This document shows, one piece after another, positions 1 to 64,000 of a stretch of DNA of 64,000 nt. A program made the position numbers and the translations under genes. How positions within the stretch are numbered: the stretch's first letter is position 1; every line of letters begins with the position of its first letter. Under the pieces are notes generated by a model. That model was not told the DNA's origin. It ran no database searches and saw only the letters and a list, made by a program, of their open reading frames with translations. The DNA is from Streptomyces sp. NBC_01478. GTDB lineage: Bacteria > Actinomycetota > Actinomycetes > Streptomycetales > Streptomycetaceae. The stretch covers positions 2,523,501 through 2,587,500 of the forward strand of contig NZ_CP109444.1 in the NCBI RefSeq assembly GCF_036227225.1, in the 5' to 3' direction.

Positions 1-344
1 CCGAAGGCGTTGCGGCGCACGATCATGTCGATGCCGCCGACCGTCTCCTGGCCCGAGCGCGGGTCGAGGATCTTGTCGGCGAGCATGATCAGGCCGGCGC
101 AGGTGCCGTAGACGGGCATACCGGCGCGCACGCGTGCGCGCAGGGGGTCCATCACTCCGAAGAGGACGGCCAGCTTGGAGATGGTGGTGGACTCACCCCC
201 GGGGATGACGAGGCCGTCCACCTCGGCGAGTTCCTCGGGGCGCCTGACCTGCCTGGCCACGGCGTCGGCCGCGGCCAGGGCGATGAGGTGCTCCCGTACG
301 TCGCCCTGGAGGGCCAGGACGCCTATGACAGGTGCGTCGGTCAT
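1..344 (-). CDS. pdxT: PdxT, glutaminase subunit of pyridoxal 5'-phosphate synthase (partial)
   Basis: Glutamine amidotransferase that feeds ammonia to PdxS in the ribose-5-phosphate-dependent route to vitamin B6. Only the N-terminal 114 residues are in the window; the gene runs off the left edge. The class-I amidotransferase signatures are visible: [12 protein letters not shown] near the start, the oxyanion strand PGGEST (about 48-53) and the nucleophile loop YGTCAGL with Cys82. The His and Glu of the triad lie outside. The ATG start at 344 lies 20 bases after the pdxS stop, so the two are very likely one transcript with matched expression. Confidence 0.96.
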
Positions 345-364
345 GTGTGCGAAACCCTTTGGTC

Positions 365-1276
365 TTACCAGCCGCGGTTGGCGTAGCGCTCGGTCTCGGG
401 GAGGGTGTCGCAGTTGATGCCGACCATGGCCTCGCCGAGGTTGCGGGACGCGTCGGCGATGATCTTCGGGTCGTCGTAGAAGGTGGTCGCCTTCACGATG
501 GCGGCGGCGCGCTTGGCCGGGTCGCCGGACTTGAAGATGCCGGAGCCGACGAAGACGCCCTCGGCGCCGAGCTGGCGCATCAGCGCGGCGTCGGCGGGGG
601 TGGCGACGCCACCGGCGGAGAACAGCACGACCGGGAGCTTGCCGAGTTCGGCGACCTCGCGGACGATCTCGTACGGGGCGCGCAGTTCCTTGGCGGCGGC
701 GTACAGCTCGTTGTTGTCGAAGCCGCGCAGCTTGGCGATCTCGTTCTTGATCTGGCGCAGGTGGCGGACCGCCTCGACGACGTTGCCGGTGCCGGCCTCG
801 CCCTTGGAGCGGATCATGGCGGCGCCCTCGGCGATGCGGCGCAGGGCCTCGCCCAGGTTGGTGGCACCGCAGACGAAGGGGGTCGTGAAGGCCCACTTGT
901 CGGAGTGGTTGACCTCGTCGGCCGGGGTGAGGACCTCGGACTCGTCGATGTAGTCGACGCCGAGGGACTGCAGGACCTGGGCCTCGACGAAGTGGCCGAT
1001 GCGGGACTTGGCCATGACCGGGATGGAGACCGCCTCGATGATCTCCTCGATCATCGTCGGGTCGGACATCCGGGCCACGCCGCCGTCCTTGCGGATGTCG
1101 GCGGGAACCCGCTCCAGGGCCATGACGGCCACGGCACCGGCGTCCTCGGCGATCTTCGCCTGCTCGGCGTTGACCACGTCCATGATCACACCGCCCTTGA
1201 GCTGCTCGGCCATACCGCGCTTCACACGCGCGGTGCCGGTCTCGGGAGTCTGGGCAGAGCTGGGGGTGCTGGACAC
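365..1276 (-). CDS. pdxS: PdxS, pyridoxal 5'-phosphate synthase lyase subunit
   Basis: Cytoplasmic (beta/alpha)8-barrel enzyme that condenses ribose 5-phosphate, glyceraldehyde 3-phosphate and ammonia into pyridoxal 5'-phosphate, normally as a 12-mer decorated by PdxT. The product is 303 residues, the usual family length. Seen: the N-terminal [20 protein letters not shown] region (shown here only as landmarks), the Schiff-base lysine in [10 protein letters not shown] (Lys90), and the phosphate-binding glycines of [12 protein letters not shown]. The start is a GTG at 1276; the first 17 or so residues are a variable tail, so a slightly later start is possible. First gene of a pdxS-pdxT unit. 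Confidence 0.97.
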
Positions 1277-1379
1277 GGGGTGACCTCACTCGGTGAAAGA
1301 GGGTTGCTGCACTACCGAGGAAACGCGAGAGATGCAGGCCACAGCAAGGGCCAATGAACACCCGGTGGATCGTTTTCGA

Positions 1380-2345
1380 ACCGCTGTGCGCCTCCCTCCG
1401 GGGGTTCAGCGGGGGATCGTGTCGGGGGTAGGGGCTCAGGTGGGCGCGTCTGGGGTGCTGCGGTCTGGCGTGGGCTGCCCCGTTTTGCCACCCGCTGCTG
1501 CGGCCGAATGTCACGGCCTTCTCCCCCTCACCTGAGCCGGTGCGTGCCCGGGGTCTCAACGGCGGGCCCTGCTGGGGGCGCGGATCCAGGTGCGCCCGTC
1601 TGTCGTGTTGCTGACGGCTGCCAACTCCCCGTCTCGCCACCCGCCGCGGCAGCGGGATGTCACGGCCGCGCCGCCCCACAGCCGCACGCGCCGCCCTCAC
1701 CGGCGTTGGTGCGCGCCCTGGCATCTCAGCGGGCGACCATGCGGGGGTACGGGCTCAGATGTGCCCGTCTGCCGTGCCGTGGCCGGCTGCCGACTCCCTC
1801 GTCCCGCCACCCCCGGCGGCAGCGGCAGCCGGATGTCACGGTCGCGCCGCCCCACAGCCGCACGCGCTGCCCTCACCGGCGTTGGTGTGCACCCTGGATC
1901 ACACCGGCAGATCATGCCGCGGACGCGGGCTCAGGCGCACCCGTCTGCCATGCCGTGGCCGGCCACCGACTCCCACGTCCCGCCACCCCCGCGTCGGCAG
2001 CAGCAGCGGCCGAATGTCACGGCCTCCTCCCCCCCACCGGAACCGGTGCATGCCCGGGGCCTCAGCGGCGGACCATGGCGCGGGCGCGGCCCAGGTGCAC
2101 GACCGGTGCATCCCCGTCGCGCCGGCCGCCGTGTCGGCATCAACAGCCGATGCCGCAGCCCTCCGCCTCACAGCCGTAGGCGCCGCTTGCCGGAGCCGGC
2201 GTATGCCCCGGACCTCACCGGCGGGCCACGCCATAGACACGGACCCGGGCGCGCCCGCCTGCCGTACTTTCAGCGGCCACCGCCTGCCCAGTCTCACCAC
2301 CCGCCGCAGCAGCATCGCCCGATGTCACACACCCTCCGCCTCGGA
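1380..2345. repeat. Degenerate tandem repeat array in a gene-free gap
   Basis: The interval 1277-2420 contains no convincing gene. Most of it is made of about five to six imperfect units spaced 136-182 bases apart. The anchor GATGTCACGG or AATGTCACGG recurs at about 1507, 1655, 1832 and 2013; a decayed copy lies near 2150 and another variant near 2320. Two unit types alternate: one follows the anchor with CCGCGCCGCCCCACAGCC-like sequence (copies at 1655 and 1832, nearly identical over about 65 bases), the other with CTTCTCCCCCTCACC-like sequence (1507 and 2013). Between anchors the motif CGTCTGCCGTGCCGTGGCC also recurs. Long ORFs cross it on both strands but are Pro/Arg/Ala-rich and look like GC artefacts. 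Function unknown. Confidence 0.7.
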
Positions 2346-2420
2346 GCCGCCCACACCCCGCGCAGCCCGCCGAGGCAGGTCGGTCCCCCAGTTCCCGTCG
2401 CCCTACCCCTCCGGGCGGTC

Positions 2421-2963
2421 CTACGCCGCCCGGTCCACCAGTGCCGTCGGCGGCTCGTCGTCCATCTCGAAGGCCATCGGGAAGGGGGCGTGTCCGGCCA
2501 GGTGGAACCAGCGGACCTTGCGGTGTTCACGCAGGCGCCGGGCCGCGCCCACGGCGTCGTTGTGGAAGCGGCGGGCCATCGGGACGCGTCGTACCGCCTC
2601 GGCCAGTTCGCGGGCCGCCGCCTCGCCGCCCGGTGCCTCCCGGACGCCCTCCACCTGTGGGGCCTCCGCGAAGACCGCGCGCAGGGCCTGGCTCAACTCG
2701 CTCTCGGCGACCTCCCGTTGCTCCTCCTCGGCCTGCCGGGCGGCGTGCGCGGCCTCGTAGAGGACGATCGATGCGGCCGGGTCGAGAACGCCGGAGGTGG
2801 CCAATTCCTGGGTCACCGAGGCGCGGCGCAGCAGTTGGGCGTCAAGTGCCGCGCGGGCCGCGTCGATCCGGGTGTGCAGCCGGTCGAGCCGTCCCGCGGT
2901 CCAGCTCAGGTACAGGCCGATGGCCAGGAGGGCGGCGAGGATCCAGATCAGGGTTGCGGTCAC
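2421..2963 (-). CDS. LemA-like membrane-anchored helical protein
   Basis: About 180 residues. A single N-terminal hydrophobic segment ([17 protein letters not shown]) is followed by a long Ala/Glu/Arg-rich helical region and a C-terminal [16 protein letters not shown]...[18 protein letters not shown] stretch. That order (one anchor, coiled helices, then R-x-Y/F-N-x-x-V and an F-acidic tail) is the LemA family plan. LemA proteins have no settled enzymatic role. The start is probably the GTG at 2963; a TTG three codons upstream is also open. No clear ribosome site helps. It lies upstream of the repeat array and pdxST and downstream of the SUMF1 remnant. Confidence 0.6.
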
Positions 2964-3001
2964 GGGCGGCAAGGCTACCCGCCCGCGGCCACCGCCCCGT
3001 C

Positions 3002-3315
3002 AGGTCCCACGCGCACCGGAAACCACCGTGCCCCATGGACGAGTCGGGGGTGTTCTTCGAGCGGGCGGCGGCCCGGTAGCGGTGACGGCAGGAAGCGCGG
3101 CAGGGGTGCGAGCCGCCGTACCACGTACTCCCACTCGGCCTCAGTGGACAAACCAGCCCCCCTCCCAGGCGCAGTTGGCGAGCGCGTACAAACGGAGCGG
3201 TTCAACGCTGGCTCTCCGGACGGAGCCTTCGGCGTCCTCCAGGTAGCCCTCGTCGAACGCGTCGCCCAAAGGGAACTCACCGCCGGGGAGGGCGATCGGG
3301 CAGGTGTCGTCGGCG
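3002..3315 (-). pseudogene. Decayed formylglycine-generating enzyme / SUMF1-family gene
   Basis: Three fragments in different frames of the minus strand, in the right order, match landmarks of formylglycine-generating (sulfatase-modifying) enzymes. First is an N-terminal piece with LPGGEFPLGDAFDEGYLED (about 3310-3230). Next is the conserved [13 protein letters not shown] block (normally RLPTEAEWEYAARGG, about 3150-3110). Last is the C-terminal [15 protein letters not shown] and GHGGFRCAW segment (about 3085-3005). Real family members are about 250-330 residues; here roughly 100 codons survive, with the middle deleted and at least two frame changes. I therefore call it a dead remnant, not a gene. 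The order and motif matches are seen; loss of function is inferred. Confidence 0.75.
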
Positions 3316-3336
3316 AATCGACCACTCGGCACGGCG

Positions 3337-3396
3337 AGTTGGAAAAGCCAACTGCCCTCCGGCCGCCCCGGCCCGGTGAGTTGGAAAAGCGAACTC
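3337..3396 (-). promoter_or_regulatory. Pair of operator-like inverted repeats
   Basis: Two near-identical sites lie upstream of the SUMF1 remnant on its strand: AGTTGGAAAAGCCAACT (3337-3353), a perfect 6-bp inverted repeat with a 5-base centre, and GAGTTGGAAAAGCGAACTC (3378-3396), a slightly imperfect version. Their centres are about 42 bp apart, close to four helical turns, as expected for paired repressor dimers. The regulator is unknown. The sites sit where the promoter of the now broken gene would have been. They could instead form small RNA hairpins after the pimA stop. Confidence 0.5.
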
Positions 3397-3463
3397 GCCT
3401 CCCCGCGCGCGGGCCCGCACCAGGCCCCCCTCGTGGTCGTCCCCGCCCCGCCCGGCAGCACTC

Positions 3464-4624
3464 TCAGTCGCGGGCCAGTCCGAACCGCGCCCGGAGTCCG
3501 GTGCGTTCGTCGGTGGCGACGGCCGCCGCGCCCGCGGCCACCGTCTCGTAGACGGACAGGATGTCGGCCCCGACGGTGGACCAGTCGAAGCGCCGGACAT
3601 GCGCGCTCCCCTGCCGGCTCAGCCGCGCCAGCCGCTCGGGGTCCCGCAACAGCCGTACGGCCGCCTCGGCGAGCGCGTCCGCGTCCTCGTTGGTGAACAG
3701 CTCGCCGGCCGCACCCTGGTCCAACACCTGGGCGAAGGCGGGCAGGTCGGAGGCGAGCACCGGGGCGCCCGCCGACATGGCCTCGACGAGGATGATGCCG
3801 AAGCTTTCGCCGCCGGTGTTGGGAGCGACGTAGAGGTCGATGCTGCGCAGGAAGCGGGCCTTGTCGTCGTCGCTGATCATGCCGAGGAACTCGACGCGTG
3901 AGCGCAGTTCCTTGGGCAGCGTCTCGACGGCCTCCTCCTCGTCGCCGCGTCCGGCGACCAGGAGCCGGGCGTCCGGGCGCTCGGCGAGGATCTTCGGCAG
4001 GGCCTTCATCAGCACCGGGAGGCCCTTGCGGGGCTCGTCGATACGCCCTATGAAGCCGATCGTCTCTCCCTGCCACTCGGGCTTGGGCTCGGCGCGGGCG
4101 AAGAAGTCGACGTCGACGCCGTTCGGGATGACCACCGCGTCCCCGCCGAGGTGTTCGACGAGCGTGCGGCGGGCGTACTCGCTCACGGCGATCCGCGCGC
4201 TGATCTTCTCCAGAGCGGCCTGGAGGATGGCGTACGCGGCGAGCATCGCCCGGGAGCGCGGGTTCGAGGTGTGGAAGGTCGCCACGATCGGGCCCGAAGC
4301 CGCCCAGCAGGCCAGCAGGCCCAGGGACGGCGAGGTCGGCTCGTGGATGTGGATGACGTCGAACTCGCCGTCGTGCAGCCAGCGTCGGACCCGGGCGGCC
4401 GACAGGAAACCGAAGTTGAGCCGGGCCACGGAGCCGTTGTACGGCACCGGTACCGCGCGGCCGGCCGAGACGACGTACGGCGGCAGCGGGGTGTCGTCGT
4501 CGGCCGGAGCCAGCACGGACACCTCGTGGCCGAGCCGGATGAAGTACTCGGCGAGGTCTCTGATGTGGAACTGGACGCCGCCCGGCACGTCCCAGGAGTA
4601 GGGGCAGACGATGCCGATCCTCAC
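3464..4624 (-). CDS. pimA: Phosphatidyl-myo-inositol alpha-mannosyltransferase PimA
   Basis: GT4-family, GT-B fold enzyme that transfers mannose from GDP-mannose to phosphatidylinositol, the first step of phosphatidylinositol-mannoside (PIM) synthesis at the inner face of the membrane. 386 residues, normal for PimA. Seen: N-terminal acceptor-side loop RIGIVCPYSWDVPGGVQ, NGVDVDFF, the donor-binding FIGRIDEPRKGLPVL, and the GT4 E-x7-E element in GGESFGIILVEAMSAG. The GTG start at 4624 overlaps the TGA of the upstream acyltransferase (GTGA). Third gene of the pgsA-acyltransferase-pimA operon, which makes and decorates phosphatidylinositol. Confidence 0.93.
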   Translation of the reverse strand: MRIGIVCPYSWDVPGGVQFHIRDLAEYFIRLGHEVSVLAPADDDTPLPPYVVSAGRAVPVPYNGSVARLNFGFLSAARVRRWLHDGEFDVIHIHEPTSPSLGLLACWAASGPIVATFHTSNPRSRAMLAAYAILQAALEKISARIAVSEYARRTLVEHLGGDAVVIPNGVDVDFFARAEPKPEWQGETIGFIGRIDEPRKGLPVLMKALPKILAERPDARLLVAGRGDEEEAVETLPKELRSRVEFLGMISDDDKARFLRSIDLYVAPNTGGESFGIILVEAMSAGAPVLASDLPAFAQVLDQGAAGELFTNEDADALAEAAVRLLRDPERLARLSRQGSAHVRRFDWSTVGADILSVYETVAAGAAAVATDERTGLRARFGLARD

Positions 4625-5532
4625 GAGGGTCCCTTCGTGGGATCGAGATCCGCGAGCCACAAGCGCTGCAGCATGTGCCAGTCCTCCGGGTGGTCGGCGA
4701 TGCCGGTGGCGAAGGCGTCTGCCAGCGCCTGTGCCATGACAGACGTCTTCTCGGCCCGATCGCCTGACTCGGGCACCTCGACCGGCGGATGGACCTGCCC
4801 CCGCATGACCGGCGAGTCGTCGTACCAGAGCGTCACCGGGAGCAGCAGCGCTCCCGTCTGCTGGGCGAGGAGGGCCGGTCCGGCGGGGATCCGGGTGGCC
4901 TCGCCGAAGAACTTGACCTCGACCCCGGAGGCGGACAGATCGCGTTCGGCGACCAGGCAGACCAGGCCGCCGTCGCGCAGCCGCCGGGCGAGCGTGCCGA
5001 AGGCGGTGCCGCCGCTGTGCGGGAGGACCTCCATGCCGAGGCCCTCGCGGTAGGCGACGAAGCGGTCGTAGAGCGTCTCCGGCTTGAGGCGTTCGGCCAC
5101 CGTGGTGAACGGGGTCTCCAGCGCGGTGGTGACCCAGGCGCCGGCGAGGTCCCAGTTGGCCATGTGGGGCAGTGCGAGGATGACACCGCGGCCGGAGGCG
5201 ATGCCCTCGGTCAGGTGGTGCACGTCCTTGGGGTCGAAGCCCGTCCTGACGCGCTCGGCGCTCCATGCGGGAAGCCGGAAGGACTCCATCCAGTAGCGCA
5301 GGTACGACCGCATGCCCGCGCGCGAGAGCTCGGCGAGCCGCTCGGGGCTCGCGTCGGGGACCACGCGCGCGTAGTTGCTCTCCAGCCGTCGTACGCCCTT
5401 GCCGCGCCGCTTCCAGGCGAGGTCGGCGACGGTGCGGCCGAGCCGGACGGCCACCGGCTCGGGGAGCTTCTTGACGACGCTCCAGCCGGCGCCGTACAGC
5501 GCGTCCGTCAGCCGCTCCTGGGCACTGCTCAC
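4621..5532 (-). CDS. Phosphatidylinositol mannoside acyltransferase (LpxL/HtrB family)
   Basis: Membrane-associated acyltransferase of the lysophospholipid/lauroyl-acyltransferase superfamily; by operon context it acylates the mannose of phosphatidylinositol mannoside (the mycobacterial PatA role). 303 residues. Seen: the HX4D catalytic motif in LPHMANWDLAG, the AERD block downstream, and RIPAGPALLAQQTGALLLPV. The GTG start at 5532 overlaps the pgsA stop and its own stop overlaps the pimA start, so translation is probably coupled across all three genes. Being in a Gram-positive without lipid A, a true lauroyl transferase role is unlikely. Confidence 0.9.
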   Translation of the reverse strand: MSSAQERLTDALYGAGWSVVKKLPEPVAVRLGRTVADLAWKRRGKGVRRLESNYARVVPDASPERLAELSRAGMRSYLRYWMESFRLPAWSAERVRTGFDPKDVHHLTEGIASGRGVILALPHMANWDLAGAWVTTALETPFTTVAERLKPETLYDRFVAYREGLGMEVLPHSGGTAFGTLARRLRDGGLVCLVAERDLSASGVEVKFFGEATRIPAGPALLAQQTGALLLPVTLWYDDSPVMRGQVHPPVEVPESGDRAEKTSVMAQALADAFATGIADHPEDWHMLQRLWLADLDPTKGPS

Positions 5533-6209
5533 GGAGTCGCCCCGCTGCTGTGCTGTTCCGGGGCCTCCTGGGCCGCCGTGGCGTCGGCCTCGGCGGCCTC
5601 CCGGCGGACCGTGACGACCCGCTGGATCAGCGTGACCAGGCTGCCCACGGCGACGATCCACAGGGCGACGGGCAGCAGCCACTGGATGCCCGGGACGCCG
5701 AACTTGTGGAGGCCCGCGAGACCGCACGCGACCAGCGAGATCACGAGCCGCTCGGCCCGCTCCACCAGACCGTTGACGGCCACCGGCAGGCCGATCGACT
5801 CGCCGCGCGCCTTGGTGTACGACACCACCTGACCGCTGGCCAGGCAGAAGATCGAGACGGCGCACAGGGCGATGTTGTCGCCGCCGCCCGCATACCAGAG
5901 GGCCAGGCCGCCGAAGACCGCGCTGTCGGCGACCCGGTCGAGCGTGGAGTCCAGGAACGCGCCCCAGCGGCTGGAGCGGCCGAGCTGGCGGGCCATGTTG
6001 CCGTCGACGAGGTCCGAGAACACGAACAGCGTGATCACGACCGTGCCCCAGAAGAACTCGCCCATGGGGTAGAAGACCAGCGCGCCCGCGACCACTCCGG
6101 CGGTGCCGAGGAGGGTGACCGTGTCGGGGCTGACGCCCCGGCGGATCAGAAACGCGGCGAACGGCGTGAGGACACGCGTGAAGAATGCACGCGCGTACTT
6201 GTTCAGCAT
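5529..6209 (-). CDS. pgsA: CDP-alcohol phosphatidyltransferase, phosphatidylinositol (phosphate) synthase
   Basis: Integral membrane enzyme joining CDP-diacylglycerol to inositol (phosphate), giving the lipid used by the two downstream genes. 226 residues with about six hydrophobic helices. The family motif D-x2-D-G-x2-A-R-x8-G-x3-D-x3-D is intact (DLVDGNMAR, then GAFLDSTLDRVAD). The ATG at 6209 is preferred over the long upstream extension, which reads through low-quality Pro/Arg-rich sequence. Which alcohol is used (inositol phosphate rather than glycerol phosphate) is inferred from the operon. Divergent from the EF-G-like gene across a 290-base gap in which I see no other gene. Confidence 0.9.
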   Translation of the reverse strand: MLNKYARAFFTRVLTPFAAFLIRRGVSPDTVTLLGTAGVVAGALVFYPMGEFFWGTVVITLFVFSDLVDGNMARQLGRSSRWGAFLDSTLDRVADSAVFGGLALWYAGGGDNIALCAVSIFCLASGQVVSYTKARGESIGLPVAVNGLVERAERLVISLVACGLAGLHKFGVPGIQWLLPVALWIVAVGSLVTLIQRVVTVRREAAEADATAAQEAPEQHSSGATP

Positions 6210-6499
6210 GGCCTTCCCGAGGGTCGGTGTCGCCGCGCGGCCCCTGCTGGCCACCGGCTGGCCCATCGTAGCCACGCGCGCGCGTGGGCGACGGCCGGGC
6301 ACCCGTGCGCCCATGTTTTGAATGGCTGCAGCACGACTCGATGCCATCGGTGTCGGCGGTCGGATCGCGTCCGCTGTATGGACGCACCGTGACGGGAGTG
6401 GAAAGCTCGAACCACCGCGGGCGTCATCGGAGCCGCCACCGCACGCGGCTGCGTGTGTCCGCGCCCACAGTGACCTCACCGTGCACGGGAGGCAAGGCC

Positions 6500-8695
6500 A
6501 TGGGCGACAAGGCGAACGCACACCCCGGAGCCGCCGGCAGGGCTACGGCGGCCGACCACCCCGCGTCCGTACGGAATGTGGTGCTGGTCGGCCACTCCGG
6601 ATCGGGCAAGACGACTCTGGTGGAGGCCCTCGCGCTGACCGCGGGGGCGGTGAACCGGGCGGGCCGCGTGGAGGACGGCGGCACCGTCTCCGACTACGAC
6701 GAGATCGAACACCGGCAGCAGCGCTCGGTGCAGCTCTCCCTGGTGCCCGTCGACTGGGACGGGTACAAGGTCAATCTTCTCGACACCCCCGGGTACGCCG
6801 ATTTCGTCGGCGAGTTGAGGGCCGGTCTGCGCGCGGCGGACGCGGCCCTCTTCGTCGTCTCGGCCTCCGACGGCGTGGACGGCTCGACCCGCATGGTGTG
6901 GGAGGAGTGCGCGGCGGTCGGCATGCCGCGCGCCATCGTCATCACGCATCTGGAGTCCGCCCGCGCGGACTTCGAGTCGATGACCCGCCACTGCGCGGAG
7001 GCGTTCGGCGCGGACGACCCCGACGCCGTACTCCCGCTGTACCTGCCGCTGCACGGCGCGCCGGGTCCTGACGGGCACGCGCCCGTGACCGGTCTGGTCG
7101 GGCTGCTGTCGCAGAAGCTCTTCGACTACGCGTCCGGGGAGCGCAAGGAGTCCGAACCCGGGCCCGACCAGCAGCCGCGGATCGAGGAGGCCCGCAACCG
7201 GCTCATCGAGGGGATCATCGCGGAGAGCGAGGACGAGACCCTCATGGACCGCTATCTCGGCGGCGAGGAGATCGACGTCAAGACGCTGATCGGCGACCTG
7301 GAACGGGCCGTCGCGCGCGGGGTGTTCTTCCCGGTTCTGGCCGCCGCCCCCGCCGCCGAGGGCGCCCGGCAGGGCCTCGGCACGGTCGAGCTGCTGGAGC
7401 TGATCACAGGGGGCTTCCCGACCCCGCTGGAGCGCGAGGCACCCGGGGTCACCACGGTCGACGGCAGGGCGCGCGTGCTGAAGACGTGCGACCCGAACGG
7501 GCCGCTGGTCGCCGAGGTCGTGAAGACCGCCTCCGACCCGTACGTCGGCCGGGTCTCCCTGGTGCGTGTCTTCTCCGGGACGCTGCGGCCCGACGCGACC
7601 GTCCATGTCTCCGGGCACGGGCTCGCCGACCGCGGGCACGAGGACCACGACGTCGACGAACGCGTCGGCGCCCTCTCCGCACCCTTCGGCAAGCAACAAC
7701 GGGCGCTCACGCACTGCATCGCGGGCGACCTCGCCTGCGTGGCGAAGCTGGGCCGCGCGGAGACCGGGGACACCCTCTCGGCCAAGGACGACCCGCTCCT
7801 GATGGAGCCCTGGGAGATGCCCGACCCGCTGCTGCCGCTCGCCATCCAGGCGCACAGCAAGGCGGACGAGGACAAGCTCTCGCAGGGCCTGAGCAGGCTC
7901 GTCGCCGAGGACCCCACCATGCGCCTGGAACAGAACCAGGACACCCACCAGGTCGTCCTGTGGTGCCTCGGCGAGGCCCACGCGGACGTCGCCCTGGAAC
8001 GGCTGCGCAGCCGCTACGGCGTCCAGGTCGACCTCGTACCGCACAAGGTCTCCCTACGGGAGACGTTCGCCGCCAAGGCGCAGGGGCGCGGCCGGCATGT
8101 CAAACAGTCCGGTGGACACGGGCAGTTCGCGATCTGCGAGATCGAGGTCGAACCGCTGCCGGGCGGCACGGGCATCGAGTTCGTCGACAAGGTCATCGGC
8201 GGCGCGGTGCCCCGGCAGTTCATCCCGTCGGTGGAGAAGGGCGTAAGGGCCCAGGCGGCAAGGGGAGTCGCGGCCGGCCATCCCCTTCTCGACGTACGGA
8301 TCACGCTCCTGGACGGCAAGGCGCACTCGGTGGACTCCTCGGACGCCGCGTTCCAGACGGCCGGCGCGCTGGCGCTGCGGGAGGCCGCGGCCGACGCGAA
8401 GATCCATCTCCTGGAACCGGTGGCCGAGGTGACCGTGCTGGTCGGCGACGACTACGTGGGGGCCGTGATGAGCGACCTCTCCGGGCGGCGCGGCCGGGTG
8501 CTCGGCACCGAGCAGACGACCGGCGGGCGCACGCTGATCCGGGCGGAGGTGCCGGAGATCGAGATCGGCCGCTACGCCGTAGACCTCCGCTCCCTCTCGC
8601 ACGGCACGGCCCGCTTCAACCGCGCCTACGCCCGCCACGAACCGATGCCTCCACAGATCGCCGATCGGATCCGCGAAAAGGCGGGCGACGTATAG
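6500..8695 (+). CDS. EF-G-like translational GTPase (EF-G2 / FusA2 type)
   Basis: 731 residues with the full EF-G layout: GTPase domain with P-loop GHSGSGKTT (31-39) and DTPGYADF (G3), domain II, and domains III-V ending in a C-terminal EF-G fold (LRSLSHGTARFNR). It is a paralogue of EF-G, not the housekeeping copy, which would sit in the str operon. The G4 element normally reading NKxD is THLE here (in VITHLESARADF), so guanine specificity may be altered. ATG at 6500 follows a GGGAGG-like ribosome site. Role unknown; related EF-G2 proteins of actinobacteria bind ribosomes but do not replace EF-G. Confidence 0.9.
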   Translation: MGDKANAHPGAAGRATAADHPASVRNVVLVGHSGSGKTTLVEALALTAGAVNRAGRVEDGGTVSDYDEIEHRQQRSVQLSLVPVDWDGYKVNLLDTPGYADFVGELRAGLRAADAALFVVSASDGVDGSTRMVWEECAAVGMPRAIVITHLESARADFESMTRHCAEAFGADDPDAVLPLYLPLHGAPGPDGHAPVTGLVGLLSQKLFDYASGERKESEPGPDQQPRIEEARNRLIEGIIAESEDETLMDRYLGGEEIDVKTLIGDLERAVARGVFFPVLAAAPAAEGARQGLGTVELLELITGGFPTPLEREAPGVTTVDGRARVLKTCDPNGPLVAEVVKTASDPYVGRVSLVRVFSGTLRPDATVHVSGHGLADRGHEDHDVDERVGALSAPFGKQQRALTHCIAGDLACVAKLGRAETGDTLSAKDDPLLMEPWEMPDPLLPLAIQAHSKADEDKLSQGLSRLVAEDPTMRLEQNQDTHQVVLWCLGEAHADVALERLRSRYGVQVDLVPHKVSLRETFAAKAQGRGRHVKQSGGHGQFAICEIEVEPLPGGTGIEFVDKVIGGAVPRQFIPSVEKGVRAQAARGVAAGHPLLDVRITLLDGKAHSVDSSDAAFQTAGALALREAAADAKIHLLEPVAEVTVLVGDDYVGAVMSDLSGRRGRVLGTEQTTGGRTLIRAEVPEIEIGRYAVDLRSLSHGTARFNRAYARHEPMPPQIADRIREKAGDV

Positions 8696-8903
8696 GAGTT
8701 GATACCGGGCGGCTCACTCGTGGCGCGCGGCGACCCGCAAGTGGCCTGTATGGAGCGCTCCCTTCCGCTTCGGCGGGCGGTTTATGCCGTCCGCCGACGG
8801 ATGTCGGTGATGGCCGATACGCTGATGACCTGATCAACAGGTGTGCGGAGCACGGAAGTCGGGAAAGCCGCAGAAGCGGGAGCAGCGGCGATCGGGGGCG
8901 GGA

Positions 8904-10571
8904 ATGACCGTTGACAGCGGTTACGCGGACATCTTCGGACCACAGGTGCCGCGTACCGGCGACGAGGGGCAGACGGCGACCTTCGCGCTGGCCTCGGCGG
9001 CCTACCGGGACAACCCGGTGGCGGACATCAAGAAGGCCGACAACGAATGGCACCAGACGGCCGTCAACGAGGGCCGCAAGTGGGCGACGATCTTCCGCCC
9101 CAACCTCGGTGAGGCGTTCTCCGGCGCCCTGGTGGCCCGCATGCTCGGCCCCGGACGCAAGCCGCTCATCCAGTCGTTCGGCACCGAACCGCAGGCCGTC
9201 GTCGAGCACGCCCTGGCGGCCAACAACATCCGCCGCGCGCGGGACAACAGGCTGTCCATGATCATGGTGCTCTGCGGCCTGCTGTTCCTGCCCGGACTCG
9301 TCGTCTGGCTGCTGGTCTTCCAGTTGCGCAGCCTGATCGACAAGCGCACCCAGACGAACAAGAGGGCCGGCGCGATCGCCACGACCCTGCTCGTCGCGGT
9401 GGGCGCGGTCGCCGTGATCTTCCTGATCAAGATGCCCTTCGCGGGCTTCTGGTCCTGGTACGCACGCGCGTGCGTCGTCCTCCCCGTGGTCGGCTGGCTG
9501 TGGGCCAAGCAGGTCTGCGAGAACACCGCGAAGGATCTGCGCGAGCGCTGGGGCAGCCTGCTGTCGGGCAGCAGCGTCGGCGCCAAGGTCCCCGAGGCGG
9601 TGCCGACCAGCCCCGGCGAGACCCAGGCCGAGCAGCTCCGCCAGTCCCTGGCCAAGCTCAGCGCCGAGCAGCAGTCCAACTCGATCTTCTACGCCGGGCC
9701 CAAGGGCATCCTCGGCATGGGCACCCGCTGGGGCAGTTGGCAGCTCGCCGAGGACCTGATCGCGCGCGACGCCGACCGGGAGATCCACCCCTTCCGCAGT
9801 TGGGACGTCATCCGCAACATCCACGACGACCTGCGGATGCTGGAGCGGAACACGATCAACACCGGCGGCTTCCCGAAGGCGTCCATACGCCACTGGGTCG
9901 TGACGCCGATCGGTGAGGGCGCCAAGGCCGTGTCCCGGCCCGAGGGCACGGACGTGGACGCGTACCAGGTCAAGTCGCACGCGATACAGGACATCTGCAA
10001 CAAGCAGCAGTTCGGCGCCGGCGACCGCCACTACCTGGGCGTCCAATGGACGCTCTGGGAAGGGCAGTTGGTCATCACCATGATGATCACGGTCACCGTG
10101 CTGCACAAGACGCTCCGCATCGAGATCACCGGGCACGCCCTGGGCCCCGTGAACTCGCTGTTCACCGGAAAGCCCGAGGCCCCGACCAAGAGCGTCCAGA
10201 AGACCTTCAAGCCGTGGGAGAACCGCAGCGTCAAGCTCCCCCTCGTCCCCGCCGACGAAGTGGTGCGCCTCGCGGTCCGCGCCCCGATCACCTGGTACCC
10301 GCCGCTGCTGAACTGGCTCGGCGGCTCCATATCCCTGCCCGAGCCGTTCGGCCTGCGGCACGCCTGGGCCGACCAGCCCTGGCGCCACCGCTTCATGGCG
10401 GACGACGCGCTGCGCGCCGCGACACCGGTCCTGCGCGTGGTGCACGCGGCGGCGATCCGGGTCCTCGACGAGAACGGCGTCGACACGGAGAAGTTCGGCA
10501 ACCGCTCGTCGGTCCTCAGCGGAGGGGTGCAGGACGTGTCACCGAGGAAGGCCGACCTCTACGACGCGTAG
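8904..10571 (+). CDS. Conserved membrane protein of unknown function
   Basis: 555 residues; I recognise no family. Layout: a soluble N-terminus (about 1-115), a hydrophobic pair near 117-165 (MVLCGLLFLPGLVVWLLVF, then ATTLLVAVGAVAVIFLI) and another hydrophobic stretch (WYARACVVLPVVGWLW). A long mainly cytoplasmic region follows, with one more moderately hydrophobic stretch (LVITMMITVTVLH). The start at 8904 follows GGGGGCGGGA; an in-frame ATG 21 codons upstream is less likely. It stands alone between the EF-G-like gene and the convergent HIT gene. Confidence 0.75.
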   Translation: MTVDSGYADIFGPQVPRTGDEGQTATFALASAAYRDNPVADIKKADNEWHQTAVNEGRKWATIFRPNLGEAFSGALVARMLGPGRKPLIQSFGTEPQAVVEHALAANNIRRARDNRLSMIMVLCGLLFLPGLVVWLLVFQLRSLIDKRTQTNKRAGAIATTLLVAVGAVAVIFLIKMPFAGFWSWYARACVVLPVVGWLWAKQVCENTAKDLRERWGSLLSGSSVGAKVPEAVPTSPGETQAEQLRQSLAKLSAEQQSNSIFYAGPKGILGMGTRWGSWQLAEDLIARDADREIHPFRSWDVIRNIHDDLRMLERNTINTGGFPKASIRHWVVTPIGEGAKAVSRPEGTDVDAYQVKSHAIQDICNKQQFGAGDRHYLGVQWTLWEGQLVITMMITVTVLHKTLRIEITGHALGPVNSLFTGKPEAPTKSVQKTFKPWENRSVKLPLVPADEVVRLAVRAPITWYPPLLNWLGGSISLPEPFGLRHAWADQPWRHRFMADDALRAATPVLRVVHAAAIRVLDENGVDTEKFGNRSSVLSGGVQDVSPRKADLYDA

Positions 10572-10617
10572 GCCTCCGGCGGCTGAGCGGGTGACGTGCG
10601 GGTGAGTGGGGGTGCGG

Positions 10618-10690
10618 TCCCTGGGGACTGCGCCCCCAGACCCCCGCTGTCGGCCTGGACGGCCTCGTCCTCAAACGCCGGACGGGCTGA
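10618..10690 (+). repeat. Dispersed Streptomyces intergenic repeat, copy 1
   Basis: Contains the shared blocks CTGCGCCCCCAGACCCCC and GGCCTCGTCCTCAAACGCC followed by GGACGGGCTGA, as in the copy at 44250. The 5' part can fold (CTGGGG...CCCCAG). Such elements are scattered between genes in Streptomyces genomes. Lies in the convergent gap after the unknown membrane protein and may act as a transcript 3' end. Function unproven. Confidence 0.75.
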
Positions 10691-10732
10691 CTTTGCGGGC
10701 CCGCGCCGGAAAGGCGTCGGACGGCCCGCGAT

Positions 10733-11281
10733 TCACACCGTGGGCCACGCGTCCGCCAGCATCTTCCGTGTGTCCGCGAGGAGTTGGGGCAGCACCTTCG
10801 TGTGGCCGACCACCGGCATGAAGTTCGTGTCGCCGCCCCAGCGCGGGACGATGTGCTGGTGCAGGTGGGCGGCGATACCCGCGCCCGCCACGCTCCCCTG
10901 GTTCATCCCGATGTTGAAGCCGTGGGCGCCTGACGCGGTGCGCAGAGCCGTCATCGCCTGCTTGGTGAGCGCCGCGAGTTCCACGGTCTCCGCGTCGGTC
11001 AGGTCGGTGTAGTCGGCGACATGGCGATAGGGCACGACCATCAGATGGCCGCCGTTGTACGGGTACAGATTGAGCACCCCGTACACCAGCTCACCGCGCC
11101 TGACGATCAGCCCGTCCTCATCCGATTTCGCCGGAATCGAGCAGAAGGGGCAACCGTCGTCGGCACCGGGGCCGGTCGGCTTGTTCTCGCCCTGGATGTA
11201 GGCCATCCGATGGGGCGTCCAGAGGCGCTGGAACGCGTCCGGGGTGCCCACTCCGATCTGCTGCTCCGGCTCACTCGTCAT
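10733..11281 (-). CDS. HIT-family nucleotide hydrolase / transferase
   Basis: Histidine-triad protein, 182 residues, related to diadenosine tetraphosphate phosphorylases and HINT-type hydrolases that act on nucleoside phosphates in the cytoplasm. Seen: a CPFC cysteine pair (44-47), the fold core VLNLYPYNGGHLMVVPYRH, and the active-site triad HLHQHIV (His139, His141, His143). ATG start at 11281. Single gene, divergent from the K+ channel gene with about 80 bases between them. Exact substrate cannot be told from sequence. Confidence 0.93.
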   Translation of the reverse strand: MTSEPEQQIGVGTPDAFQRLWTPHRMAYIQGENKPTGPGADDGCPFCSIPAKSDEDGLIVRRGELVYGVLNLYPYNGGHLMVVPYRHVADYTDLTDAETVELAALTKQAMTALRTASGAHGFNIGMNQGSVAGAGIAAHLHQHIVPRWGGDTNFMPVVGHTKVLPQLLADTRKMLADAWPTV

Positions 11282-11360
11282 GCAGGAAAGCATATGGCTT
11301 CGCCCGTTCGCGGCGTGTCGCCGGGGTTGCGCGAAACGCCTCCCGGGCCAAGCTGGGCCG

Positions 11361-12017
11361 ATGGACGACGACAGCCGCACGGCCCGCTGGGAGCAGCACA
11401 CGGAGGTCCCCCTCGCCGTGGCGTCCCTTGTCTTCCTCGCCGCGTACGCCGTGCGCATCCTGGCCCACGGCCTGCCGGACACCGGGCAGGACATCTGCCT
11501 CGCCGTGCTGTTCGCCGCCTGGGCGCTCTTCGCCGTCGACTACGCGGTGCGCTGGCGACTGAGCGGCCGGCGGCTGCGCTTCGTCCGCACGCACTGGCTG
11601 GACACCCTGGTCCTGCTCCTGCCCCTGCTGCGCCCGCTGCGGGTCGTCAAGGTGTACGAGGCCGTGCAGCGCCGGCACGGACAGCCCCGGCTCGCGCTGC
11701 ACGCGCGCGTGATCGTCTACGCCGGCCTGTCCACCGTCCTGCTGGGCTTCGCCGGCGCCCTCTCCGTCTACCACGAGGAATACACGGCCCCGGGCGCGAC
11801 GATCAGGACGTTCGGCGACGCCGTGTGGTGGACCTGCGCGACCTTCGCGACCGTCGGCTACGGAGACGTGGCCCCCGTCACCCCGCTCGGCCGCCTGATC
11901 GCCGTAGGAATGATGGCCATCGGCCTGGCCCTGCTCGGCGCGGTCACCGGAACCTTCGCCTCCTGGCTGCTCCAGGTCTTCGCCCGGGAGGACGACGAGA
12001 GGCCCCCGGGGAGCTGA
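11361..12017 (+). CDS. Voltage-gated-type potassium channel
   Basis: 218-residue inner-membrane channel. Hydrophobic segments near 17-36, 44-63, 80-97 and 115-136 are followed by a pore helix with the selectivity filter TVGYGD (164-169) and a last helix (LIAVGMMAIGLALLGAVTG). The third segment carries few regularly spaced arginines, so true voltage sensing is doubtful. No RCK/TrkA domain; the protein ends shortly after the last helix. The start is the ATG at 11361. Converges on thrS. Confidence 0.9.
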   Translation: MDDDSRTARWEQHTEVPLAVASLVFLAAYAVRILAHGLPDTGQDICLAVLFAAWALFAVDYAVRWRLSGRRLRFVRTHWLDTLVLLLPLLRPLRVVKVYEAVQRRHGQPRLALHARVIVYAGLSTVLLGFAGALSVYHEEYTAPGATIRTFGDAVWWTCATFATVGYGDVAPVTPLGRLIAVGMMAIGLALLGAVTGTFASWLLQVFAREDDERPPGS

Positions 12018-12034
12018 GCTCTCCCGAGGGCCTC
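11999..12034. terminator. Bidirectional terminator between K+ channel and thrS
   Basis: An imperfect inverted repeat, GAGGCCC...GGGCCTC with an inner GGGAGCT/AGCTCTCCC pairing, spans the channel stop codon and lies 21 bases from the thrS stop. It has no U-tract, as is common in Streptomyces. Confidence 0.55.
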
Positions 12035-12054
12035 CCGAAGCCGAAACGACCGGG

Positions 12055-14031
12055 TCAGACCTGCGCCCGCTCCGCCACGATCTGCTCGATCTTGGCGATG
12101 GCCTCGTCGAACGCGATGCCGTTCTCCTGCGAGCCGTCGCGGTAACGGAAGGACACCGTCCCGCCGTTCATGTCCTCGTCGCCGACGATGACCATGAACG
12201 GCACTTTCTGCTTCTGCGCGTTGCGGATCTTCTTCTGCATCCGGTCCGAGGAGGAGTCGACCTCGACGCGCAGACCCTTCTTCTTGGCCGCTACGGCGAA
12301 CTTCTCCAGGTACTCGACATGCGCGTCCCCGATCGGAATCCCGACCGCCTGCACGGGCGCCAGCCACGCCGGGAACGCCCCCGCGTAGTGCTCGAGCAGC
12401 ACCGCGAAGAACCGCTCGATCGAACCGAACAGCGCACGGTGGATCATGACCGGCCGCTGCTTGGACCCGTCAGGACCCGTGTACTCCAGGTCGAACCGCT
12501 CCGGCAGGTTGAAGTCGAGCTGCACCGTCGACATCTGCCAGGTCCGCCCGATCGCGTCCTTCGTCTGGACGGAGATCTTCGGACCGTAGAACGCGGCGCC
12601 GCCCGGGTCCGGAACCAGCGGCAGCCCCTGCTTCTCGGCGACCTGTCGCAGCGTCTCCGTGGCCTCTTCCCAGACCTCGTCCGAGCCGACGAACTTCTCC
12701 GGGTCCTTGGTGGACAGCTCCAGGTAGAAGTCGTTCAGGCCGTAGTCCCGCAGGAGGTTGAGGACGAAGGTGAGCGTCTTGTCGAGCTCGTCGGCCATCT
12801 GCTCGCGCGTGCAGTAGATGTGCGCGTCGTCCTGCGTAAAGCCGCGCGCGCGGGTCAGTCCGTGCACGACGCCCGACTTCTCGTACCGGTACACGGTCCC
12901 GAACTCGAAGAGGCGCAGCGGCAGTTCACGGTAGGAGCGGCCGCGCGCGTCGAAGATCAGGTTGTGCATCGGGCAGTTCATGGGCTTGAGGTAGTAGTCC
13001 ACGCCCTCGTCGAGCTGCATGGGCGGGTACATGCCGTCGGCGTACCAGTCCAGGTGCCCGGACGTCTCGAAGAGCTTCCCCTTCGTCGCGTGCGGGGTGT
13101 AGACGAACTCGTAGCCCTCCTCCTCGTGGCGGCGGCGCGAGTAGTCCTCCATGACCCGGCGGACGACGCCGCCCTTGGGGTGGAAGACGGCGAGGCCGGA
13201 GCCGATCTGCTCGGGGATCGAGAACAGGTCGAGCTCGTTGCCCAGCTTGCGGTGGTCGCGCTTCTCGGCCTCGATCAGGAAGTCGAGGTGCGCCTTCAGC
13301 TCCTCCTTGGAGGGCCACGCGGTGCCGTAGATGCGCTGGAGCATGGGGTTCTTCTCGCTGCCGCGCCAGTAGGCGGCCGCGTTGCGCATCAGCTTGAACG
13401 CCGGGATGTTGCGGGTGGTCGGCAGGTGGGGGCCTCGGCAGAGGTCCTTCCAGCACAGGTCGCCGGTCTTGGCGTCGAGGTTGTCGTAGATCGTCAGCTC
13501 GCCGCCGCCGACCTCGACGTCCGCGCCGTCGTCGGTGGACGCGGAGCCCTTGATGCCGATGAGTTCGAGCTTGTACGGCTCGTTCGCCAGCTCCGCGCGG
13601 GCGTCCTCGTCGGTCACCACGCGGCGCGAGAAACGCTGGCCGCGCTTCTGGATCTCCTGCATCTTCTTCTCGACGGCCTTGAGATCCTCGGGCGTGAACG
13701 GCCGCTCGACGTCGAAGTCGTAGTAGAAGCCGTCCTTGACCGGCGGGCCGATGCCGAGCTTGGCCTCGGGGAACAGCTCCTGCACGGCCTGCGCCATCAC
13801 GTGCGCGGTGGAGTGGCGCAGGATGTTGAGGCCGTCGGTGGAGGAGATCTCGACGCCCTCGACCTCGTCACCCTCGGCGACGACGTACGCGAGGTCCTTG
13901 AGCTCTCCGGCCACGCGCGCGGCGATGATCGAGCGCTCGCCGGCGAAGAGCTCGGCGGCCGTCGTGCCCGTCGTCACCGTGCGCTCTTCCCGCTCGGAAT
14001 CGCGTTGGATGATCACACGGACGTCTGACAC
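12055..14031 (-). CDS. thrS: Threonyl-tRNA synthetase
   Basis: Class-II aminoacyl-tRNA synthetase charging tRNA-Thr, 658 residues (normal). Domains in order: TGS (about 1-65), editing/SAD domain with [11 protein letters not shown], catalytic core with the Zn and motif residues ([41 protein letters not shown], motif 3 [13 protein letters not shown]), and the anticodon-binding domain from about 555. The GTG at 14031 is chosen because GGAG stands at the right distance; an in-frame ATG 13 codons upstream is possible. I see no T-box leader. TACGAT upstream is a candidate -10. Confidence 0.98.
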
Positions 14032-14142
14032 CGGTCTCTCCTGACTGCAGGGTGGATGCGGCGCCATACCGTGGGCGCGCGCAATAGGGGATCGTACCGA
14101 CCCTAGGGGGCGCACCGCGAAACGGTCGCCCTCCCCCCTGTC

Positions 14143-15372
14143 TCAGTCCTCCCCGCTGCACGCCTCCTCGAAGAAGTCGAGATTCTCCTGAAGGGACTTC
14201 ATCAGCCGGTCCCGCTCCGCCTCGTCCACCTGCACGGGTACGACCCCGGAGGCGCCGGTCAGCCTGCGGAAGCCGCCCCGGCTCTCCAGCCGCCCGTGCA
14301 CCCGCACCGGGAGCCCGACCAGGTGGGCATGACCCGCTATCCGGTACGACTCCTCGTCCAGCGTCATCCGAACGTGCCCGACCTCGGCGCCGGCGATCAC
14401 CTGCATCCGTACGGTGCCCTCGCCGCGCGGCCCCGAGCGGCGCATCCGCACCACCGAGCCGGTGATGCGCACGGGCATGGAGGGTTCCTCGCGCAGATAG
14501 CGGGCCCCGGCCGCGCGCAGCACCGGCAGGTCGCCCGGCGAGAACTCGACGGCCTCGGCGGGCGCGGCACACCCCTCGGGCACCCCTGCGCCCGGCGCCC
14601 ACTCGACGGCGATCCGGGCGCCCTCGGTGCCGCGCACGAGCGCGACGACGGCCTCGGTCAGCTCGCGGCTGACGCCCGCCTCGACGGCTCCGTCGAAGGC
14701 GTCCATGCCACCGGTGGCCCGCTCGTAGTCGATGGCCTCGCGGGTCGCGTACAGGGCCTGGTGGAGGCGTACGGCGAGGGTGCGGCCGGATTCGACGGGG
14801 ATGAACGCGGTGAGCTGCCGGCCGCCGGGTGCGGAGCCGACGAGGACGTGGTCCAGGGACGCGGCGGCGGGGCGGCGGTGGCGGGCGCCGTAGTAGCCGG
14901 CACGCGCGCGGGTGGCGAGGGCGGCGGCGAGCAGCATCTGGCGGGCGGCGGCGCGGAGTTGCTCCTCCACGGTCCAGGGCGCGGCGCCGGCCGGTCCGGC
15001 GGGGATGTCGCGCCACCAGCGGATCTCGTCGCTCGGTACGGCGAGGCCGACGAGGACCTCGCGGGCGGAGGGGGTGTTGCTGCGGGCGAGCGCGATGAGC
15101 GCCTCGCCGAGGAGGTCGTCGCTGTCGGGGAAGGCCCGGCTCTCGGGGACCAGCAGGCTGGTGCCCGAGCCGCCGGGCCCGGGTGGGGTCCAGCGGCCGT
15201 ACCGTCCGGGGGCGCCGCCGCGCCGCTGCCAGCCGTGCCGGCGCAGCAGGGCGCCGAGGACGGCGGGGTCGACCTGATCGGGGGCGGGGGGACCCGCCCA
15301 GGAGGTGTCGGCCGGGTCGTCGGGGTGCGGTCGCACCGACCGCAGGTGTTCCTCGACCGAGCGGTGCCTCAT
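14143..15372 (-). CDS. Conserved protein of unknown function with C-terminal OB-like region
   Basis: 409 residues, not recognised. The N-terminal two thirds is helical and Arg/Ala-rich. The C-terminal part (about 325-400) alternates short strands (VRITGSVVRMRRSG, GTVRMQVIAG, LVGLPVRVHGRLESRGG) like an OB-fold nucleic-acid-binding domain, but that is an inference from pattern only. ATG at 15372 overlaps the stop of the DUF4365 gene by four bases (ATGA), so the two are translationally coupled and probably act together. Confidence 0.75.
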   Translation of the reverse strand: MRHRSVEEHLRSVRPHPDDPADTSWAGPPAPDQVDPAVLGALLRRHGWQRRGGAPGRYGRWTPPGPGGSGTSLLVPESRAFPDSDDLLGEALIALARSNTPSAREVLVGLAVPSDEIRWWRDIPAGPAGAAPWTVEEQLRAAARQMLLAAALATRARAGYYGARHRRPAAASLDHVLVGSAPGGRQLTAFIPVESGRTLAVRLHQALYATREAIDYERATGGMDAFDGAVEAGVSRELTEAVVALVRGTEGARIAVEWAPGAGVPEGCAAPAEAVEFSPGDLPVLRAAGARYLREEPSMPVRITGSVVRMRRSGPRGEGTVRMQVIAGAEVGHVRMTLDEESYRIAGHAHLVGLPVRVHGRLESRGGFRRLTGASGVVPVQVDEAERDRLMKSLQENLDFFEEACSGED

Positions 15373-15935
15373 GGCCTGCCTCCCGTCCCGACCCGCGTCA
15401 TGATCTCGCACAGCGCCCGGTCGTCGAAGATGCGCGAGGTCGGTATCCGCACGGTGGTCCGGGTCCGGCCGGTGATCGCGTGACCGGCGAGGTTGACCCA
15501 GTAGCAGCAGTGCCGCAGGTCGAGCCGGTCGTGGCTGGCGCGCAGCCAGTCGTCCTGTGAACGCGGGACGAGCATCACGACCAGGATCTTGTGCACCGAG
15601 ACCGGCGTGCGGGCGAGCTTGCGCAGATGGTCGTTGTCGAGCGTGAAGGAGAAGGAACGTCCGGGCGGGTTCGGCGCGATCTGGTAAGTGCACTTGAGCT
15701 GCACTTTTATCGTGACCTCGTCGTCCACCGTGTGCCCGGGGGAGCCGTGACTGACGTGCCAGTCGATGCCGTTGTCCGGAAAGGGCTGCGACAGCGAGCA
15801 GCCGGCCGCGGCGGCGACGGCGTGCAGATAGCCCACCTGCAACGTTTCCATGCAGGCGGTGGTGGCGAGCGATCCGCGATGGGGTGCCGTCCGTTCGGGC
15901 AGCAGCCCGCCCCGCTCGGGCTGCGCTATCACCAT
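15369..15935 (-). CDS. DUF4365 domain protein
   Basis: 188 residues. It matches the DUF4365 plan: a Cys/His-poor N-terminus, then DNGIDWHVSH (acidic-Asp strand), VQLKCTYQI (the nuclease-like Q-x-K core), and ILVVMLVPRSQDDWLR with CCYWVNL. The D...Q-x-K arrangement resembles the PD-(D/E)xK nuclease fold, which is why a nucleic-acid role is plausible but unproven. The ATG at 15935 is chosen; the ORF is open further upstream without good starts. First gene of a two-gene unit with the OB-like protein. Confidence 0.75.
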   Translation of the reverse strand: MVIAQPERGGLLPERTAPHRGSLATTACMETLQVGYLHAVAAAAGCSLSQPFPDNGIDWHVSHGSPGHTVDDEVTIKVQLKCTYQIAPNPPGRSFSFTLDNDHLRKLARTPVSVHKILVVMLVPRSQDDWLRASHDRLDLRHCCYWVNLAGHAITGRTRTTVRIPTSRIFDDRALCEIMTRVGTGGRP

Positions 15936-16116
15936 GACCAACAGCCTTTCAAATTCAGGTGAATTGCTGTGCTGAATGCCTGATCGGGTCGCTGAACTGC
16001 AAAGACCCGCACTCCTGTTGTGTCCTTCCGGCGTACGGCGCAAACAGCCCGGGTATCACCAAACTGGCAGAAGACGGTGCGTCACCTGCCGCGGGTGAAC
16101 GAGGAGTTGTGTACGT

Positions 16117-16842
16117 ATGACGTGCTGGTACGAGGGCCCGTTGGCCGCGTTCGACACGGAGACCACGGGCGTGGATGTGGAGACCGACCGCATAGTGTCG
16201 GCCGCCGTCGTCGTCCAGGACGCCCCCGGTACCCGTCCCCGGGTGACCCGGTGGCTGGTGAACCCGGGGGTGCCGGTGCCCGCCGGGGCGACGGCGATCC
16301 ATGGACTGACGGACGAGCATCTTCAGCGCAACGGCCGCTGGCCGGCGCCGGTGATGCGTGAGATAGCCGACGAGCTGGGCGAACAGGCGGCCATGGGACG
16401 GCCGTTGGTGGTCATGAACGCACCGTTCGACCTGACGCTGCTGGACCGCGAGCTGCGCCGGCACCGCGCGTGCTCGCTGGACCACTGGTTCGAGTCGACG
16501 GCGCTGCGGGTGCTGGACCCCCGGGTCCTGGACAAACACCTGGACCGCTACCGCAAGGGCCGCCGCACCCTCACCGACCTGTGCGCGCACTACGGCGTCA
16601 CGCTGGACGGCGCGCACGACGCGGGCGCGGACGCGCTGGCCTCCCTGGAGGTGGTACGGGCCCTGGGCCGCCGCTTCGCGACCCGCCTGGAGCGCCTCTC
16701 CCCCGCCGAGCTGCACACCCTGCAGTCGACGTGGCACGCGGCCCAGGCGCGGGGGCTACAGGCGTGGTTCGCGCGCAGTGGTACGCCGGAGTCGGTGGAC
16801 CAGTCGTGGCCGCTGCGCCCGGAGCTGGACGCGGCGGCCTGA
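16117..16842 (+). CDS. DnaQ-like 3'-5' exonuclease (DEDDh)
   Basis: 241 residues, single-domain exonuclease of the DNA polymerase III epsilon superfamily, removing nucleotides from 3' ends with two metal ions. Catalytic residues visible: Asp13 and Glu15 in FDTETTG, Asp in MNAPFDLTLL, and His/Asp in the late HDAGADALAS motif, so it is a DEDDh enzyme. The start ATG is at 16117. It lacks polymerase or helicase domains. Probably repair or RNA turnover; the substrate cannot be told from the sequence. Divergent from the DUF4365 gene. Confidence 0.93.
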   Translation: MTCWYEGPLAAFDTETTGVDVETDRIVSAAVVVQDAPGTRPRVTRWLVNPGVPVPAGATAIHGLTDEHLQRNGRWPAPVMREIADELGEQAAMGRPLVVMNAPFDLTLLDRELRRHRACSLDHWFESTALRVLDPRVLDKHLDRYRKGRRTLTDLCAHYGVTLDGAHDAGADALASLEVVRALGRRFATRLERLSPAELHTLQSTWHAAQARGLQAWFARSGTPESVDQSWPLRPELDAAA

Positions 16843-16982
16843 GTGGACGGGGCGGCCTGAGCGTGCGGGGCGGGGCGGCCTGACCGGATGGGCGCCCGGG
16901 CCGACGTCCGTCCCTGCCGACGGGGAAGCCTGGACCAGAACCCCATCAGCCGAAGAGGGCGCCGGCCCGGCGCCCCCGCACC

Positions 16983-18788
16983 TCACCAGGAGCCGCCGCC
17001 TCCCCCACCGGCGCCGCCACCGACTCCGCCGCTGGAGGAACCGCCGCCGGAGCGGCCCGAACTCCCGGAGCCGGAGGCCGCGTTGGCCGCGGAGACGACG
17101 ACGGCGGCGAGCAGGGCGTCACTGACACCCAGGGAGAAACTCCGCCGCGCTCGCGCCGCCGAGGTCGAGGCGCCGACGGCCTGTTCCCAGGCGGCCTCGA
17201 CACCCAGGGACACCGCCCATGCCGTGTAGCGGTCCGCGGTCTCCTCGGCGGAAGGCGCGTCGGGGCAGGTGGCCGGGTCGGCCAAGTACCGCCGGAACGC
17301 CTCGACTTGGAGCCAGAGGGCGCTGCCGCGCGGGGTCCGCCTGTCCAACTCCCAGCCGCGGGCGACGACGGCGAGACCGAGACCGGCGGTCACGGCACCC
17401 ACCAGCAGGACGGGAAGTCCGGCCGCGACGCGATGTCCGTTCAGCACACCGCCGGTGACCACGAGGACCAACGCGAGGAGCAGCACGGCCAGTTGGCCCC
17501 AGCCCCACCGGGTGAGCCGCTCGGTGAGGGTCCTGTCCCACAGGTCGCTCGCCTTGCGCCAGTTGTCCAGCTTCGAGGAGAGGTCCTCCCAGCCCGCCTT
17601 GAACGACGCGTCGCGCCGGCCGAGGACCAGGCCGGTGCCGCCGGCGAACATCCGGTCCAGTACGTCCCTGATCTCGCGGTTCACCGGGCGCCCGTGCCGC
17701 CGTAGGACCGGATGCCGGTCGTCGCCCTCGATGGTGAGATGGCCGTCGGCGGCGGCGTCGAGCAGCCAGGCCACCTTGTGCTGGTCCGTGACCGTCTCCA
17801 TGCGCAGGATGCCGCCCTGAGCCGGGGTCAGCTCCTCGGGCGGTGCGGCGGACGGGGTGACCGACCGGGCGAGCCGCTCGACCTCGACGCGCCGTACCCG
17901 ACCGCCGTCCGCCCGCACCCGGTCGCGCCCGAGGAACCGCAGGACGCCGAGCGTCAGCGCGACACACACCAGGGCGACGGCGAGGAACAGCCCGCCGTTG
18001 CGCAGCGGATGCGGGAGGGAGGCACCAACAGCCTTGCCGGTGGGTGCAGTTGGCAGCACCGCCGGGGTCGCGGTCCTGCTCTCGGCGGTGGTGGCGTAGA
18101 GCGTGAGGCCCTCGTGTCCGCTCAGCCTGTCGAGCTTGGCGACGAGGTGTCCCGGCTCGCTCTGCCGGACCGAACAGGGCTTCCCGTCGTCCCAGTCGCC
18201 GTGCACGCAGCGGAGACCGGTGAGCCCGTGCGCGTCCACCACGTGGATCTCCACATCGGCCCGGTCGACCTTCCAGCCGGTGCCGACGGCGTCCCAGGCG
18301 AGCTTGCCGCCCTTCACCGCGTCGGGGACCGTGTACTGGAGCCGATAGCGGTGCACTCCCCCGACCGTGCGGTCGCGGTCGCCCACCTTGAGCCGGTCGG
18401 CGACGGACTCCCTGCCGTTCACGTCCCGGTAGGAGTCGCCGAAGGCAGCGGCGTAGGGGACCTTGTGTCCGTCCATGGTGGCCCGGACGTCGTCGGCGAA
18501 GAAGTCCGCGTCCGGTACGTCACGGTAGATGCCGTGCGTCGAGCCCGAGTGCCCGAAGTCGTAGTCGATGACCTCCGTGATCCGGGCGCTCCCGTCGGCG
18601 CGGATCTCGGCGCCGACCCACATCGAGGTGACCCGCTCCGTGTTCGAGAGCGCCTGGCAGCCGGCGCCGATCCCACCGAACACCACCAGAACGACGACCA
18701 TGACGATCAACGACCGAACTCGGCGCCCCCGCACGGAAGTCGCCTTCCCCCGTCTCCCCCTCCGTCTCTTGCCTTGTCCACCACTCAT
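16983..18788 (-). CDS. DUF2207 membrane protein
   Basis: 601 residues. A basic N-terminus and signal anchor (SLIVMVVVLVVFGGIG, about 27-45) lead into an extracytoplasmic DUF2207 domain (TERVTSMWVGAEIRADGSARITE onward). Then come a transmembrane helix near 270-290, a cytoplasmic part, two more helices near 440-480, and a Gly/Ser-rich tail ending GGGGGGSW. This is the usual layout of DUF2207 proteins, whose role is unknown. ATG at 18788 follows GAGGGGGG. Converges on the exonuclease gene. Confidence 0.88.
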   Translation of the reverse strand: MSGGQGKRRRGRRGKATSVRGRRVRSLIVMVVVLVVFGGIGAGCQALSNTERVTSMWVGAEIRADGSARITEVIDYDFGHSGSTHGIYRDVPDADFFADDVRATMDGHKVPYAAAFGDSYRDVNGRESVADRLKVGDRDRTVGGVHRYRLQYTVPDAVKGGKLAWDAVGTGWKVDRADVEIHVVDAHGLTGLRCVHGDWDDGKPCSVRQSEPGHLVAKLDRLSGHEGLTLYATTAESRTATPAVLPTAPTGKAVGASLPHPLRNGGLFLAVALVCVALTLGVLRFLGRDRVRADGGRVRRVEVERLARSVTPSAAPPEELTPAQGGILRMETVTDQHKVAWLLDAAADGHLTIEGDDRHPVLRRHGRPVNREIRDVLDRMFAGGTGLVLGRRDASFKAGWEDLSSKLDNWRKASDLWDRTLTERLTRWGWGQLAVLLLALVLVVTGGVLNGHRVAAGLPVLLVGAVTAGLGLAVVARGWELDRRTPRGSALWLQVEAFRRYLADPATCPDAPSAEETADRYTAWAVSLGVEAAWEQAVGASTSAARARRSFSLGVSDALLAAVVVSAANAASGSGSSGRSGGGSSSGGVGGGAGGGGGGSW

Positions 18789-18837
18789 GAGGCCCCCCTC
18801 AAGACGCGCAACGGACACAAGGACGTGCCCGGGATAC

Positions 18838-18872
18838 AAAAAAACCGGCCCGCTGATGCGGACCGGTTTTTC
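18838..18872 (-). terminator. Terminator of tRNA-Val(CAC), copy 1
   Basis: A 14-bp nearly perfect hairpin (AAAAACCGG.CCGC / GCGG.CCGGTTTTT, four-base loop TGAT) lies four bases past the tRNA on the minus strand and ends in a T-run: a classic Rho-independent terminator. Confidence 0.85.
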
Positions 18873-18876
18873 CCGG

Positions 18877-18948
18877 TGGGCGATACTGGGTTCGAACCAG
18901 TGACCTCTTCGGTGTGAACGAAGCGCTCTCCCACTGAGCTAATCGCCC
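18877..18948 (-). tRNA. tRNA-Val(CAC), copy 1
   Basis: Read on the minus strand: acceptor GGGCGAT pairs with ATCGCCC, discriminator A, D-arm AGCTCAGTGGGAGAGC, anticodon arm CTTCG-TTCACAC-CGAAG with anticodon CAC (reads GUG), T-arm ACTGG-TTCGAAC-CCAGT. 72 nt, no encoded CCA. Identical to the copy at 33132. Confidence 0.97.
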
Positions 18949-18987
18949 GGGAACGGACTGAACAATACAGGCCCCCGCCGGTTTCCT

Positions 18988-19434
18988 TCAAACCGCTTCC
19001 AGGAGTGCGAGGAGCCCGCGCCGTCCGGCCCGCATCATCAGCGCGTGGTTGAGGCGGAACACCGGCCGCCCGGGTACGGCGAACCGCCTGAGCAGCGGCC
19101 GGTTCACGTCGACCTCCTGGTCGTAGCGGGCGAGCGTGCCGGAGCCGTCGGCCGTGAGCGTCCAGCGTGCCCAGCCCTCCAGGGCGCCGGTCATCGCGAT
19201 CTCCAGCACTCCGCCGACCGGGTCGCGCCGCACTTCGCGCGCGGTGAAGGTCAGGGTGTACGGCAGGCTCGCGCGGATGCTGATGACGCCGGTGGTGTCG
19301 TCGATCCGCTTCACCTCGCGCACCTGCGGCCACCAGCGCGGGTACTCCTCGGCCCGCTCCAGGGCCGGATACACGACGGCGGGCGGCGCGGGCAGGGACC
19401 ATCGGGCGTGAAAGCGGTAATGGGTCCATTCCAT
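18988..19434 (-). CDS. SRPBCC / polyketide-cyclase-like protein
   Basis: 148 residues with the START/Bet v1 helix-grip pattern: an N-terminal strand with FHARWSLPAPPAVVYPAL, RAEEYPRWWPQV, alternating strands, and a C-terminal amphipathic helix (HALMMRAGRRGLLALLE). Such proteins bind small hydrophobic ligands. ATG at 19434. Divergent from the large membrane protein across about 100 bases containing TGAGTAC repeats. Substrate unknown. Confidence 0.85.
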   Translation of the reverse strand: MEWTHYRFHARWSLPAPPAVVYPALERAEEYPRWWPQVREVKRIDDTTGVISIRASLPYTLTFTAREVRRDPVGGVLEIAMTGALEGWARWTLTADGSGTLARYDQEVDVNRPLLRRFAVPGRPVFRLNHALMMRAGRRGLLALLEAV

Positions 19435-19474
19435 GGCGGAAGTCTGCCCGCTCGGCGGCCCGTCTCCGGACAAC

Positions 19475-19501
19475 TGAGTACGTTGTGAGTACGTACGCTC
19501 A
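19475..19501. promoter_or_regulatory. TGAGTAC repeat operator candidate
   Basis: Two direct copies of TGAGTACG (19475-19482 and 19486-19493) with an 11-bp period lie in the divergent promoter region. The second begins the partial palindrome TGAGTACGTACGCTCA. The left half equals the half-site TGAGTAC described for the MacR response regulator; the right half is degenerate. Assignment to a MacR-like regulator is inference. Confidence 0.45.
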
Positions 19502-19536
19502 TGTCGTACGGCGGACCGGCGCCCAGACTCCGGAAC

Positions 19537-21915
19537 ATGACGAACATCCCGCCCCCGGCCGTGGAGTTGCGGCTCCTGGACGCCGAGCTGCTCCAACTGG
19601 ACGCCCGCCGCACGCAGTTGCTGCACCGGCGGGCCTGGCTGCTGACCGTGCTCCAGCCGACCCGGTCCGCGCCCCTGACGCCGCTGTCGGCCGCACCGCC
19701 CCGCCGCGAGACCACCGCGCCCGGCGTGCAGAACCTGCTGCTCCTGCTCGGCGGCATCCTGCTCACTCTGGCCGCGACGGCGTTCACGCTGGTCAGTTGG
19801 GGCAGCATGGGGATCGCGGGCCGGGCGCTGATCCTCGGCGCGGTGACCCTGGCGGCGCTCGGCGCGCCGGTGGCGCTGCTGCGGCGGGGCCTGCGTTCCA
19901 CGGCCGAGTCGCTCGCGGGCCTCGGTCTCGTCCTGACGGTGCTGGACACCTACGCGCTGCACGAGGTCACGTTCGCAGACGCGGACGGCGTGATGTTCGC
20001 GGCGGCAGCGACGACAGTACTGGCCGCGCTGTGGGCGGCGTACGGCATCGGAACGGCGGCGCTCCCGGGCCCGGCGGCTGCCACGCCCGCCTCGCCGTCC
20101 CTCCGCCTCCCCCTCCCCGCCGCGCTCGTACTCGCTCAACTCCCCTTGATTCTCTGGGTGATCGCGGCTGGTGGGGGCCTGCACACGATCACGGCGGCGG
20201 TGCTGGTGACCGCCGTGATCGACATGCTGGTCGCGCTCCGGGTCTCCCTACAGGCCGTTCGTTTCATCGCCGTCGGCGGCGCGTTCGGCATGGGCGGCTG
20301 GGGCGTGCTGGCGGCCGGGCTGATCTCCTCGTCGGCGGCCGGTCCTGGCGCGGCCGCCAAGGCGACGGCGCTCCTCGTTCTCGCCGCCGCGGGCGCGTTC
20401 GGCGCCGCGTGGCTCGTCCCCGGTCCGGGACTGCGGACGGTCATGGCCACGACGGGCGGCCTCCTTGTGGTCGCCGCGCTCGGTGGCGTGCTGCGCGTAC
20501 CACTGCCCTACGACTGGGCGGTTCTGGGCTATCTGGCGTGCGGGATCGGCCTGTTGGCGCTCGTCCGGGGCCCGCTCCCCGAGCCGGTGCGGCACGGTCT
20601 CGGCCGGGCCTCCGCCGCCGTACAGGCGATCGCGCTGCTGTGGACCCTGCCGGTCGTCGCCACCACCCTGGTCGGTCCGGTCGCGTGGACGTCCCGTATC
20701 TGGTCGGGCGCGCCGGACGACGCGCGTGCCGCGGCGACGGCGGAGATGGTGTGGCCGGCGCACGAGAGCACCGCGCCCCTGGTGCTCGTCGCGGTCGCGG
20801 CGGTGCTGGCGTTCGCGGTCCGCGGCCCCGCGTGGCGGCCACGGGCCCTGGCCGCCGCCCCGTCCCTGGTGTGGCTGACGGCGATGGTCGTCCCGGCCGC
20901 ACTGCAACTGCCGTACGGCATCGGCCTGTTGGTGGACGGTCTCGTCATCGTGGCCCTGCTCTCGCTCACGCACCGCATCGCCACGGCCCTCGCCCTGTTC
21001 ACGTCGCTCAACCTCGCAGCCCTCTCGCTGGCCTCCGAACCGGCCACGCTCGCCGTACTCGCCTCGCTGGCCGCCCTGTTCGCGGGTGCGGCCTGGCGCG
21101 GGCGCCTCGCGCCGGTCTCGGCCGGCTTCTCGCTGGGCTATGCCACGGCGCTCGCCTGCGCGGTGGGCGCGGCCCTCGACTGGCAGCCGCAGCACACCGC
21201 GTTGCTGGTGCTCGCCGTGCCGGTGGCGGCCGCGCTGCTCGCCGCGCGCCTCACGGATCCGATCACGACGGTGGTGGTCGAGCTCTCGGGTGCCGTCGCG
21301 GGCGTGCTGGCGATCGGTCTCGCCGGGGCCGAACTCCCTGTCCTCGCGCTGGTGTTGGCCCTGTGCGGAGTGATCGCGGCGGGCACGGCGGTACGCCCCG
21401 ACCGCAGGAACGTCGGCCATGCGGCGGCCGTCCTGTTCGTCCTCGCGACGTGGGTACGGCTGTCCGCGTGGGACGTCGGCAGCCCCGAGGCGTACACCCT
21501 GCCGGTGACCGTCCCGGCGCTGCTGGTGGGCGCGTTGCGCAGGCGCCGCGAGCCGAGCGTCTCGTCCTGGCCGGCCTACGGCCCCGGGCTCGCCGCCACG
21601 CTCGCCCCGAGCCTCCTCACCGCGTGGGCCGACCCGCACTGGACGCGCCCCCTGCTGCTGGGCCTGGCCGCGCTGGCCGTCACCCTGATCGGCGCACGGC
21701 ACCGCCTTCAGGCACCGCTGGTCCTCGGCGGCGGCACCCTCGTCCTGGACGCGCTGCACGAACTCGCCCCCTATCTCGTCCAGGTCGTCGGCGCGCTCCC
21801 CCGCTGGGCGCCGCCCGCCCTCGCCGGACTCCTGCTGCTCGCGCTCGGCGCGACGTACGAGCAGCGGATCCGGGACGCCCGACGGGTGCGGGAGGTCCTG
21901 GGGAAGATGAACTAG
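19537..21915 (+). CDS. Large polytopic membrane protein of unknown function
   Basis: 792 residues. A short N-terminal helix (ELRLLDAELLQLDARR, QLLHRRAWLL) precedes a hydrophobic body of many (well over a dozen) Ala/Leu/Val-rich membrane segments; the C-terminus is a short basic tail. No transporter signature recognised. ATG at 19537 chosen; an in-frame ATG at 19501 would add 12 poor residues. The stop TAG (21913-21915) is built from the TA target and the first base of the IS630 element. Without the element the next base is also G, so the protein is unchanged. Confidence 0.8.
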   Translation: MTNIPPPAVELRLLDAELLQLDARRTQLLHRRAWLLTVLQPTRSAPLTPLSAAPPRRETTAPGVQNLLLLLGGILLTLAATAFTLVSWGSMGIAGRALILGAVTLAALGAPVALLRRGLRSTAESLAGLGLVLTVLDTYALHEVTFADADGVMFAAAATTVLAALWAAYGIGTAALPGPAAATPASPSLRLPLPAALVLAQLPLILWVIAAGGGLHTITAAVLVTAVIDMLVALRVSLQAVRFIAVGGAFGMGGWGVLAAGLISSSAAGPGAAAKATALLVLAAAGAFGAAWLVPGPGLRTVMATTGGLLVVAALGGVLRVPLPYDWAVLGYLACGIGLLALVRGPLPEPVRHGLGRASAAVQAIALLWTLPVVATTLVGPVAWTSRIWSGAPDDARAAATAEMVWPAHESTAPLVLVAVAAVLAFAVRGPAWRPRALAAAPSLVWLTAMVVPAALQLPYGIGLLVDGLVIVALLSLTHRIATALALFTSLNLAALSLASEPATLAVLASLAALFAGAAWRGRLAPVSAGFSLGYATALACAVGAALDWQPQHTALLVLAVPVAAALLAARLTDPITTVVVELSGAVAGVLAIGLAGAELPVLALVLALCGVIAAGTAVRPDRRNVGHAAAVLFVLATWVRLSAWDVGSPEAYTLPVTVPALLVGALRRRREPSVSSWPAYGPGLAATLAPSLLTAWADPHWTRPLLLGLAALAVTLIGARHRLQAPLVLGGGTLVLDALHELAPYLVQVVGALPRWAPPALAGLLLLALGATYEQRIRDARRVREVLGKMN

Positions 21916-22997
21916 TGAGCTGGTCCGGAGACCCTGTCGCAGTAGTGGCAGATCCGGTCGATGATCTGGTCGGCGGTCTTGGTCCACTTGAAGGGCCTGG
22001 CGGCCTCGTTCCAGACCTTGATCCATTCGTCGAGTGCGGTCCTGAGATCGTCGAGTGAGCAGAAGACACCGCGTTCCGGACAGCGTCGCTGCAGTTCGGC
22101 GAACCACCGCTCGACCTGGTTGATCCACGATGAGTAGGTCGGGGTGAAGTGCAGGGTGAATCGGGGGTGTGCGAGCAGCCACTTGTGAACCACCGGAGCC
22201 TTGTGGGCGGAGAGGTTGTCGCAGATGACGTGGACCGCCAGGCCGGGTTCGGTCTGGCGGTCGATGTCGGTCAGGAAGTCGCGGAAGTCCACGGCCCGGT
22301 GGTGTGCGGACAGCCGGCTGATCACCTTTCCGGTTGCCGTGTTCAGCGCGGCGAACAGGTCGATGGTGCCGTGCCGCACGTAGTCGAAGCTGCGACGCTC
22401 AGGCACTCCGGGCAGCATCGGCAGCACCGGCGCGGTCCGCTCCAGTGCCTGGATCTGTGGTTTCTCGTCCATCGAGAAGACCACCGCATGGGCCGGCGGT
22501 GCCAGATACAGGCCCACCACGTCCCGGATCTTGTCGATCAGCAGCGGATCAGGAGAGATCTTGAAGTCCTCGGTCCGCCAGGGCTGAAGGCCGAACGCGC
22601 GCCAGATGCGGTGCACGCCGGTGGGGGAAATCCCCACCTGACGGGCCAACCCCCGCTTCGACCAGTGCGTACCGCCTGCGGGGACGTCCTCAAGGGTGCG
22701 CACGACCACCTCTTCCACCTGGGCATCGGTGATGGTGCGCGGCACGCCTGGACGGGCATCGTCGGACAGGCCGTCGAGCCGGTCGCGCAGGAACCGGGTC
22801 CGCCAACGGCGCACCGTCGCCCGATCGGTGTCCAACCGTGCGGCCACGGCTGTGTTGCTGAAGCCGTCTGCACAGGCCAAGACGATCCGTGCGCGCTTCG
22901 CCAGACCCTGCGCGGTCGTCCGGCGCCTGGCCCACCCCAGTAACGTCAGCCGCTCGGTCTCCGACAAGACCAGGGGCTCCAGCCTGCTGTCACCCAT
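21912..22997 (-). CDS. IS630-family transposase
   Basis: 361 residues. The N-terminal helix-turn-helix region has NTAVAARLDTDRATVRRWR and a second winged part with ISPTGVHRIWRAFGL. The DDE catalytic domain shows Asp in VVFSMDEKPQ, Asp in VICDNLSAHK and Glu in WINQVERWFAEL, the IS630/Tc1-mariner spacing. One intact ORF, so possibly active. The last codon CAC ends exactly at the element's edge, and the stop TAG comes from the duplicated TA plus one flanking base, so the gene depends on the target for its stop. Confidence 0.95.
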   Translation of the reverse strand: MGDSRLEPLVLSETERLTLLGWARRRTTAQGLAKRARIVLACADGFSNTAVAARLDTDRATVRRWRTRFLRDRLDGLSDDARPGVPRTITDAQVEEVVVRTLEDVPAGGTHWSKRGLARQVGISPTGVHRIWRAFGLQPWRTEDFKISPDPLLIDKIRDVVGLYLAPPAHAVVFSMDEKPQIQALERTAPVLPMLPGVPERRSFDYVRHGTIDLFAALNTATGKVISRLSAHHRAVDFRDFLTDIDRQTEPGLAVHVICDNLSAHKAPVVHKWLLAHPRFTLHFTPTYSSWINQVERWFAELQRRCPERGVFCSLDDLRTALDEWIKVWNEAARPFKWTKTADQIIDRICHYCDRVSGPAH

Positions 22998-23099
22998 TTC
23001 TCCAGCACACCGCGGACCGCAGCCCCCGTCACCACCGAACCCATGATCTGAAACAGAACACGACCCACGTGGCGAAACCAGAACTCACGACCAGCTCAC
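21915..23099 (-). mobile_element. IS630-type insertion sequence
   Basis: 1185 bp element. Perfect 11-bp terminal inverted repeats GTGAGCTGGTC (21915-21925) and GACCAGCTCAC (23089-23099) are flanked by TA on both sides (21913-21914 and 23100-23101), the target duplication expected of IS630/Tc1-mariner elements. It lies within the stop codon of the upstream membrane protein gene. An intact transposase and perfect ends suggest recent arrival. Confidence 0.92.
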
Positions 23100-23139
23100 T
23101 AGCCCTCCACCAACAGACCGTCTCAACTCGTTGCCGTGG

Positions 23140-24645
23140 TCAGCGGGTCTCGAGGCGGTCGGCGCTCGTGGGGAGGTGCAGGAGGAAGTGGGCTCCCTGG
23201 GGGCTCGGGGCGAGGGTGAGTGTGCCCTGGTGTGTGGTGGCGATGCGTTCGGCGATGGCGAGCCCCAGCCCCGCGCCCCCGTCGTCGCGGGTGCGGGCGT
23301 CGTCGAGGCGGCTGAAGCGTTCGAAGATCCTCTGGTGGTGCTCCGGGGGTATTCCCGGACCGTCGTCGAGGACCTCAAGGACGGCCTGCCGGCCTTCGGC
23401 GTCGCACGTGAGACGGACCGTGACGGTGCTTGCGGCATGGCGTTCGGCGTTGTCGAGGAGGTTGCCGAGGATGCGGGCCAGGAGTGCGTGGTGGCCGTCG
23501 ACGGGGAGCGGTTCGGGGGGAGTGTGGACGGTCAGGGTGAGGTGGGGTGGGGGCGTCCGCCGGCTGGTCTCGTCGCGGACGAGGTCGGTGAGGTCAAGGG
23601 GAGGGCTGAGGGGCGGGTCGGCGTGTCCGGCGTCGAGCCGGGCGAGAAGGAGCAGGTCCGTGGTGAGGCCTTGCAGGCGCAGGGTGTCGTCGTGGGCGGC
23701 GTGGACGACGCGGGGCCAGTCGGCGGTGCCGGGGTGGTTCAGGGCGAGTTCGAGTTCCGTGCGGAGGCAGGCCAGTGGGGTGCGCAGTTCGTGGGAGGCG
23801 TCCGCGGTGAACTGACGCTGCTGTTCGACAGCCGCTTGCAGGCGGTCGAGGGTCGTGTTCATGGTGTCGGCGAGCCGGGTGATCTCGCGCCCCGCGCGGG
23901 GTACGGCGATGCGCCGGTCGAGGTGGTGGGCGCTGAGTTCCGCGAAGTCGGCCCGGATGGCTTCCACGGGACGCAGGACCCGCCCGGCCACCAGCCAGGT
24001 GCTGCCCGCGACGACGAGCGTGAACCCGAGGGTACCTGCGGCCAACTGCCAGACGATGGTGTTGAGATGGGCCTGTTCGGGGCGTAGCGAGTGGGTGTAG
24101 ACGACGTAGAGATCGGGGGGCGGGTCAGTCGTTCCCAGCGGCAGGACCTGTAGCAGGCGGCGGAGGGGATCCGAACCATGGGCGGGGTTGTTCAAGGGCA
24201 GCAGCGAGAGGCTTCCTTCGCTGACGAGATTGCGCTTGGTCTGGGACCAAGCCCGTATGGGATCGGCCTTGATGGTGGTGAGGCAGAACGTGTCGCGGTG
24301 GGGTGCGGAGACCTCTGCGGTGAGCGTCGACCGGGTGCAGGGCAGCAGTCGCTCAGCGCGAGCTAGGTCGATGCCGAAGGAAGAGTGGTAAATGGCGCCT
24401 TGGGACGAGACCCAGATCGCTATGCCTATGCCTGGAACGTACCCATAGGGCGCGCTTTCGTCGAAGACGGACTGGCTCGGGATGCGTTGCCGGGTGGAGG
24501 CAAGCAACGATGCGCGTGCCTGGACAGCGACGGCAAAGGCGATGGCTGCGAGGAGGACGAGGATGCCGATGGCGACCAGGAGAGTCAGTCGGTTGCGGAG
24601 GGTCGCGGGCCACGGGAGGCGCAGAACGGGCCGGCGCCGGTTCAC
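23140..24645 (-). CDS. Sensor histidine kinase
   Basis: 501 residues. Membrane segment about 20-42, extracytoplasmic sensor about 43-195, second segment about 198-220, HAMP to about 275, then HisKA with the phospho-acceptor His285 in ASHELRTPL and a HATPase domain (NLLDNAERHA, DDGPGIP, GGAGLGLAI). The sensor has two cysteines (LPCTRST, DTFCLTT) that could form a disulphide. GTG start at 24645 overlaps the response-regulator stop (GTGA). Partner of the OmpR-type regulator just upstream. Signal unknown; the adjacent secreted peptidoglycan-binding protein hints at the cell wall. Confidence 0.95.
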   Translation of the reverse strand: MNRRRPVLRLPWPATLRNRLTLLVAIGILVLLAAIAFAVAVQARASLLASTRQRIPSQSVFDESAPYGYVPGIGIAIWVSSQGAIYHSSFGIDLARAERLLPCTRSTLTAEVSAPHRDTFCLTTIKADPIRAWSQTKRNLVSEGSLSLLPLNNPAHGSDPLRRLLQVLPLGTTDPPPDLYVVYTHSLRPEQAHLNTIVWQLAAGTLGFTLVVAGSTWLVAGRVLRPVEAIRADFAELSAHHLDRRIAVPRAGREITRLADTMNTTLDRLQAAVEQQRQFTADASHELRTPLACLRTELELALNHPGTADWPRVVHAAHDDTLRLQGLTTDLLLLARLDAGHADPPLSPPLDLTDLVRDETSRRTPPPHLTLTVHTPPEPLPVDGHHALLARILGNLLDNAERHAASTVTVRLTCDAEGRQAVLEVLDDGPGIPPEHHQRIFERFSRLDDARTRDDGGAGLGLAIAERIATTHQGTLTLAPSPQGAHFLLHLPTSADRLETR

Positions 24646-25334
24646 GGTCCCGGCCGTTTGCTCTCGGCGGCATCGAGGCGGTATCCGGCGCCTCGAACGG
24701 TACGGATGGTCTGCCGGCCGAACGGTGCGTCGATCTTGCGGCGTAGGGCGCTGACGTAGACCTCGACGAGGTTCACGTCACCGTCGAAGCGGTCGTCCCA
24801 GACGTGCTCCAGGATCTCGCCCTTGGAGACGGTCTGGCCGCTGCGCCGGGCCAGGTACTCGAGTACGGCGAACTCACGGGCCGTCAACGCCACGGGCGCC
24901 GCCCCGCGACGGCAGCGGCGGGAGGCAGGGTCGACTTCGAGGTCGCCGACGTGCAGGACGGCCGGCCGCTCGGGGCGGCCTCTGCGGATCAGGGCCCGCA
25001 ATCGTGCGGCCAGCGCGACGAACGAGAACGGCTTGACGACGTAGTCGTCAGCGCCGGTGTCCAGTCCCTCCGCCTGGTCGTACTCGCCGTCCTTGGCCGT
25101 CAGCATCAGCACCGGCACCCACCGCCCCGCCTCCCGAAGCCTCGCGCACACCCGGTAGCCGTTCACGTACGGCAGCATCACGTCGAGCACCACCGCGTCA
25201 TAGGGGTTCTCCAGCGCCAGTTCCAACCCGCGGCGCCCGTCGTGCCCGACATCGACCGCGTACCCCTCGCCGACCAGGCCCCGGCGCAGCAGTTCCGCCA
25301 TCCGCCGGTCGTCCTCCACCACCAGTATCCGCAT
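24642..25334 (-). CDS. OmpR/PhoB-family response regulator
   Basis: 230 residues. Receiver domain with acidic pair EDD (8-9), phospho-acceptor Asp51 in VVLDVMLP, Thr/Lys switch residues (Lys101 in VVKPFSF). C-terminal winged helix with LTAREFAVLEYLARR and VNLVEVYVSALRRKID. ATG at 25334; a GTG one codon upstream is equally possible. Overlaps the kinase gene by four bases. Divergent from the secreted protein gene, with direct repeats in between that look like its binding site. Confidence 0.95.
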   Translation of the reverse strand: MRILVVEDDRRMAELLRRGLVGEGYAVDVGHDGRRGLELALENPYDAVVLDVMLPYVNGYRVCARLREAGRWVPVLMLTAKDGEYDQAEGLDTGADDYVVKPFSFVALAARLRALIRRGRPERPAVLHVGDLEVDPASRRCRRGAAPVALTAREFAVLEYLARRSGQTVSKGEILEHVWDDRFDGDVNLVEVYVSALRRKIDAPFGRQTIRTVRGAGYRLDAAESKRPGP

Positions 25335-25367
25335 CACCCCAGCATCGCCGCCGAAGGCTGAGGGGGA

Positions 25368-25404
25368 CCTGAAAGCCCCTCAGGAACCTTCAGGTTCCCT
25401 TCAG
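25368..25404. promoter_or_regulatory. Candidate response-regulator binding site
   Basis: In the 200-base divergent gap, CCCTCAGGAA, CCTTCAGGTTC and CCTTCAG recur at an 11-bp period (about 25377-25404), the arrangement used by OmpR-family dimers. The middle also forms a perfect inverted repeat, GGAACCT-TC-AGGTTCC (25383-25398). Likely autoregulation plus control of the secreted protein. Confidence 0.55.
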
Positions 25405-25533
25405 CGCCGCCCTGCCATGGTCCTGTCTCGCGGACCTCTGCCGGGGTCTGTTTCGACCGGGGGGAGATCCCGGCAGGGGCCCGTGGGTCGCAGAGAGGCC
25501 GGCGTCGTCCCGCAGAACCAGGAGAGGGAATCC

Positions 25534-26031
25534 ATGCGAACAACACGACGGGCAAGCCTGGCTTCGTTAGCGGCGGTGGCGGCACTCGCCGTCCCGGCGG
25601 GGCTGGTGGTGGGCAGCCCGGGAACGGCGTCGGCGCAGGCCGCGCCCAAGGCAGTTGCCGCCGAGGTCGCGTGCACCGGCTTCACCAACGTGAGTATCGG
25701 TGGCGACTGGAAACTCCATGTGCCGTCCGTGGGCACGGGAAACTTCAACTGCGTCGTGGTCCAGGACATGCACAACCTCTCCGTGCTGGTCGTGCAGGAG
25801 AGCCTGAACGCCTGCTACGGCCAGGGCATCGCGGAGGACTCGGACTTCGGGCCCGCCACCAAACAGGCGGTGCGGAACGCCCAGACGCAGATCAACAGGG
25901 AATGGGGCAACGTGCTGACGGTGGACGGCCGTTTCGGTCCCATCACCAGTTCCTACTTCGCCTTCCAGGCATACGACTACTCCAACGGCCAAAAGGGCAG
26001 GCACACGGGCTACTGCTACCTGCGGCCATGA
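25534..26031 (+). CDS. Secreted peptidoglycan-binding-like protein
   Basis: 165 residues with a Sec signal peptide (basic MRTTRR, hydrophobic core to about 30, cleavage near ASA-QAA). The mature part has two half-repeats typical of PG_binding_1 domains: a helix QESLNACYGQG then DSDFGPATKQAV, and later VDGRFGPITSSYFAFQ. Four cysteines in the mature part may form disulphides. ATG at 25534 follows AGGAGAGGG. No catalytic domain, so it is a stand-alone wall-binding protein. Placement beside the divergent two-component system suggests it is a target. Confidence 0.85.
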   Translation: MRTTRRASLASLAAVAALAVPAGLVVGSPGTASAQAAPKAVAAEVACTGFTNVSIGGDWKLHVPSVGTGNFNCVVVQDMHNLSVLVVQESLNACYGQGIAEDSDFGPATKQAVRNAQTQINREWGNVLTVDGRFGPITSSYFAFQAYDYSNGQKGRHTGYCYLRP

Positions 26032-26064
26032 CGTAGCCGGGCCGGGCCGGAGCCGCGCGCCCGC

Positions 26065-26093
26065 GCAGGCCCGCCGTCTGTCGACGGGCCTGC
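26065..26093 (+). terminator. Possible terminator after the secreted protein gene
   Basis: Inverted repeat GCAGGCCCG...CGGGCCTGC with an 11-base loop, 34 bases after the stop codon; no T-run. Nothing else recognised up to 26201. Confidence 0.45.
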
Positions 26094-26201
26094 TGTCGGC
26101 TCAACCACCGCTACGCATGTGCGCAGTGTCTGCCACGACGCCTCGACGGTCCCAACTCACGTCGCCGTAGCCACACTTCGGCAGCCCTGACGCGATCACC
26201 T

Positions 26202-28934
26202 CTAGGGCATCCTGTCTCCGAGCAGCGCCAGGTTCTCGATGGCGGCGAGGCCGTACAGCGCGGTGTCGTTCGACGACACCCATGCGGCCTCGCCGCCCGG
26301 GACGAGGGTGACCGGGCCGGTCAGCGGCTCCGTCTTCCACGGCGACGACTCCATGTAGCCGTCCGAGCCGTAGAACTTCGCCCAGGCCCGCTTGGCGAGC
26401 GTCGCGTCGTCGAGTTGTACGGCGGCGTAGGCGTCGAGGCGTGAATGGCCCTGGAAGAGCAGCAGGGTGCCGAAGTTGGAGCCGTAGCGTGCCGCCTGTT
26501 CGGTCTTGGAGGCGTTGAAGTAGCGGCAGTAATCCATGTACACCTCCTTGAACTTGGGCATGTCGACCAGGTAAATCAGTTCAGCGCACAGCTCGTTGAG
26601 ACCGAAGACCGCCGAGAGGTGCGAGACGGAGACCACGGGCGCGGAGGCGACGGCGAACCTGCCCGTGTCGAGGTCGTACAGCCCGCTCCCCTGCACAAAT
26701 CCGTTGGGCTGGGCGGCGATTGTCTCCATCGTGGACAGGACGCGCGCCTTCGCCTTCTCCCACTGGGGGCCCCTGCGCTCCCACTCGGTCAGCCACGCCG
26801 ACACCAACCCGCTCCAGTCCGTGCCGAATCCGATCGACAGGGCATGCCGGTCGGGTGTGTACGGCGCGGTGCGGATCTTGCGGATCGGATCAAGGACGAG
26901 GAACGTCTCGTCGGAGTCGACGTTGGCGGCCATGAGGTCGCCGACGCGTTCGTCGGCGGTGAGGAAGTAGTAGTAGCGCCGGTAGGTGGTGTTGGCGATG
27001 CGCTGCTGCTTGGCGCTGTCGGCGTAGTGCTGAATACCGTGCCGCGTGCCCAGGCCTGCCCACTGTCCGAGGTGGTAGACGTCGACCTCGCCGGTGTGCC
27101 GGGTGAGCGCCTCGGCGAACCGGAAGATGTCCGAGCGGCCCGAGCGGAGGTACGCGAACCAGAGCCAGATGTCCGGCGACAGCTCGGAGTTGTCCCAGGC
27201 GTAGCCCCCGATGTCGTAGCGCCACTGGTGGCGCACGGTGTCGTACGAGTGCATGAAGTCGCCGTAGTCCCAGAAGCCGTACCAACGGCGTTGCGCCACC
27301 TGGCCCTTGTAGTAGCTGAAGAGGAAGTCGAGGTGGTCCTCGATCTTGGCCTTGGCGGTGGTGGAGCGGTCGGGTTCGGAGTAGAGGCCGGGGCCGAAGA
27401 CCTTGGACTTGATCAACTGCCGTGGCGGGGCGGCGAGTTGGGGCAACACCCGTACCGCTGCGACCTGTTGGGCGAGAGTCTCGGGTGTCGGGGTGAACTC
27501 ATTGGCCCAGAAGAGGAGTTCGGAGGTGCGGGCGATGCCGTACGGGGTGCCGAATTCGGGTTCGTAGTCCTCGTAGGTGATTTCGAGGCCTTCGAGTTGC
27601 TTGGCGTACGTGTCCTGGCCCATGCCGTCGTGGTAGAAGCGCAGGTCCATCGGCTGGGCCTCGGGCGACCAGAGCCAGAGGGTGACCTCGGCCTCGTCGG
27701 TGTGCGCGTCGCGGATGTCGAGCTGTGCGGGGAACTTCTCCCAGAAGTCCCGCAGCCCGAAGGAGAATCCGCCGCTCGCCCCGCCGACGTAGCCGAACCC
27801 GGAGGCGTGTCCGCCACCGCCGGCGGGGATCCAGCCGTAGCCCTTGGTGGTGCGCTTGCGCAGGGTGAAACCGTCGGCGGAGAGTTGGGAGAGGGTGTAG
27901 TCGCCCCACTTGGGGATGTACTGGAGGCGGGTCGTCACCCGCTGGTCCCACGTCGACGGATCGGCCAGCTTCTGGCCCGCGTACTGGGCCGCCTGGACGG
28001 TCGCGCCCGGGTCCCGGCGCAGGCCCGTGATGCCCTGGACCGCCTCGCGCAGCAGGCCAGTTCCCTCTCCGCCGATGCGGATGTGGCGGTCGTAGGCCGC
28101 GTCCCGCATCGGCACGGTGAAGCGCACCCCTAGCCCTCGGATGAAGTCACCGCTGGCCTTGCCAGGCTCCACCGTGCCGTCGAAGGTGATCGTGTGCACC
28201 ATGCGGAAGGAGTCGGCGCCCGCGTAGAAGTAGAGGCGGATCGAGAACGGCAGCCAACTCCGGCCGCCCTTGCGGTGTTTGCCATCGATGCGGACCACCG
28301 CCCTTACCGGGCCGTCCTGTTCGACGGTGACCTCGCCGATCACCCCGTCGAAGCGCTCGGTCTTCACCGAGCCCTGGTCCTCGTCCTCGATCTCCGGCTG
28401 GCGGATGAGGACGAGCCGGCCGTTCTTGGCGATCTCCGTGCCGCCCCGGGTGACCGACTTGACGATCGTGGAGCCGTTCTTGCCGATCTTCGCGGTGATG
28501 ACCCCGGTCGACACGTCGATGGTGCCGCCGCTCTTGTCGACGGTGACCTTCTCCTCGGGGACGGCCGTGTCCCCGGCGGTGAGGGTGAGCTTCCCGGAGC
28601 CCGAACTCACCGCGTGCGCCGTCCACTTGAGCGATCCGTCGGGCCAGTACGCGAGCGGCCAGGACTGCACGGGAACGGCCGCACCCCCGGCGTCCGTCAG
28701 CGCGAACGTCTGGTCCTCCTGATAGGTGCCCATCGGCCACGGCACACCGACCGTCGAACCGGGCGCGGCACCGAGACCGCCGTCCTCCAACCAGTCGAGG
28801 GTCACCGGGTCGTCGGCCGCCGCAGCTCTTGGCGCGGCCTGGGCATCCTTCGCTCCTAGCGCCCAACTGAACTGCGCGGCGGCACCGGCGACGGCGGCCG
28901 CCTTGAGCAGGGACCTGCGGGGAATGGGAGACAT
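26202..28934 (-). CDS. Tat-exported exo-rhamnogalacturonan-lyase-like protein
   Basis: 910 residues. Twin-arginine signal (RRSLLKAAAVAGAAAQ) with cleavage near AQA-A, so folded export. The body resembles the PcRGLX/YetA-like family (PL26 exo-rhamnogalacturonan lyases, about 880-900 residues): an N-terminal beta domain (VPWPMGTYQ, SWPLAYWPDGSLKWTAHAV), a central domain with RRWYGFWDYGDFMHSYD and an alpha/alpha region (VDVYHLGQWAGLGTRHGIQHY). The expected activity is cleaving pectin rhamnogalacturonan. Assignment is by pattern memory; substrate not proven. Followed on the same strand only by intergenic sequence; upstream lie yesL-like and ABC-transporter genes for the product sugar. Confidence 0.8.
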   Translation of the reverse strand: MSPIPRRSLLKAAAVAGAAAQFSWALGAKDAQAAPRAAAADDPVTLDWLEDGGLGAAPGSTVGVPWPMGTYQEDQTFALTDAGGAAVPVQSWPLAYWPDGSLKWTAHAVSSGSGKLTLTAGDTAVPEEKVTVDKSGGTIDVSTGVITAKIGKNGSTIVKSVTRGGTEIAKNGRLVLIRQPEIEDEDQGSVKTERFDGVIGEVTVEQDGPVRAVVRIDGKHRKGGRSWLPFSIRLYFYAGADSFRMVHTITFDGTVEPGKASGDFIRGLGVRFTVPMRDAAYDRHIRIGGEGTGLLREAVQGITGLRRDPGATVQAAQYAGQKLADPSTWDQRVTTRLQYIPKWGDYTLSQLSADGFTLRKRTTKGYGWIPAGGGGHASGFGYVGGASGGFSFGLRDFWEKFPAQLDIRDAHTDEAEVTLWLWSPEAQPMDLRFYHDGMGQDTYAKQLEGLEITYEDYEPEFGTPYGIARTSELLFWANEFTPTPETLAQQVAAVRVLPQLAAPPRQLIKSKVFGPGLYSEPDRSTTAKAKIEDHLDFLFSYYKGQVAQRRWYGFWDYGDFMHSYDTVRHQWRYDIGGYAWDNSELSPDIWLWFAYLRSGRSDIFRFAEALTRHTGEVDVYHLGQWAGLGTRHGIQHYADSAKQQRIANTTYRRYYYFLTADERVGDLMAANVDSDETFLVLDPIRKIRTAPYTPDRHALSIGFGTDWSGLVSAWLTEWERRGPQWEKAKARVLSTMETIAAQPNGFVQGSGLYDLDTGRFAVASAPVVSVSHLSAVFGLNELCAELIYLVDMPKFKEVYMDYCRYFNASKTEQAARYGSNFGTLLLFQGHSRLDAYAAVQLDDATLAKRAWAKFYGSDGYMESSPWKTEPLTGPVTLVPGGEAAWVSSNDTALYGLAAIENLALLGDRMP

Positions 28935-29064
28935 GAGGTTTCAGCCTTTCCTTCCGTGCGGGACGGCTGTGCGGGAGGTGTTCTTCGCCTTCAGGTGATC
29001 AGGGGCATGACAGAGAGAGGTACGGCGCCCGGGGCGCGCCGGCCCGGTGCGAGGGCACCGCCCG

Positions 29065-29655
29065 TCAGGGGTGCCGGTACCGCTCCTCCACGGCGACGGC
29101 CGCCGCGGCGACGGCCCCCAGCACGGGGACCGCCAACGGTGCGATGAGCAGGGCGGAACAGCCGACGAGGACCAGCCCGCCGACGAGCAGGAAGGAACCG
29201 GCGGGATCGAGCACCGTACGGCGCCCGGCCTCGGCGAGCAGCGCCCGCCAGGTGTCCCCCGGCGCCCAGACCGCCGCCGCGCGCATCCCGGCGACGACGA
29301 TCCCGAGCAGGGCGAAGACGCCGACGGCCCCGACGAGCGGCCCCCCGGGCAGCCCGGCGCGCACCGCCTGGACATCGACCCATACGGCAGCCGCCGCACC
29401 CCATCCGGCGACCCCGACGACCCACCCGCCGCGCAATGCCGCCCGAAAGTCCGCCACGAACTCCCGCCAGCCACCGCCGACATGGGCCGTGCGGCGCCTC
29501 AAGTGCCGTGCCCCGGCTGCGAACGCGGCGGGGTACGTGACAACTCCCGCCGACGCGACGGCGATCCACACCCCGGTGAGCAGACATTCGGCGAACACCC
29601 CGAACCGCTCGGCGAAGACCGACTCCCTGCGTGCCTTCACGCGTGCCTCGGCCAC
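29065..29655 (-). CDS. YesL-like membrane protein
   Basis: 196 residues, four to five hydrophobic segments (LLTGVWIAVASAGVVTYPAAFAA, GWVVGVAGWGAAAAVW and further). Resembles the YesL/DUF624 family, which in Bacillus and actinobacteria sits with transporters for rhamnogalacturonan oligosaccharides; that context is exactly reproduced here. GTG start at 29655, four bases after the preceding permease stop, so same operon. Function of the family is not established. Confidence 0.75.
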   Translation of the reverse strand: MAEARVKARRESVFAERFGVFAECLLTGVWIAVASAGVVTYPAAFAAGARHLRRRTAHVGGGWREFVADFRAALRGGWVVGVAGWGAAAAVWVDVQAVRAGLPGGPLVGAVGVFALLGIVVAGMRAAAVWAPGDTWRALLAEAGRRTVLDPAGSFLLVGGLVLVGCSALLIAPLAVPVLGAVAAAAVAVEERYRHP

Positions 29656-29659
29656 CGTC

Positions 29660-30535
29660 TCAGCCCTTCAGTCCGGAGGTCGCCATACCGTCGATCAGGT
29701 ACCGCTGGAAGGCGAGGAAGAACAGCAGCACCGGCAGCAGCGCGACGAGGGACATGGCGATCATGCCTCCGTAGTTGGCGGCCACGCCGTCGGAGTCGCG
29801 GAACATCATCAGGCCCAGGGAGACGGTGTACTTGCCGGGCTCGTTGAGGTAGATCAGCGGGCCCATGAAGTCGTTCCAGGCGTTGATGAAGGTGAAGATC
29901 GCGCTGGTGATGAGCGCGGGCCGGCACAGCGGCAGCACGATCGACCAGTAGATGCGCAGGTGCCCGCAGCCGTCGAGCCGGGCGGCCTCGTCCAGTTCCT
30001 TCGGCAGGTTCCGCATGAACTGCACCATGAGGAAGACGAAGAAGGCCTCGGTCGCCAGGTACTTGCCGATGAGCAACGGGACGTAGGTGTTGACCAGTTG
30101 GAGCTTCTGGAACATCACGTACTGCGGGATCAGCAGCACGTGGTACGGCAGCAGGAGCGTGCCGATCATGAGGGAGAAGAGCAGGTTGCGGCCGGCGAAC
30201 CGGATGCGGGCGAAGGCGTAGGCCGTCAGGGAGCAGGAGATGAGGATGCCGAGGACCGAACCGAGGGCGTAGAAAAGGGAGTTCTGGAAGAAGGTCCAGA
30301 TCGAGATGTCTGCGATGCCCTTGGCCAGGCCCTTGAAGTTGGCGAGGATCGGGTGCCCGGGGAACAGTTGCAGGCTGCCGATGACGTCCTTGCTCGGCTT
30401 GAACGAAGCGCCGATGACCCACAGGACCGGGTAGAGGACGACGGCGAGGACGGCCAGCGCCCCGAGGTGCCAGGCGAGCGAGCCGGTGCGCTTGCGCCCC
30501 AGACCTGGGGACTTGGGGACAGTGGTGACACTCAT
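29660..30535 (-). CDS. Carbohydrate ABC transporter permease (MalG type)
   Basis: 291 residues, six membrane segments. The EAA loop that docks on the ATPase is clear: EAARLDGCGHLRIYWSIVLPL-type sequence near residue 200. MalG/LacG-like end (FFLAFQRYLIDGMATSGLKG). ATG at 30535 overlaps the upstream permease stop by four bases. Partner of the MalF-type permease and lipoprotein upstream; no ATPase gene lies in the cluster, so a shared multi-sugar ATPase (MsiK type) elsewhere is probably used, as is common in Streptomyces. Confidence 0.94.
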   Translation of the reverse strand: MSVTTVPKSPGLGRKRTGSLAWHLGALAVLAVVLYPVLWVIGASFKPSKDVIGSLQLFPGHPILANFKGLAKGIADISIWTFFQNSLFYALGSVLGILISCSLTAYAFARIRFAGRNLLFSLMIGTLLLPYHVLLIPQYVMFQKLQLVNTYVPLLIGKYLATEAFFVFLMVQFMRNLPKELDEAARLDGCGHLRIYWSIVLPLCRPALITSAIFTFINAWNDFMGPLIYLNEPGKYTVSLGLMMFRDSDGVAANYGGMIAMSLVALLPVLLFFLAFQRYLIDGMATSGLKG

Positions 30536-31500
30536 CGGGCGTCCTCCTCGTAGTGCACCCACTTCTTCTGCGACCAGAAGAGGACGGCCGTCACGAGCGC
30601 CACGGCGAGCAGCAGCATCCAGGCCATCGCGGAGGCGAAGCCCATCTGGGCGTTCTTGAAGCCCTGTTGGTAGAGGTAGCAGGTGTAGACGAGCGTGGCG
30701 TCGGCCGGTCCGCACTGGGAGTTCGAGACGACGTACGCCGAGCCGAAGATCTGGAAGGAGTGGATGGTCTCCAGAAGGACGTTGAAGAACAGCACGGGCG
30801 AGATCATCGGCAACGTGATGTTCCAGAACCGGCGGAAGGGCCCGGCCCCGTCCATCTCGGCCGCCTCGTACAGCTCCCTAGGCACCTGCTTGAGTCCGGC
30901 GAGGAAGATGACCATCGGCGCACCGAACTGCCAGACGGTGAGCGCGACCAGGGAGTAGAGGATCCAGTCGGGGTCGCCGACCCAGCCGCCGACATGGGAG
31001 CCGAGGAGGGACTGCGTACGGTCCACGACGGCGCCGTCGGAGAACAGCGACCGCCAGACGAAGCCGATCGAGACGCTCGCGCCGATGAGCGACGGGGCGT
31101 AGAAGGCGGCCCGGTAGAGGGCCTGGCCGCGGCGGCTCTGGGCGAGCAGCATGGCGACGCCGAGGGCGAGGAGGAGTTTCAGCGGGGTGCCGATGACGAC
31201 GTACTTCGCCGTCACCTCCACCGACTTCTGCCACCTCGGGTCGTCGAACATCCGGGTGAAGTTGTCGAAGCCGATCCACTTCGGGCTGTCGAAGAGGTTG
31301 TAGTCGGTGAACGCGAAGTAGAGCGAGGCGACCATGGGCCCGGCGGTCAGCAGCAGGAAGCCGGCGATCCAGGGGGACATGAAGAGGTAGCCGGCGAGGT
31401 TCTCGCGGCGCCCCCGCCGCTTCTTGGCGGCGGGGGCTGCGGAGCGGGTCTGCCGGGCGTCGGGCGGAGCGTCGTTGACGAGCGTCACGGCGGTTCCCAT
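30532..31500 (-). CDS. Carbohydrate ABC transporter permease (MalF type)
   Basis: 322 residues. Cytoplasmic basic N-terminus (KKRRGRRENLAGYLF), first helix PWIAGFLLLTAGPMVASLYF, five more segments, and the EAA loop in ELYEAAEMDGAGPFRRFWNI. Forms the membrane channel with the MalG-type partner. The ATG at 31500 shares its A with the TGA of the lipoprotein gene (TGATG), so the operon is tightly coupled: binding protein, MalF, MalG, YesL. Confidence 0.94.
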   Translation of the reverse strand: MGTAVTLVNDAPPDARQTRSAAPAAKKRRGRRENLAGYLFMSPWIAGFLLLTAGPMVASLYFAFTDYNLFDSPKWIGFDNFTRMFDDPRWQKSVEVTAKYVVIGTPLKLLLALGVAMLLAQSRRGQALYRAAFYAPSLIGASVSIGFVWRSLFSDGAVVDRTQSLLGSHVGGWVGDPDWILYSLVALTVWQFGAPMVIFLAGLKQVPRELYEAAEMDGAGPFRRFWNITLPMISPVLFFNVLLETIHSFQIFGSAYVVSNSQCGPADATLVYTCYLYQQGFKNAQMGFASAMAWMLLLAVALVTAVLFWSQKKWVHYEEDAR

Positions 31501-32786
31501 CAGGCGGAGAAGGCGGCCTGGGCCTCGGAGAAGAACTGCTTGACCGCGTCGGCGACCTTGGTCTTGCCCAGCGCCATGTCGCCGCCGATGCGGAGGAACG
31601 CGGACTCGGCGGTGTCGGCGCCGGACGGGTGCGGGGTGATCGTCCCGAGGACACCGGCCTTGGCGGTGTCGACCTCGTACTGGGCGATCTCCGTCTGGAC
31701 CGTGTCGGTCGGCTTGAAGGCGTCGTACTGGTCGGTGGTCGCGAGGATGCCCCGGTCGTAGCCCATGATCTTGCCTACGGCGGGATCGTGGACCATGAAG
31801 TCGATGAGCTGGGCGACTTCCTTCGGGTGCTTGGTGTGTGCGGAGCCGCTGAGCATCAGGGAGCCGAGGTACTGGCCGGTGTGCTTGCCGTCGGTGGTGG
31901 GGATCGGAGCGAGGCCGTAGTCGCTGGCCCCCTCCGCCGTGTAGCGGACGGTGAAGTTGTCCCAGGTGAATTCCGAGGCGCCGTGGCCCGCCGAGAGGGA
32001 GGACTTGGGGGTGTCCTGGGCGACGACCTTCGGCGAGGTGACGATGCCGGCCTTGACCCGGCCGTACCCGTCCGTCCACCAGTCCGTCAGATCCGACTCC
32101 TCGAATCCGAGGCCGTCCTTGGTGAAGAAGGCCTTGCCGTTCTGCCGGAGGTAGAGGTCGTACAGGTACATGATGCTGAAGTAGCCGGTGTCCCCGGGGA
32201 CTTCGGTCTTGTCGTGGATCGTCTTGAGGGCCTTGAAGTACTCGTCCCAGGTCCAGCCCGCCGTCGGGTCGATGCCGGCCCGCTCGTAGACCTTCTTGTC
32301 GATGACCAGCGCCATGGTGTTAGAGCCGACCGGAATGCCGAGTTGCTTGCCGTCGACCTCGCCCACTTTGGTGACGCCCGCGCGGAAGTGATCCAGGCTC
32401 AGATTTCCGGCGTCGATCTGTGACGAGAGATCGAGCAGGACGCCTCTCTTGTCGTACTTCCGAAGAAATCCGACGGCGTTCTGGAATACGTCCGGTGGAT
32501 TTCCGCCCGCGGCCTGCGTCTGGAACTTCTCCCAGAAAGAGGGATAGTCCTGAAAGTCCGTCTTGACCTTGATCTTCGGATACTTCTTCTCGAAGAGCGC
32601 GATGGACTGATTGATCTTTTTCGCCCGCTCCTCGGCGCCCCACCATGAGTAACGGATCGTCACCGTCCCGTCGGCGGACGTCCCGTCGTTCCCGCCGCAT
32701 CCCGTCGCGGCCAGCCCCAGCGTGACCGCCGAGACTCCCGCGGCCTTCAAGACCGTACGCCTCTCCACATTCGTGCCGGTTCCCAT
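31500..32786 (-). CDS. Sugar-binding lipoprotein of an ABC transporter
   Basis: 428 residues, family-1 extracellular solute-binding protein. Signal with ERRTVLKAAGVS (twin arginine, possibly Tat) and lipobox LAATGC with lipidated Cys30. Mature part shows the fold marks YSWWGAEERAKK, GNPPDVFQNA and AWAKF-like C-terminal helices. Captures an oligosaccharide, by context a rhamnogalacturonan fragment made by the lyase two genes further on. ATG at 32786. First gene of the operon; LacI-type operators lie 36 bases upstream. Confidence 0.93.
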   Translation of the reverse strand: MGTGTNVERRTVLKAAGVSAVTLGLAATGCGGNDGTSADGTVTIRYSWWGAEERAKKINQSIALFEKKYPKIKVKTDFQDYPSFWEKFQTQAAGGNPPDVFQNAVGFLRKYDKRGVLLDLSSQIDAGNLSLDHFRAGVTKVGEVDGKQLGIPVGSNTMALVIDKKVYERAGIDPTAGWTWDEYFKALKTIHDKTEVPGDTGYFSIMYLYDLYLRQNGKAFFTKDGLGFEESDLTDWWTDGYGRVKAGIVTSPKVVAQDTPKSSLSAGHGASEFTWDNFTVRYTAEGASDYGLAPIPTTDGKHTGQYLGSLMLSGSAHTKHPKEVAQLIDFMVHDPAVGKIMGYDRGILATTDQYDAFKPTDTVQTEIAQYEVDTAKAGVLGTITPHPSGADTAESAFLRIGGDMALGKTKVADAVKQFFSEAQAAFSA

Positions 32787-32821
32787 GACGGGCCCTCCCC
32801 GTAGCGTCGTTGCCACCTGCA

Positions 32822-32844
32822 TGAATCGTTTCAAGTAAGCGCTT
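32822..32844 (-). promoter_or_regulatory. LacI-family operator candidates
   Basis: Upstream of the sugar operon stand TGAATCGTTTCA (32822-32833; one base off the perfect palindrome TGAATCGATTCA) and AAGCGCTT (32837-32844, perfect palindrome). Both are of the CG/GC-centred type bound by LacI-family sugar repressors. No LacI gene is in the window. The rest of 32787-33091 holds no gene that I can support. Confidence 0.6.
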
Positions 32845-33091
32845 GCTGGCACAAGTTACGGAGGCCCTCGGGGTGCGTCAATGATTCGGACAGGAATTTC
32901 TTGTGGACCGGCTGAGCGCCACGACCGCGGCGCCGGGCGCGTTGCGGGCGCGACGGGACGGACACCGCAGGTGAGGCGCGCGCGATCGGCCGGCCGAACA
33001 GGAAGCGGCCTGCCGCGCCCAGGTGCCGACCGGCCGAAAAACGCCTGGGCGATGAGGAGTTGACGGCACCGCCCCGGTGCGGGAACGACGA

Positions 33092-33121
33092 CGGCCCGCC
33101 TGTGTGATCACAGGCGGGCCG
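33092..33121 (-). terminator. Terminator of tRNA-Val(CAC), copy 2
   Basis: Perfect 13-bp hairpin CGGCCCGCCTGTG / CACAGGCGGGCCG with loop TGAT, ten bases past the tRNA on the minus strand. No T-run. It differs from the terminator of copy 1, so only the tRNA itself was duplicated or conserved. Confidence 0.8.
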
Positions 33122-33131
33122 TCGGTCCGGG

Positions 33132-33203
33132 TGGGCGATACTGGGTTCGAACCAGTGACCTCTTCGGTGTGAACGAAGCGCTCTCCCACTGAGCTAATCG
33201 CCC
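33132..33203 (-). tRNA. tRNA-Val(CAC), copy 2
   Basis: Identical over all 72 nt to the gene at 18877, same strand: acceptor GGGCGAT/ATCGCCC, anticodon loop TTCACAC (CAC), T-loop TTCGAAC, discriminator A, no CCA encoded. Confidence 0.97.
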
Positions 33204-33280
33204 GGGCGCACGGAGAACATTACCCCATGTCAGCAGGTGCCCCGACCAGCGCGGGAAGGCACCCGGGCGCCGTCACCGGG

Positions 33281-33757
33281 TCACTGGTCCTTGATCTTCC
33301 AGGGCATCACGACGCCGAACTTCCAGACGTAGAAACCCACAAGGGCGACCACGATCACCAGGCCGATCGAGGTCAGGACGATGTTGCGGCGGCGTACGGC
33401 GGGGTCGAGCGCGCGCTGTGCGGCCTCGGTGACCTTGCGTTTGGTCCAGCGGAGCACCAACTGGGCCCAGACGAACTCGGTCGCCCAGATCGCCATACCG
33501 CCGAAGATCACGACCCAGCCGGGCCCCGGCAGCGGCAGCATCACGATGCCGGCGGCCACGACCGCGAGGCCGATGACGAAGACGCCGACCTGCCAGCTCA
33601 GGTGCAGCGCACGGCGTGCCTTGATGAATTCCGGCGCCTTGGAACCGAGCCCTCGCCCGTCCCGCGCCCCGTCCGCTCGCGTCTCGTCCGGTGTCTCCTC
33701 GGCCGCCCCGTCCGGTGCCACGGCGACCTCACCCGGCTCGTCACTCCCCGTATTCAT
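33281..33757 (-). CDS. TIGR02611-family membrane protein
   Basis: 158 residues: acidic, disordered N-terminus (1-35), a basic stretch EFIKARRALHLSW, then membrane hairpins VGVFVIGLAVVAAGIVMLPLPGPGW and VVIFGGMAIWATEFVW, and a last helix IVLTSIGLVIVVALVGFYVW. The PLPGPGW motif is typical of this actinobacterial family (PGPGW proteins) of unknown role. ATG at 33757. Divergent from ssgB, as I remember it in S. coelicolor. Confidence 0.85.
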   Translation of the reverse strand: MNTGSDEPGEVAVAPDGAAEETPDETRADGARDGRGLGSKAPEFIKARRALHLSWQVGVFVIGLAVVAAGIVMLPLPGPGWVVIFGGMAIWATEFVWAQLVLRWTKRKVTEAAQRALDPAVRRRNIVLTSIGLVIVVALVGFYVWKFGVVMPWKIKDQ

Positions 33758-33948
33758 ACGGACAAACCCTACCCGAGGGAAACCAGTCACCGGAATGGCC
33801 CCGCGGAGCGATCGAGCCCTCGGCCGGAAGAGTTACGTAAAGGCACGCAAAACACTCAGAGGGGTTTACAACGGCACCGTAGGTGGCATGTCGATTTCGC
33901 CGACGTGCGAATCCCCGAGCGCACACTGAGCGAAAGGCCCTGGCGCTT

Positions 33949-34362
33949 ATGAACACCACGGTCAGCTGCGAGCTGCACCTGCGCCTCGTTGTGTCGAGCG
34001 AGTCATCCCTGCCTGTCCCCGCAGGCCTGCGGTACGACACGGCCGACCCCTACGCCGTGCACGCCACCTTCCACACCGGAGCCGAGGAGACTGTCGAATG
34101 GGTGTTCGCCCGCGACCTTCTCGCGGAGGGTCTCCACCGGCCCACCGGCACCGGCGACGTCCGTGTCTGGCCATCCCGTAGTCACGGTCAGGGCGTCGTC
34201 TGCATCGCACTGAGTTCTCCCGAGGGCGAAGCCCTGCTGGAGGCTCCCGCACGGGCCCTGGAGTCCTTCCTGAAGCGGACGGACGCCGCCGTGCCACCTG
34301 GCACGGAGCACCGGCACTTCGACCTGGATCAGGAGCTGTCGCACATCCTGGCGGAGAGCTAG
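33949..34362 (+). CDS. ssgB: SsgB, sporulation-specific cell division activator
   Basis: 137 residues, matching SsgB in length and sequence as I remember it (starts MNTTVSCELHLRLVVSSESS, ends ELSHILAES). SsgB is recruited by SsgA and positions FtsZ rings in aerial hyphae for sporulation septa; it is specific to morphologically complex actinobacteria. Conserved marks: DPYAVHATFHTG, VEWVFARDLLAEGL, WPSRSHGQGVVCIALSSPEG. ATG at 33949. The upstream GGTTTACA (33863-33870) followed 14 bases later by GGTGGC is a weak candidate for a stress-sigma promoter; ssgB is known to depend on sigma-H. Confidence 0.97.
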   Translation: MNTTVSCELHLRLVVSSESSLPVPAGLRYDTADPYAVHATFHTGAEETVEWVFARDLLAEGLHRPTGTGDVRVWPSRSHGQGVVCIALSSPEGEALLEAPARALESFLKRTDAAVPPGTEHRHFDLDQELSHILAES

Positions 34363-34435
34363 CGCGAGGTCCCACCAAGCCGCCCGGCGCCGTCCGAACT
34401 CGGGGAGACGGCTCGGGCACAGACAACCGCATAGG

Positions 34436-34490
34436 GCACACACCGGCGCCGTCGCCGCGATTCGTCGCGGGGGCGGCGCCGGTGCGTGTG
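34436..34490 (+). terminator. Long hairpin after ssgB
   Basis: Outer stem CACACACCGGCGCC / GGCGCCGGTGCGTGTG with an inner CCGCGA-TTCG-TCGCGG stem, about 75 bases after the stop. No T-run, but the length and stability suggest a terminator. Otherwise 34363-34665 holds no gene. Confidence 0.6.
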
Positions 34491-34665
34491 GCGCCCGGGA
34501 TCCCGGCGACTCTCCGTGGTGCCCCGGCGCGCGGCTCTCGGTGGTCCGGGGAACCGCCGGGGGCCCGATGCCGTTCATAGGTGCATGGGGCCGTCCTCCG
34601 GGAAGCCACTACCATCGGCCAGCATCGGCGGGCGCCCGCCCGACCCCCAGGCCAGGGAGCGAAAC

Positions 34666-35226
34666 GTGCTGATCACCCACGACACCCGGTGTGCCCTCGA
34701 CACCGTGGTCGATCTGGTGAACACCGCACCGGAGGACGGCGCGGCGCCGGACGGACTGCAGGATGTCGCGCTGCTCACGGATTTCGTGCGAAACCACGAG
34801 ATCAGCGATGTCGGGGTGCTCTCCGAGTTCGACCTCTCCGCCGTGCGCAAGATCCGCGGCCGGTTCACCGCGGTCTTCTCGGCCCCGGACCCGCGCACCG
34901 CCGCCGGGCTGATCAACGACCTGGTCGCCGCCGCGGGGACCACCCCCCGGCTCACGGACCACGACGGCTACGACTGGCATGTGCACTACTTCGCGCCGGG
35001 CGCCTCGGTCGCCGATCATCTCGCCGCCGACTGCGGGATGGCGCTCGCGTTCTTCGTGGTGGCCGGCGAGCAGGAGCGGCTGCGCCGCTGCGAGGCCCCC
35101 GACTGTCGACGCGCCTTCGTCGACCTCTCCCGGAACCGCTCGCGCCGGTACTGCGACAGCCGGACCTGTGGGAACAGGCTGCACGTGGCCGCGTACCGGG
35201 CGCGGCGCAAGGAAGCGGCGGGCTGA
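34666..35226 (+). CDS. CGNR zinc-finger protein
   Basis: 186 residues. N-terminal ABATE-like domain (TVVDLVNTAPE near residue 13, then helices) and C-terminal CGNR zinc finger: C-x4-C in RRCEAPDCRRAFVDLSRN, then YCDSRTCGNRLHVAAYRAR. The family is thought to be DNA-binding regulators; target unknown. GTG at 34666 follows AGGGAG at the right spacing. Alone on its strand downstream of ssgB. Confidence 0.9.
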   Translation: MLITHDTRCALDTVVDLVNTAPEDGAAPDGLQDVALLTDFVRNHEISDVGVLSEFDLSAVRKIRGRFTAVFSAPDPRTAAGLINDLVAAAGTTPRLTDHDGYDWHVHYFAPGASVADHLAADCGMALAFFVVAGEQERLRRCEAPDCRRAFVDLSRNRSRRYCDSRTCGNRLHVAAYRARRKEAAG

Positions 35227-35311
35227 GGAAGCGGCGGGCCCTCGCCCGGCGCGAAGGATCTCGATGAGGTCGTGGCCCCCGGCGGGTGACGTCGGGGACC
35301 ACGAGTACGGC

Positions 35312-35464
35312 TCACAGCATCAGCAGGTCGTGCAGCGAGGCCATGAGCAGCAGACACCCGATCACCGCAAGGAAGATCATCAGCGGTGGCTGGGAAAGGG
35401 CGAAAAGGCACCCGCGCGGCTCGTCCTTCGGCGGCGCGGCGTCGCTCTGTGTCGTGTCCAGCAT
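35312..35464 (-). CDS. Small single-pass membrane protein
   Basis: 50 codons, ATG at 35464, TGA at 35312. The N-terminal half is hydrophilic and acidic (MLDTTQSDAAPPKDEP); then a hydrophobic stretch LMIFLAVIGCLLLMASLHD forms one membrane helix. The amphipathic order, the strong third-position GC and the lack of a competing gene support it. No clear ribosome site, so moderately sure. Function unknown. Confidence 0.55.
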   Translation of the reverse strand: MLDTTQSDAAPPKDEPRGCLFALSQPPLMIFLAVIGCLLLMASLHDLLML

Positions 35465-35633
35465 CTCGCGGCGATGATGACCTAGCCGAGACCCTTCGCG
35501 CGATCAACACGCCCGTTATGAGAGGGAGTTCGCCGAATTCCGTGATGTCTGTTTCGAGTCGCGTCGACTCCTGAACGCTTACCGGCGGACCCGGCTCACT
35601 CTGTGTCGTTTCAGTCGCGGTCCGGTCCGGCCG

Positions 35634-36077
35634 TCATATGCCGTGCTTCTTCAGGATGGCCTCGATGTCGCTGAAGTCGTCCCCGCTCTGCGCGCGGGGT
35701 GCGGCCGCCGGCCGGGTCGCCGGGCGCGTGGACGGGCCCAGGGAGGGGGCGGAGGCCGCCGGGGCCACCGCGTCGGTCGTCGTGGAGCCACGGGCGGCCC
35801 TGCGCTCCTTGCGGGTGCCGCCACGGCGGCGCTCCACGGCGCGGGTGCCCATGAAGAGCAGCCAGGCGCCGCCCAGCACCACGAAACCCGCCCAGGCCGT
35901 GGGACTGAACGCGGTGTCGGCCACCCAGCCGACGACCCCGGTCATCACCAGGCCCACGGGCACCAGCGAGTAGGCGGCGATCCGGGCGGCGGAGAGAAAA
36001 CGCTTGCGGTACGCCGTGACCGCCGCGATGCCCAGGCCGGCCGCGGAGACGGCGGAACAGACGGTCTCGGCAATCAT
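35634..36077 (-). CDS. Two-helix membrane protein of unknown function
   Basis: 147 residues. Helices at about 7-23, 31-55 and 61-79 (AAYSLVPVGLVMTGVVGWVAD, WAGFVVLGGAWLLFMGTRA) are followed by a basic RRRGGTRKERRAAR patch, a long disordered Pro/Ala tail and a conserved-looking C-terminal acidic motif GDDFSDIEAILKKHGI. The last motif looks like a docking peptide. ATG at 36077 follows GGAGGACC. Divergent from the DsbA-like gene. Confidence 0.8.
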   Translation of the reverse strand: MIAETVCSAVSAAGLGIAAVTAYRKRFLSAARIAAYSLVPVGLVMTGVVGWVADTAFSPTAWAGFVVLGGAWLLFMGTRAVERRRGGTRKERRAARGSTTTDAVAPAASAPSLGPSTRPATRPAAAPRAQSGDDFSDIEAILKKHGI

Positions 36078-36300
36078 CCGGTCCTCCAGGCATCGTTCGG
36101 GTCGGGCAGCGTGCGGTCGACGGGGCAGCGCGTACTTCGTCCCTTCCATCCTGCACCGTCCGGTCCCCGGGAGGCCATGCCTCGGTCGGACCTCAGGGAC
36201 ATCTCCGGGTCGCGTCCTCCCCAGGTGCCGGTCGGCGTCGTACGAACCGAGCCCGTGGTCCCGGTTGGGGCGGCGCGGCCGGGGCTGGGAGACTGGGTCC

Positions 36301-36816
36301 ATGAGTGACCTCCCCTCCGTGCGCACCCCCGTCCTCGACGTCTGGTGCGAGCTCCAGTGCCCGGACTGCGCCACCGCCCTGGACGATGTACGCGCCCTGC
36401 GGGCCCGCTACGGCGACCGGCTGGAGGTGCGGCTGCGGCACTTCCCGGTGGAGAAGCACAAGCACGCGTTCGCCGCGGCGCAGGCCGCCGAGGAAGCCGT
36501 GGAGCAGGGCAGGGGCTGGGACTACATCGAGGCCGTGCTCGGCCGGGTCGCGGAGCTGGACCGTAAGGGAGAACCCTTCCTGGTCGAGGTGGCCGCCGAA
36601 CTCGGTCTGGACGCCGAGGAGTTCGACACCGCGCTGATCGACGGCCGGCACATCCTGATCGTCGACGCCGACCAGGCCGAGGGCAAGGCCATCGGCGTGA
36701 CCGGCACCCCGACGTACGTCATCGGCGGCGAGCACCTCGACGGCGGCAAGAGCCAGGAAGGGCTCCGCGCCCGTATCGAGGAGATCGCCGACCGGTTGCT
36801 CGCCGGGGCCGAGTGA
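36301..36816 (+). CDS. DsbA-family oxidoreductase-like protein
   Basis: 171 residues with a thioredoxin fold and inserted helices. Redox motif C-P-D-C (Cys20-Cys23) after WCELQ, with an extra Cys16; cis-Pro loop VTGTPTYVIGG near 138-148. No signal peptide, so a cytoplasmic member (FrnE/DsbA type) that may act in thiol exchange. ATG at 36301. Neighbours are unrelated. Converges on the GNAT gene (15 bases apart). Confidence 0.92.
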   Translation: MSDLPSVRTPVLDVWCELQCPDCATALDDVRALRARYGDRLEVRLRHFPVEKHKHAFAAAQAAEEAVEQGRGWDYIEAVLGRVAELDRKGEPFLVEVAAELGLDAEEFDTALIDGRHILIVDADQAEGKAIGVTGTPTYVIGGEHLDGGKSQEGLRARIEEIADRLLAGAE

Positions 36817-36831
36817 GCCTCGCGGCAGGCG

Positions 36832-37656
36832 TCAGAGCAGGCTCTTGTACAGGTGGTAGGTGACCGTCTCGTAGCCGAGTGACTCGTAGAGCCGCTCGGC
36901 CGGGGTGTTGCCCGCGAAGACGTTCAGCCGGATCGCCGGCAGACCGGCCGCGATCCCCTGTGCCTCGGCCAGGAGCATCAGAGCGCGGCCGTGGCCCTTG
37001 CCCCGGTGGCGCGCGTCTGCCTCGACCTTGTAGACGAAGGCGTTGCCGTCACGGCGGCCCGTCCAGAGCGTGCCCACCGGAGTGCCGTCGTGCTCCAGGA
37101 CGCTCAAGAGCATGTCCGCGGTGGCGAGTCCGTCGGGCAGGAAATCGGCGTTGCTCTGCAGAGCCCTGGTCCGGGCCTCGGCCTCGGGCACCCCGCGCGA
37201 GGTCCAGCTCAGGATGAAGTCCTCCGTCCCGAGGTCCTCCCACGGGCCGTACTCCTCCTGGGTCATGGGCCGACCCCGGCTCCCCTCGGGCAGTTCGGGT
37301 GCGGTGTCGCCGAGGGGCTTCTCCATGTGGCGGTTGCGGACGACGTATCCGAGGTTGGTCGCCATCTTGAGCGCAGCCTCCGCCTCCGCGGGCACGGATG
37401 CCTCGATCCGGTCGCAGCCCCAACCCCGCACCACCTCCTCGGCGGCGAGCGCGGCCACAGTGCCTCGGCCGCGCCGGCCGTCCTGCTCGTCGATGCGCAG
37501 GTCCAGGATCTGGGCCACCGAGTCGCCGAAGAACGGACTCGTGCCGAGGCGTATCGCGCCGACGGGACGGCTGTTCACACACACCTGGTAACGGCGTGAG
37601 CGGGTCCCGTCGGCCTCTTGCTGAAGCGGCTCGGTCGGCCGCAGGGTCGTGGTCAT
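36832..37656 (-). CDS. Tandem GNAT N-acetyltransferase
   Basis: 274 residues with two GNAT-like halves. The N-terminal half has DLRIDEQDGRRGRGTVAALAAEE and is degenerate at the acetyl-CoA loop. The C-terminal half has the intact loop ARHRGKGHGRALM and the ending NTPAERLYESLGYE. This resembles mycothiol-synthase-like double GNATs, but a closer assignment is not justified. ATG at 37656 (a TTG lies one codon upstream). Confidence 0.85.
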   Translation of the reverse strand: MTTTLRPTEPLQQEADGTRSRRYQVCVNSRPVGAIRLGTSPFFGDSVAQILDLRIDEQDGRRGRGTVAALAAEEVVRGWGCDRIEASVPAEAEAALKMATNLGYVVRNRHMEKPLGDTAPELPEGSRGRPMTQEEYGPWEDLGTEDFILSWTSRGVPEAEARTRALQSNADFLPDGLATADMLLSVLEHDGTPVGTLWTGRRDGNAFVYKVEADARHRGKGHGRALMLLAEAQGIAAGLPAIRLNVFAGNTPAERLYESLGYETVTYHLYKSLL

Positions 37657-37689
37657 CAACTGTGTTCTACCCGACCCGGAGCCCCAGGT

Positions 37690-37709
37690 CAGCCCAATAA
37701 ATAGGGCTG
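37690..37709 (-). terminator. Short hairpin after the pabC-like gene
   Basis: CAGCCC-AATAAATA-GGGCTG, 13 bases after the pabC-like stop. Six-bp stem with an AT-rich loop; could be a weak terminator, or the AT-rich loop could be part of the GNAT promoter. Confidence 0.35.
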
Positions 37710-37722
37710 TTCAATACGGCTG

Positions 37723-38544
37723 CTACGGATCGAGGTCGTCGCCCGACCGCTCGTCGAACACGCGCATGGCCTTGGCCGTCACCGGGCCTGCCGCGCCCGG
37801 GAGTTGACGTTCGTCGACCAGGTGGACGGCCTGTACGTCCCGCAACGACGACGTGAGGAAGACCTCGTCGGCGCGCTGGAGGACGTCCAGCGGCAGATCG
37901 GTCTCCTTGGCGCCGGTCCATTCGACGGTCAGGGCACGGGTGATGCCGGCGAGACAGCCGGAGGTGACCGGCGGGGTGTGGATCTCGCCGTCCAGGACGA
38001 CGAAGACGTTCGACCCGGTGCCCTCGCAGAGTTGGCCGACGGTGTTGGCGAACAGGGCCTCGGAGGCGCCGTGTTGGCGGGCGCGGGCGAGGGCGACGAC
38101 GTTCTCGGCGTACGACGTCGTCTTGAGGCCGGCGAGGGCGCCGCGCTCGTTGCGGGTCCACGGGACGGTGACCGCGGCGGTGGAGTCGGGGCGGCGCTTC
38201 GCCTCGCCGAGGGCGACCACGAGGGTCGGGCCGTGTTCGCCGCGGTCGGAGCCGAGGGGGCCGTGGCCGCCGGTGTACGTGATGCGGAGCCGGCCGAACG
38301 GCATCGGGTTGGCGGCGAGGACGGCCGCGCAGCCGCGGCGGACCTCGTCGAGGTCGGGGTCGGGCAGGCCGAGGCCGCGCGCGGAGCGGGTCAGCCGGTC
38401 GAGATGGCGGGTCAGTGCGAACGTCTTGCCGCCCGTCGCCTTCACCGTCTCGAAAATGCCGTCGCCCACGGTCAGTCCGTGGTCGAAGACGGAGACACGG
38501 GCGGACTCGATGTCCTGCAGCCCGCCGTCGAGCCAGATCTTCAT
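37723..38544 (-). CDS. pabC: Class IV aminotransferase, probable aminodeoxychorismate lyase
   Basis: 273 residues, PLP enzyme of fold type IV. Seen: DHGLTVGDGIFETVK, ITYTGGHGPLG, the Schiff-base lysine Lys141 in LKTTSYAENVVAL, and NVFVVLDGEIHTPP. Overlaps by four bases (ATGA) with a chorismate-binding enzyme, so it most likely releases pyruvate from aminodeoxychorismate to give p-aminobenzoate for folate. A branched-chain or D-amino acid aminotransferase role is the alternative. Confidence 0.88.
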   Translation of the reverse strand: MKIWLDGGLQDIESARVSVFDHGLTVGDGIFETVKATGGKTFALTRHLDRLTRSARGLGLPDPDLDEVRRGCAAVLAANPMPFGRLRITYTGGHGPLGSDRGEHGPTLVVALGEAKRRPDSTAAVTVPWTRNERGALAGLKTTSYAENVVALARARQHGASEALFANTVGQLCEGTGSNVFVVLDGEIHTPPVTSGCLAGITRALTVEWTGAKETDLPLDVLQRADEVFLTSSLRDVQAVHLVDERQLPGAAGPVTAKAMRVFDERSGDDLDP

Positions 38545-39584
38545 GAAAGAGCCTCTCCGCTCACCTCGTACGCGCCCGACGCTATCGCGAGCAGCCGCGC
38601 CGCCTTCAGCTCGGTCTCCCGCCACTCCCCCTCGGGATCCGAGCCCCAGGTGATGCCCGCGCCGGTGCCGAAGCGGAGCATGCCGTCGGCGCGGTCGATC
38701 CAGAACGTGCGGATGCCGACGGCCAGTTCGCCGGTGCCCCGGTCGGCGTCCACCCAGCCGATGCCCCCGCAGTACGGGCCGCGGGGCGCGGTCTCCAGGG
38801 CGTCGATGATGCGCAGGGCACTGGACTTGGGCGCACCGGTGACGCTCCCGGGCGGAAAGGCGGCGGCGAGCAGCTCGGGCCAGCCGGCCCCCGCGGGCAG
38901 CTCACCCCGGACCGTCGACACGAGGTGCACCAGGCCCGGATGCTTCTCCACGACGCACAGGTCCGGCACGGTCACGGTCCCCGTGGCGCACACCCGGCCG
39001 AGGTCGTTGCGGACCAGGTCCACGATCATCACGTTCTCGGCGTAGTCCTTCTGCAGCAGGTCCGCCTCCGTCCGCCCGGTGCCCTTGATCGGGCCGGACT
39101 CGACGACCCGCCCGGTGCGACGCAGGAAGAGTTCGGGCGAGGCGGTGGCTATCTCCACACCGTGCCCGGGCAGCCGGATCGTTCCTGCGTACGGCGCCGG
39201 GTTGCCGCGCGCGAGCAGGGCGGTGAGGGCGTCCACGTCGGCGTCGGGGGCGACGGGCGCGGACAGGACGCGGCACAGGTTGGCCTGGTAGACCTCGCCG
39301 GCCGCGATGTGCTCCCGGATGCGGCGGACGCCGGCGGTGTAGGCGGCGCGGTCGAGAGAGGTGGTCCAGGCGTCGGTCGCGGGAGCGTGCCAGGCGCCGG
39401 GGGCGGGTGCCGGGACCGCTTCGTGCCGTACGTCGCGGAAGCGGGCGCAGGTCAGACGGCCCTCGAAGTCGGCCGCGACCGCCCAGAAGCCGGTGGAGTC
39501 CAGGGCCGCGGGATCGCTGGTGACATCGAGGAGACCGGTGGCGACGCGGCCGCCGAAACGGGCGAGGGGGACGAGACGGGACAC
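38541..39584 (-). CDS. pabB: Chorismate-binding enzyme, aminodeoxychorismate synthase component I
   Basis: 347 residues, shorter than anthranilate synthase because the N-terminal domain is reduced. The C-terminal chorismate-binding domain is intact: YQANLCRVL, ASPELFLRR, GPIKGTGRT, DLVRNDLGRVC, HLVSTVRGEL, FPPGSVTGAPK, YCGGIGW. With the overlapping pabC-like gene it should make p-aminobenzoate. GTG start at 39584. No glutamine amidotransferase partner is adjacent. Confidence 0.9.
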   Translation of the reverse strand: MSRLVPLARFGGRVATGLLDVTSDPAALDSTGFWAVAADFEGRLTCARFRDVRHEAVPAPAPGAWHAPATDAWTTSLDRAAYTAGVRRIREHIAAGEVYQANLCRVLSAPVAPDADVDALTALLARGNPAPYAGTIRLPGHGVEIATASPELFLRRTGRVVESGPIKGTGRTEADLLQKDYAENVMIVDLVRNDLGRVCATGTVTVPDLCVVEKHPGLVHLVSTVRGELPAGAGWPELLAAAFPPGSVTGAPKSSALRIIDALETAPRGPYCGGIGWVDADRGTGELAVGIRTFWIDRADGMLRFGTGAGITWGSDPEGEWRETELKAARLLAIASGAYEVSGEALS

Positions 39585-39667
39585 GCCGTCGAGTCTATGG
39601 CGGGTGTCTCACAGGTTGCCCGGCCATGTCCCCACGGGTGCCCTGACCATGTGTTCCCGTAGACGCA

Positions 39668-39721
39668 GGCCAGCACGCTGCACAAACGCGTTTTTGTGCT
39701 GGCCCCGGAATCCGCTAGAGT
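39668..39721 (+). promoter_or_regulatory. Promoter of the tRNA cluster, with inverted repeats over the -35
   Basis: -35 TTGTGC (39694-39699), 16-base spacer, -10 TAGAGT (39716-39721), 43 bases before tRNA-Gly. Two nested inverted repeats cover the -35: GGCCAGCAC/GTGCTGGCC (39668-39676 with 39696-39704) and GCACAAA/TTTGTGC (39680-39686 with 39693-39699). Confidence 0.65.
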
Positions 39722-39763
39722 TCAACTCGTCGCCGTGACGCGCAAGCGGAGCGGAAACGACAA

Positions 39764-39836
39764 GCGGACGTAGCTCAGTTGGTAGAGCGCAACCTTGCCA
39801 AGGTTGAGGTCGCCAGTTCGAACCTGGTCGTCCGCT
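39764..39836 (+). tRNA. tRNA-Gly(GCC)
   Basis: Acceptor GCGGACG pairs with CGTCCGC, discriminator T. D-arm AGCTCAGTTGGTAGAGC, anticodon arm CAACC-TTGCCAA-GGTTG with anticodon GCC, T-loop TTCGAAC. 73 nt, no CCA. First gene of the five-tRNA cluster. Confidence 0.97.
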
Positions 39837-39875
39837 CGCAGGAAGTGGGGGATCTTCCCGAACCCCTACGCTCCT

Positions 39876-39946
39876 GGTGGAGTGGCCGAGAGGCGAGGCA
39901 ACGGCCTGCAAAGCCGTCTACACGGGTTCAAATCCCGTCTCCACCT
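39876..39946 (+). tRNA. tRNA-Cys(GCA)
   Basis: Acceptor GGTGGAG pairs with CTCCACC, discriminator T. Anticodon arm ACGGC-CTGCAAA-GCCGT gives anticodon GCA; T-loop TTCAAAT. 71 nt, no CCA. Confidence 0.96.
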
Positions 39947-39950
39947 CCAA

Positions 39951-40022
39951 GGACGATTAGCTCAGCGGGAGAGCGCTTCCCTGACACGGAAGAGGTCACT
40001 GGTTCAATCCCAGTATCGTCCA
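39951..40022 (+). tRNA. tRNA-Val(GAC), copy 1
   Basis: Acceptor GGACGAT/ATCGTCC, discriminator A, anticodon arm CTTCC-CTGACAC-GGAAG with anticodon GAC, T-loop TTCAATC. Starts four bases after tRNA-Cys. Confidence 0.97.
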
Positions 40023-40041
40023 CTGGTCCGCAAGGGCCCCC

Positions 40042-40113
40042 GCGCGATTAGCTCAGCGGGAGAGCGCTTCCCTGACACGGAAGAGGTCACTGGTTCAATC
40101 CCAGTATCGCGCA
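40042..40113 (+). tRNA. tRNA-Val(GAC), copy 2, acceptor-stem variant
   Basis: Same as copies 1 and 3 from base 4 inwards, but the acceptor is GCGCGAT/ATCGCGC: pairs 2-71 (G-C to C-G) and 3-70 (A-T to G-C) are both changed with pairing kept. Discriminator A unchanged. Confidence 0.96.
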
Positions 40114-40147
40114 CGCACCACCCATGATCCGCGGATCGTGGTCCCGA

Positions 40148-40219
40148 GGACGATTAGCTCAGCGGGAGAGCGCTTCCCTGACACGGAAGAGGTCACTGGT
40201 TCAATCCCAGTATCGTCCA
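40148..40219 (+). tRNA. tRNA-Val(GAC), copy 3
   Basis: Identical over 72 nt to copy 1 (acceptor GGACGAT/ATCGTCC, anticodon GAC). Last gene of the cluster; a strong hairpin follows. Confidence 0.97.
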
Positions 40220-40226
40220 CACACCG

Positions 40227-40263
40227 GAGCCCCCGGCCGTCTCGTACGGCCGGGGGCTCTTCC
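40227..40263 (+). terminator. Terminator of the tRNA cluster
   Basis: Perfect 14-bp stem GAGCCCCCGGCCGT / ACGGCCGGGGGCTC with loop CTCGT, then TTCC; seven bases past the last tRNA. Also serves the convergent zinc-ribbon gene. Confidence 0.88.
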
Positions 40264-40272
40264 GTGTTCCGG

Positions 40273-40575
40273 TCAGCTAGAGAACAGCATGTGACCGAAG
40301 CTCTTGTGGCGGTTGTGGCTGCCGTGACCGCCGTAGTGGCCACCGCCGTGACCGCCGCCGTGCGGGGCGCCCCAGGCGGGCGCGGGCGGGGCGGGGTAGG
40401 CCGCCTGCGGGCCCGGGGGCGGCGGGGCGGGCTGCTGCCACTGGGACTCCACGCGGGTCAGCGCCTCGAGCTCGCCGTAGTCGAGAAAGATCCCCCGGCA
40501 GTTGCTGCACTGCTCGATCTGGACACCGTTGCGGTTGTACGTGTGCATCGGCGCATGGCACTTCGGACACTGCAT
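40273..40575 (-). CDS. Zinc-ribbon (zf-TFIIB type) protein
   Basis: 100 residues. N-terminal zinc ribbon with C-P-K-C (3-6) and C-S-N-C (23-26) around HAPMHTYNRNGVQIEQ, followed by GIFLDYGELEALTRVE, the standard zf-TFIIB domain. Then a Pro/Ala linker and a Gly/His-rich tail (HGGGHGGGHYGGHGSHN) that may bind metal. ATG at 40575. Role unknown; nucleic-acid binding is likely only by analogy. Confidence 0.9.
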   Translation of the reverse strand: MQCPKCHAPMHTYNRNGVQIEQCSNCRGIFLDYGELEALTRVESQWQQPAPPPPGPQAAYPAPPAPAWGAPHGGGHGGGHYGGHGSHNRHKSFGHMLFSS

Positions 40576-40655
40576 GCTCGGCTCAACTCCTCGGCCGTTG
40601 GTACGTCTTCGTGTTTCCCCAGGACAGACTCCGTCCGACCCCGGTCGGTTGCAGC

Positions 40656-41618
40656 CTACTTCGCGAATCCGGGCGCCAACTCGGGCGGGACGGAACCCAT
40701 TCGGGCACAGGCGTCGACGACGGCCTGCTCCACCTCGTCGAGAGGGCGGTCCGCCGTGACCGCCTTGACGATCGCCAGGGCCGCGGTCTGCACGGTGAGG
40801 GCGCGGGCCGGGACGTCCAGGGCGGACCAGGGATCGCCGTCGGCGGGGACGGCCGGGCCGCCCGCCGCGCGGTACGCGGTCAGGAAGCGGGTCCATTCGT
40901 CGGGCGGGAGCAGCCCGCAGGCGTACCAGGCCGCCGGGCGGGCCAGGTCCCATCCGGGGACTCCTACGCCAAGGTCGTCCACGTCGATCAGGAGCCAGGG
41001 GCCGTCGGGGGCCGGGTGGCGGACGAGCTGGCCGAGGTGGAGGTCGCCGTGGCAGAGGGTGGTGGTGTCGGGCTGGGGTGCCTCGGCGCGGGCCCAGGCG
41101 GGGAGTGACGTCCAGGCGTTCAGGACGGGAGCGGCTGCGGGGTGGCCGCCGCCGGCCTCGCGGAGCCGGGTGATCGCTCGGACCGCCTTGAGGGGGCCAC
41201 GCATGGACGGGAGGGGAGTCGGCGCGGGGGTGCGGTGGAGGCGGGCGAGGAGGGTGGCCGCGGCTTCCCAGGGAGCGGCGTCCGGGTCGTCCGGGTCTAC
41301 GGGGGTGCCGTACGGCCAGCAGGTCACCAGGCGGTCGTGCAGGTGGAGGGGGGTGGGGTCGAGTGGGGGCAGGAGGATGCCGGGGAGGTGTGCCGCCGTC
41401 TTGAGGCGGGCGGTGAGGTCGGTGGGGTCGGTGTTCGGGGCGTGGGCCTTGGCGACGGTGTCCGCGTGGCGGACGACTGTGCCGTCGGGGCGGTCGGTGA
41501 GGGTGTGGCCGACTCCGGCTCCGGTTCCCTTTCCGCAGGGGCAGACGGGGGTTTGGGTGTGCGCTGCTGTTATGGCTCGGGCTGTCAGCTCGGGTAGCAG
41601 CGGCTGGTGGATTGTCAC
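40656..41618 (-). CDS. APH-fold (aminoglycoside phosphotransferase-like) kinase
   Basis: 320 residues. Brenner-type motif LCHGDLHLGQLV, with Gln in the place of the usual Asn (a variant also seen in maltokinase-like members), then the metal-binding LLIDVDDLGVG and PGWDLARPA. N-lobe is poorly conserved and has a Cys pair (CPCGKG). Substrate unknown; resistance should not be assumed. GTG start at 41618; a longer upstream extension reads through repeat sequence and is unlikely. Confidence 0.85.
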   Translation of the reverse strand: MTIHQPLLPELTARAITAAHTQTPVCPCGKGTGAGVGHTLTDRPDGTVVRHADTVAKAHAPNTDPTDLTARLKTAAHLPGILLPPLDPTPLHLHDRLVTCWPYGTPVDPDDPDAAPWEAAATLLARLHRTPAPTPLPSMRGPLKAVRAITRLREAGGGHPAAAPVLNAWTSLPAWARAEAPQPDTTTLCHGDLHLGQLVRHPAPDGPWLLIDVDDLGVGVPGWDLARPAAWYACGLLPPDEWTRFLTAYRAAGGPAVPADGDPWSALDVPARALTVQTAALAIVKAVTADRPLDEVEQAVVDACARMGSVPPELAPGFAK

Positions 41619-41686
41619 GAGGTCCCTTGGGTCGTACGGCTCTCCTTGGGAGCGTACGGCTGGGCAGGTGGCTTTGCCGCGGGCCG

Positions 41687-41730
41687 GTGGGGGCCGGTCG
41701 CGCCGTTCCCCGCGCCCCTTTGGGGCGCGA
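41687..41730. repeat. Common Streptomyces GC-hairpin repeat
   Basis: The core GTTCCCCGCGCCCCTTTGG followed by GGCGCG forms a CGCGCCCC/GGGGCGCG hairpin. A fragment of the same kind (ACGGGGCGCGGGGCTC) lies at 59777. Such elements are found in many copies between genes in Streptomyces. Confidence 0.7.
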
Positions 41731-41764
41731 CCCGGTCCAGGGCGTTCTGTCCCTCGGGCACAGC

Positions 41765-41802
41765 AAAGCCGGCGTAGCTCCCCAGCTACGCCGGCTTTTT
41801 TT
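41765..41802. terminator. Strong bidirectional terminator
   Basis: Perfect 15-bp stem AAAGCCGGCGTAGCT / AGCTACGCCGGCTTT with loop CCCC and a T-run of seven; downstream of the small membrane protein gene on the minus strand. Confidence 0.92.
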
Positions 41803-41886
41803 GCCGTCCGCCGCACCCCCGTCCCCACGGGGTTTCATGGGTTGATGTCCCCGCCCGGACCGCTCTTCCGGGCCTGGGGTCGCCGC

Positions 41887-42096
41887 TCAGCGCCCCAGCA
41901 TCACTCCCACGGACGACGCCTGTGTGGCCACGGTCTCCCAGCCGTCGAAGACGACCAGGAGCAGGACCGCCAGGGGAAGTGCCATCAAGGTCGCCACCAA
42001 TGGGTGGCGACGGCCCGTGCGGCGGGTGCGGAACGCCGCGTTGTACGCCTTGCGTCCCTCTTCGCGGATCAATGCCCGCGGTGCCGTATGGGCCAT
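41887..42096 (-). CDS. Small single-pass membrane protein
   Basis: 69 residues: basic N-terminus (RREEGRKAY-like, RTRRTGRRHP), one helix LVATLMALPLAVLLLVVFD, then a short outer part. ATG at 42096 follows GGAGAGGG at ideal spacing, and a strong terminator follows, which together make it a convincing gene. Function unknown. Confidence 0.8.
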   Translation of the reverse strand: MAHTAPRALIREEGRKAYNAAFRTRRTGRRHPLVATLMALPLAVLLLVVFDGWETVATQASSVGVMLGR

Positions 42097-42308
42097 GGTC
42101 CCTCTCCTGACCGTGCTCCGTTGACCGAACTCAGTTGTCGTTGGCAGCGGCGGGTGTCTGACCTCGGGGGACGAGTGCTGCACCCGCCGCTTGACCTCAA
42201 ATCTAGGCGTGCGGCGGGTGCGGGTCGTCATGCCCTCGTACCGATTGGCGGGCCTCCCGGAGGATGAGCGATGACCTGCGAAGTACTCCCCTGGGTGGAG
42301 ACCGGGTC

Positions 42309-42584
42309 CTACGTCTCGGGGTCTTCCCGGAGGGGGAGTCCGGTGTGCCCCGCTTTCTCTGAGCTGTCCTCGCGCGGGACCGGCTGCTCGACCAGGGCGA
42401 GGACCCTGGTCGCCATGAAGCGGGCGGTGCGCACGACGGAGCCATTGCGGGTGACTTCGCTCACTTCCACCACCCCTCGACGTACCGCCGTCTCCACCCG
42501 ACGGCCCGCCCTGCTCGCCACCACCTCATATGTACGTGTTGTGTCGCCGGCGTCCACCACTATCTCGACGCGATCACCCTTCAC
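42309..42584 (-). CDS. Small conserved hypothetical protein
   Basis: 91 residues, soluble. Beta-rich start VKGDRVEIVVDAGDTTRTYEVV, then RRVETAVRRGVVEVSEVTRNGSVVRTARF and a Pro/Glu tail. GTG at 42584 follows AAGGGGG. Divergent from the Ser/Thr kinase gene. No family recognised. Confidence 0.75.
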   Translation of the reverse strand: MKGDRVEIVVDAGDTTRTYEVVASRAGRRVETAVRRGVVEVSEVTRNGSVVRTARFMATRVLALVEQPVPREDSSEKAGHTGLPLREDPET

Positions 42585-42780
42585 GCGCTCAATCCCCCTT
42601 CTGTGATGGTTGGTTGAGGTCCGGGACGATGCGAAGTCCTGCTGCTCGCACGGGCTCTGACCACCCTTCAAGTTTCCCACTCGGCACTGACAATCCGTCG
42701 GTCCGAGAGGGCGCGGCCTTTGCGCGCGGGCGCCCGCGGAAACGTAAGCTGTCGCTCGTCACACGGACCGGGCAGCGGGG

Positions 42781-44166
42781 ATGAACATGGCGATGATGCG
42801 CCTGAGGCGCGAGGACCCGCGCGTCGTCGGCTCGTTCAGGCTTCACAGACGGCTCGGCGCGGGCGGAATGGGTGTCGTCTATCTGGGCTCCGACCGCAAG
42901 GGGCAGCGGGTCGCGCTGAAGGTCATCCGGCCGGATCTGGCGGAGGACCAGGAGTTCCGTTCGCGGTTCGCGCGCGAGGTCTCGGCCGCCCGGCGGATTC
43001 GCGGGGGATGCACTGCCCGGCTGGTCGCCGCGGATCTTGACGCCGACCGGCCGTGGTTCGCCACTCAGTACGTGCCCGGGCCCTCCCTGCACGACAAGGT
43101 CGCCGACGAGGGTGCGCTCGGTGCGGCCGAGGTCGCCGCTATCGGGGCCGCTCTGTCTGAGGGGCTCGTCGCGGTGCACGAGGCCGGGGTCGTCCACCGG
43201 GATCTCAAGCCGTCGAACATCCTTCTCTCCCCCAAGGGTCCGCGGATCATCGACTTCGGTATCGCCTGGGCGACCGGTGCGTCGACGCTCACGCATGTCG
43301 GTACGGCGGTGGGTTCGCCCGGGTTCCTCGCTCCCGAGCAGGTGCGGGGGGCGGCGGTCACGCCGGCCACGGACGTGTTCTCGCTCGGGGCCACGCTCGC
43401 GTATGCCTCGACCTCCGACTCGCCCTTCGGACACGGCAGTTCCGAGGTGATGCTGTACCGCGTGGTGCACGAGGAGGCGCACCTGCACGGGGTGCCGGAC
43501 GCGCTCGCCCCGCTCGTCCGCGCCTGCCTGGCGAAGGACCCCGAGGAACGCCCCAGCACCCTTCAACTGTCCCTGCGGCTCAAGGAGATCGCCGCGCGTG
43601 AGGCCCAGGGCCTGGCCGACGTACGGCCGCCCGCGCCGCGCGCCGCGGAGGCGGACCGGCCGACCGGACGGCTCACGGACAGCTACCCGGAGCAGGAGCG
43701 CACCCAGGGCGGGCGGCGTCCGCAGGGCACCCCGGCACCGCGTGGTGCGGCTCCGCCGCCGTCCCGGGGTGGCGGCAGTCCCTCTCGTGGAAGTGGCGGC
43801 ACTCCGTCGCGTGGGGGCGGTGGCGGTGGTGTGCCTTCCCGGCCGGGCTCGGCGCGGCCTACTCCGTCGGGACGCAACACGACCCGTTCCGGAAGCGGCA
43901 GCCGACCCGCGTCTCGCGGCGGCACCGGCCGGCCTCCTGGTCCGCGGACCACGGGAACGGGGCGGCGGCCCGCGAATCCGCGGCTGCTGCGGCAGCGGCT
44001 GTTCGTGTTCGTCGTCGTCACGCTGCTGGTCGCGCTCGGTATCGCGGTGGCCCAGGGGTGCTCGGGGCCGGCGCACGGGCTCGGTCGTACCGGGGGTGTT
44101 GGGCAGCAGGAGCGTGCCGTAGGGGCGGATGGTCGGGTTCCGGATGGCGGTCGTACGGGGCTGTAG
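42781..44166 (+). CDS. Membrane-anchored Hanks-type Ser/Thr protein kinase
   Basis: 461 residues. Kinase domain about 17-275: GAGGMGVVYLG, invariant Lys in VALKVIRP, HRDLKPSNILL, DFGIAWA, APEQVRG. Then a Pro/Gly/Ser/Arg-rich linker of about 100 residues, a transmembrane helix (RLFVFVVVTLLVALGIAVAQG) and a short outside tail. No PASTA repeats. The RIRGG stretch before the catalytic loop replaces the usual VRHP-type sequence. Several ATGs in the first six codons leave the start open within 15 bases; GGGG precedes the first. Confidence 0.93.
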   Translation: MNMAMMRLRREDPRVVGSFRLHRRLGAGGMGVVYLGSDRKGQRVALKVIRPDLAEDQEFRSRFAREVSAARRIRGGCTARLVAADLDADRPWFATQYVPGPSLHDKVADEGALGAAEVAAIGAALSEGLVAVHEAGVVHRDLKPSNILLSPKGPRIIDFGIAWATGASTLTHVGTAVGSPGFLAPEQVRGAAVTPATDVFSLGATLAYASTSDSPFGHGSSEVMLYRVVHEEAHLHGVPDALAPLVRACLAKDPEERPSTLQLSLRLKEIAAREAQGLADVRPPAPRAAEADRPTGRLTDSYPEQERTQGGRRPQGTPAPRGAAPPPSRGGGSPSRGSGGTPSRGGGGGGVPSRPGSARPTPSGRNTTRSGSGSRPASRGGTGRPPGPRTTGTGRRPANPRLLRQRLFVFVVVTLLVALGIAVAQGCSGPAHGLGRTGGVGQQERAVGADGRVPDGGRTGL

Positions 44167-44249
44167 GCGGCACCTGCGTCGTGGTGGGTTCTTTTCGCCC
44201 CCGCCGCCCCTACCCGTCCCATCCTCAGGGGCTGCTGCCCCTTCCGCCC

Positions 44250-44321
44250 CGCCTGAGGGCTGCGCCCCCAGACCCCCATCGGCCCCGCAAGGGCCTCGTC
44301 CTCAAACGCCGGACGGGCTGA
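44250..44321 (+). repeat. Dispersed Streptomyces intergenic repeat, copy 2
   Basis: Shares CTGCGCCCCCAGACCCCC and GGCCTCGTCCTCAAACGCC plus GGACGGGCTGA with the copy at 10618; the central dozen bases differ. Lies in the convergent gap between the kinase and NUDIX genes. Confidence 0.75.
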
Positions 44322-44351
44322 TTGGGGTCGGCCTCGTTGAGAAGCTCGCCG

Positions 44352-44747
44352 TTACAAACCCGGCAGGATCTGCGCGAAGAACTCTCGGTCCGCGTCGAAG
44401 AGCGGGGCGAGGGTCAGGAACTCGGCCGGGGTGACCCAGCGGACCTCGGAGACCTCGCCCGGGTCGGGGACGATCGTGCCGTTGCCGGTTTCTGCGGCGG
44501 TCCACCAGTGGAGGCGGAAGGTGCCGTCGTCGGTCTCGGACTGCCAGACCTTCCTCAGGGGGGAGACGGTGAGGCCGACTTCCTCGTGGACCTCTCTGAC
44601 CAGGGCCTCCTCCTGCGTCTCCCCCGGTTCGAGCTTGCCGCTGAGCGGGGCCCAGTAGCCGGAACGGGCGGAGTCCGGGCCACGGCGGATGACCAGCACG
44701 CGGTCCGCGCGCCGTAGTACGGCCACGATCGCCTCGCGCTGGGCCAA
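44352..44747 (-). CDS. NUDIX hydrolase
   Basis: 131 residues. Complete Nudix box G-x5-E-x7-REVHEEVG (GKLEPGETQEEALVREVHEEVGL region, 37-59), which binds Mg and cleaves a nucleoside diphosphate linked to X. TTG start at 44747 with AGGAG six bases before it; this site overlaps the TrmH-family stop codon, so the two genes are cotranscribed. Substrate not predictable. Confidence 0.92.
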   Translation of the reverse strand: MAQREAIVAVLRRADRVLVIRRGPDSARSGYWAPLSGKLEPGETQEEALVREVHEEVGLTVSPLRKVWQSETDDGTFRLHWWTAAETGNGTIVPDPGEVSEVRWVTPAEFLTLAPLFDADREFFAQILPGL

Positions 44748-44756
44748 GCCGTGCTC

Positions 44757-45575
44757 CTAGAGTTCGGGGCGGCCGGTGGCCACCGCGTAGAAGGCTACGG
44801 CAGCGGCGGCGCCCACGTTGAGGGAGTCGACGCCGTGGGCCATCGGGATGCGGACCCATTCGTCGGCGGCGACCAGGGCCTGGGTGGAGAGGCCGTCGCC
44901 TTCCGCGCCGAGCATCAGGGCGACCCGGTCCATGCGGTGCGGGGCCGCCTCGTCGAGGCTCTTCGCCTTCTCGTCCGGAGTGAGCGCGAGGAGGGTGAAA
45001 CCGGCCTCGCGGACCGACTCCAGGCCCTTGGGCCAACTGTCGAGACGGGCGTAGGGGACGGAGAAGACCGCGCCCATCGAGACCTTCACGCTGCGGCGGT
45101 ACAGAGGGTCCGCGCAGTCGGGGGACAACAGGACCGCGTCCATGCCCAGTGCCGCCGCCGAGCGGAAGATCGCGCCGATGTTGGTGTGGTCGTTGACCGA
45201 CTCCATGACGACGACCCTGCGGGTGGTCTGGAGGAGTTCGTGCGCCGTGGGGAGCGGTTTGCGCTGCATGGAGGCCAGCGCGCCCCTGTGCACGTGGTAG
45301 CCGGTGACGCGTTCGGCCAGTTCCGGGCTCACCGCGTAGACGGGGGCCGGGAGTTCGTCGATGACGTCCCGCATGACGTCGACCCACTTCGCGGACAGCA
45401 GCATCGAACGCATCTCGTAGCCCGCGTCCTTGGCCCGTCTGATGACCTTCTCGCCCTCGGCGATGAACAGGCCCTCGGCCGGTTCACGCTTGCGGCGCAG
45501 CTCTACGTCGGTCAGGCCCGTGTAATCACGCAGGCGCGGGTCGTCGGGATCCTCAACGGTGATGAGATCGGCCAC
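44757..45575 (-). CDS. SpoU/TrmH-family RNA 2'-O-methyltransferase
   Basis: 272 residues. N-terminal substrate-binding region (LFIAEGEKVIRRAKDAG), then a SPOUT knot domain: VVVMESVNDHTNIGAIFRSAAALG (motif 1), LMLGAEGDGLS (motif 2), RIPMAHGVDSLNVGAAAAV (motif 3). Methylates a ribose in tRNA or rRNA; the target base cannot be told. GTG start at 45575. Upstream partner of the NUDIX gene. Confidence 0.94.
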   Translation of the reverse strand: MADLITVEDPDDPRLRDYTGLTDVELRRKREPAEGLFIAEGEKVIRRAKDAGYEMRSMLLSAKWVDVMRDVIDELPAPVYAVSPELAERVTGYHVHRGALASMQRKPLPTAHELLQTTRRVVVMESVNDHTNIGAIFRSAAALGMDAVLLSPDCADPLYRRSVKVSMGAVFSVPYARLDSWPKGLESVREAGFTLLALTPDEKAKSLDEAAPHRMDRVALMLGAEGDGLSTQALVAADEWVRIPMAHGVDSLNVGAAAAVAFYAVATGRPEL

Positions 45576-45639
45576 AGGGTGATACTGCCTTGTCCTGGGT
45601 GTGGTGCCAACGGCTGGGAACGGGTTGTGTTACCCGGGG

Positions 45640-46872
45640 TTACGCGAGGGCCTCCGGGCCTACGGTGACGACCGCGCCGATGACGATCACCGCCGGCGGC
45701 TTCACGTCCTCCGCGCGCGCGGTCTCGCCGACCGTCGCGAGGGTCGCGTCCACCCGGCGCTGGGCGGCCGTCGTGCCCTCCTGGACCAGGGCGACCGGGG
45801 TGTCGGCAGGCTTGCCGTGCGCGATCAGGGTCTCGGCGATCTTCCCGATCTTGTCGACGCCCATGAGGACCACCAGTGTGCCGGTGAGCTTCGCGAGGGA
45901 CGGCCAGTCGACCAGGGAGCGCTCGTCGTCAGGGGCGACATGACCGCTGACCACCGTGAACTCGTGTGCGACGCCTCGGTGGGTGACCGGGATGCCGGCG
46001 GCTCCGGGGACCGAGATCGAACTGGAGATGCCGGGCACGACCGTGCACGGGATGCCGGCCTCGGCGAGCGCCTGGACCTCCTCCATGCCCCGGCCGTAGA
46101 CGAAGGGGTCGCCACCCTTCAGCCGTACGACCGACTTGCCCTGCTTGGCGTGTTCGATCAGGGCGTTGTTGATGGCCTCCTGGGCCATGTAGCGGCCGTA
46201 GGGGATCTTCGCCGCGTCGATCACCTCGACGTGCGGGGGAAGTTCGGCGAGGAGGTCGCGGGGGCCGAGGCGGTCGGCGATGACGACGTCGGCCTCGGCG
46301 AGGAGGCGGCGGCCGCGGACCGTGATCAGGTCCGGGTCGCCGGGGCCGCCGCCGACGAGGGCGACGCCCGGGGTGCGGGTGCGGTGGTGGGGGGCGACGA
46401 GGGTGCCGTCGCGCAGGCCCGCGACGACCGCGTCGCGGACGGCAGCGGTGTGGCGGGGGTCCCGGCCGCGCGCGTCCGTGGTGAGTACGGCGACGGTGAC
46501 GCCCTCGCTGTGGCCGGTCGCCGGGGTCCAGGCGGTGGCCTGGTCGGCGTCGTCGGAGCGGACGCACCAGACGCGGTTCGCCTCCGCCTCGGCGGAGGCG
46601 GCGGTGTTGGCCTCGGGGTCGGTGGTGACGATGAGCGCGTACCAGGCGTTCGCGAGGTCGCCGTCCGCGTACGGGCGTCGCTCCCAGGCGATCTCGCCCG
46701 CGTCCGCCATCGCCTCCACGGAAGGGGTCGCCTCGGGGGACACGAGGGTGATGTCCGCGCCCGCCGCGATCAGCGCGGGGAGGCGGCGCTGGGCGACCTG
46801 GCCGCCGCCGAGGACGACGACCCGGCGGCCGGTGAGGCGGAGGCCTACGGGGTAGGCGGGGTTTTCGGCCAT
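45640..46872 (-). CDS. cobA: Siroheme synthase-type fusion: precorrin-2 dehydrogenase plus uroporphyrinogen-III methyltransferase
   Basis: 410 residues. N-terminal NAD-binding part (GLRLTGRRVVVLGGGQVAQRR; about 1-150) of the precorrin-2 dehydrogenase/ferrochelatase type. C-terminal SAM-dependent methyltransferase (VALVGGGPGDPDLITVRG, RLKGGDPFVYGRGMEE, VVPGISSS, VTHRG). Converts uroporphyrinogen III to precorrin-2 for siroheme and cobalamin. Lies next to bluB-cobT and cobL, so feeds B12 synthesis. A central CysG helical dimer domain is reduced, so ferrochelatase activity is uncertain. ATG at 46872. Confidence 0.94.
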   Translation of the reverse strand: MAENPAYPVGLRLTGRRVVVLGGGQVAQRRLPALIAAGADITLVSPEATPSVEAMADAGEIAWERRPYADGDLANAWYALIVTTDPEANTAASAEAEANRVWCVRSDDADQATAWTPATGHSEGVTVAVLTTDARGRDPRHTAAVRDAVVAGLRDGTLVAPHHRTRTPGVALVGGGPGDPDLITVRGRRLLAEADVVIADRLGPRDLLAELPPHVEVIDAAKIPYGRYMAQEAINNALIEHAKQGKSVVRLKGGDPFVYGRGMEEVQALAEAGIPCTVVPGISSSISVPGAAGIPVTHRGVAHEFTVVSGHVAPDDERSLVDWPSLAKLTGTLVVLMGVDKIGKIAETLIAHGKPADTPVALVQEGTTAAQRRVDATLATVGETARAEDVKPPAVIVIGAVVTVGPEALA

Positions 46873-46963
46873 GAGGGTGCGGCTCCTCGGACGGGCGTGC
46901 GGTGGGCGCTACGGCTCTGGAGCGGCCCTGACGTGCGGATTTTAGAGTGCGTTCAGCGTACGG

Positions 46964-47009
46964 CGGGGGTGGGGTGGGCGCGACGGATCGCCTGCCCACC
47001 CCACCCCCG
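46964..47009 (-). terminator. Terminator of bluB-cobT
   Basis: Perfect 16-bp inverted repeat CGGGGGTGGGGTGGGC / GCCCACCCCACCCCCG with a 14-base loop, nine bases past the stop. No T-run. Confidence 0.75.
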
Positions 47010-47017
47010 GTCCGGTT

Positions 47018-50000
47018 CTACTTCTCGGTGACGCCCGCCGAGTCGAACGTCGCCACCTCGTGCATCGCCCGCGCCGTGCTCTGCACCAGCGGCAGGGCCA
47101 GCAGCGCGCCCGTGCCCTCGCCGAGGCGGAGGTCGAGGTCGACCAGGGGGCGCAGGCCGAGCTTGTTGAGCGCGGCCACGTGGCCGGGTTCGGCGCTGCG
47201 GTGGCCCGCGATGCAGGCCGCGAGGACCTCGGGGGCGATCGCGCGGGCCACCAGGGCCGCGGCTCCGGCGCTGACGCCGTCCAGGATCACCGGCGTACGC
47301 AGGGAAGCGCCACCGAGCAACAGGCCGACCATCGCCGCGTGTTCGAAGCCGCCGACCGCGGCGAGCACGCCGATGGGGTCGGCCGGGTCCGGCTGGTGGA
47401 GGTCGATCGCGCGGCGCACGACCTCCGTCTTGCGGGCGAGGGTCTCGTCGTTGATGCCGGTGCCCCTGCCCGTCACCTCCGCCGGGTCGGTGTCCGTGAA
47501 GACCGAGATCAGGGCGGCGGACGCGGTGGTGTTCGCGATGCCCATCTCACCTGTGAGCAAAGCCTTGTTGCCGGCCGCCACCAGGTCGCGGGCCGTCTCG
47601 ATGCCCACCTCGATGGCCTGCTTGGCCTCCTCGCGGGACATCGCCGGACCGGTCGTCATGTCGGACGTACCGGCGCGGATCTTGCGGGGCAACAGGCCGG
47701 GCGTGGCCGGGAGTTCGGAGGCCACGCCGACATCCACGACGCACACCTCGGCGCCCACCTGGCTCGCGAAGGCGTTGCAAACGGCGCCGCCGCCAAGGAA
47801 GTTGGCGACCATCTGGGCCGTGACCTCCTGCGGCCAGGGCGTGACGCCCTGCGCGTGCACCCCGTGGTCGCCCGCGAAGATCGCGACGGCCGCGGGCTCC
47901 GGGATCGGCGGCGGGCACTGCCGGGACAGCCCGGACAGTTGCGCGGAGATGATCTCCAGCATGCCGAGCGAGCCCGGCGGCTTCGTCATCCGCTTCTGCC
48001 GCTCCCACGCCTCGCCGAGCGCCTTCGCGTCCAGCGGGCGGATCCCGGCGACGGTCTCGGCGAGCAGATCGTGCGGGTCCTCACCGGGCAGCGCCCGACG
48101 GCCGTACGTCTCCTCGTGCACGACCCACGACAGCGGGCGGCGCTTGGACCAGCCGGCCTGCATCAGCTCGGGCTCTTCCGGGAACTCGTCGACGTAGCCG
48201 ACGCAGAGGTACGCGATGACCTCCAGGTGCTCCGGCAGGCCGAGCGCGCGGACCATCTCGCGCTCGTCGAAGAAGCTGACCCAGCCGACACCGAGGCCCT
48301 CGGCGCGGGCGGCGAGCCACAGATTCTCTACGGCGAGAGCGGCGGAGTACGGCGCCATCTGCGGCTGTGTGTGCCGGCCCAGGGTGTGGCGGCCGCCGCG
48401 CGTCGGGTCGGCGGTGACGACGATGTTCACCGGGGTGTCGAGGATGGCCTCGATCTTCAGTTCCTTGAACTGCTTCGCCCTGCCCTTCGGCAGCGACTTC
48501 GCGTACGCCTCGCGCTGGCTCTCGGCCAGTTCGTGCATGCTCCGGCGGGTGTCGGCGGAACGGATGACCACGAAGTCCCACGGCTGGGAGTGCCCGACGG
48601 ACGGCGCGGTGTGCGCCGCCTCCAGGACGCGCAGCAGCACGTCGTGCGGGATCGGGTCGCTGCGGAAGCCGTTGCGGATGTCCCGACGCTCGCGCATCAC
48701 CTTCAGCACGGCCTCGCGCTCGACGTCGTCGTAGGCGGGTGCGGCGGGGCCGGTGGACTCTCGTACGTCTTCCACTACGGCCGTGCTCTCTTCTTCCTGA
48801 TCGGCTGCCCGGGTGTCCAGGTCGTCCGCGTGCTGTACGAGTTCCGGTTCGAGGTCGGGGTCGGCCTCGCGGGGGGCGGGGACGGCGGCGAAGGAGTCCT
48901 CCGTGCCGACCGGTCGCTCCTCCGGGGGGAGGGTCAGGGGGTGCGGCGGGGTCGGTGCGAGGTGGGGGGTGGTGGGCACGGAGCCTTCCACCGGGACGAA
49001 GCGGCCGAGGGAGTCGTCCGGGTGGGGCTGGGGCTGAAGCTCCAGGCCCGGCTCCGGTTGGACACCGGTCGCGAAAGAGGCTTCGTCGGCCTGTTGCAGG
49101 AGAGGGAGGGCCTCGGGGGCCGTCATCTCGGGTGTGTGGACTTCGGCTTCGGCGGGCTCGGGGGCCGGTACGAATTCGGCCACGGCCTCGGCCTCGGCTA
49201 CGGCTTCGGGTTCGATCGCGACGAAGTGGGGCGGGGCAAGGGTGTCCTCGACGAGGGGTGCGGTCTCGGGGGCGAGGGGTGTCTCGACTCCCGGGAAAGC
49301 GGGCGGAGTCTGCCCGGCTTCCTGGATGACGGCGGTCTCCTCGACGGGGGCCTCGGGAACCTCGTCGAGCGCGGGGGCGTACGTGACGTCCGGTGCCTGG
49401 AACAGCTCCGGAGCGGCGACCGCTTCGGGGGTCTCGTCGGGAGCGATTACGGCTTCGGGGACCTGCTCGGCGCCATGAGGCGACACGACCTCGGGCGCGG
49501 GGACGGGGACGGGGGCAGGAACCTGGACCGGGACGACAACCGCTTCGGCGACGAAGGCCTCGGCACTCTGGGCGACTACCGGCTCGGCACCGTGAGCCGC
49601 CTCGACCTCAGCACCCTGCTCGTTCGTGACAGCAAACCCGGTGTCGTAGACCTCTCCGGCTCCCGCCGCGTCCACGGCCTCCGGCAACACCTCGCCCTCG
49701 GGGGCGAACACACCCTCGGGACCCGGTAGCACCTCGGGCTCCGGCGCGACCTCAGGCTCCGGCGCGACCTCGGCAACCGGCACCGCAACCGCAGCGGCGA
49801 CCTGCTCCGGCTCCTGCCCGGCAACCGCACCCTCGGCGCTCCCCGGCAGGTGCCCCGCCTCAGGAACACCGGCGTTTCCGGAACTCTCCGTGCTCACGTG
49901 GTTCACGTGGTTCACCTGGGCGAAGGCGGTCGCAGGCTCCCCCGCGAACGACCCCTCGTGCCCCTGCCAGGCCCCACCGGCATCCGGAGCCTGCGCCAGG

Positions 50001-50818
50001 CCGCCCCCTGCAGCCGCACCCGCATCCACACCGACGCCCGTGACCGGACCCGGCTCAGACGCGGCGACCCCGGTGTCCACGGCCATGGCGACACCCCCAC
50101 CGAGGGACTCGCCCCCCGATTTGCCAACCGGAACAACCGTTTCGGCTCCCGGCACCCCCGCGCCCACCGGCGCCTGGGCGCCCCAGGGAGCGGCGCCCTG
50201 CGGTGGCAGGTCACGGAGTTGGGGTGCGTCGAAGTACTCGGCGCCGGTCGCCGGCGGGCCCGGCTGCCGTACCGGCGCGCCCGCGGGGCCGCGGTCGGCG
50301 AGGGAGCGGACCGGGCTCGCGGAGGTGTCGGGGAGGGGCGGGCCGAGATGCAGCGGGCGACGCTGCGGGACCGGCGCGGGCGGCGGCGCGGGAAGTCGTA
50401 CGCCCCCCAGATCGACGGAACCGCTGTCACGGCCGGCCGTCTCGTGCGGACCCGGCTCGTGCACGGCGGTCTCCTGTGCGGCGGCCTCGTGCGCGGCCGT
50501 CTCCTGCACAGCGGGCTCGTACACAGCGGGCTCGTACACAGCGGGCTCCTGCGGACCCGGCTCGTACGCGGCGGCCTCGTACACCGCGGGCTCGTGCCGA
50601 GCGGGCCCGTTGGCCGTCTCGACGACGGGCTCGGGGGCGGGGGGCGGGACCTCGTTGCCCCAGGCGCCCTGGGCGCCCGGCAGCAGCAACAGGTCCTCGT
50701 CCTCGGCGGTGGTCTCGGAGAGGTAGGTGTACGCGCCGTGCGCGGGAACGCCTGGCTGTTCCACCATGCCTGCGTTCTCCGGCAGCCCCTCGGCCGGGAT
50801 CTGGCCGGTGTCGGTCAT
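47018..50818 (-). CDS. cobT: BluB-CobT fusion with long low-complexity N-terminus
   Basis: 1266 residues in three parts. Residues 1 to about 694 are low complexity (Ala/Pro/Glu/Val), with pentad repeats at 76-129 and no fold I can see. About 695-917 is a BluB-type flavin nitroreductase (RRDIRNGF, HTAPSVGHSQPWDF, GLGVGWVSFFDE) that makes 5,6-dimethylbenzimidazole from FMNH2. About 918-1266 is CobT (PPGSLGMLE, FAGDHGV, RGTGIND, RLGEGTGALLAL with catalytic Glu1234), which attaches ribose phosphate to that base. The fusion couples two successive steps of B12 lower-ligand synthesis. ATG at 50818 follows GAGGGG. Confidence 0.93.
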   Translation of the reverse strand: MTDTGQIPAEGLPENAGMVEQPGVPAHGAYTYLSETTAEDEDLLLLPGAQGAWGNEVPPPAPEPVVETANGPARHEPAVYEAAAYEPGPQEPAVYEPAVYEPAVQETAAHEAAAQETAVHEPGPHETAGRDSGSVDLGGVRLPAPPPAPVPQRRPLHLGPPLPDTSASPVRSLADRGPAGAPVRQPGPPATGAEYFDAPQLRDLPPQGAAPWGAQAPVGAGVPGAETVVPVGKSGGESLGGGVAMAVDTGVAASEPGPVTGVGVDAGAAAGGGLAQAPDAGGAWQGHEGSFAGEPATAFAQVNHVNHVSTESSGNAGVPEAGHLPGSAEGAVAGQEPEQVAAAVAVPVAEVAPEPEVAPEPEVLPGPEGVFAPEGEVLPEAVDAAGAGEVYDTGFAVTNEQGAEVEAAHGAEPVVAQSAEAFVAEAVVVPVQVPAPVPVPAPEVVSPHGAEQVPEAVIAPDETPEAVAAPELFQAPDVTYAPALDEVPEAPVEETAVIQEAGQTPPAFPGVETPLAPETAPLVEDTLAPPHFVAIEPEAVAEAEAVAEFVPAPEPAEAEVHTPEMTAPEALPLLQQADEASFATGVQPEPGLELQPQPHPDDSLGRFVPVEGSVPTTPHLAPTPPHPLTLPPEERPVGTEDSFAAVPAPREADPDLEPELVQHADDLDTRAADQEEESTAVVEDVRESTGPAAPAYDDVEREAVLKVMRERRDIRNGFRSDPIPHDVLLRVLEAAHTAPSVGHSQPWDFVVIRSADTRRSMHELAESQREAYAKSLPKGRAKQFKELKIEAILDTPVNIVVTADPTRGGRHTLGRHTQPQMAPYSAALAVENLWLAARAEGLGVGWVSFFDEREMVRALGLPEHLEVIAYLCVGYVDEFPEEPELMQAGWSKRRPLSWVVHEETYGRRALPGEDPHDLLAETVAGIRPLDAKALGEAWERQKRMTKPPGSLGMLEIISAQLSGLSRQCPPPIPEPAAVAIFAGDHGVHAQGVTPWPQEVTAQMVANFLGGGAVCNAFASQVGAEVCVVDVGVASELPATPGLLPRKIRAGTSDMTTGPAMSREEAKQAIEVGIETARDLVAAGNKALLTGEMGIANTTASAALISVFTDTDPAEVTGRGTGINDETLARKTEVVRRAIDLHQPDPADPIGVLAAVGGFEHAAMVGLLLGGASLRTPVILDGVSAGAAALVARAIAPEVLAACIAGHRSAEPGHVAALNKLGLRPLVDLDLRLGEGTGALLALPLVQSTARAMHEVATFDSAGVTEK
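50432..50593 (-). repeat. Pentapeptide-coding tandem repeat in bluB-cobT
   Basis: Eleven 15-base units code for pentads of the form E-x-A-V-Y or E-x-G-P-Q/H (EPAVY, EAAAY, EPGPQ, ETAVH). They place a Glu every fifth residue. Repeat units like this can change copy number between strains. Confidence 0.8.
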
Positions 50819-51206
50819 GCGTACCCCTCGCCCATCGGTTAGTGCTTCTACGACCCACTCACCGGGAACGGCGCACCGACCGCCCCGCAGTGAAGAACGA
50901 GCGTGCCTGTCCAGCGGCACGAACGACCCGACGCCAAAAAGCCATTTAGACGACAAAGCCATTGACTGGCATTGTCGCGGCCGTTGCGCCGTCGCGACAG
51001 GTAGACCCGCGACGGCCCGCTGTGGACTGCGCCACGTTGCGCGTCCTCCGGTTCCGCCGTACCACACTCACCCCAAAACGGGCGGGTTTTCCGGACATTG
51101 ACGAACGAAGTGCCGGGTCACCCGATGCGGTACAACAGTCCGCCAGCCTACCGCGCGCAGTACGACAACAGGATCACGGGGACAGTACGAGGGGTCGGCG
51201 AACAGG
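50819..51206 (-). promoter_or_regulatory. Long leader of bluB-cobT with an inverted repeat
   Basis: 388 bases without a gene between cobL and bluB-cobT. An 11-bp inverted repeat with one mismatch, CGACAAAGCCA / TGGCATTGTCG around TTGAC (50952-50978), lies about 135 bases upstream of the start. It could be an operator or RNA hairpin. I looked for the conserved B12-box of a cobalamin riboswitch and do not see one. Confidence 0.5.
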
Positions 51207-52430
51207 TCAGGAAACGCGCTCCGGAAGGAGGCCGCTGAGCAGGAACGCGACACTCCGTTCCGTCTCCGTCCAGGCCCTGGTGTCGAGTTCGACGGACTGC
51301 AACAGGGCGCACTCCACGTGGTAGCCGTGCTCCGTGAGGTCACGCCCGACGAGTTCGGCCTCGTCGCGGGTGGCGGCGTGCGCCACGATGCGCTGCGGGC
51401 GCCGGTCGGCGACCGCGGAGACGACGGCCACTCCCCCGCCGCCGACGCGTACTACGTCGGGTTCGGGGAGGTTCTCCAGGATGTGCGGGGCGTCGCCCTG
51501 GACGATCTGGAGGTGCACGCCGAAGCTGCGGGCCGCGGAGTCGGTGCGGGTGCAGGCCTGGGTGTCGCGGTCGACGGCGATGACGGCGGCGCCGGCGCGG
51601 GCCGCCTCGATGGCGAAGGCACCGCTGCCGCAGCCGATGTCCCACACCAGGTCTCCGACGCGCGGGCCGAGGCGGGCGAGTTGGGCGGCCCGGAGCAAGT
51701 CCGTCTCGCCCTCGCCGAGTTCACCGCCGTAGGCCTCGGCGGGCAGGGTCCAGCCGCGGGCGACGGCGGCCGGGTCGCGGCCGGCGATCCAGCCCTCGCC
51801 CGGGCCAGTGGTGAGGGTGGGGCCGACCGGGCCGCCCATGACGATGACGACGTTGGGGTCACGCCAGGTGCGGTCGGCGGCCTTGTCGGAGGTGAGGACG
51901 GTGACCTGCTCGTGCTCGGTGCCCAGTTCCTCGCAGATGACGAAGGTGCGGTGGACGCCCTCCATGAGGAGACCGAGTTCGGCCGGTCCGGCGCCCGGTG
52001 AGGTGAGGACGGCGACTTTTGTGTGGGCCCGGCACACGTTCACCGCGCGTCGCAGGGTGCGCCTGTGTGCGACGACCACCTGTGCGTCGTCCCAGGGCAT
52101 ACCGGCGCGGGCGAAGGCGGCGGCCACCGAGGACACCGCGGGGACAACCTCCACCTCCAGGCCGAACTCGGGCGCGCGCAGGGTCCGTACGACTCCGAAG
52201 AAGCCCGGGTCGCCGTCGGCGAAGACGACCGCGGTGCCGCGGTGCCCGGCGATACGGCGGGCGGCGAGGGCGACGCTGCCGAGGCGGATGCGCTCGGCGC
52301 GCTCCGGTACCTCGGGGAGCGCGAGATGGTGGGGCGCGCCGGCCACCAGGGTGGCGGCGGCGAGGGCGGAGCGTGCCGCGGCGGTCAGCGGAGAGCCGTC
52401 CCAGCCGATCACCGTGACGCGGTCGGCCAT
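51207..52430 (-). CDS. cobL: Precorrin-6Y C5,15-methyltransferase (decarboxylating), CbiE-CbiT fusion
   Basis: 407 residues. N-terminal CbiE tetrapyrrole methylase (VTVIGWDGSPL, FADGDPGFFGVVR, EVVPAVSSV; about 1-200), then CbiT (WDIGCGSGAFAIEAARAG, VQGDAP; about 225-400), which also decarboxylates. Acts late in corrin ring synthesis. ATG at 52430. It shares the strand with bluB-cobT and the cobA-type gene and forms a small B12 locus; the rest of the pathway is elsewhere. Confidence 0.94.
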   Translation of the reverse strand: MADRVTVIGWDGSPLTAAARSALAAATLVAGAPHHLALPEVPERAERIRLGSVALAARRIAGHRGTAVVFADGDPGFFGVVRTLRAPEFGLEVEVVPAVSSVAAAFARAGMPWDDAQVVVAHRRTLRRAVNVCRAHTKVAVLTSPGAGPAELGLLMEGVHRTFVICEELGTEHEQVTVLTSDKAADRTWRDPNVVIVMGGPVGPTLTTGPGEGWIAGRDPAAVARGWTLPAEAYGGELGEGETDLLRAAQLARLGPRVGDLVWDIGCGSGAFAIEAARAGAAVIAVDRDTQACTRTDSAARSFGVHLQIVQGDAPHILENLPEPDVVRVGGGGVAVVSAVADRRPQRIVAHAATRDEAELVGRDLTEHGYHVECALLQSVELDTRAWTETERSVAFLLSGLLPERVS

Positions 52431-52545
52431 CGTCGTCAGTCTCCAGGGGTGGTTCGCAGGTCGTCGGGGGAAGCGGCCCGCACGCGGGCACCGTGAGGGT
52501 ACCTGGTGCCGCCGGGCGGTGCTCCCTGTGCCGTACCCGCCGAAT

Positions 52546-53184
52546 TCAGTTCCAGTCGGCGAGTGACGTGAAACCGTCGATGTCTTCGAGCTGTTCGGCC
52601 GTGCCCTCCAGGTCCTCGGGGAGGAGGCTCCACACGATGAAGTCGGTGCGGACGTCGCTCCAGGTGCCGTCGTCGCCGTGGACGTGCGCTATGCACGCGC
52701 CCCGCAGGACGCCCTCGCTGATGCAGCCGATCTTCTGGGCCACCTGCTGGGAGGCGGTGTTGTCGGCGGCCGTGCGCAGTTCGATGCGCTCCAACTTCTG
52801 GTCCCCGAACAGCCATTGGGCGGTGGCGAGCGCCGCCTCGGAGGCGTAACCCTCGCCGCGGGCCCAGGGGGCGATGATGTACGACAGCTCGGTGGACCTG
52901 ATGTGCCAGTTGGTCTTGGCGAGTTGGACGATGCCGACCAGTCGCTGGGTGAGGAACTCGGTGACGGCGAGGTCGAGGCCGCGGCCCGAAGTGCGTTCGT
53001 TGGGCGCGTACTCGGTGATCCAACGGCGGGCCCGGTCCTCGGTGTAGGGCTGGGGGACGTCGGTCCAGGACCCGACCTGCTCGTCGTTCATCATCTCCGT
53101 CAGCGCGGGGATGTCGTCCTCGTCGAGGGGCCGCAGCACCAACCGCTCCGTGCTGATGGAGATGTTGGGGAAGGTGCTAGTCAT
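52546..53184 (-). CDS. RimJ/RimL-type GNAT acetyltransferase
   Basis: 212 residues. STERLVLRPLDEDDIPALTE start, ELSYIIAPWARGEGYASEAA with the acetyl-CoA loop, and ERIELRTAADNTASQQVAQKIGC, the usual RimJ/L plan for N-terminal or small-molecule acetylation. C-terminal extension of about 45 residues (DVRTDFIVWSLLPEDL and on). ATG at 53184. Target unknown. Confidence 0.9.
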   Translation of the reverse strand: MTSTFPNISISTERLVLRPLDEDDIPALTEMMNDEQVGSWTDVPQPYTEDRARRWITEYAPNERTSGRGLDLAVTEFLTQRLVGIVQLAKTNWHIRSTELSYIIAPWARGEGYASEAALATAQWLFGDQKLERIELRTAADNTASQQVAQKIGCISEGVLRGACIAHVHGDDGTWSDVRTDFIVWSLLPEDLEGTAEQLEDIDGFTSLADWN

Positions 53185-53263
53185 GCGCCACTCCGTAACC
53201 TTCGGAAAATGTTCAGGGCAACCTGAACTGCCCAGCATGCAGCATCAAAGCAGTGAACCGCAC

Positions 53264-53300
53264 CACGGGGTCCACCCGCGGTGAGCGAGTGGACCCCGTG
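53264..53300 (-). terminator. Terminator of the met transporter operon
   Basis: Perfect 12-bp stem CACGGGGTCCAC / GTGGACCCCGTG with a 13-base loop, 28 bases past the last metQ stop. Confidence 0.75.
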
Positions 53301-53327
53301 CGTGGCGGTACGCCGTATACGCCCTTG

Positions 53328-54164
53328 TCAGCCGGAAGTGACCGGCAGGACAGAGCCCTTGTACTTCTCCGCTATGAACTTCTTCACGTCGGAGGAGAGG
53401 AGAAGCTTCGCGAGCTTCTCTACCCGGGGGTCGTCCTCGTTGCCGCGTTTGACGGCGAGGAGGTTGGCGTAGGGGTTGCCCTTCGCCGACTCCAGGAGGA
53501 TCGCGTCCTCGGCGGGGCTGAGGCCCGCGTCCTGGGCGTAGTTGTTGTTGATGACGGCCACGTCCAAGTCATCGAGCGAGCGCGGCAGTTGGGCCGGGTC
53601 CAGCTCCTTGAACTTGAGGTGCTTCGGGTTGGCCGTGACGTCGGCGGGGGACGCGTCGGTGCCCGCCCCCTTCTTGAGCGTGATCAGCCCCTTGGCGGCG
53701 AGGAGTTTGAGGGCGCGTCCCTCGTTGGTGGTCTCGTTGGGCACGGCGACGGTGGCTCCGTCGGCGAGCTCGGCAATGTCCTTGACCTTCTTGGAGTACA
53801 CGCCCATCGGCGGCAGGTACGCCTTGACGACCGAGACCAGGTCGGTGTCCTTGGACTTGTTGAACTCGTCGAGGAAGGGCTGGTTCTGGTAGAGGTTCGC
53901 GTCCAGCGAGCCCTCCTGGAGCGCGGTGTTCGGCAGGACGTAGTCCGTGAACTCCTTGATCTCCAGGTCGAGTCCGGCCTTCGCGGCCAGGTTGTCCTTG
54001 ATGTACGTCAGGACCTCGCCGGCCGGCACGGCGGTGGCGCCGACGACGAGGGTGCCGTCGGCCTTGCCGGCGCCCTTGCCGGAGTCGGAGCCCGAACCGC
54101 AGGCCGTGAGGCCGAAGAAGGTCACGGCGAGTCCGGCCGCCGTGACGGCGATGCTCTTGCGCAT
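53328..54164 (-). CDS. metQ: MetQ/NlpA-family methionine-binding lipoprotein (distal copy)
   Basis: 278 residues, lipoprotein signal with lipobox LTAC (Cys22). Periplasm-side binding protein that delivers methionine (or an analogue) to MetNI. NlpA marks: VGATAVPAGEVLTYIKDNLA, EFTDYVLPNTAL, GVYSKKVKDIAEL, AVPNETTNEGRAL, SLDDLDVAVINNNYA. ATG at 54164, 32 bases after the first metQ copy. About as long as, and clearly paralogous to, the neighbour; ligand-pocket residues may differ. Confidence 0.93.
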   Translation of the reverse strand: MRKSIAVTAAGLAVTFFGLTACGSGSDSGKGAGKADGTLVVGATAVPAGEVLTYIKDNLAAKAGLDLEIKEFTDYVLPNTALQEGSLDANLYQNQPFLDEFNKSKDTDLVSVVKAYLPPMGVYSKKVKDIAELADGATVAVPNETTNEGRALKLLAAKGLITLKKGAGTDASPADVTANPKHLKFKELDPAQLPRSLDDLDVAVINNNYAQDAGLSPAEDAILLESAKGNPYANLLAVKRGNEDDPRVEKLAKLLLSSDVKKFIAEKYKGSVLPVTSG

Positions 54165-54196
54165 GGTGATTCCCCCGGCTCTGTTCAGAAGGACGG

Positions 54197-55033
54197 TCAG
54201 AAGGACGGGATGACGGACCCGGCGTACTTGTCCTCGATGAACTTCTTGACCTCGGGCGAGGTCAGCAGCTTCGCGAGCTTCTTGACGCGCGGGTCCTTCT
54301 CGTTGCCCTTCTTCACGGCGAGGAAGTTGCCGTAGGGGTTGTTCGTCGCGGACTCCAGGACGATCGCGTCCTTGGCGGGCTTCAGGCCCGAGGAGATGGC
54401 GTAGTTGCCGTTGATGACGGCCGCGTCGACGTCGTCCAGGGAGCGCGGGGTCTGGGCCGCCTCCAGCTCCTTGAACTTGAGGTTCTTGGGGTTCTTGGTG
54501 ATGTCCGCGGGGGTCGCCTCGTTGCCCACACCGGACTTGAGGGTGATCAGTCCGTTGGCCGCGAGCAGCTTGAGGGCGCGGGCCTCGTTCACGCTGTCGT
54601 TCGGGACGGCGACCGTCGCGCCGCTCTTCAGGGCGTCGGCGCTCTTCACCTTGTGGGAATAGAGGCCGAGCGGCTCCAGGTGGACCGTGACGACGGGCAC
54701 GATGTGGGTGCCGTTCTTCTTGTTGAAGTCGTCGAGGTACGGCTGGTTCTGGAAGTAGTTGGCGCCCACCGAGCCGTCCTCGGTCGCCGTGTTCGGCGTG
54801 ACGTAGTCGGTGAACTCCTTGACCTCCAGGTCGAGTCCGGCCTTCTTCGCCAGGTGGTCCTTGACGTAGTCGAGGATCTCGGCGTGCGGCGTGGGGCTCG
54901 CGGCGACGACCAGCGGTCCGCTGTAGTCGGCGGAGGCCGAGGAGGAACCCTTGTCCGAGCCGCAGGCGGAGAGCGCGAAGGTGAGCGCTCCGGCGGCGAG
55001 GACGGCAGTGGTGAGCTTTGCGGTGTTACGCAC
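54197..55033 (-). CDS. metQ: MetQ/NlpA-family methionine-binding lipoprotein (proximal copy)
   Basis: 278 residues, lipobox LSAC (Cys24). Same motifs as the distal copy: VVAASPTPHAEILDYVKDHLA, EFTDYVTPNTA, GLYSHKVKSADAL, AVPNDSVNEARAL, SLDDVDAAVINGNYA. GTG start at 55033. Tandem duplication gives the transporter two receptors, perhaps for different forms such as D-methionine, methionine sulfoxide or a peptide. The 85 bases before it, after metI, hold no gene. Confidence 0.93.
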   Translation of the reverse strand: MRNTAKLTTAVLAAGALTFALSACGSDKGSSSASADYSGPLVVAASPTPHAEILDYVKDHLAKKAGLDLEVKEFTDYVTPNTATEDGSVGANYFQNQPYLDDFNKKNGTHIVPVVTVHLEPLGLYSHKVKSADALKSGATVAVPNDSVNEARALKLLAANGLITLKSGVGNEATPADITKNPKNLKFKELEAAQTPRSLDDVDAAVINGNYAISSGLKPAKDAIVLESATNNPYGNFLAVKKGNEKDPRVKKLAKLLTSPEVKKFIEDKYAGSVIPSF

Positions 55034-55118
55034 GAAAAGTGCCTTTCCTGAAGGGTGTCGCGTACTACGACCCCGCGTTGGGTGGTGCGGGGAGCCTTGG
55101 GGGGGTGCCGGGGTGGGC

Positions 55119-55823
55119 CTACGCGGCCTTCAGCAGCCGGAGCCTCGGCGCGGGACCCGACCGTCCGCCGCGCCGGTGCACGGAGCGGGCCGCGTAGTCG
55201 CCGGCGAACTGGATGAGGGAGATGACGACCGCGAGGATCGCCACGGTGATCCACATCAACTGGGTCTCGAAGCGCTGATAGCCGTAGCGGATGGCGATGT
55301 CGCCGAGGCCGCCCGCGCCGACCGTGCCGGCCATCGCGGAGTAGCCGATGAGGGCGACGATCGTGGTGGTGGTGCTGGAGATCAGCGAGGGCAGGGACTC
55401 CGGTACGAGGACCTTGCGCACGATGGTCCAGGTGTTGCCGCCCATCGACTGCACGGCCTCGACGAGCCCGCCGTCCACTTCCCGGACAGCAGTCTCAACC
55501 AAGCGCGCGAAGAAGGGAATTGCCCCGATGGCGAGCGGCACGATCGCCGCCTCGCGGCCGATGGTCGTCCCGGTGATGGTCCGGGTGAAGTTCATCAGCG
55601 CGACCATGAGGATGATGAACGGCAGCGAGCGGGCGACGTTCACGATCTGCCCGATGACCTTGTTGGCGGCGACGTTCTGGAGCAGTCCGCCCCGGTCGGT
55701 CAGGACCAGCAGGATGCCGAGCGGGAGACCGCCGACGACGGCGATGACCGTGGACCAGCCGACCATGTAGAGCGTGTCCCAACACGCCTGGGACAGCAGG
55801 GGCTGCATCTCGGACCAGCTCAC
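55119..55823 (-). CDS. metI: MetI, methionine ABC transporter permease
   Basis: 234 residues, five membrane helices. MetI-type N-terminus with CWDTLYMVGWSTVIAVVGGLP, RSLPFIILMVALMNFTR, GREAAIVPLAIGAIPFFARL, and the coupling region EAVQSMGGNTWTIVRKVLVP. GTG at 55823 overlaps the metN stop by four bases. Forms the channel with MetN. Confidence 0.95.
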   Translation of the reverse strand: MSWSEMQPLLSQACWDTLYMVGWSTVIAVVGGLPLGILLVLTDRGGLLQNVAANKVIGQIVNVARSLPFIILMVALMNFTRTITGTTIGREAAIVPLAIGAIPFFARLVETAVREVDGGLVEAVQSMGGNTWTIVRKVLVPESLPSLISSTTTTIVALIGYSAMAGTVGAGGLGDIAIRYGYQRFETQLMWITVAILAVVISLIQFAGDYAARSVHRRGGRSGPAPRLRLLKAA

Positions 55824-56854
55824 TTGGCACCTTCCTTCAGCAGCACGGGCTCCTGGCCCAACACGTCGATCTGCAGGCCCTGTTCGCGCAGGAAACCGAT
55901 CGGCACCACGTTGTCCTCGTAGCGGCCGGGCAGTTCGATGCGCATACGGCCGACCTGGAGTCCGCCGACGGTGTCGATGGCGGCGCCGAGGATCGAGATG
56001 TCGATGTTGTAGGTGCGCGAGAGCTGGGAGATGACGGGCTGGGTGGCGGCCTCGCCGTGGAAGGTGACGTCGACGACGGTCCGGTCCTCGCCGTCCGCCT
56101 CACCGCTGACCGGGAAGAGCGCGGAGGCCAGCTCGGAGCCGGGGGTCGCGAGCAGTTCGCTCACCGTGCCCGACTCGACGATGCGGCCGTTCTCCATCAG
56201 GGCGGCCGAGTCGCACACGTTCTTGACGACGTCCATCTCGTGGGTGATGAGCAGGACGGTCAGGCCCAGTTGCCGGTTCAGGTCGCGCAGCAACTGGAGG
56301 ATCGAGCGGGTGGTCTCCGGGTCGAGGGCGCTGGTGGCCTCGTCGGAGAGCAGCACCTTGGGGTCGCCGGCCAGGGCGCGGGCGATGCCGACGCGCTGCT
56401 TCTGGCCGCCCGAGAGCTGGGCGGGGTAGGCCTTCGCCTTGTCGGCGAGCCCGACGAGGTCGAGGAGTTCGAGGGCCTTGGCGGACCGTTCCTTCCCCGA
56501 CTTCCCGAGGATTTCGAGCGGCAGCTCGATGTTGTCCTGCACGGTCCGCGAGGAGAGCAGGTTGAAGTGCTGGAAGACCATGCCGATACGGCTGCGGGCC
56601 TGCCGGAGTTCCCGTCCGGCGCGCGGCCCGCGTCCGGCGAGGGCGGTGAGGTCCTGCCCGTCGACGGTGACCGTGCCGGCGGTGGGCTGCTCCAGCAGGT
56701 TGACGCAGCGGATGAGCGAGGACTTGCCGGCGCCGGACTGGCCGATGACGCCGTACACCTCGCCTTCGCGGACGTGGAGGTCGACGCCGTCGAGGGCGGT
56801 GACCTCACGGCCGCGTGAGCGGTAGACCTTGGTCAGGCCCGATGTGGTGATCAC
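55820..56854 (-). CDS. metN: MetN, methionine ABC transporter ATPase
   Basis: About 344 residues. Walker A GQSGAGKSS (38-46), Q-loop FQHFNLL, signature LSGGQKQRVGIARAL, Walker B VLLSDEATSALD, H-loop ITHEM. C-terminal NIL domain (about 265-340) that in relatives binds methionine and inhibits transport. GTG at 56854 is preferred; a GTG eight codons upstream (56878) is open. Preceded by 166 bases of leader and the Cys/Met leader peptide. Confidence 0.95.
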   Translation of the reverse strand: MITTSGLTKVYRSRGREVTALDGVDLHVREGEVYGVIGQSGAGKSSLIRCVNLLEQPTAGTVTVDGQDLTALAGRGPRAGRELRQARSRIGMVFQHFNLLSSRTVQDNIELPLEILGKSGKERSAKALELLDLVGLADKAKAYPAQLSGGQKQRVGIARALAGDPKVLLSDEATSALDPETTRSILQLLRDLNRQLGLTVLLITHEMDVVKNVCDSAALMENGRIVESGTVSELLATPGSELASALFPVSGEADGEDRTVVDVTFHGEAATQPVISQLSRTYNIDISILGAAIDTVGGLQVGRMRIELPGRYEDNVVPIGFLREQGLQIDVLGQEPVLLKEGAK

Positions 56855-56959
56855 TGGGGTTCCATGACTGTCGAGCACGCGGGCGTGGGTGTGCCCTCGT
56901 ACGGATGGGAAATGTGCGCGGGGCGGCGTCGGTCACGTAGGAACTACGGACATGCCACA

Positions 56960-57000
56960 ACGACTCGCTTCGGGGCGCGAGGCTCGGGGCGCTGAGCCCG
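56960..57000 (-). promoter_or_regulatory. Hairpin pair in the metN leader, possible attenuator
   Basis: On the RNA strand, GGCTC/GAGCC (56981-56985 with 56994-56998) is followed by CTCGC/GCGAG (56964-56968 with 56977-56981), between the leader-peptide stop and metN. They could switch with leader translation. The stems are short, so this is suggestive only. Confidence 0.4.
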
Positions 57001-57020
57001 GGGGGTGGTGCGGGGGCCCT

Positions 57021-57107
57021 CTAGAAGGCGCACATTCGACACATACAGCGAGCACCGGGCGTCAGGGTCGCCTCGGTCGCAAGGGTGCGGCTGCTCGTCG
57101 TGGTCAT
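57021..57107 (-). CDS. Candidate Cys/Met leader peptide upstream of metNIQQ
   Basis: 28 codons, ATG at 57107, TAG at 57021. The N-terminal part is Thr/Ala-rich; the last eight codons read CMCRMCAF, preceded by Arg: three Cys (residues 21, 23, 26) and two internal Met (22, 25). Cys and Met codons are rare in such sequence, so this density just before a stop, upstream of a methionine transporter, fits a ribosome-mediated attenuator sensing Met and/or Cys supply. The -10 lies only four bases before the ATG, which suggests a leaderless transcript. Too short for usual gene finders. Role is inference. Confidence 0.6.
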   Translation of the reverse strand: MTTTSSRTLATEATLTPGARCMCRMCAF

Positions 57108-57111
57108 GGAA

Positions 57112-57140
57112 TCAGTAAAGCAGACGTACGGTCCTGACAA
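57112..57140 (-). promoter_or_regulatory. Promoter of the leader peptide and metNIQQ
   Basis: -35 TTGTCA (57135-57140), 17-base spacer, -10 TACTGA (57112-57117), then TTCC and the ATG. The spacing is ideal for sigma-HrdB; the last base of the -10 is not the usual T. Confidence 0.55.
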
Positions 57141-57179
57141 AGCGCCGCTGTCCGCATGCCGGACAGCGGCGGACGGCTG

Positions 57180-57830
57180 TCAGCGGCGCTCGGAGATCTC
57201 CACTCCCCCGTCGCTGACCAGCGCGGACAGGGCTGACAGGTTGCTCACAACAAAGTCCGCGTCGAGCTCGTGTGCCTCGTGTGTTGTGGCCAATGCCACG
57301 GTGATCATTCCGGCCGCGCGGCCCGCCTGGAGTCCCGCCGGGGCGTCCTCGAAGACGACGCAGTCGGCCGGGTCGACGCCGAGTTGGCGGGCGGCGAGGA
57401 GGTAGGGCTCGGGGTCGGGCTTGCCGCGTGTGACGTCCTCGGCGACGACGAGGGTCTTGGGGAGGATGCCGGCGTGCGCGAGCCGGGCCTCGGCGAGCCG
57501 ACGAGTGGCGGAGGTGACGACGGCCCAGCGGTCGGCCGGCAGCGAGTCGAGGAAGTCCCGGGTGCCGGGCAGCAGGACGGCACCGCCGTTGGGCACGTCC
57601 TCCACCTCCAGCGCCTCGATCCGCGCGACCGCCATAGGCACGACATCGGCGGGCAGCAGGTCGGCGGCTATCTCCACGGCGGTCCGCCCGTGCAGCTCGA
57701 CCCGCGCGAAGTCCTCGGCGGTGATCCCGAACTCCTCCGCCCACCGGGTCCAGCACCGGCGCACGGACTCGAGGGAGGAGACGAGCGTGCCGTCGTTGTC
57801 GAACAGGAGGGCTTGAGCGTGGATCTTCAT
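57180..57830 (-). CDS. HAD-family sugar phosphatase-like hydrolase
   Basis: 216 residues. HAD motif I is DNDGT (Asp14 and Asp16 in LLFDNDGTLVSS), motif II in VVTSATRR, motif III Lys in RGKPDPEPY, motif IV FEDAPAG. The cap is the helical type of beta-phosphoglucomutase/sugar-phosphatase members (WAEEFGITAEDFARVELHGR). ATG at 57830. Likely hydrolyses a small phosphate ester. Divergent from two small membrane proteins. Confidence 0.92.
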   Translation of the reverse strand: MKIHAQALLFDNDGTLVSSLESVRRCWTRWAEEFGITAEDFARVELHGRTAVEIAADLLPADVVPMAVARIEALEVEDVPNGGAVLLPGTRDFLDSLPADRWAVVTSATRRLAEARLAHAGILPKTLVVAEDVTRGKPDPEPYLLAARQLGVDPADCVVFEDAPAGLQAGRAAGMITVALATTHEAHELDADFVVSNLSALSALVSDGGVEISERR

Positions 57831-57880
57831 GCACTCGACCCTACGGTCACCGGTCTTATGGCCCGTAATAGGGTCACTGC

Positions 57881-58240
57881 ATGCTTGATGCCCTGACACT
57901 GACGATCGGTGTCGCCGCGCTGCTGCTCGCCGCCTGGACCGGGTGGGCCGCCTACCGCGACCAGTCGACGAAGGACTGGCACTTCATCGGAATGGCCGTC
58001 GTCACCCTGCTGGCCACCGTCCAACTGGTGGTCGGGATCGTGCAGTTGGCGCGCGGCGAGAAGGCGGAGCAGGGCACGACGATCTTCGTCGCGTATCTGC
58101 TGGGCGCGTTCGCGACCGTCCCGGCGGCGGGCCTCATGTCACTGACGGAGCGCACCCGCTGGGGTTCGGTCACGGTCGCGGCCGGCGGCGTGGTCCTCGC
58201 CGTGCTCGAAGTGCGGCTCTACGACATTTGGGGAAGCTGA
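57881..58240 (+). CDS. Small four-helix membrane protein
   Basis: 119 residues, four hydrophobic segments (TLTIGVAALLLAAWTGWAAY, FIGMAVVTLLATVQLVVGIVQ, IFVAYLLGAFATVPAAGLM, VTVAAGGVVLAVLEVRL). ATG at 57881. The stop is one base before the next ATG, so it forms a two-gene unit with another small membrane protein. No family recognised. Confidence 0.82.
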   Translation: MLDALTLTIGVAALLLAAWTGWAAYRDQSTKDWHFIGMAVVTLLATVQLVVGIVQLARGEKAEQGTTIFVAYLLGAFATVPAAGLMSLTERTRWGSVTVAAGGVVLAVLEVRLYDIWGS

Positions 58241-58241
58241 G

Positions 58242-58676
58242 ATGACCACCGTGGAAGACAAGCCGAAGCGGCTCATCAGCGGGCCCGGCATCCTGCTCGT
58301 CTGGTTCTACGGCGTGATGGTCGTCGGCGCGGTCTCGCGCTCCGTCTACCAGATCGCCACCGAGTTCGACCGGGCCCCGCTCGCCTACTCCCTGTCGGCC
58401 GTGGCGGGTGTGGTGTACGGGTTCATCACGTACTCCCTGATCCGCGGCGGCGAGAAGGCCCGCAGGGCGGCACAGGTGTGCTGCGCCGCCGAACTCGCGG
58501 GTGTCCTCGTCGTGGGCACGCTGACCGTGATCGACAGTTCGGCCTTCCCGGACGCGACGGTCTGGTCGTACTACGGCGCGGGGTACATCTTCATCCCCGT
58601 GCTGCTGCCGCTGTCCGCGCTCTACTGGCTGCGGAAGAACCGCACCGCCGACACCACCGACACGGTCACGCCGTAG
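58242..58676 (+). CDS. Small four-helix membrane protein, partner
   Basis: 144 residues with four helices (GILLVWFYGVMVVGAVSRSVYQ, LAYSLSAVAGVVYGFITYSL, VCCAAELAGVLVVGTLTVI, AGYIFIPVLLPLSALYWL). Begins one base after the preceding gene's stop. The two probably form one membrane complex. Its end overlaps the 3' end of the opposing GNAT gene by 11 bases. Confidence 0.82.
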   Translation: MTTVEDKPKRLISGPGILLVWFYGVMVVGAVSRSVYQIATEFDRAPLAYSLSAVAGVVYGFITYSLIRGGEKARRAAQVCCAAELAGVLVVGTLTVIDSSAFPDATVWSYYGAGYIFIPVLLPLSALYWLRKNRTADTTDTVTP

Positions 58677-59163
58677 CGACGTACGCCTCTACCGGCTTCT
58701 CCAGGACGATCATCGGTACGCCGTCGTCGCCCTGGGAGGTGCCCACGGTCTCGTAGCCGACGCGGCGGTACAGGCGGAGGTTGCCCTCGCTGCGGTGGCC
58801 GGTGTGGAGGCGGAACTTCTTGGCGCCGCGTTCCTCGGCCAGAGCCGATTCCGCCGCGCGAAGAAGGCGGGCGCCGATGCCGTGGCCCTGGAGGCGCGGG
58901 TGGACGCAGAGTTTGCCGATGGCCGCCGCGCCGTCCTCCGTCACCGTGCCGCGGACCGAGCCGACCACTTCCTCGCCCAGCCGGGCGACGAACACGCAGT
59001 CGGCGCCGACCTCGTCCCGGACCGAGTCGAGGCTCTGGACGAGCGGATCGATGCGGTAGTTGCCGTACAGCGCCGCCTCACTCTGGAAGCACAGGTACTG
59101 CAGCCTGAAGATCTGCTCTGAGTCCTGCTCGGTCGCCACCGAGATGGTCACGCTCATGCCCAT
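58666..59163 (-). CDS. GNAT N-acetyltransferase
   Basis: 165 residues. VGSVRGTVTEDGAAAIGKLCVHPRLQGHGIG is the strand plus acetyl-CoA loop (about 88-115, quoted in part), followed by RLLRAAESALAEERG and the end GNLRLYRRVGYETVG. Start at 59163 (GGGAGG nine bases before); ATG two codons later is possible. Substrate unknown. Confidence 0.9.
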   Translation of the reverse strand: MGMSVTISVATEQDSEQIFRLQYLCFQSEAALYGNYRIDPLVQSLDSVRDEVGADCVFVARLGEEVVGSVRGTVTEDGAAAIGKLCVHPRLQGHGIGARLLRAAESALAEERGAKKFRLHTGHRSEGNLRLYRRVGYETVGTSQGDDGVPMIVLEKPVEAYVATA

Positions 59164-59209
59164 GTGCGCACGCCTCCCGCTCACCTGATCGCCATGTGGT
59201 TCCTCACTC

Positions 59210-59716
59210 CTATCCCCGTGCTTCGTGAGCCGCAACCTCCGGCGTCAGCAATCGCCGAAGACATCCCAGACATCTGGAACGTTCCGGGCCGAGACTGCCC
59301 TGTGAGATACCCAACTCCCCCGCGATCTCGCGGTAGGTGAGGTCCTTGGGCGACAGCAGCGCCTCCATCAGCCGCGGGCAACGGCCCGGCAGCCGGCGCA
59401 CCGCGTCATGGAGCGCGCGATGCCTCGCCGCCGTGAGCGCGGCCTGCTCGGGGCCGCGCTCGCCGTCGTCGGCCGGATCGTCGTCGTACGACTGCTCGAG
59501 GCGTGCGGTACGGCGGGTGCGCTGGGCCTCCGAGCGGACCGCGCGGCGCAGCCAGCGCTGGGGGTCGACCGGCGGGCCGGAGGCGTCGAGGCGCTCCAGG
59601 AGGCGGAGCCAGACGGCCTGTTCGAGATCGCCCGGCTCGGCCCCGGAGGCATATGCCTCGGCCGAGGCCTCGGCGGCGAGCAGCGGGCGCAAGGTGGCGA
59701 CGAGCTGGTGTGTCAT
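59210..59716 (-). CDS. ECF-like RNA polymerase sigma factor
   Basis: 168 residues with sigma-2-like LEQAVWLRLLERLDASG and QRWLRRAVRSEAQRTRR, an acidic linker (YDDDPADDGERG), and a sigma-4 helix-turn-helix with DLTYREIAGELGISQGSLGPERSRC. The residues GPERSRCLGCLRRLL are typical of the group. ATG at 59716. No anti-sigma gene is adjacent. Targets unknown. Confidence 0.85.
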   Translation of the reverse strand: MTHQLVATLRPLLAAEASAEAYASGAEPGDLEQAVWLRLLERLDASGPPVDPQRWLRRAVRSEAQRTRRTARLEQSYDDDPADDGERGPEQAALTAARHRALHDAVRRLPGRCPRLMEALLSPKDLTYREIAGELGISQGSLGPERSRCLGCLRRLLTPEVAAHEARG

Positions 59717-59729
59717 ATGCGGCACGACG

Positions 59730-59763
59730 CGGCCGCCCCGGCGCGAGGTTGCCGGGGCGGCCG
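59730..59763 (-). terminator. Terminator of the glycerophosphodiesterase gene
   Basis: Perfect 13-bp stem CGGCCGCCCCGGC / GCCGGGGCGGCCG with an eight-base loop, between glpQ and the sigma-factor start. Confidence 0.75.
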
Positions 59764-59789
59764 TCTGTCACTCCAACGGGGCGCGGGGC

Positions 59790-60974
59790 TCAGCCGTTGA
59801 CGAAGTCCGCGCGGGCGAGCAGACCGGTGTCGGCGTTGTCCGTGAAGACACCGTCGATGCCCGTGGCGAAGTAGCGCTTGAAGGCGCCGAACGCGTCGCC
59901 GTAGGCGTCCACGGCGGTGCCCTTGCGGTACTCCAGCGGCAGGAAGGGGTTCTCGTTGCGCATGGTGTAGGGGTGCAGGATCAGGCCGGCCTTGTGCGCG
60001 TCGGCGACCAGGGTGGTCTCCTTGTTCAGGCTGCCGTCGGCGTTCTTCGTGATGATCAGGTCGAGCGTCGGGCCCAGGCCCTGCGCGTACGTCGCGATCT
60101 CGGCGAGGCCTTGGGGTTTGACCAGGTCGTCGACCGTGCGCGGGTCGCCCTGGTCGATGAAGTCGAAGGGCCGGGTGCCCGTACCGGACAGCAGCACGAC
60201 CAGGTTGTTGCGGACGAGCTTGCTGATCTTCTGGATGCTGGTCGGCTCGAAGGACTGGATGAGGACCGGCGAGGTCCGCTTGTCCTTGCCGTGCTTGCGC
60301 AGGGCCGTCGAGAGCAGCTTCTCCATCTCGAACCCGCGCTTGCGGAAGTAGGTGGGGTGCTTCATCTCGGGGTAGATCCAGACCTGCTTGCCGCGCTTGC
60401 GGGTCTGCTCGTCCTGCCACTTGAGGACCTCTTCGAAGGTGGGGATCTCCCAGCGGCCGTTGTAGAGCATGTTGTGCGGGCGGTTGGCCGGAATGCGCTC
60501 GATCGCGCGCAGGGTCTTCAGCTCGGCGAGCGTGAAGTCCTCGGTGAACCAGCCGGTCGTGGAGACACCGTCGAGCAGCTTGGTGGTCTTGCGGCTCGCG
60601 AACTCGGGGTGGTCGGCGACGTTGGTCGTGCCGCCGATCTCCGGCTCGTGCCGGCAGACCAGGTGACCGTCCTTGGTGGGGACGAGGTCACCGGCCTCGA
60701 CGATGTCGGCACCCAGGTCCAGGGCCAGGTTGTACGAGCCGAAGGTGTGCTCCGGACGGTAGCCGCTGGTGCCGCGGTGGCCGACGATCGTCGGCTTGGG
60801 CAGGTCCTTCAGACCGCCGCTCCCGTGGCGGGCCGTCGTGGCCTCGGCGGCTCTCGCCGACCCGGCGGGCCCCAGTGCGGCCACTCCCGCGCCGAGCACG
60901 GCGGCGCCCAGCAGCGCCCGTCGTCCAGTGCCGTTGGTTCGCTCGTTCGGCCCCTGCGTTCCCTGCGTGTCCAT
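59790..60974 (-). CDS. glpQ: Secreted glycerophosphodiester phosphodiesterase
   Basis: 394 residues. Twin-arginine signal (GRRALLGAAVLGAGVAAL) with cleavage near ARA-A. Catalytic marks of GDPD enzymes: VGHRGTSGYRPEHTFGSYNLA (His, Arg, Glu), DIVEAGDLVPTKDGHLVCRH. Releases glycerol 3-phosphate from deacylated phospholipids and teichoic acids outside the cell. ATG at 60974. PHO-box-like repeats stand about 195 bases upstream, and S. coelicolor glpQ1 is known to be PhoP controlled, so phosphate starvation is the likely signal. The EAGD in place of the usual E-x-D is noted. Confidence 0.93.
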   Translation of the reverse strand: MDTQGTQGPNERTNGTGRRALLGAAVLGAGVAALGPAGSARAAEATTARHGSGGLKDLPKPTIVGHRGTSGYRPEHTFGSYNLALDLGADIVEAGDLVPTKDGHLVCRHEPEIGGTTNVADHPEFASRKTTKLLDGVSTTGWFTEDFTLAELKTLRAIERIPANRPHNMLYNGRWEIPTFEEVLKWQDEQTRKRGKQVWIYPEMKHPTYFRKRGFEMEKLLSTALRKHGKDKRTSPVLIQSFEPTSIQKISKLVRNNLVVLLSGTGTRPFDFIDQGDPRTVDDLVKPQGLAEIATYAQGLGPTLDLIITKNADGSLNKETTLVADAHKAGLILHPYTMRNENPFLPLEYRKGTAVDAYGDAFGAFKRYFATGIDGVFTDNADTGLLARADFVNG

Positions 60975-61169
60975 GAAACCTCCTGCGCGTCGCCCCGTCG
61001 GTGCGCGCCGATCGTAGGTGCGCGTACATGACGAACGGGAGACCTCGGCCGGAACACGACGGTGACGCTGGATGTCGTACGGACGGACAGGTTTGACACG
61101 CCATCAGCAAGGTACGCGAGATGTGTCACAACATGGCGGCCCGGTTACGGGACGACTCCGGAGCGACAC

Positions 61170-61212
61170 CGCAGGTAAACGTGCGTCAACACTGCGTAAG
61201 ACCTCGGTGAAC
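61170..61212 (-). promoter_or_regulatory. PHO-box-like direct repeats
   Basis: On the minus strand four units follow each other at 10-11-bp steps: GTTCACCGAGG, TCTTACGCAGT, GTTGACGCACG and GTTTACCTGCG. They fit the PhoP consensus of 11-nt direct repeats starting GTTCA. Nothing else recognised in 60975-61169 except ATGTGTCACAACAT (61121-61134), a partial palindrome. Confidence 0.6.
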
Positions 61213-61294
61213 CCGATGTGCAATAGGCACGGGACCGCGAGTATCGTCCTCACCTGCACAGTTTTATATCGACCCCTTGACACCGGAGGGCCCG

Positions 61295-61966
61295 TTGTCC
61301 CGCTTCGTGCTCATCAAGGCAGTGCTCGGACCGATCATGCGCCTGATGTTCCGCACACGGGTGGAGGGCGCGGAACACATCCCCGGTGACGGACCGGTGA
61401 TCCTGGCCGGCAACCACCTCACGTTCATCGACTCGATGATCCTTCCGCTGGTCTGCAACCGGCAGGTGCTCTTCATCGGCAAGGACGAGTACGTCACCGG
61501 CAAGGGGTTCAAGGGCCGCCTCATGGCCTGGTTCTTCACCGGCGTCGGCATGATCCCGGTCGACCGGGACGGCGCGAACGGCGGCGTCGCCGCGCTGATG
61601 ACCGGCCGCCGCATCCTGGAGGAGGGCAAGGTCTTCGGCATCTACCCCGAGGGCACGCGGTCCCCCGACGGGCGGCTGTACCGGGGGCGCACGGGTATCG
61701 CCCGGCTCACCATGATGACCGGGGCGCCGGTCGTTCCGTTCGCGATGATCGGCACGGACAAGCTGCAGCCGGGGGGTGCGGGGATTCCGCGGCCCGGACG
61801 TGTAACCGTTCGCTTCGGTGAGGCGATGGAGTTTTCACGGTATGAGGGGATGGACCGGGACCGGTATGTGCTGCGGGCTGTGACCGACTCCGTGATGACC
61901 GAGGTCATGCGGTTGTCGGGGCAGGAGTACGTGGATATGTACGCGACGAAGGCGAAGGCCGCCTGA
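61295..61966 (+). CDS. plsC: 1-acyl-glycerol-3-phosphate acyltransferase (PlsC family)
   Basis: 223 residues. HX4D motif NHLTFIDSM, VFGIYPEGTRSPDG and PVVPFAMIGTDKL, the ordered blocks of PlsC acyltransferases that make phosphatidic acid at the membrane. TTG at 61295 is chosen because GGAGGG stands four bases before it; the TTG at 61277 lacks this. Divergent from glpQ, so it may share the PHO-box region. Confidence 0.92.
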   Translation: MSRFVLIKAVLGPIMRLMFRTRVEGAEHIPGDGPVILAGNHLTFIDSMILPLVCNRQVLFIGKDEYVTGKGFKGRLMAWFFTGVGMIPVDRDGANGGVAALMTGRRILEEGKVFGIYPEGTRSPDGRLYRGRTGIARLTMMTGAPVVPFAMIGTDKLQPGGAGIPRPGRVTVRFGEAMEFSRYEGMDRDRYVLRAVTDSVMTEVMRLSGQEYVDMYATKAKAA

Positions 61967-61985
61967 CCTGACTCCAACTCCCCTG

Positions 61986-62021
61986 GGCCGTGCGCACCTT
62001 GGTGGTGCGGGCGGCCTTTTT
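61986..62021 (+). terminator. Terminator of plsC
   Basis: Stem GGCCGTGCGCACC / GGTGCGGGCGGCC with loop TTGG and a TTTTT run, 20 bases past the stop. Confidence 0.85.
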
Positions 62022-62049
62022 GGGTTTTGGGCGGATGCGGGGGGATGCC

Positions 62050-64000
62050 GTGGCGGTGCAAGAGCTGGATCTTGATGAGTTGGTGCGGGCGTCTTTGGTG
62101 GCTATCCGTTGGGAGGGGGACGGTCTGCCCAGGGGCAGCGGATTCTTCGTGGCGCCCGGCCTCGTACTGACAGCCAGCCACGTGATCCCGGCTCCCTCCG
62201 AGGGGTCCGCCGAGATCCGTTTCCCCGGCGGTGTCTCACGCGCGGAGGTCGTGTGGTCGCTCCCGCTCGACGTGGGGAGCGGTCTCGACATGGCCCTCGT
62301 TCGGCTCACCGAACCCCTGGAACACGCATGCGTGCGCCTCTCCGACCGTCGACTGGAGCCCGGCGACCGCTTGTGGGCCTATGGCTTCGTCGCGGGAAAG
62401 AGTCCCCACTCGACGGAAATATGGAACAGCACATTCAACTACCAGGGTCGTCAAGGCCTGTCGTGGCGCCTGGCGGGCGACCGCCTCCCCAGGGGAATGA
62501 GTGGCGGGCCCGTCGTCGATCCCGTGGGTGCCGGAGCGTGCGCCATTGTGACCGGCATGAGGCGGGGCGAGTCGGACGGGCTCGCCATCCCCTTGTCCGC
62601 CCTCCAGGAAACAAGAGATCCCGCAGACGCCGAACGCCTACGCGAGTTGTGGACCCTGCACGACGAATACCACCTACGCCGCCAACGCGGCCCCGCCGCC
62701 CCGTCATACGCCGAACTACGGCGTGCGCGGACCTGGGCCCCCGCCCCCGACGGCACCCGCTCCCTCGCCGGTCTCGGCAGTGACCGCCCCAGCGTCGTCG
62801 ATCTCCTCGGCAACGAGGGTCACGTAGACATGCTCGCCACCCTCTCCGTGGCGCTCGACACCGACCCCCCGCTCGCCATCGCCCTGTTGGGCGAGTGGGG
62901 CGTCGGCAAGTCGAGCACGATGGACCAGATGCATGCGCAGGTCGCCGGTCTCACCGAACGCGCCCGCAGGCAGCCGGAGTTGAGATCGGCGTTCGCGGTG
63001 AATGTCCGTCAGGTGCGGTTCAACGCCTGGCACTACGCCGAGGAGCATCTGTGGACGGGGCTGGTCGACCACCTGTTCAGGGAGCTGGCCCGTGACCCCG
63101 CAGCGGAGGAACTGCCGGGCGCCGAGGCCGAGTTGCCCAGAGATCGGCGCAAGCGGCTGAAGTCGGCGCTCGACCGGGCCACGGCCGAGGCCGACCGGCT
63201 CCGTGCGGTCAAGGATCTCGCGGAACAGGACGCCCCCACAGGCCGGTTGAGCGGACTCGGCTCGCCCCGGCGGATCCTGCGGGTGCTGCGCGCCGAGGCG
63301 GTGACGGTGGCGAAGTCCCTGTGGACCAACAGGGGGATCCTGGCCGCACGGGTCGCCGTCCTCGCCGTATCCCTGGCGCTGTGGCAGTGGGCGGGGAACC
63401 GGCTGTCGGCTCTACTGCCCCTCGCCCTGGGGCTGGGCGCGTCGGTGAAACCCCTGTGGCAGCGGGCAGTCGGGCTGCACAAGAAGGTGCGCGCGGTCGG
63501 TCAGGGCGCGGACGAGCGGCTCGACAAGGATCTGCGTGAGGCCGGTGAACAGGTTGCCGCGCTGACGGATCAACTCGTGCAGGTGGACGCGGCGTTCAGG
63601 TTCTCGGCGCTGTTGAAGGAGCGTGCGGACCACGGCGCCGCGTATGTGCCGTACCGCAGTCTGCTCAGTCAGGTCCGCCGCGATCTGGAGCAGATGCAGA
63701 AGGATCTCGGCGAGGCGCACCAGGAGTTCCGGCAGCGGGTGGGCGACCTCTCGGCGTCCGCCGCGATCCCGCCGTTGCAGCGGATCATCCTCTACATCGA
63801 CGACCTGGACCGCTGTCCGCCGGAGCGGGTGGTCGAGGTGCTGGCCGCGGTGCATCTCATGCTCGCCCTCGAACTGTTCGTCGTGGTCGTCGCGGTGGAC
63901 GCCCGCTGGCTGCTCTCGGCGCTGAAGACGCACTACCGGGAGCTGTTCGGCCCGCCGATCCCGGCGCCGGACGGAGTCGGCCCGGCGATGGACAGTGTCG
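62050..64000 (+). CDS. Trypsin-like protease fused to a KAP P-loop NTPase (partial)
   Basis: 650 codons, open at the right edge. Residues 1-185 are a trypsin-like serine protease with all three catalytic residues: His44 in LTASHV, Asp80 in LDMALV, Ser151 in GMSGGPVVD. No signal peptide, so cytoplasmic. After a linker, a KAP-family NTPase: Walker A GEWGVGKSS (281-289), KAP motif FNAWHYAEE (324-332), two hydrophobic segments (about 428-466) inserted between Walker A and B, as in KAP NTPases, a coiled region, and Walker B LYIDDLDRCPPERV (581-594). GTG at 62050 follows GGGGGG. KAP includes PifA, a phage-exclusion protein, so a conflict role is plausible. Confidence 0.88.
   Translation, partial: MAVQELDLDELVRASLVAIRWEGDGLPRGSGFFVAPGLVLTASHVIPAPSEGSAEIRFPGGVSRAEVVWSLPLDVGSGLDMALVRLTEPLEHACVRLSDRRLEPGDRLWAYGFVAGKSPHSTEIWNSTFNYQGRQGLSWRLAGDRLPRGMSGGPVVDPVGAGACAIVTGMRRGESDGLAIPLSALQETRDPADAERLRELWTLHDEYHLRRQRGPAAPSYAELRRARTWAPAPDGTRSLAGLGSDRPSVVDLLGNEGHVDMLATLSVALDTDPPLAIALLGEWGVGKSSTMDQMHAQVAGLTERARRQPELRSAFAVNVRQVRFNAWHYAEEHLWTGLVDHLFRELARDPAAEELPGAEAELPRDRRKRLKSALDRATAEADRLRAVKDLAEQDAPTGRLSGLGSPRRILRVLRAEAVTVAKSLWTNRGILAARVAVLAVSLALWQWAGNRLSALLPLALGLGASVKPLWQRAVGLHKKVRAVGQGADERLDKDLREAGEQVAALTDQLVQVDAAFRFSALLKERADHGAAYVPYRSLLSQVRRDLEQMQKDLGEAHQEFRQRVGDLSASAAIPPLQRIILYIDDLDRCPPERVVEVLAAVHLMLALELFVVVVAVDARWLLSALKTHYRELFGPPIPAPDGVGPAMDSV

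Follow-up and report, generated by a model that had tools for sequence, protein, structure and literature searches.

Four genes of a methionine uptake operon, metN, metI and two copies of metQ, lie on the minus strand from 56854 to 53328 of the window (the whole stretch of 64,000 nucleotides that we analysed, from a genome of 12.1 Mb in a single contig) and are preceded by a short upstream open reading frame (uORF; Table 1). Among the matches listed, the closest relatives of metN are from Streptomyces. Against the NCBIfam MetN model the metN product scores 387 bits, which is below the cut-off of 499.7, yet this model is its top match and both the ABC and the NIL domains are present. The NlpA-type metQ gene is duplicated in tandem after metI (53328-55033, minus strand). 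On the other side of the uORF a gene for a HAD-type hydrolase ends at 57180, and between its stop and the uORF promoter there is a strong inverted repeat, CGCCGCTGTCCGGCATGCGGACAGCGGCG (57141-57176), that has no T run and is perhaps the end of the upstream transcript. (Five tRNA genes are clustered elsewhere in the window, at 39764-40219 on the plus strand.)

Table 1. Genes and predicted leader elements at the metN locus (window coordinates)
Feature	Coordinates	Strand	Basis
metN, methionine ABC transporter ATPase with NIL domain	55820..56854	-	conserved GTG start at 56854; family and domain matches
metI, permease	55119..55823	-	NF008049, above cut-off
metQ, NlpA-family lipoprotein, first copy	54197..55033	-	PF03180
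metQ, second copy	53328..54164	-	PF03180
Extended -10 element (TG-n-TTTACT), from which a leaderless transcript is predicted to begin at the uORF ATG or close to it	57114..57122	-	sequence and orthologues
uORF of 28 codons and a TAG stop, predicted to be leaderless and to encode a metL-like leader peptide	57021..57107	-	ATG at 57107, TAG end at 57021; sequence and comparison
Putative sensor codons 21-26, Cys-Met-Cys-Arg-Met-Cys	57030..57047	-	conservation counts and sequence
Predicted three-way junction of the ORF RNA: P_A 57105-57093 with 57053-57038, P_C 57089-57078, P_B 57077-57054	57038..57105	-	folds and pair counts
Possible P1 5' arm AAUGUGCGC, which overlaps the final Met-Cys codons	57028..57036	-	moderate; counter-evidence from energies
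Possible P1 3' arm GCGCACAUU, 56 nt before metN	56911..56919	-	moderate
P2 hairpin CUCGC-GCCCCGAA-GCGAG, after the uORF	56964..56981	-	alignment; search pattern in 138/150 leaders
P3 hairpin GUCCGUAG...CUACGUGAC	56932..56951	-	predicted, minimum-energy fold of the window leader

The peptide specified by the uORF is MTTTSSRTLATEATLTPGARCMCRMCAF, with the C-terminal tail ...GARCMCRMCAF. The original prediction had placed a 28-codon ORF with a Cys/Met tail immediately upstream of metN; when its coordinates were checked the ORF was indeed present on the minus strand, but its stop lies 166 nt away from the conserved GTG start of metN at 56854. Five of the six codons 21-26 specify Cys or Met, which account for 1.04% and 1.52%, respectively, of the 13,069 codons in 30 gene-like ORFs of the window. 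By the codon use of the window, at least five Cys/Met codons in six are expected by chance at about 6e-8 per position, and among its 651 ORFs of at least 15 codons (six frames) the uORF alone has such a run near its end; the original observation holds. Searches of NCBIfam and Pfam with the uORF peptide returned no matches, and a covariance model of the uORF RNA found no credible further copy in the window's genome (the second match had an E-value of 5.6).

The likely -10 element of the uORF is TTTACT (57119-57114), which is preceded by an extended TG and lies six bases before the ATG, rather than the four bases first reported. Although a simple sigma-70 scan of the window detected no promoter for the uORF, reading of the sequences reveals the TTTACT box at this position in 187 of 194 orthologues, and the longer motif TCTGnTTTACT occurs 6-7 nt before the ATG in 172 of the 194. 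This spacing, together with the S. lividans orthologue metL, whose start is given as leaderless (PMC8079986), lends comparative support to the idea that the uORF is translated leaderless, from a predicted start at or near the ATG.

A search of 150 Streptomyces genomes with the uORF peptide matched 146 at an E-value of 1 or less, and 138 of these matches were accepted as real. Twelve of the 150 genomes had no good match; six of them lack metN at E 1e-90, four have metN with a diverged uORF that is in frame, and the remaining two were not judgeable, the match falling at a contig end or the N-terminus being missing. Where loci were picked by metN alone, the uORF was found at 17 of 17 in Streptomyces and Kitasatospora (L039-L054 and L090). 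We also ran the covariance model of the ORF RNA on 150 Streptomycetaceae genomes from 17 genera. It matched 67 of them, in 8 genera (one of the two matches in genome G279 is spurious), and metN was detected in 122, in 15 genera. The region before metN was retrieved from 40 of the 57 metN-positive genomes that the model did not match (all 20 outside g14 and 20 of the 37 in g14), and at 39 of these 40 loci there is a uORF with at least four Cys/Met in its last 14 residues (L358 and L361 by eye), with a TTTACT-like box before the uORF at 37. The uORF is found before metN in all 15 of the Streptomycetaceae genera in which metN was found. (Note that six rows were removed, namely L302, where the model match lies inside another gene, L224, where the contig ends before metN, and L225 and L228-L230, which are weak peptide matches without metN. 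Note also that three pairs of loci, L039/L166, L047/L207 and L052/L346, appear to be duplicate records, which slightly inflates the locus counts, and that the 150 Streptomyces rows amount to 116 distinct ORF sequences.) Three loci of genus g7 stand apart. At L357 the tail alone is left (RMCRMCA plus stop), with no recognisable start or promoter; at L279 and L283 the uORF and its tail are retained before a metN that aligns partly and gives no match at E 1e-90.

The set of intact copies comprises 194 ORFs, the 150 from Streptomyces plus 44 others (33 from other genera and 11 from diverged Streptomyces), that range from 26 to 38 codons in length. The distance from the ATG to the tail takes 11 values, all of them multiples of three, in 192 of the 192 copies that have the GAATG anchor (this anchor was sought inside the open ORF and is absent from two of the 194, L156 and L222, by substitutions and not by shifts). 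The remainders modulo three are 102/35/31 for the spacer from the stop to P2 (168 of the 194 copies, those with a recognisable P2) and 75/67/51 for the distance to metN (193 copies). It is from this conservation of frame that translation of the uORF is inferred.

Each of the 194 tails contains at least three Cys and Met residues together and at least one Cys, and 193 contain at least one Met, the exception being L222, the tail of which has four Cys and is Met-free; the mixed Met/Cys signal that had been proposed is in this way supported by comparison. Likewise, the 39 extra copies from genomes that the model did not match have at least two Cys and at least one Met in their last 16 residues. 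How well a position is kept varies along the tail: of the 150 Streptomyces rows, 149 retain Met 25, 145 Cys 23 and 141 Cys 21, whereas Met 22 is found in 128 and Cys 26 in 106. Met 22 is lost from 22 rows and the final Cys from 44, in which Arg (42) or His (2) takes its place; these losses weigh against the attenuator reading proposed below. The spacing of the tail is highly variable (CMCRMC, CMCRLMCRMC, RMCCRMC and CRCMCRSCQMCRMC all occur), and the tails of distant genera, for example CRCMCRSCQMCRMCGC and RGMRSMMRCCRMCGC, are still Met- and Cys-rich even though both the N-terminal part of the peptide and the predicted fold have changed. The original prediction had been made to depend on conservation of the codons and the reading frame in relatives, and both the frame and the Cys/Met tail are conserved. 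Judged by comparison, codon content, rather than any one residue or fold, is the most durable feature of the element, and this argues in favour of a ribosome that reads both sulfur amino acids.

The RNA of the ORF itself is predicted to fold into a three-way junction, in which, counted in nucleotides of the message, P_A is formed by 3-15 with 55-70, P_C by 19-30, and P_B, with a bulged A, by 31-54. (One P_A pair is an A-C mismatch in the window copy, where codon 20 is CGC and not CGT.) In an alignment of 70 matches, a chosen set that is rich in other genera and diverged copies and was fitted to the model, which biases it towards structure, 91.5% of cells are paired compared to 88.2% after shuffling. 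Moreover, changes on both sides of a pair occur in 13 of the 25 pairs and in 58 cells, compared to 19.9 (sd 4.2) in shuffled alignments, none of 500 of which reaches 58, and to 9-15 in slid versions of the same alignment. Of 65 sequences of the 70-source alignment, 32 do not form the A-U pair that closes the loop of P_C. (A first alignment, which held 10 chance matches, was discarded.) Streptomyces taken alone shows little covariation, with 95.6% of cells paired versus 95.2% after shuffling and 7 cells changed on both sides versus 0-8 in slid versions. Comparison shows that the ORF is conserved together with its reading frame, the Cys/Met tail and the fold of its RNA. The proposal that the uORF is a leader peptide that may attenuate is partly supported: the comparative evidence favours a Met/Cys leader peptide, but the element is more than a peptide, its synonymous sites being frozen by the fold of the ORF's RNA.

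The leader downstream of the junction is less clear-cut. A helix, P1, in which we have moderate confidence, may be formed between the final Met-Cys codons and a segment close to metN; tail type and partner vary together at most loci, though not at all of them. At the 150 Streptomyces loci, GUGCGC tails go with GCGCAC in 65 of 77 cases and with GUCAC in 4, and GUGUGAC tails go with GUCAC in 18 of 22 cases and with GCGCAC in 2. In the second set, of 44 loci, GUGUGAC tails go with GUCAC in 10 of 14 cases and with GCGCAC in 1; 12 of these 14 are from other genera, and by reading, GUCAC is present in 9 of the 12, all 9 in g7. Against P1, 19 of 41 leaders with AUGCGCGC tails have none of GCGCAC, GUCAC and GCGCAU, and 9 of 26 second-set loci with other tails also contain GUCAC. 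Calculated energies fail to support P1 for the AUGCGCGCC tail type, and for the GUGUGAC type foreign tails beat the leader's own tail (32 and 34 of 36). P_A and P1 both overlap the sensor codons without excluding each other, and the energy test of P1 is mixed. An alternative pairing, considered by eye, might be that of codons 18-20 with the 3' arm of P2. (In L272, L274, L277, L278 and L287 of g7, the P1 arms resemble, by eye, a compact stop-codon hairpin around a GGGC/GCCC stem.) The stretch just before metN (GCACUCGACAGUGACGGAAACCC, 56855-56903, minus strand) is strongly conserved in Streptomyces and is preceded by a GUGC...GCAC hairpin-like element; RNAalifold predicted almost no structure for this stretch.

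We found no terminator-like sites in the window leader, and a T run of at least four is present in only 13 of 191 leaders. Thus, a classical attenuator with an intrinsic terminator was rejected as a candidate, a GC hairpin with a U run not having been found before metN. The leader is 45% C and 29% G, and C exceeds G in 191 of 191 leaders, which is compatible with Rho.

Taken together, we think it probable that the uORF is a leaderless, ribosome-mediated attenuator of metNIQ that senses both sulfur amino acids, by whichever last step. From the sequences we infer translation, stalling, a dependence on Met and Cys, and a link to metN, as follows. Transcription would start at the uORF ATG, and a ribosome would follow RNA polymerase along the uORF, translating it. 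A shortage of charged tRNA-Cys or tRNA-Met would stall this ribosome on the CMCRMC codons, whereas with both in good supply it would reach the stop, its position selecting which RNA helices form. In the stalled state the ribosome would open the three-way junction and leave free at least part of the P1 arm; once at the stop, it would cover that arm. The last step may be Rho-dependent termination in the C-rich leader, which P1 and the hairpins it encloses would hinder during a stall. This last step, which we prefer although we hold it somewhat less likely than not, is a guess arrived at by elimination.

A different last step, translation attenuation, falls within the same attenuator reading, and the probability just expressed for that reading includes it. 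Here, the uORF region would hide the metN ribosome-binding site and stalling would free it, an architecture like that of the cysteine genes of M. smegmatis cited in PMC13236596, and one to which the course of P1 from the uORF tail towards metN and the strongly conserved sequence before metN would lend themselves. We folded leaders at equilibrium with the ribosome masked at either the first Cys/Met codon or the stop. The metN Shine-Dalgarno (SD) sequence was unpaired at 0.46 when the ribosome was stalled and at 0.44 when it was at the stop, a mean change of 0.013, and among 84 leaders its opening on stalling rose by more than 0.1 in 10 and fell by that much in 3. The metN start codon was, if anything, less open on stalling (up by more than 0.1 in 2 of the 84, down in 14). 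A consistent masking of the SD was rejected because equilibrium folding shows no steady effect, and we regard translation attenuation as rather unlikely.

Alternatively, the junction could bind a sulfur metabolite in the manner of a riboswitch, with P1 part of the expression platform and the ORF secondary. Synonymous sites are frozen while amino acids vary at loop and junction positions (codon 6 specifies at least seven amino acids and has C as its third base in at least 147 of 150 Streptomyces rows; at codon 9, at least 131 of these 150 rows have NNT), there are the compensatory changes in the junction, and TGT makes up 396 of the 537 Cys codons of the tails as against 11.8% of those in the genes of the window, a preference for a rare codon for which the fold offers a reason. 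All of this would suit an RNA-level receptor. On the other hand, every change in the length from ATG to tail keeps the frame, the tail is intact at 39 of the 40 metN loci that the model did not match, with different predicted folds in those inspected, and the junction, which begins at nt 3, must be melted by a translating ribosome. In addition, an Rfam search gave no match at the gathering score at the leader and chance-level matches only below that threshold, and on this basis a known RNA family or known riboswitch was rejected. We consider a riboswitch-like leader improbable. A compound design seems to us unlikely rather than improbable; in it, a translated sensor of both sulfur amino acids would be joined to a three-way junction beginning at nt 3 of a leaderless transcript, so that initiation, stalling and possibly a ligand would be integrated ahead of the onset of methionine uptake. 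If it were true, the persistence of the codon signal in genera where the fold is lost would make it a new attenuator design.

The uORF might instead act not through its codons but through its product, as a nascent-chain arrest peptide or as a Cys peptide that responds to redox state or metals. The tails commonly show CxC spacing, and metQIN of S. coelicolor are reported to rise under oxidative stress (PMC4991794). The induction is, however, attributed in that same report to the HbpS-SenS-SenR system (PMC4991794), and it follows that the leader need not be the sole control of the operon. Moreover, the spacing of the tail varies widely, and N-terminal residues change where the RNA permits. We had entertained the conserved N-terminus as evidence for an arrest peptide and rejected it, the variable residues falling in loops and the junction and the third positions being fixed; because it is the RNA fold of the ORF that freezes synonymous sites, conservation of the N-terminus does not speak for a function of the peptide. 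We judge a peptide of this kind quite improbable. Finally, the abundance of short ORFs in the window might have led one to suspect that the uORF arose by chance in GC-rich intergenic DNA. Because its frame and its Cys/Met content are both conserved in 15 genera, we set this reading aside, and its probability is negligible.

Part of this element is already in print. A reannotation of S. lividans TK24 lists metL (SLIV_29928), MSTTSDRTPATEATTTPGARCMCRRMCAF, as a leaderless attenuator peptide of metNIQ that is methionine-dependent and has several methionines and threonines, and notes several hairpins downstream but no typical terminator, so that termination is called unclear (PMC8079986). We take metL to be an orthologue of the uORF, given that it belongs to the same peptide family and has the same position; loci L175 and L177 encode exactly the metL peptide. 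The description of metL in PMC8079986 appears to mention neither Cys, nor conservation, nor an RNA fold. The original prediction had taken a mixed Met/Cys sensor of metNIQ to be non-standard; the element itself is in print, though described by its methionines and threonines. In the open-licence literature of PubMed Central we found no fuller description than the S. lividans metL entry. The element was known before in one species, and to this we add its distribution across the family, its Cys component and the fold of its RNA.

Several known systems resemble the leader in part. The cysteine-rich leaderless uORFs of mycobacteria (PMC4633059, PMC1262725) are likewise short, with Cys near the stop, and stand before sulfur genes; a 2005 survey described such cysteine leaders as having Cys codons near the stop and no conserved terminator hairpin (PMC1262725). 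The uORF may work like a mycobacterial polycysteine attenuator. It differs in that Met makes up 16% and Cys 24% of tail residues overall, the target is methionine uptake, and there is a conserved three-way junction; in place of the mycobacterial run of Cys codons before cys genes, the window copy has Cys codons interspersed with those for Met and Arg, before metNIQ. (Canestrari 2020 reportedly also belongs with the cysteine-rich leaderless uORFs of mycobacteria.) Classical attenuators, such as those of trp, ilvB and leuS in Streptomyces (PMC1262725), share the short ORF with sensor codons and helices that, as predicted here, overlap those codons, whereas in the metN leader no intrinsic terminator was found, the sensor codons are for two amino acids, and the fold starts from nt 3. 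The Streptomyces-metH and Streptomyces-metK RNAs and the SAM riboswitches of Rfam are also structured leaders of sulfur genes, as listed for S. lividans (PMC8079986), but none matches the metN leader. Note that the same 2005 survey reports that methionine operons of Actinobacteria are not preceded by a conserved RNA structure, and that it recounts that changing candidate regulatory codons of S. coelicolor ilvB had no effect, a warning for conclusions of this sort (PMC1262725).

If the attenuator reading is correct, methionine uptake throughout a family of antibiotic producers would be set according to the supply of both Met and Cys, through a single leader. With a definite sensor and fold, the unclear termination of metL (PMC8079986) also becomes directly testable. 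Furthermore, the leader offers a clean case for separating selection at the level of codons from selection at the level of RNA, the two diverging between genera.

Beyond the family, the covariance model matched Streptomyces only among 197 genomes of the class, in a search whose filters lose weak matches. In a comparable scan of 21 metN loci from outside the family, 18 had at most two Cys/Met. At L377, L378 and L384, from family f17 of the same class, there are Met/Cys-rich uORFs with a GTG start, such as VNVAHGIDMTPQGRVMCRGMRRCGTSRMCAMGGMPSMR, 175-180 nt before metN, and these are either related or convergent leaders outside Streptomycetaceae.
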